From Chloroflexota bacterium (GTDB lineage Bacteria > Chloroflexota > Chloroflexia > JAMDCE01): DNA of 11,015 nucleotides. The stretch lies in the NCBI GenBank assembly GCA_023489135.1, contig JAMDCE010000213.1:1-11015 (forward strand), given 5' to 3'. Below the pieces are notes generated by a model that was not told the origin of the DNA, searched no databases, and was given only the letters and a program-made list of their open reading frames with translations. Of this stretch, positions 1 to 11,015 are shown one piece after another (position 1 is the stretch's first letter; each line of letters begins with the position of its first letter). The position numbers and the translations under genes are program-made.

Positions 1-73
1 CCCACGGCATCGGGGATGCTGTGACTGACTCTAAAGAACTCAATCTCGAAGTGCCCCAGCTTAATCCTATCTT
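1..73. repeat. Terminal inverted duplication, left end (probable amplification chimera)
   Basis: These 73 bases are a perfect reverse complement of 267-339, within the RNase J gene; base 1 pairs with 339 and base 73 with 267, and the match breaks at base 74. Read in the RNase J frame the segment has a stop at 26-28, so it is not the real upstream part of that gene. The reading frame becomes RNase J-like right after the junction. A fold-back inside an essential gene with a 193-base spacer is typical of multiple displacement amplification chimeras. A real genomic inversion is possible but unlikely because the other end shows the same pattern. Confidence 0.93.
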
Positions 74-1561
74 TCGGACAAGAAGGATCGTGTCCGTGGA
101 ATCATCCTGACCCACGGACACGAAGATCACGTTGGCGCCCTTCCTTACCTGCTGGCAGATTTGAACGTTCCCATCTACTGCACCACCTTGACTCACGGCC
201 TGGTCAGCGTGAAGCTCAAGGAACGGGGTCTCCTGCGTGACGCCGAGCTGCATATCGTCAAACCGGAAGATAGGATTAAGCTGGGGCACTTCGAGATTGA
301 GTTCTTTAGAGTCAGTCACAGCATCCCCGATGCCGTGGGTCTCATCATGCACACGCCGGCCGGAATTATCGTTCACACCGGCGATTTCAAGTTTGATGGA
401 GCACCCGTCGGCAGCTCTATTACCGATTACGACAAGCTGGTGGACCTGGGACGCCGTGATGTGCTGGCGCTCCTGTGCGACTGCGTTCGTGTCGAGCTCC
501 CTGGCCGAACGCCTCCCGAGCGAGTGGTAGGCGAAACCTTCGACAAAGTGGTGTCTTCGGCGACCGGCCGGGTGATAATCACTACCTTCGCTTCCAACGT
601 TTCGCGCATTCAGCAGGTGATAGACACGGCTTGCAAATACAATCGCAAGGTGGCAGTTGTCGGGCGAAGCCTCGAGAAGAATGTGGAAGTGGCCGGCCAG
701 CTTGGCTTCTTGACAGTTTCCGACGGGACTCTAGTCACCGTGAATCAGGCCCGCAGCCTGCCTCCAGAAGAAGTCATCCTCATAACTACCGGCAGCCAGG
801 GAGAGCCGACATCGGTGCTGAGCCGGATTGCCACCAATGGTCACCATAGAATTCGCATCATCCCCGGTGATACGGTGATCATCTCGGCGACGCCGGTTCC
901 CGGAAATGAAGAGACGGTGGCGCGGACCATCGACAACCTCTTCAAGCTCGGCGCCAGCGTGATCTACGACGCTATTATGATGGTGCACGTATCGGGGCAC
1001 GCCAGCCGGGACGAGCTGAGTCAGATGCTGGGGTTGGTGCAGCCCAGGTATTGTGTGCCGCTTCACGGGGAGTACCGCCACATGGTTCTTTTCAAGCGCC
1101 TCGCCGAAGAGGCGGGTATCCCCGCAGCCAACGTCATCATCTCGGAAGTAGGCGACGTGATCGAGTTCGGCGAGGATTACGGTCGCCTCGCCCACCGCAT
1201 TCCGGTGGGCGAGGTGCTCGTCGATGGGGTTGTGATGGGGGAAGCGGCACAGGACGTCTTGAAAGATAGACAGCACCTCTCGAAAGAAGGGATCGTGATC
1301 GTGGTGGTGGCCCTGGACCGTCGTGATGGCCATATCGTGTCCGGGCCGGACATCGTATCCCGCGGATTCGTGTACCTGCGCGAGTCGGATGCCATGATGG
1401 AAGAAGCGCAGCAGGTCATCCGAAAGGCGCTGGAGAGCGCCCCGGATGACCTGCTGGAATACGGGTTTGCCGTTCAATGTATCAAGAATGCGCTTGGTAA
1501 GTTCATTTTTGAGCGCACGCGTCGGCGGCCAATGATTTTGCCTGTAGTTACGGAATTGTAG
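74..1561 (+). CDS. rnj: Ribonuclease J, N-terminus missing
   Basis: Metallo-beta-lactamase/beta-CASP ribonuclease of the RNase J family, which acts as a 5'-3' exonuclease and endonuclease in mRNA decay and rRNA processing in the cytoplasm. The zinc motif HGHEDH lies at 113-130. It is followed by the SHSIPDAVG histidine region, HTGDFKFD with the metal-bridging Asp, the beta-CASP region, HVSGHASRDEL, and VPLHGEYRH with the late metal His. The C-terminal RNase J domain (GIVIVVVALDRRDGHIVSGPD) runs to the stop. Coding starts in frame at about 74, straight after the chimeric junction. About 55-60 N-terminal residues normal for the family are absent, and the ATG at 161 is internal. One oddity is that the usually conserved SDSTN block reads CDCVR at 476-490. 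ftsK follows 14 bases downstream, suggesting co-transcription. The family call is very secure. Confidence 0.95.
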   Translation, partial: SDKKDRVRGIILTHGHEDHVGALPYLLADLNVPIYCTTLTHGLVSVKLKERGLLRDAELHIVKPEDRIKLGHFEIEFFRVSHSIPDAVGLIMHTPAGIIVHTGDFKFDGAPVGSSITDYDKLVDLGRRDVLALLCDCVRVELPGRTPPERVVGETFDKVVSSATGRVIITTFASNVSRIQQVIDTACKYNRKVAVVGRSLEKNVEVAGQLGFLTVSDGTLVTVNQARSLPPEEVILITTGSQGEPTSVLSRIATNGHHRIRIIPGDTVIISATPVPGNEETVARTIDNLFKLGASVIYDAIMMVHVSGHASRDELSQMLGLVQPRYCVPLHGEYRHMVLFKRLAEEAGIPAANVIISEVGDVIEFGEDYGRLAHRIPVGEVLVDGVVMGEAAQDVLKDRQHLSKEGIVIVVVALDRRDGHIVSGPDIVSRGFVYLRESDAMMEEAQQVIRKALESAPDDLLEYGFAVQCIKNALGKFIFERTRRRPMILPVVTEL

Positions 1562-1575
1562 GGTGGCGTTGGGTT

Positions 1576-3843
1576 ATGGCAAAGAGTAAAAGGTCGACCA
1601 GCAAGAAGAAGACGGAGAGCAAGAAGGTTGATCTCAGGCCTATTTTGCGCCCTTTGTTGCGTCCGGAAGTCGTTGGAATGCTCTTTATCCTCCTGGCCGG
1701 CGTTTCCTTACTGTCGCTGGTGTTTCCCGGCGGTAGTTTTGGGAGCCGATGGAACGATCTCCTGCGGGCCTGCTTCGGGTGGGGAGCCTATCTTTTCCCA
1801 ATAGTGCTGGTGTGTTTTGGGCTCGGTCTCCTCTGGCAGCGATTCGAGCAGAGCTATCGATTGCGCTGGCAGGAAGCGATGGGCTGGCTTTTGCTGTTTG
1901 TCGTCTGTCTGCCCTTGCTCCAGGTTACCGCATTCGACCCGGACCCCTCCGTCAATCCAATCGGGGGTGGCTATCTGGGATACTGGCTCTATCACAGTCT
2001 GCAGGCTGCCGTGGGATGGGTAGGAGCCATTCTGATCGCCATCGCACTTGGCCTTGTCGCAATCTGCCTGGCCTTCAGCCTTACGCCGGCGAAGATCATC
2101 GTTTTTTCGCTCACGCTGGGGCACAGGATTCTGAACTTCTACAAGGGGCTCTGGTCCGCGCCCAGGAATCCCGCGGGCATCGATCCCGTGGATGTGTCCC
2201 TGGCGGAGCCCCAAGGCGAACCCGGCTGGGAGGCGGCAGGCGCTCAAAACGAAAATACTACGCCCAAGACGCAAAAAGCAAAGCAGACCTCATTCCTGTT
2301 TCAGCCACGGAGCAAGCCCAACCAGAGCTCTGTTTTCGAGCTGCCCACCATCCACGGTGATTGGCAGCTGCCTCCGGGTTCGCTGCTGAATGCTGTTACC
2401 AAGGGAGAGCTGAGCGCTGCCGATCTCAGGCAGAAGGTGAAGCTCATCGAGGATACGCTGGGCGATTTTCGGGTGCAGGCTAGAGTGGTAGAGGTGAACC
2501 AGGGCCCGACGGTGACCCAGTTCGGAGTGGAGCCCGGGTTTCACGAGACCAGAGATAGGCACGGTAACGTCATCAGACGCGAAAAAGTGAAGGTGAGCGA
2601 GATTACCTCGCTTTCCAATGACCTGGCGCTGTCGTTGTCGGCGTCGAGCCTTCGCATAGAAGCTCCTGTTCCCGGTCGCAGCGTGGTGGGGATCGAAGTG
2701 CCGAACAGCAGCACTTCGGTGGTATCCTTGCGAGAGGTTATCGAATCCGAGAAGTTCCAAAAACTGAAGGCCAAAGCCAAGTTGTCGCTAGCCTTGGGAG
2801 AGGATGTCTCGGGCAAGCCCATGGTGGCCGATATGGCCAAGATGCCGCACCTGCTGATTGCCGGCGCCACCGGCAGTGGCAAGAGCGTGTGCCTCAACTC
2901 TTTGATCGCCTGCCTGCTGCTGCACACATCTCCTGACGAGCTACGTTTCCTGATGATCGACCCCAAACGGGTGGAGCTGACTCCATTCAACGACATACCT
3001 CATCTGTTGCGTCCGGTGGTGGTGGAGGTCGAAAAGGCGGTCACCGTCCTCCAGTGGGCGGTCCACGAAATGGAGGAGCGCTACAAACAGTTCGAGGGAC
3101 ACCGGGCGCGCAACATCGACGATTACAACAAGATGATGGCTCGCGAGGAAGATGGCGAGCCGATGCCGTACATCGTCGTGGTAGTCGACGAGCTGGCCGA
3201 CTTGATGATGACGGCGCCCGAGGAGGTTGAGCGGAGCATCTGCCGGCTGGCCCAGAAGGCTCGCGCGGTGGGCATTCACCTGGTGGTCGCGACTCAGAGG
3301 CCGTCGGTGGATGTGATAACCGGTCTGATCAAGGCCAATTTCCCCACGCGCATAAGCTTCATGATGTTCTCTCAGATCGATTCTCGTACCATTCTGGATA
3401 CTCCGGGGGCTGAGAAGCTGCTGGGCCGCGGAGATATGCTCTACATGACACCCGATGCGGCCAAACCGGTGCGGCTTCAGGGGGTTTTCGTGTCGGACAA
3501 CGAGATACAGGAAATCACCTCGTACTGGAAAGCACAGGGGCCGGCGAGATACGTGGAGACACTGGTTCACGCCGAAGGCTGGTCTCCCGGCGAGAACGGG
3601 AAGGACGAGATGTACGAGAAAGCCCTTGAGATCGCTCAGTCGCACAATCGGGTGTCCACGTCTCTTCTGCAACGACGGCTGCGCATCGGATACTCGCGGG
3701 CCGCCCGCCTGGTCGATCAACTGGAAGAGGCCGGCGTGGTGGGGCCCTCGGAAGGTGGCAAGTCCAGGGAAGTTCTGCTGCGTGAAGAGGAAGACGGGCA
3801 AGAGCGCGAGCCGAGAGAAGAAGCCGAATTCGTGAACAGCTAG
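1576..3843 (+). CDS. ftsK: DNA translocase FtsK/SpoIIIE
   Basis: Membrane-anchored, septum-located DNA pump that clears chromosome ends and dimers at division; 755 residues, normal for the compact FtsK/SpoIIIE type. A lysine-rich start (KSKRSTSKKK) precedes about four membrane segments (roughly residues 33-51, 66-88, 102-118, 143-169). A short polar linker (about 200-255) follows, much shorter than in E. coli FtsK. The motor has Walker A GATGSGKS at 430-437 and Walker B YIVVVVDELADL at 532-543, then ATQRPSVDVITGLIKANFP and DSRTILD..GAEKLLGRGDML. A winged-helix gamma domain (about 677-735, including RRLRIGYSRAARLVDQLEEAGVV) would read KOPS/SRS polar sequences. The sensor-like segment reads FMMFSQIDSRT, where VSSKIDSRT is common. 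The start is 14 bases after the rnj stop with only a weak G-rich Shine-Dalgarno, which fits translation coupled to rnj. No clear terminator follows. Confidence 0.97.
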   Translation: MAKSKRSTSKKKTESKKVDLRPILRPLLRPEVVGMLFILLAGVSLLSLVFPGGSFGSRWNDLLRACFGWGAYLFPIVLVCFGLGLLWQRFEQSYRLRWQEAMGWLLLFVVCLPLLQVTAFDPDPSVNPIGGGYLGYWLYHSLQAAVGWVGAILIAIALGLVAICLAFSLTPAKIIVFSLTLGHRILNFYKGLWSAPRNPAGIDPVDVSLAEPQGEPGWEAAGAQNENTTPKTQKAKQTSFLFQPRSKPNQSSVFELPTIHGDWQLPPGSLLNAVTKGELSAADLRQKVKLIEDTLGDFRVQARVVEVNQGPTVTQFGVEPGFHETRDRHGNVIRREKVKVSEITSLSNDLALSLSASSLRIEAPVPGRSVVGIEVPNSSTSVVSLREVIESEKFQKLKAKAKLSLALGEDVSGKPMVADMAKMPHLLIAGATGSGKSVCLNSLIACLLLHTSPDELRFLMIDPKRVELTPFNDIPHLLRPVVVEVEKAVTVLQWAVHEMEERYKQFEGHRARNIDDYNKMMAREEDGEPMPYIVVVVDELADLMMTAPEEVERSICRLAQKARAVGIHLVVATQRPSVDVITGLIKANFPTRISFMMFSQIDSRTILDTPGAEKLLGRGDMLYMTPDAAKPVRLQGVFVSDNEIQEITSYWKAQGPARYVETLVHAEGWSPGENGKDEMYEKALEIAQSHNRVSTSLLQRRLRIGYSRAARLVDQLEEAGVVGPSEGGKSREVLLREEEDGQEREPREEAEFVNS

Positions 3844-3853
3844 GGCCAACTTG

Positions 3854-3882
3854 TTGACAACCAGGCGCCGCTGTAATATCAT
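3854..3882 (+). promoter_or_regulatory. Sigma70-type promoter P1 upstream of the cooS region
   Basis: TTGACA (3854-3859), a 17-base spacer and TATCAT (3877-3882), starting only 11 bases after the ftsK stop. The -35 box is perfect and the spacing ideal; the -10 box matches four of six. A transcript would begin near 3889 and run through promoter P2 into the small cysteine-rich ORF and cooS. Prediction from sequence only. Confidence 0.6.
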
Positions 3883-3932
3883 CAATATGTCGCCGCTCAG
3901 ACGGGCTATAGCAATAGTGAAATACGTTTTTC

Positions 3933-3961
3933 TTGACGGGCTTACCCGTTTGTGCTAAGAT
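3933..3961 (+). promoter_or_regulatory. Sigma70-type promoter P2 with extended -10, for the small ORF and cooS
   Basis: TTGACG (3933-3938), a 17-base spacer and TAAGAT (3956-3961), preceded by TGC, an extended -10. The expected start near 3968 would put the Shine-Dalgarno of the 56-residue ORF at the very 5' end of the mRNA. The spacer holds an inverted repeat, ACGGG-CTTA-CCCGT (3936-3949), overlapping the end of the -35 box, where a repressor would block polymerase. ACGGGCT also occurs at 3901-3907 as a direct repeat. Confidence 0.65.
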
Positions 3962-3982
3962 TCGCCGTGAGGTGATGGGACA

Positions 3983-4153
3983 ATGGCGTGCAATATCACC
4001 TGTATGTGCTTCTCGTGCGCTGCGTGCGAAGCGGAAGGCCCAGGTGGGGCTGTCAGCGAAGGGGATAGCAAGCTTCAGATCAACCTCACAAAGTGCGCCG
4101 AGGGTCCTGTCCCGGCTAGCCTTTACTCTGTGGAGGTCCACAAACCTAGTTAG
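3983..4153 (+). CDS. Small cysteine-rich protein upstream of cooS (56 residues, unknown)
   Basis: I do not recognise this protein. ATG at 3983 and TAG at 4151-4153 give 56 residues. The start has a good Shine-Dalgarno, GAGGTGAT at 3969-3976, whose GAGGTG core ends eight bases before the ATG, and promoter P2 lies just upstream. Cysteines fall at residues 3, 7, 9, 12 and 15 (C-x3-C-x-C-x2-C-x2-C) with a sixth at 38. There is no signal peptide or membrane segment, and the C-terminal half is polar. The spacing looks suited to metal or Fe-S binding. The gene ends 90 bases before cooS, so a role in CODH assembly, nickel or cluster handling, electron transfer or cysteine-sensing attenuation is possible, but all of these are inference. 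It does not look like CooT or CooJ. A competing 93-codon frame starting at TTG 3933 lies inside the promoter and has no ribosome binding site. Confidence 0.65.
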   Translation: MACNITCMCFSCAACEAEGPGGAVSEGDSKLQINLTKCAEGPVPASLYSVEVHKPS

Positions 4154-4233
4154 CTTTACTCCGAACAATATCGTGGCCGGCCGAAGACGATGGAGAATTC
4201 GGCAGCCGTGTTAGCACTGTGAATTATTGTCTG

Positions 4234-4239
4234 AAAGGA
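4234..4239 (+). promoter_or_regulatory. Ribosome binding site of cooS
   Basis: AAAGGA lies four bases before ATG 4244 and seven before ATG 4247. The better spacing to the second ATG suggests the protein may begin MASQKS rather than MMASQKS. Confidence 0.6.
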
Positions 4240-4243
4240 TAGG

Positions 4244-6211
4244 ATGATGGCGAGTCAGAAGAGCATGGACCCGACTTCGCAGTCGATGATCGAGAAGGCC
4301 CAAGAGCTTAAAATCTCCACTGCGTTCAGCCGCGCTGATGCTATGAAGCCCTGCCCAATAGGGAGATCGGGCAGTTGTTGTTCCGTGTGCTATATGGGGC
4401 CTTGCCGAATGGTGGGCAAGAACCAGGATGAGCTAATGGGCATTTGCGGCGCCAAACCGGCCACGATTGCTGCCCGTAACCTCGCTCGTGGCATTGCCGC
4501 CGGAGCTTCGGCTCACTCGGATCACGGCCGCGATATGGCCTTCACTTTGCTGGCTGCGGCCAAAGGGGAGACTCAGGGCTACGAGATCAGGGACGCCAAG
4601 AAGCTGCACTCCGTGGCGAAGTACGTTGGCGTCGGCACCGAGGGGCGCACCAAGGAAGAAATCGCCGTGGATGTGGCCAACATAATGATCGGCGCCTGGG
4701 GCCAGCAGATTGGAGAGCACCCATACATTCGGCGCGCGCCCAAGAAGCGGCAGGAGATATGGCGCAATCTGGATATTGCCCCACGCGGGGTTGATCGCGA
4801 GATCGTGGAGACGCTTCACCGGACCGGTATGGGCACCGACCAGGATCCGGAACACATCCTGTTGCACGCTCTCAGGGCGTCGATGTCCGACGGATGGCTC
4901 GGGTCAATGATCGCCACCGACGTGGGCGACATACTTTTCGGTACCCCAAACCCGGTAAGGTCCAAAGCCAACCTGGGCGTGCTGAAGGAAGACGAAGTAA
5001 ACGTAGTCGTCCACGGCCACGAGCCTCTCCTATCGGAGATGATAGTCCAGGCCTCCTACGATCCCGAGGTAATCGAATACGCTAAATCCAAGGGAGCCAA
5101 GGGCATCAACCTGGCCGGTATTTGCTGCACCGCCAACGAGGTGCTGATGCGCCAGGGCGTCCCCTCCGCCGGAAACTTCTTGAACCAGGAACTGTCGATC
5201 TTGAGCGGCGCGGTGGACGCGATGATCGTGGACGTGCAATGTGTGATGCAGGCGCTTGGCGACCTGACGCAGAAGTACCACACCAAGCTCATCACTACCT
5301 CCAAGAAGGCCAAGGTGCCCGGCGCCGTCCACATCCAGTTCGACGAGCACCAGGCGCTCTCCATAGCCAAGCTCATTCTTAGGACCGCCATCGACAATTA
5401 CCCCAACCGGGGCAAGTACGAGATCCCCGTGGGCATCAGCGACCTCGTCGCCGGGTTCTCTCACGAGTACATCAGCTACATGCTTGGCGGGGTGTATCGA
5501 GCCTCCTTCCGAGCCCTCAACGATGCCATCATAGAGGGTAGGATCAAGGGCGCCGCCGGAATCGTGGGATGCAATAACCCGCGACTGGTGCAGGATGAGG
5601 GCCATAACTATCTGGTCCGCGAGTTCCTCAAGAACGACGTGCTGGTCGTGCAGACCGGATGCGGTGCCATCGCTTCGGCCAAGCTCGGACTGCTGACGCC
5701 CGAAGCGCTGGAGGCCGCGGGACCGGGCCTGCGCGAGGTCTGCGAAGCCGTCGGGATGCCGCCGGTGATCCACCTTGGCTCTTGTGTGGACAACACGCGC
5801 ATCCTGACCATCCTGACCAACGTCGTCAATGAGGGTGGTCTGGGCGACGACATCAGCGATCTGCCCGCGGTGGGTATCGCTCCGGAATGGATGCACGAGA
5901 AGGCGTTGTCTATCGGCGCCTACTTCGTGGCCTCGGGTGCTTACGTGCTCTTCGGAGGCGATTCACCAGTGGGCAACTCCCCCGAGGTAACCAATCTGAT
6001 CAGCCAAGGCTGGGAGGAGAAGACCGGCGGCAAGCTGGAGTTCGTCAACGATTTCGAGGAGATCTTCCGCAGGTCGATGGCTCACATCGAGAAGAAGAGA
6101 GCGGCTCTCAAGCTGGGCTCGTGGGCTCCCGGCAAGTACACTCGCGCGTACATCACTCCTCAAGAGCGTGCGCGAAGGGGTGCGGCGGCCCTCGAAGAGT
6201 CGTCCAACTAG
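4244..6211 (+). CDS. cooS: Anaerobic (Ni-Fe) carbon monoxide dehydrogenase, catalytic subunit CooS
   Basis: Interconverts CO and CO2 at a Ni-Fe-S C-cluster; 655 residues, full length. Cluster D and B ligands are visible as C37, C45, C46, C49, C54 and C68 (CCSVCYMGPCR then GICGA). HSDHGRD (H91, H94) fits the histidine proton path. C-cluster ligands can all be assigned: H259 (HGHEP), C295 (GICCTANE), C333 (VQCVMQ), C443 (VGCNNPR), C473 (QTGCGA), C514 (LGSCVDNTR), plus catalytic Lys553 (HEKALSIG). The enzyme therefore looks active. No cooF, cooC, acsB, corrinoid protein or hydrogenase gene is in view, so it is either a free-standing CODH or works with partners elsewhere. Two ATG codons (4244, 4247) are possible. 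AAAGGA at 4234-4239 is spaced four bases from the first and seven from the second, slightly favouring 4247. Likely transcribed from P1/P2 together with the small cysteine-rich ORF. Confidence 0.97.
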   Translation: MMASQKSMDPTSQSMIEKAQELKISTAFSRADAMKPCPIGRSGSCCSVCYMGPCRMVGKNQDELMGICGAKPATIAARNLARGIAAGASAHSDHGRDMAFTLLAAAKGETQGYEIRDAKKLHSVAKYVGVGTEGRTKEEIAVDVANIMIGAWGQQIGEHPYIRRAPKKRQEIWRNLDIAPRGVDREIVETLHRTGMGTDQDPEHILLHALRASMSDGWLGSMIATDVGDILFGTPNPVRSKANLGVLKEDEVNVVVHGHEPLLSEMIVQASYDPEVIEYAKSKGAKGINLAGICCTANEVLMRQGVPSAGNFLNQELSILSGAVDAMIVDVQCVMQALGDLTQKYHTKLITTSKKAKVPGAVHIQFDEHQALSIAKLILRTAIDNYPNRGKYEIPVGISDLVAGFSHEYISYMLGGVYRASFRALNDAIIEGRIKGAAGIVGCNNPRLVQDEGHNYLVREFLKNDVLVVQTGCGAIASAKLGLLTPEALEAAGPGLREVCEAVGMPPVIHLGSCVDNTRILTILTNVVNEGGLGDDISDLPAVGIAPEWMHEKALSIGAYFVASGAYVLFGGDSPVGNSPEVTNLISQGWEEKTGGKLEFVNDFEEIFRRSMAHIEKKRAALKLGSWAPGKYTRAYITPQERARRGAAALEESSN

Positions 6212-6253
6212 GAACGTGAGAAGCGCCGGATGCTAAAGCGCTGGATCCCCGTA

Positions 6254-6275
6254 GGGGCGTTCAATTGAACGCCCC
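6254..6275. repeat. Perfect 22-bp palindrome downstream of cooS
   Basis: The half-site GGGGCGTTCAA is followed directly by its exact complement, 43 bases after the cooS stop. As RNA it could form a GC-clamped hairpin, but there is no T-run after it, so it is not a classical terminator. CCCC at 6247-6250 and GGGG at 6282-6285 could add a short outer stem. It could be an mRNA 3'-end stabiliser, a dyad operator or a dispersed intergenic palindrome. I cannot see other copies in this window. Confidence 0.75.
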
Positions 6276-6349
6276 GCGACTGGGGTGATGGCACAGTAGT
6301 TAAAACGATTCTTTCCTAAGCGAGTATTTCTACCCATATCAAATAACGG

Positions 6350-6361
6350 AAAGGAGGTGAT
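6350..6361 (+). promoter_or_regulatory. Extended Shine-Dalgarno, 12-base match to the 16S 3' tail
   Basis: AAAGGAGGTGAT is fully complementary to the conserved 3' end of bacterial 16S rRNA (ATCACCTCCTTT), much longer than the usual four to six bases. It precedes the ATG at 6366 with suitable spacing, the AAGGAGG core ending at 6357, and is the main evidence that the tiny ORF there is translated. Confidence 0.75.
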
Positions 6362-6365
6362 GCGG

Positions 6366-6434
6366 ATGGATTGTAGTAGTTGCTGTAGGCAGGGAAGTCA
6401 TCCAGTCCGCGAAATTGTCAATGGACAAAGCTGA
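6366..6434 (+). CDS. Tiny cysteine-containing ORF downstream of cooS (22 residues, unknown)
   Basis: Begins MDCSSCCRQGSH and ends at TGA 6432-6434; an in-frame ATG at 6360 could add two residues. I do not recognise it. Support comes from the 12-base Shine-Dalgarno just upstream and the clustering of three cysteines in the first seven residues. It lies 155 bases after cooS and is followed by hairpins at 6446-6464 and 6515-6545. It could be a short metal-binding peptide, a cysteine-sensing leader peptide whose translation controls the following hairpins, or a modified-peptide precursor, although no maturation enzyme is visible here. No convincing promoter of its own was found, so it may be read through from cooS. 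Moderate to low confidence as a functional gene. Confidence 0.45.
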   Translation: MDCSSCCRQGSHPVREIVNGQS

Positions 6435-6445
6435 TTGTGAGGGTG

Positions 6446-6464
6446 GTAGCTTCTAGTTAGCTAC
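6446..6464 (+). other. Small hairpin after the 22-residue ORF
   Basis: GTAGCT (6446-6451) and AGCTAC (6459-6464) pair across a seven-base loop, twelve bases after the ORF's stop. The flanking GGG and TTTCCC may extend the stem weakly. It is short and could be chance, but its place fits a leader-peptide arrangement. Confidence 0.35.
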
Positions 6465-6514
6465 TTTCCCAGCCGTGTTTGCTTGGCTTGGATTCCTTGC
6501 TTGGCAACGCAACT

Positions 6515-6545
6515 CGAAGGGGAACCCACTGAGGGTTCCCCTTCG
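6515..6545 (+). terminator. Strong terminator-like hairpin ending the cooS region
   Basis: CGAAGGGGAACCC (6515-6527) and GGGTTCCCCTTCG (6533-6545) form a perfect 13-bp stem with loop ACTGA. There is no T-run after it, so it is either a non-canonical intrinsic terminator or a 3'-end-protecting structure. The right arm's CTTCGT (6541-6546) can instead pair with ACGAAG (6554-6559), giving an alternative shorter hairpin. Confidence 0.7.
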
Positions 6546-6580
6546 TCATCTCTACGAAGGGCTCATTCGTCCTCCCTCCA

Positions 6581-6596
6581 GGCTCGCACGCGAGCC
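6581..6596 (+). other. GC-rich hairpin upstream of the lipoprotein promoter
   Basis: GGCTCG (6581-6586) and CGAGCC (6591-6596) form a six-bp stem with loop CACG, followed by GTACTTTAT, a poor T-run. It sits 15 bases before the -35 box of the next promoter. It may be a second weak termination signal or an operator. Confidence 0.4.
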
Positions 6597-6611
6597 GTAC
6601 TTTATGGTGAA

Positions 6612-6640
6612 TTGAAATGCCAAGTCGCTTGTTGTATACT
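6612..6640 (+). promoter_or_regulatory. Sigma70-type promoter of the lipoprotein-asd operon
   Basis: TTGAAA (6612-6617), a 17-base spacer and TATACT (6635-6640): both boxes match five of six with ideal spacing. Transcription would start near 6647, leaving about 50 bases before the preferred GTG start at 6700. This separates the operon from the cooS transcript, which should end at the hairpin at 6515-6545. Confidence 0.7.
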
Positions 6641-6699
6641 ATCGCCGCGTTGTTCTTGGCTGCAGCGCCGGAATGTCATACTGCGAGCGGGAGGATGTG

Positions 6700-7467
6700 G
6701 TGGTTAGGCTAGGGTTGATGTTAGTGGTTATCTCGCTCCTGGGGCTGACTGGGGTTCAGTGCATATCTGGCGGGGGCGCGGCGCGTCCGGTAGCCAGCCC
6801 CGGCCTGGCGACGGCTGAGCCAAACAAGGGCGAGCCTACGAAGTCGGCGCCGACGCTGACCTCCAAAGCTGCGGCGCAGGCTGCGTTCTCGGAATCCGTG
6901 GGCAAATTCAACGATCTGCAGAGTTACCAGTTTGACGTTTCAGCCGTGCTGAAGAACACGGTGTGGACGTACAAGGGTTCCGGCGCGTTTGCCAAGCCCG
7001 ACAGGATGCAATGGACTCTCGAGGGCCGGGCGGACGTGGTTTTCCACGTGGTCGGTGCAGCGGGAAAGGTGTTCTGCGCCGATAGTCGCGGCGAGAACAC
7101 CAGGGACTGCTCGTTTGCGTTTGGAGGGCCTCTCCCGGGCAGCTCTCCTTATACCATAGTCGCCTATCTCAAGAACGCCGAACAAGTCGGAACGCTGGAC
7201 GAGAAGACGATAGGTGGTGTGCCCCACGATCATGTCACCTTCTCGCCGTCACTGCCGAAGGTTTCGTCGCTCGACGCCGGCCATTCAAGGGCCCTCAGCG
7301 GCGTCAGCTCGGTCCTGGGCGAAATATGGATCGACAAGAAGTCAAGATTACCGGTTCGGGAAAACGTTGAGGTAAAGACATCGTCCGGCTCCGCTGAAGA
7401 AACCGTGGAAATGACGCTCGTTTTCTCGAAGTTCAACGAGCAGGTTGATATCAACCTGCCGAGGTAG
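6700..7467 (+). CDS. Exported LppX/LolA-like (putative lipoprotein) protein
   Basis: Has an N-terminal export signal (arginine, then a hydrophobic stretch LGLMLVVISLLGLTGVQC), a low-complexity Pro/Ala/Lys linker and a domain of about 190 residues resembling the LppX/LprG and LolA fold. Visible marks are FNDLQSYQFDVSAVL near its start, an AFAKPDRMQW strand, GEIWIDKKSRLPVRE and a final LVFSKFNEQVDINLP. Such proteins bind or carry lipids at the cell surface. The candidate lipobox is LTGVQC with Gln at -1, where small residues are normal, so lipidation is doubtful. I chose GTG 6700: GGGAGG (6689-6694) lies five bases upstream and it gives a typical signal peptide. GTG 6697 is next best. The longer in-frame ATG at 6673 has no ribosome binding site and adds acidic residues unsuited to a signal. 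It probably forms an operon with asd, 14 bases on, though I know no functional link. Confidence 0.75.
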   Translation: MVRLGLMLVVISLLGLTGVQCISGGGAARPVASPGLATAEPNKGEPTKSAPTLTSKAAAQAAFSESVGKFNDLQSYQFDVSAVLKNTVWTYKGSGAFAKPDRMQWTLEGRADVVFHVVGAAGKVFCADSRGENTRDCSFAFGGPLPGSSPYTIVAYLKNAEQVGTLDEKTIGGVPHDHVTFSPSLPKVSSLDAGHSRALSGVSSVLGEIWIDKKSRLPVRENVEVKTSSGSAEETVEMTLVFSKFNEQVDINLPR

Positions 7468-7481
7468 AGGAGGTTCGTGAG

Positions 7482-8498
7482 TTGAAAGCGTATAGCGTCG
7501 CTATAGTGGGTGCCACCGGCATGGTTGGCCAGGAGTTTGTCAAGGTTCTCCAGCAGCGTCGTTTTCCCATCAAGGGGCTCCGCTTGCTGGCCTCCGATCG
7601 CTCTGCTGGCAGAAAGGTCTATTTCAGCGGTGAAGAGCTGCCGGTTATGGAAACCACCAACAAGTCTTTCAAGGAAGTGGAGATAGCCTTCTTCTCGGCA
7701 GGGACCGACATCAGCGCCTCCTTTGCCCCGGTGGCCGCCAGGAGCGGCGCCCTGGTTATCGACAACAGCGCCGCGTTTCGAATGGAGCAGAATGTGCCTC
7801 TGGTAGTGCCGGAGGTCAATCCGGACGACTTGCGCGACGTTCCGGTGGGCATCATCGCCAATCCCAACTGCTCCACGATACAGATGGTAGTTGCGTTGCA
7901 TCCTTTACATAAGATCAATCCGATCAAGCGCATAATCGTCGACACGTATCAATCCGTTTCCGGCACCGGGTCGGCGGCCATAGAGGAACTGAGCAACGGC
8001 AGCAAGCTGGTGCTGGAAGGCAAGACCGCCATTCCGCACGTGTATCCCCATCAGATTGCATTCAATATTCTCCCTCACATAGATGTTTTCCTGGACAACG
8101 GTTACTCTAGAGAAGAGTGGAAGATGGTCCAGGAAACCAGGAAGATCATGCACGCGCCGGGGATTCTGGTCTCTGCCACGGCGGTTCGTGTTCCCGTGTT
8201 CGTCAGCCATTCCGAGGCGATTCACGTGGAGTTTGCTCACAAGATATCCCCGGACGAGGTGCGCGAGATCCTGGCCGCGGCGCCGGGGGTCAAGGTGCAA
8301 GACGATCCCGAGGTGAGCATGTATCCCCTGGCCTGGGCGGTGGCCGGCCAGGACGACGTTTTCGTGGGCCGCATCCGCGAAGACGTCTCCTGCGACAACG
8401 GCATCGCTATGTGGGTGGTGGCAGACAACATTCGCAAAGGAGCCGCCCTCAACGCGGTTCAGATAGCGGAGAAAATGATAGGGATGGGGTTGTTGTAG
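7482..8498 (+). CDS. asd: Aspartate-semialdehyde dehydrogenase
   Basis: Reduces beta-aspartyl phosphate to aspartate semialdehyde with NADPH, the branch point to lysine/diaminopimelate, threonine and methionine; cytoplasmic, 338 residues, normal length. NADP-binding GATGMVGQEF is at 10-19, and SDRSAGRKV at 38-46 suits NADP. The catalytic Cys130 lies in IIANPNCSTIQ, followed by QSVSGTGSAAIEEL. The acid/base histidine is probably H243 in RVPVFVSHSEAIHVEF. Translation starts at TTG 7482: AGAGGAGG (7466-7473) lies eight bases upstream and no other start fits. It is the last gene of a two-gene operon; lysC and dapA are not adjacent. It converges on tmk with a 79-base gap. Confidence 0.96.
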   Translation: MKAYSVAIVGATGMVGQEFVKVLQQRRFPIKGLRLLASDRSAGRKVYFSGEELPVMETTNKSFKEVEIAFFSAGTDISASFAPVAARSGALVIDNSAAFRMEQNVPLVVPEVNPDDLRDVPVGIIANPNCSTIQMVVALHPLHKINPIKRIIVDTYQSVSGTGSAAIEELSNGSKLVLEGKTAIPHVYPHQIAFNILPHIDVFLDNGYSREEWKMVQETRKIMHAPGILVSATAVRVPVFVSHSEAIHVEFAHKISPDEVREILAAAPGVKVQDDPEVSMYPLAWAVAGQDDVFVGRIREDVSCDNGIAMWVVADNIRKGAALNAVQIAEKMIGMGLL

Positions 8499-8556
8499 GC
8501 GTGCGACGACGCAGGGGCTGGGTATGTGGCTCATTGGTTCCAACATGTTGCGCTGT

Positions 8557-8571
8557 GGCGCGGGTCGCGCC
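8557..8571. terminator. Short GC hairpin between convergent asd and tmk
   Basis: GGCGCG (8557-8562) and CGCGCC (8566-8571) pair across GGT in the 79-base gap between the two stop codons. There is no T-run on either strand, so a shared bidirectional terminator role is only suggested by position. Confidence 0.35.
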
Positions 8572-8577
8572 CTGTCA

Positions 8578-9216
8578 TCAAGATGGCTGCCCCAGGGCTC
8601 TTTTGAGCCGCTCGGTCACCACCCGGCGGATCTCGGCGTGCAAATCCTCGAGCGGTCGCGTTGCATCCAGCACTACCCACCGACCGGGATCCTGCTTCGC
8701 CAGCTGCAAATATCCCTCGCGCACGCGATGATGGAACTCTATCTCCTCTTCTTCGAAGCGATCCCAGGATTGCGCTGATTCCTGTTTGTTGCGGGCCAGG
8801 CCCAGGTCGGGGGGAAGATCGAGCAGGAAGGTCAGGTCCGGGGACACGCCGTCCGAGGCCAGCTCGACGACGGCCCCGACGTTGTCAAGGGGAAGGCCGC
8901 GGCCGTAGCCCTGGTAGGCAAGGGTGGAATCGGCGTAGCGATCGCAGATCACTACATAACCTTGGTCGAGCCGCGGCCGGATAACCTCGTCGACCAGCTG
9001 AGCCCTGGAAGCGGCGAAGAGCAGGACTTCGGTACGAGGGGACAAAGTGAGATCACGGGCGTGCTTCACAATGTCGCGCAGGCGATCCCCCAGTGGAGTC
9101 CCTCCGGGTTCTCTCAGAAGAATCGCCTTCGCGCGCTGTTGCTCCAGGGATTGCAGGAGCAGCCTTGCCTGCGTGGTCTTGCCCGCACCCTCGGGGCCTT
9201 CGAAGGTGATAAACAT
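8578..9216 (-). CDS. tmk: Thymidylate kinase (dTMP kinase)
   Basis: Phosphorylates dTMP to dTDP with ATP for dTTP supply; 212 residues, normal length. P-loop GPEGAGKT is at 7-14, the dTMP-binding REPGGTPLGD at 35-44, and the DRYADSTLAYQGYGRG block starts at 92. FLLDLPPDLGLARN then precedes the lid at about 143-157. The start lies ten bases after the stop of the upstream R3H ATPase gene. AAGGAG lies 13 bases before the ATG and overlaps that stop, so translation is probably coupled. Last gene of a - strand pair converging on asd. Confidence 0.97.
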   Translation of the reverse strand: MFITFEGPEGAGKTTQARLLLQSLEQQRAKAILLREPGGTPLGDRLRDIVKHARDLTLSPRTEVLLFAASRAQLVDEVIRPRLDQGYVVICDRYADSTLAYQGYGRGLPLDNVGAVVELASDGVSPDLTFLLDLPPDLGLARNKQESAQSWDRFEEEEIEFHHRVREGYLQLAKQDPGRWVVLDATRPLEDLHAEIRRVVTERLKRALGQPS

Positions 9217-9226
9217 CGACGGATGT

Positions 9227-10756
9227 CTACTCCTTGTATATCTTGACGCGGCGGTAAGGCTCCTTGCCTTCGCTCCTCGAGTTCAGATGGTACTTCTCGG
9301 CCATTTGGTGCTGAAGGCGGCGAATGTACGCGTTTTGCGGCGTAAGTTCCATGGGTTCTGACCTCGATAGCACTTGACTGATCGCCTCTTCGGTCTCCCG
9401 CAGCGCCGCCGTGGCGGGATCCTCGATGACGTCCAGATCGTAGATGCTGGCCAGGATTTGCTCCATCTGCAGGATATTGTTGGTCTTGAGCACGTAGACC
9501 GGGATGCCCGCCGCCTCCGCTTCCTTGACCGGCGCCGTCTTCTTCTTGTAGTAGTTCTTGAGCGTGAGGACCGCGTCGGCGCTGCGGAGGTCCTTGGTTA
9601 GCGTGGCGGGGACGCGCAGCTCCTTTATCGCCTGCTCCAACCGGTTCACGCTGATGCCGTAGGGGAAAAGGCGGGCGACCCTGGTGGCCACGGCCGAACG
9701 TCGCACCGGCAGACGCTCCGGCTCTGTCGGGGTTGGCTGGGCCGAGGCCGTTTTGACCTCGCCCTCCTCGTCGATATACCGAATCTGAGCCGGAATGGCG
9801 TTCCCACGCAGGATGGAGTCTACCACGGTGGCCACGTTCTCGTGAACGGCTACCTTCTCCCATCTCTGAATCTCCACTATCACGTCGAAAGTCGGCGGGG
9901 CCTTCCTCTCGAGAATGGACTTTTGAGTGCCGCGCCGGCGCGCTTCTTCGTCGCCCAGCGTCACCGTCTGTATCCCGCCCACCAGGTCTGAGAGGGTCGG
10001 GTTGAGCATCAGGTTCTCCAGCGTGTTGCCGTGGGCGGTTCCAACCAGCTGAACGCCCCGCTCGGCGATCGTTCGGGCGGCCGCAGCTTCCAGCTCCGTG
10101 CCGATCTCGTCGATGACGATTACCTCGGGCATGTGGTTCTCGACCGCCTCGATCATGACGGCGTGCTGAAGGGTGGGTGTCGGCACCTGCATCCGCCGGG
10201 CGTTGCCGATAGCCGGATGCGGAATATCCCCATCGCCGGCTATTTCGTTGGAGGTGTCTACGATCACCACTCTCTTGTGGAAGTCATCTGCCAATACCCG
10301 GGCCACTTCTCGCAGCATGGTCGTCTTCCCAACACCCGGCCGTCCCAGGAGGAGGATGCTCTTCCCAGATTCCACTATGTCGCTAATGATGCCGATGGTG
10401 CCAAAGACGGCCCTTCCCACGCGGCAGGTTACTCCCACGATTCGGCCTCTGCGGTTGCGAATAGCCGAGATGCGATGGAGCGTCCGCTCGATGCCCGCGC
10501 GGTTATCCCCACCGAACTCGCCTATGCGCGACACCAGGTACTCGATATCCTCTTCGGTTATCTCCACGGTGCTCAGGTTAGCCTCGCGGCCCGGAAAGCG
10601 CGCCTGAGGCGCCCGGCCGAGATCCATGACGACCTCCAGCAGGTTCATCCGATCCTCGAACTGCTTGATCGGGTTGCTGATGTGGGGCGGCAGCGCATCA
10701 AGAAGTGCGTCCAAATCGTCCGTTATTACCTTTTGATTCACACTATTTTTCTGCAC
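9227..10756 (-). CDS. Ycf45/SpoIIIAA-like AAA ATPase with C-terminal R3H domain
   Basis: 509-residue soluble ATPase. The N-terminal region (1-130) resembles the SpoIIIAA/Ycf45 family (ALPPHISNPIKQ, then GRIVGVTCRVGRAV). Walker A GRPGVGKT is at 138-145 and Walker B EVIVIDEIGTE at 211-221, with VGTAHGNTLENLM after it as a likely sensor segment. A charged linker with a proline-rich patch (about 335-355) leads to a second conserved region (about 355-445). A C-terminal R3H single-stranded nucleic-acid-binding domain follows, with its R-x3-H motif at R479-H483. The family occurs in cyanobacteria, plastids and other bacteria; its exact job is unsettled, with RNA or ssDNA handling likely. It starts at GTG 10756; AAGGAG eight bases upstream supports this. 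tmk follows ten bases on. The segment 10284-10396, covering the Walker A region, is the true copy of the inverted duplicate at the contig end. Confidence 0.9.
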   Translation of the reverse strand: MQKNSVNQKVITDDLDALLDALPPHISNPIKQFEDRMNLLEVVMDLGRAPQARFPGREANLSTVEITEEDIEYLVSRIGEFGGDNRAGIERTLHRISAIRNRRGRIVGVTCRVGRAVFGTIGIISDIVESGKSILLLGRPGVGKTTMLREVARVLADDFHKRVVIVDTSNEIAGDGDIPHPAIGNARRMQVPTPTLQHAVMIEAVENHMPEVIVIDEIGTELEAAAARTIAERGVQLVGTAHGNTLENLMLNPTLSDLVGGIQTVTLGDEEARRRGTQKSILERKAPPTFDVIVEIQRWEKVAVHENVATVVDSILRGNAIPAQIRYIDEEGEVKTASAQPTPTEPERLPVRRSAVATRVARLFPYGISVNRLEQAIKELRVPATLTKDLRSADAVLTLKNYYKKKTAPVKEAEAAGIPVYVLKTNNILQMEQILASIYDLDVIEDPATAALRETEEAISQVLSRSEPMELTPQNAYIRRLQHQMAEKYHLNSRSEGKEPYRRVKIYKE

Positions 10757-10779
10757 TGAGTTTTCTCCTTGTTAGCTCA

Positions 10780-10820
10780 AGCGGAGGTCGGCACGTCTTT
10801 CGAGTGCGCCAACCTCCGCT
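10780..10820 (-). promoter_or_regulatory. Leader hairpin upstream of the R3H ATPase gene
   Basis: AGCGGAGGT (10780-10788) and ACCTCCGCT (10812-10820) pair perfectly, and the stem continues imperfectly inward (CGGC-AC against GTGCGCC). On the - strand this lies just before the AAGGAG ribosome binding site of the ATPase gene. It could be a 5' stabiliser, an autoregulatory site for the gene's nucleic-acid-binding product, or an upstream gene's terminator. A TATACT box on the - strand at 10834-10829 could be a -10 element, but I see no good -35. Confidence 0.5.
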
Positions 10821-10902
10821 CAAGTTCAAGTATACATCTTATCCTGCCTGCGCTGCCATCAGGTGGCTCGTTACCTACAGCCGTATTTGATTGCTCTTAC
10901 CT

Positions 10903-11015
10903 ATCGGCATCATTAGCGACATAGTGGAATCTGGGAAGAGCATCCTCCTCCTGGGACGGCCGGGTGTTGGGAAGACGACCATGCTGCGAGAAGTGGCCCG
11001 GGTATTGGCAGATGA
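10903..11015. repeat. Terminal inverted duplication, right end (probable amplification chimera)
   Basis: These 113 bases are a perfect reverse complement of 10284-10396, inside the R3H ATPase gene on the other strand, covering its Walker A region. Base 11015 pairs with 10284 and base 10903 with 10396. Read on the + strand they encode a fragment of the same protein with no start and no remainder. The spacer is 506 bases. Together with the matching structure at the left end, this points to whole-genome-amplification chimeras rather than a second gene copy. Confidence 0.94.

Follow-up and report, generated by a model that had tools for sequence, protein, structure and literature searches.

The locus upstream of cooS

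We studied a stretch of 11,015 bases from a Chloroflexota contig (the window, that is, the whole stretch analysed), in which genes were named for RNase J, FtsK, the catalytic subunit of anaerobic Ni-CO dehydrogenase (CODH; cooS), a lipoprotein-like protein, asd, dTMP kinase and a SpoIIIAA-like ATPase. The cooS gene was complete: its product matched the NCBIfam equivalog TIGR01702 with 592.7 bits (cut-off 478), and its residues 14-600 aligned with the solved CODH 6t7j_B, including the N-terminal cysteine motif, the HGH region and the downstream cysteines, which we take to be the cluster ligands. None of the named genes was for CooC, CooT or CooJ, in agreement with an initial annotation of the window that had seen no such accessory gene. 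The last 113 bases of the contig (10903-11015) were a 100% identical inverted copy of positions 10284-10396; the likeliest origin is an artefact of assembly or amplification by fold-back at the contig end.

Directly upstream of cooS lies a short ORF (Table 1) with the product MACNITCMCFSCAACEAEGPGGAVSEGDSKLQINLTKCAEGPVPASLYSVEVHKPS, whose cysteines occupy residues 3, 7, 9, 12 and 15 (C-x3-C-x-C-x2-C-x2-C) and residue 38. The initial annotation had drawn attention to this spacing and its sixth Cys, to a Shine-Dalgarno sequence at good distance, to an extended -10 promoter just upstream and to the 90 bases between the end of the ORF and a complete cooS; translation and coordinates bore out this description. 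The chance of an open frame of 56 codons was about 7% in random stretches with the composition of the ORF region, and longer frames overlapped the ORF on both strands (93 aa on the positive, 217 aa on the negative), so that openness alone argues only weakly for a gene; it is the sequence homology to ferredoxins (see below) that indicates that the ORF is, or was, one. A protein search of the catalogue with the ORF alone gave no candidates, and the ORF itself was also absent from the results; it therefore seems not to have been called as a protein there, whereas the window cooS was (P0002). Pfam had no family for the ORF.

Table 1 Features of the window from the first promoter-like site to the end of cooS
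Feature	Positions	Strand	Remarks
P1, promoter-like TTGACA-17-TATCAT	3854..3882	+	Consensus match; putative function
P2, promoter-like TTGACG-17-TAAGAT, extended -10 (TG before -10)	3933..3961	+	Scan for promoter-like sites
Shine-Dalgarno-like GAGGTGA	3969..3975	+	7 nt 5' of ATG; from the sequence
ORF of 56 codons	3983..4153	+	Degenerate clostridial-type 2[4Fe-4S] ferredoxin
cooS, anaerobic Ni-CODH catalytic subunit, complete	4244..6211	+	NCBIfam; alignment to 6t7j_B

Related cooS loci and the ferredoxin family

The identity of the ORF was solved by reading the DNA upstream of related cooS genes. Matches similar to cooS were present in 17 of 121 genomes (E 0.001) and in 25 of 400 genomes (E 1e-220). 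The 46 rows of cooS places corresponded to 37 distinct ones, or 36 without L034, where the cooS match begins at the contig edge, and 35 when the window was left out as well. A small ferredoxin gene stood directly upstream of cooS at two of these 35 other places (L002 and L039), and a gene for a larger Fe-S protein at one (L031). L002 is a contig of 7,261 bases from a Chloroflexi MAG (genome G002), with a cooS 79% identical to that of the window and, at the place of the window ORF, an intact gene for a 2[4Fe-4S] ferredoxin of 56 aa. Both stretches share the gene order downstream, i.e., cooS, the lipoprotein-like gene and asd on one strand and the genes for dTMP kinase and the SpoIIIAA-like ATPase on the other, with identities of 48% (lipoprotein-like), 74% (asd), 55% (tmk) and 72% (ATPase); in the 0.8 kb available upstream of the L002 ferredoxin, neither FtsK nor RNase J of the window was found. 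A cooS 90% identical to that of the window (P0003) is known as a protein only; the DNA comparison of the ORF was with L002, across cooS genes of 79% identity. At L039 (genome G032) the ferredoxin was intact and slightly longer, its frame ending 146 bases 5' of a cooS cut by the contig end. The closest other cooS copies, L001 (81%) and L003 (79%), had no ferredoxin gene upstream, and the pairing of the two genes is therefore not general; a homologue upstream of related cooS genes, to which the initial annotation had tied its reading, exists at L002 and L039 and is missing at L001 and L003. Note that genome G002 had four cooS-like matches (L002, L003, L017 and L018), two of them about 79% identical to the window cooS, and that the cooS-scored stretches of L010 and L014 hold one in-frame stop each (TAA and TAG, respectively), probably the terminal stop codon since the match extends to query residue 653.

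The scan for promoter-like sites found two, P1 and P2, against a mean of 0.4 in shuffled sequences, P1 being the better match. Both could be aligned between the window and L002; TGCTAAGA of P2 was also present just upstream of the intact L002 ferredoxin, and TGCTATAC stood upstream of the intact ferredoxin at L039. A P1-like site preceded cooS in L002; L001 and L003, which lack an intervening ferredoxin gene, had one a short distance before cooS as well, and the sequence TTGACAA...TAT(C/T)ATCA recurred before cooS copies with and without that gene. This recurrence suggests that the P1-type site may be the old promoter of cooS; in the window and in L002, a ferredoxin sequence with its own promoter-like site sits between it and cooS. 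No terminator-like sites were found in positions 3700-4500, the leader RNA had an ordinary fold (z 0.26; 112 of 200 shuffles did as well) and no Rfam family matched; these results lend no support to a leader or riboswitch. The gap between ORF and cooS had little in common with its L002 equivalent, 25 of 186 alignment columns being matches.

The ORF aligned with the L002 ferredoxin without gaps over the full 56 residues (45% identity). Catalogue relatives were collected with a two-sequence alignment of the window ORF and the L002 protein, which gave 96 ferredoxins, all of them listed; an HMM of these relatives, from which the window was left out, matched the ORF with 39.5 bits (E 3.9e-11). The NCBIfam model NF058577 (FdxA_fam) matched residues 1-40 with 35.3 bits (E 9.9e-9), under its cut-off of 65, whereas the L002 ferredoxin reached 81.6 bits. 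Six NCBIfam models in all matched the ORF, four of them weakly (E above 0.01), and all are for ferredoxin-type or Fe-S proteins; a protein of the CooC, CooT or CooJ type was rejected as a candidate, as neither these models nor Pfam related the ORF to a family of such function. The best solved match was the ferredoxin chain E of PDB 9g03 (E 0.00012, residues 1-41), which is also the best small-ferredoxin match of the L002 protein, second overall behind a polyferredoxin. Judging from molecule names alone, 9g03 is also among the entries that contain a beta subunit of CODH/ACS, as would suit a ferredoxin acting with CODH. Family-model and PDB matches of the ORF fell mainly within residues 1-46.

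These matches identify the ORF, on sequence grounds, as a homologue of the small clostridial-type 2[4Fe-4S] ferredoxins (solved as 1fdn, 1fca and 1clf; Pfam Fer4). It has their length and MAxxI start and retains C9-C12-C15, P20, G27, I33 and the fifth ligand C38, and it shares a VE..KP end with the L002 ferredoxin. Unlike them, it has ligands 19, 41, 44 and 48 and P49 replaced, carries two extra cysteines, scores under the FdxA_fam cut-off and has a fold predicted with low confidence only. CooF, the ferredoxin-like partner of CooS, is another Fe-S protein whose gene adjoins cooS; it is larger than a two-cluster ferredoxin of 56 aa and has more clusters, whereas the ORF has 56 codons and relatives with two clusters. 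Fe-S protein genes are described as frequent in CODH operons of several clades (PMC13056359). Paper searches covering the gene context of CODH in Chloroflexi, ferredoxins that are degenerate or have lost ligands, and entry 9g03 turned up no report of this locus.

Ligand loss and rates of change

The ORF keeps four of the eight ligand cysteines (9, 12, 15 and 38) and has Gly, Gly, Pro and Tyr at positions 19, 41, 44 and 48; the additional cysteines are residues 3 and 7. It consequently lacks the two C-x2-C-x2-C-x3-C-P motifs that hold the eight ligands. All eight were kept in 95 of the 96 catalogue relatives, the L002 ferredoxin included, in a sample collected by word matches to the intact L002 protein or the window, a procedure that is biased towards intact ferredoxins and may have missed other degenerate copies. 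The initial annotation had named freely varying cysteines as a sign against its reading, and this applies in part, ligands being lost in the window and conserved in nearly all of those relatives. Under the usual assignment, the ligands of cluster I are C9, C12, C15 and C48 and those of cluster II C38, C41, C44 and C19, which leaves the ORF with three of the former and one of the latter. AlphaFold, run on the same 47 sequences, gave the window ORF a mean pLDDT of 49.1 and a pTM of 0.30 as compared with 91.6 and 0.66 for the L002 ferredoxin, a low score that is no proof of an absent fold. An otherwise ordinary small ferredoxin at L044 (1501-1656, genome G021), on a different contig from the cooS match L022, carries Asp where the second motif should have its second ligand (KCTDDGEC) and possibly holds a labile-iron or three-iron cluster.

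The ORF has changed fast at positions that the family conserves and at codon positions 1 and 2, while the neighbouring cooS evolves at a normal pace. Among 95 outgroups, 22 positions are conserved in 90% or more; the window retains 11 of these and L002 retains 21 (outgroup minimum 16, median 22). In relative-rate comparisons, changes unique to the window numbered 16 and those unique to L002 four for the ferredoxin (medians over 95 outgroups), as compared with 41 and 38 for cooS (medians over 113 of the 120 listed cooS matches, the seven nearest being left out). Differences between window and L002 at codon positions 1, 2 and 3 were 0.41, 0.39 and 0.52 in the ferredoxin and 0.18, 0.11 and 0.49 in cooS. 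The two genes thus differed at positions 1 and 2 taken together (45/112 vs 185/1308, Fisher p 1.5e-10) and were alike at third positions (29/56 vs 321/654, p 0.78).

Assigned to branches, the window-only changes in the ferredoxin were spread over codon positions (25/78 at positions 1 and 2, 10/24 at position 3, p 0.46), and the L002-only changes were concentrated at position 3 (11/64 and 10/24, p 0.024); the direct comparison of both branches at positions 1 and 2 was borderline (p 0.053). For the window branch, a branch codon model over the whole ORF rejected neither neutrality (2dlnL 3.29) nor equal constraint (1.38) and, for codons 41-56 alone, favoured a separate rate (2dlnL 4.45); this model was saturated at synonymous sites and counts as evidence neither way. 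Simulations of neutral drift from the L002 gene, under a model without indels, left 182 of 1000 runs free of stops when measured at 25 identical residues of 56, which is the identity observed, and 254 and 356 when measured at 32 and 38, respectively.

Decay, repurposing and other explanations

The ORF belongs, in degraded form, to a very well known family, and the cooS next to it is complete. We consider it probable that it is a ferredoxin gene in decay, which has lost its electron-carrier function and been left between P1/P2 and cooS. The common ancestor of the window and L002 organisms would have had a small two-cluster ferredoxin gene just upstream of cooS, co-transcribed with it, whose product probably served that CO dehydrogenase as electron donor or acceptor. 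Selection on this ferredoxin would then have relaxed in the lineage of the window organism, with replacement of half of the cluster cysteines and of other conserved residues. With these gone, the product can hardly hold cluster II and is without the fourth ligand of cluster I, and most likely it no longer works as a ferredoxin; cooS would now use another carrier, and P1 and P2 may have been kept because they still drive cooS. Of the functions proposed in the initial annotation, that of a small electron carrier is consequently right as to ancestry, given the 2[4Fe-4S] ferredoxin homology and the intact gene at two related cooS loci; it does not hold as to novelty and, with three of the four cluster II ligands among the losses, probably not as to present function.

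Against decay stands the frame itself, open over 56 codons with its start and with Shine-Dalgarno-like and promoter-like sequences in place. The unlike gene content of the window and L002 upstream of the ferredoxin is also to be set against it. As the stop-free drift runs were a minority even with indels left out of the model, neutral decay since the split from L002 would more often have broken the frame; either relaxation began well after that split, or some constraint remains. The latter would fit a ferredoxin that is still made and selected and has given up cluster II, binding a single cluster, [4Fe-4S] or [3Fe-4S], or else a metal ion through C9, C12 and C15 with C7, C3 or C38, or with an open site, perhaps for CooS. 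The open frame without net indel, its conserved start, ribosome site and promoter-like site, the minority of simulated frames that stay open, and the three retained ligands of motif 1, all presumably of cluster I, with two cysteines gained nearby, speak for this possibility. We nevertheless regard it as unlikely: the window is identical to L002 at 11 of 22 conserved and 14 of 34 variable positions (p 0.59), so that both classes changed alike, codon position 3 changes only a little faster than positions 1 and 2, the new Cys pattern appeared in no relative found (catalogue searches, 96 relatives) and the fold prediction was poor. Somewhat more doubtful still is a specific remodelling into a protein with one site-differentiated or three-iron cluster, or with a metal site formed by C3/C7/C9/C12/C15/C38, serving CODH in a role other than electron transfer.

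The remaining explanations are all very improbable. The initial annotation had suggested a new CODH accessory protein for nickel delivery or maturation, of a family not described before, and the position before cooS together with the lack of a recognised accessory gene among the named genes of the window would suit it; the full-length ferredoxin alignment accounts for the sequence and for most of its Cys spacing, however, and every family model that matched is of ferredoxin type or for another Fe-S protein, which leaves this proposal without support. The same annotation's cysteine-availability sensor, a leader peptide attenuating cooS, took its appeal from a Cys-rich N-terminus near the start of a short ORF that precedes an enzyme with many Fe-S cysteines. 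It is scarcely credible in view of the RNA results given above and the dissimilar gap before cooS, and four of the six cysteines occupy ligand positions of ferredoxins. The possibility that errors of sequencing or assembly have altered an intact ferredoxin gene deserves as little credit: the evidence is a single contig with an inverted duplicate at its far end, but that artefact is 6 kb from the ORF, and 74 of 168 bases differ from L002, spread over the whole ORF without a frameshift.

With the ferredoxin homology, a misleading candidate for a new CODH accessory protein drops out, and what is seen instead is the pairing of a small ferredoxin with cooS in a few related genomes. If the protein had been remodelled, a ferredoxin would have given up one of its clusters next to its own enzyme, which would be unusual. 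As a gene apparently decaying in one genome, the ferredoxin bears mildly on how freely CO dehydrogenases may change their electron-carrier partners.
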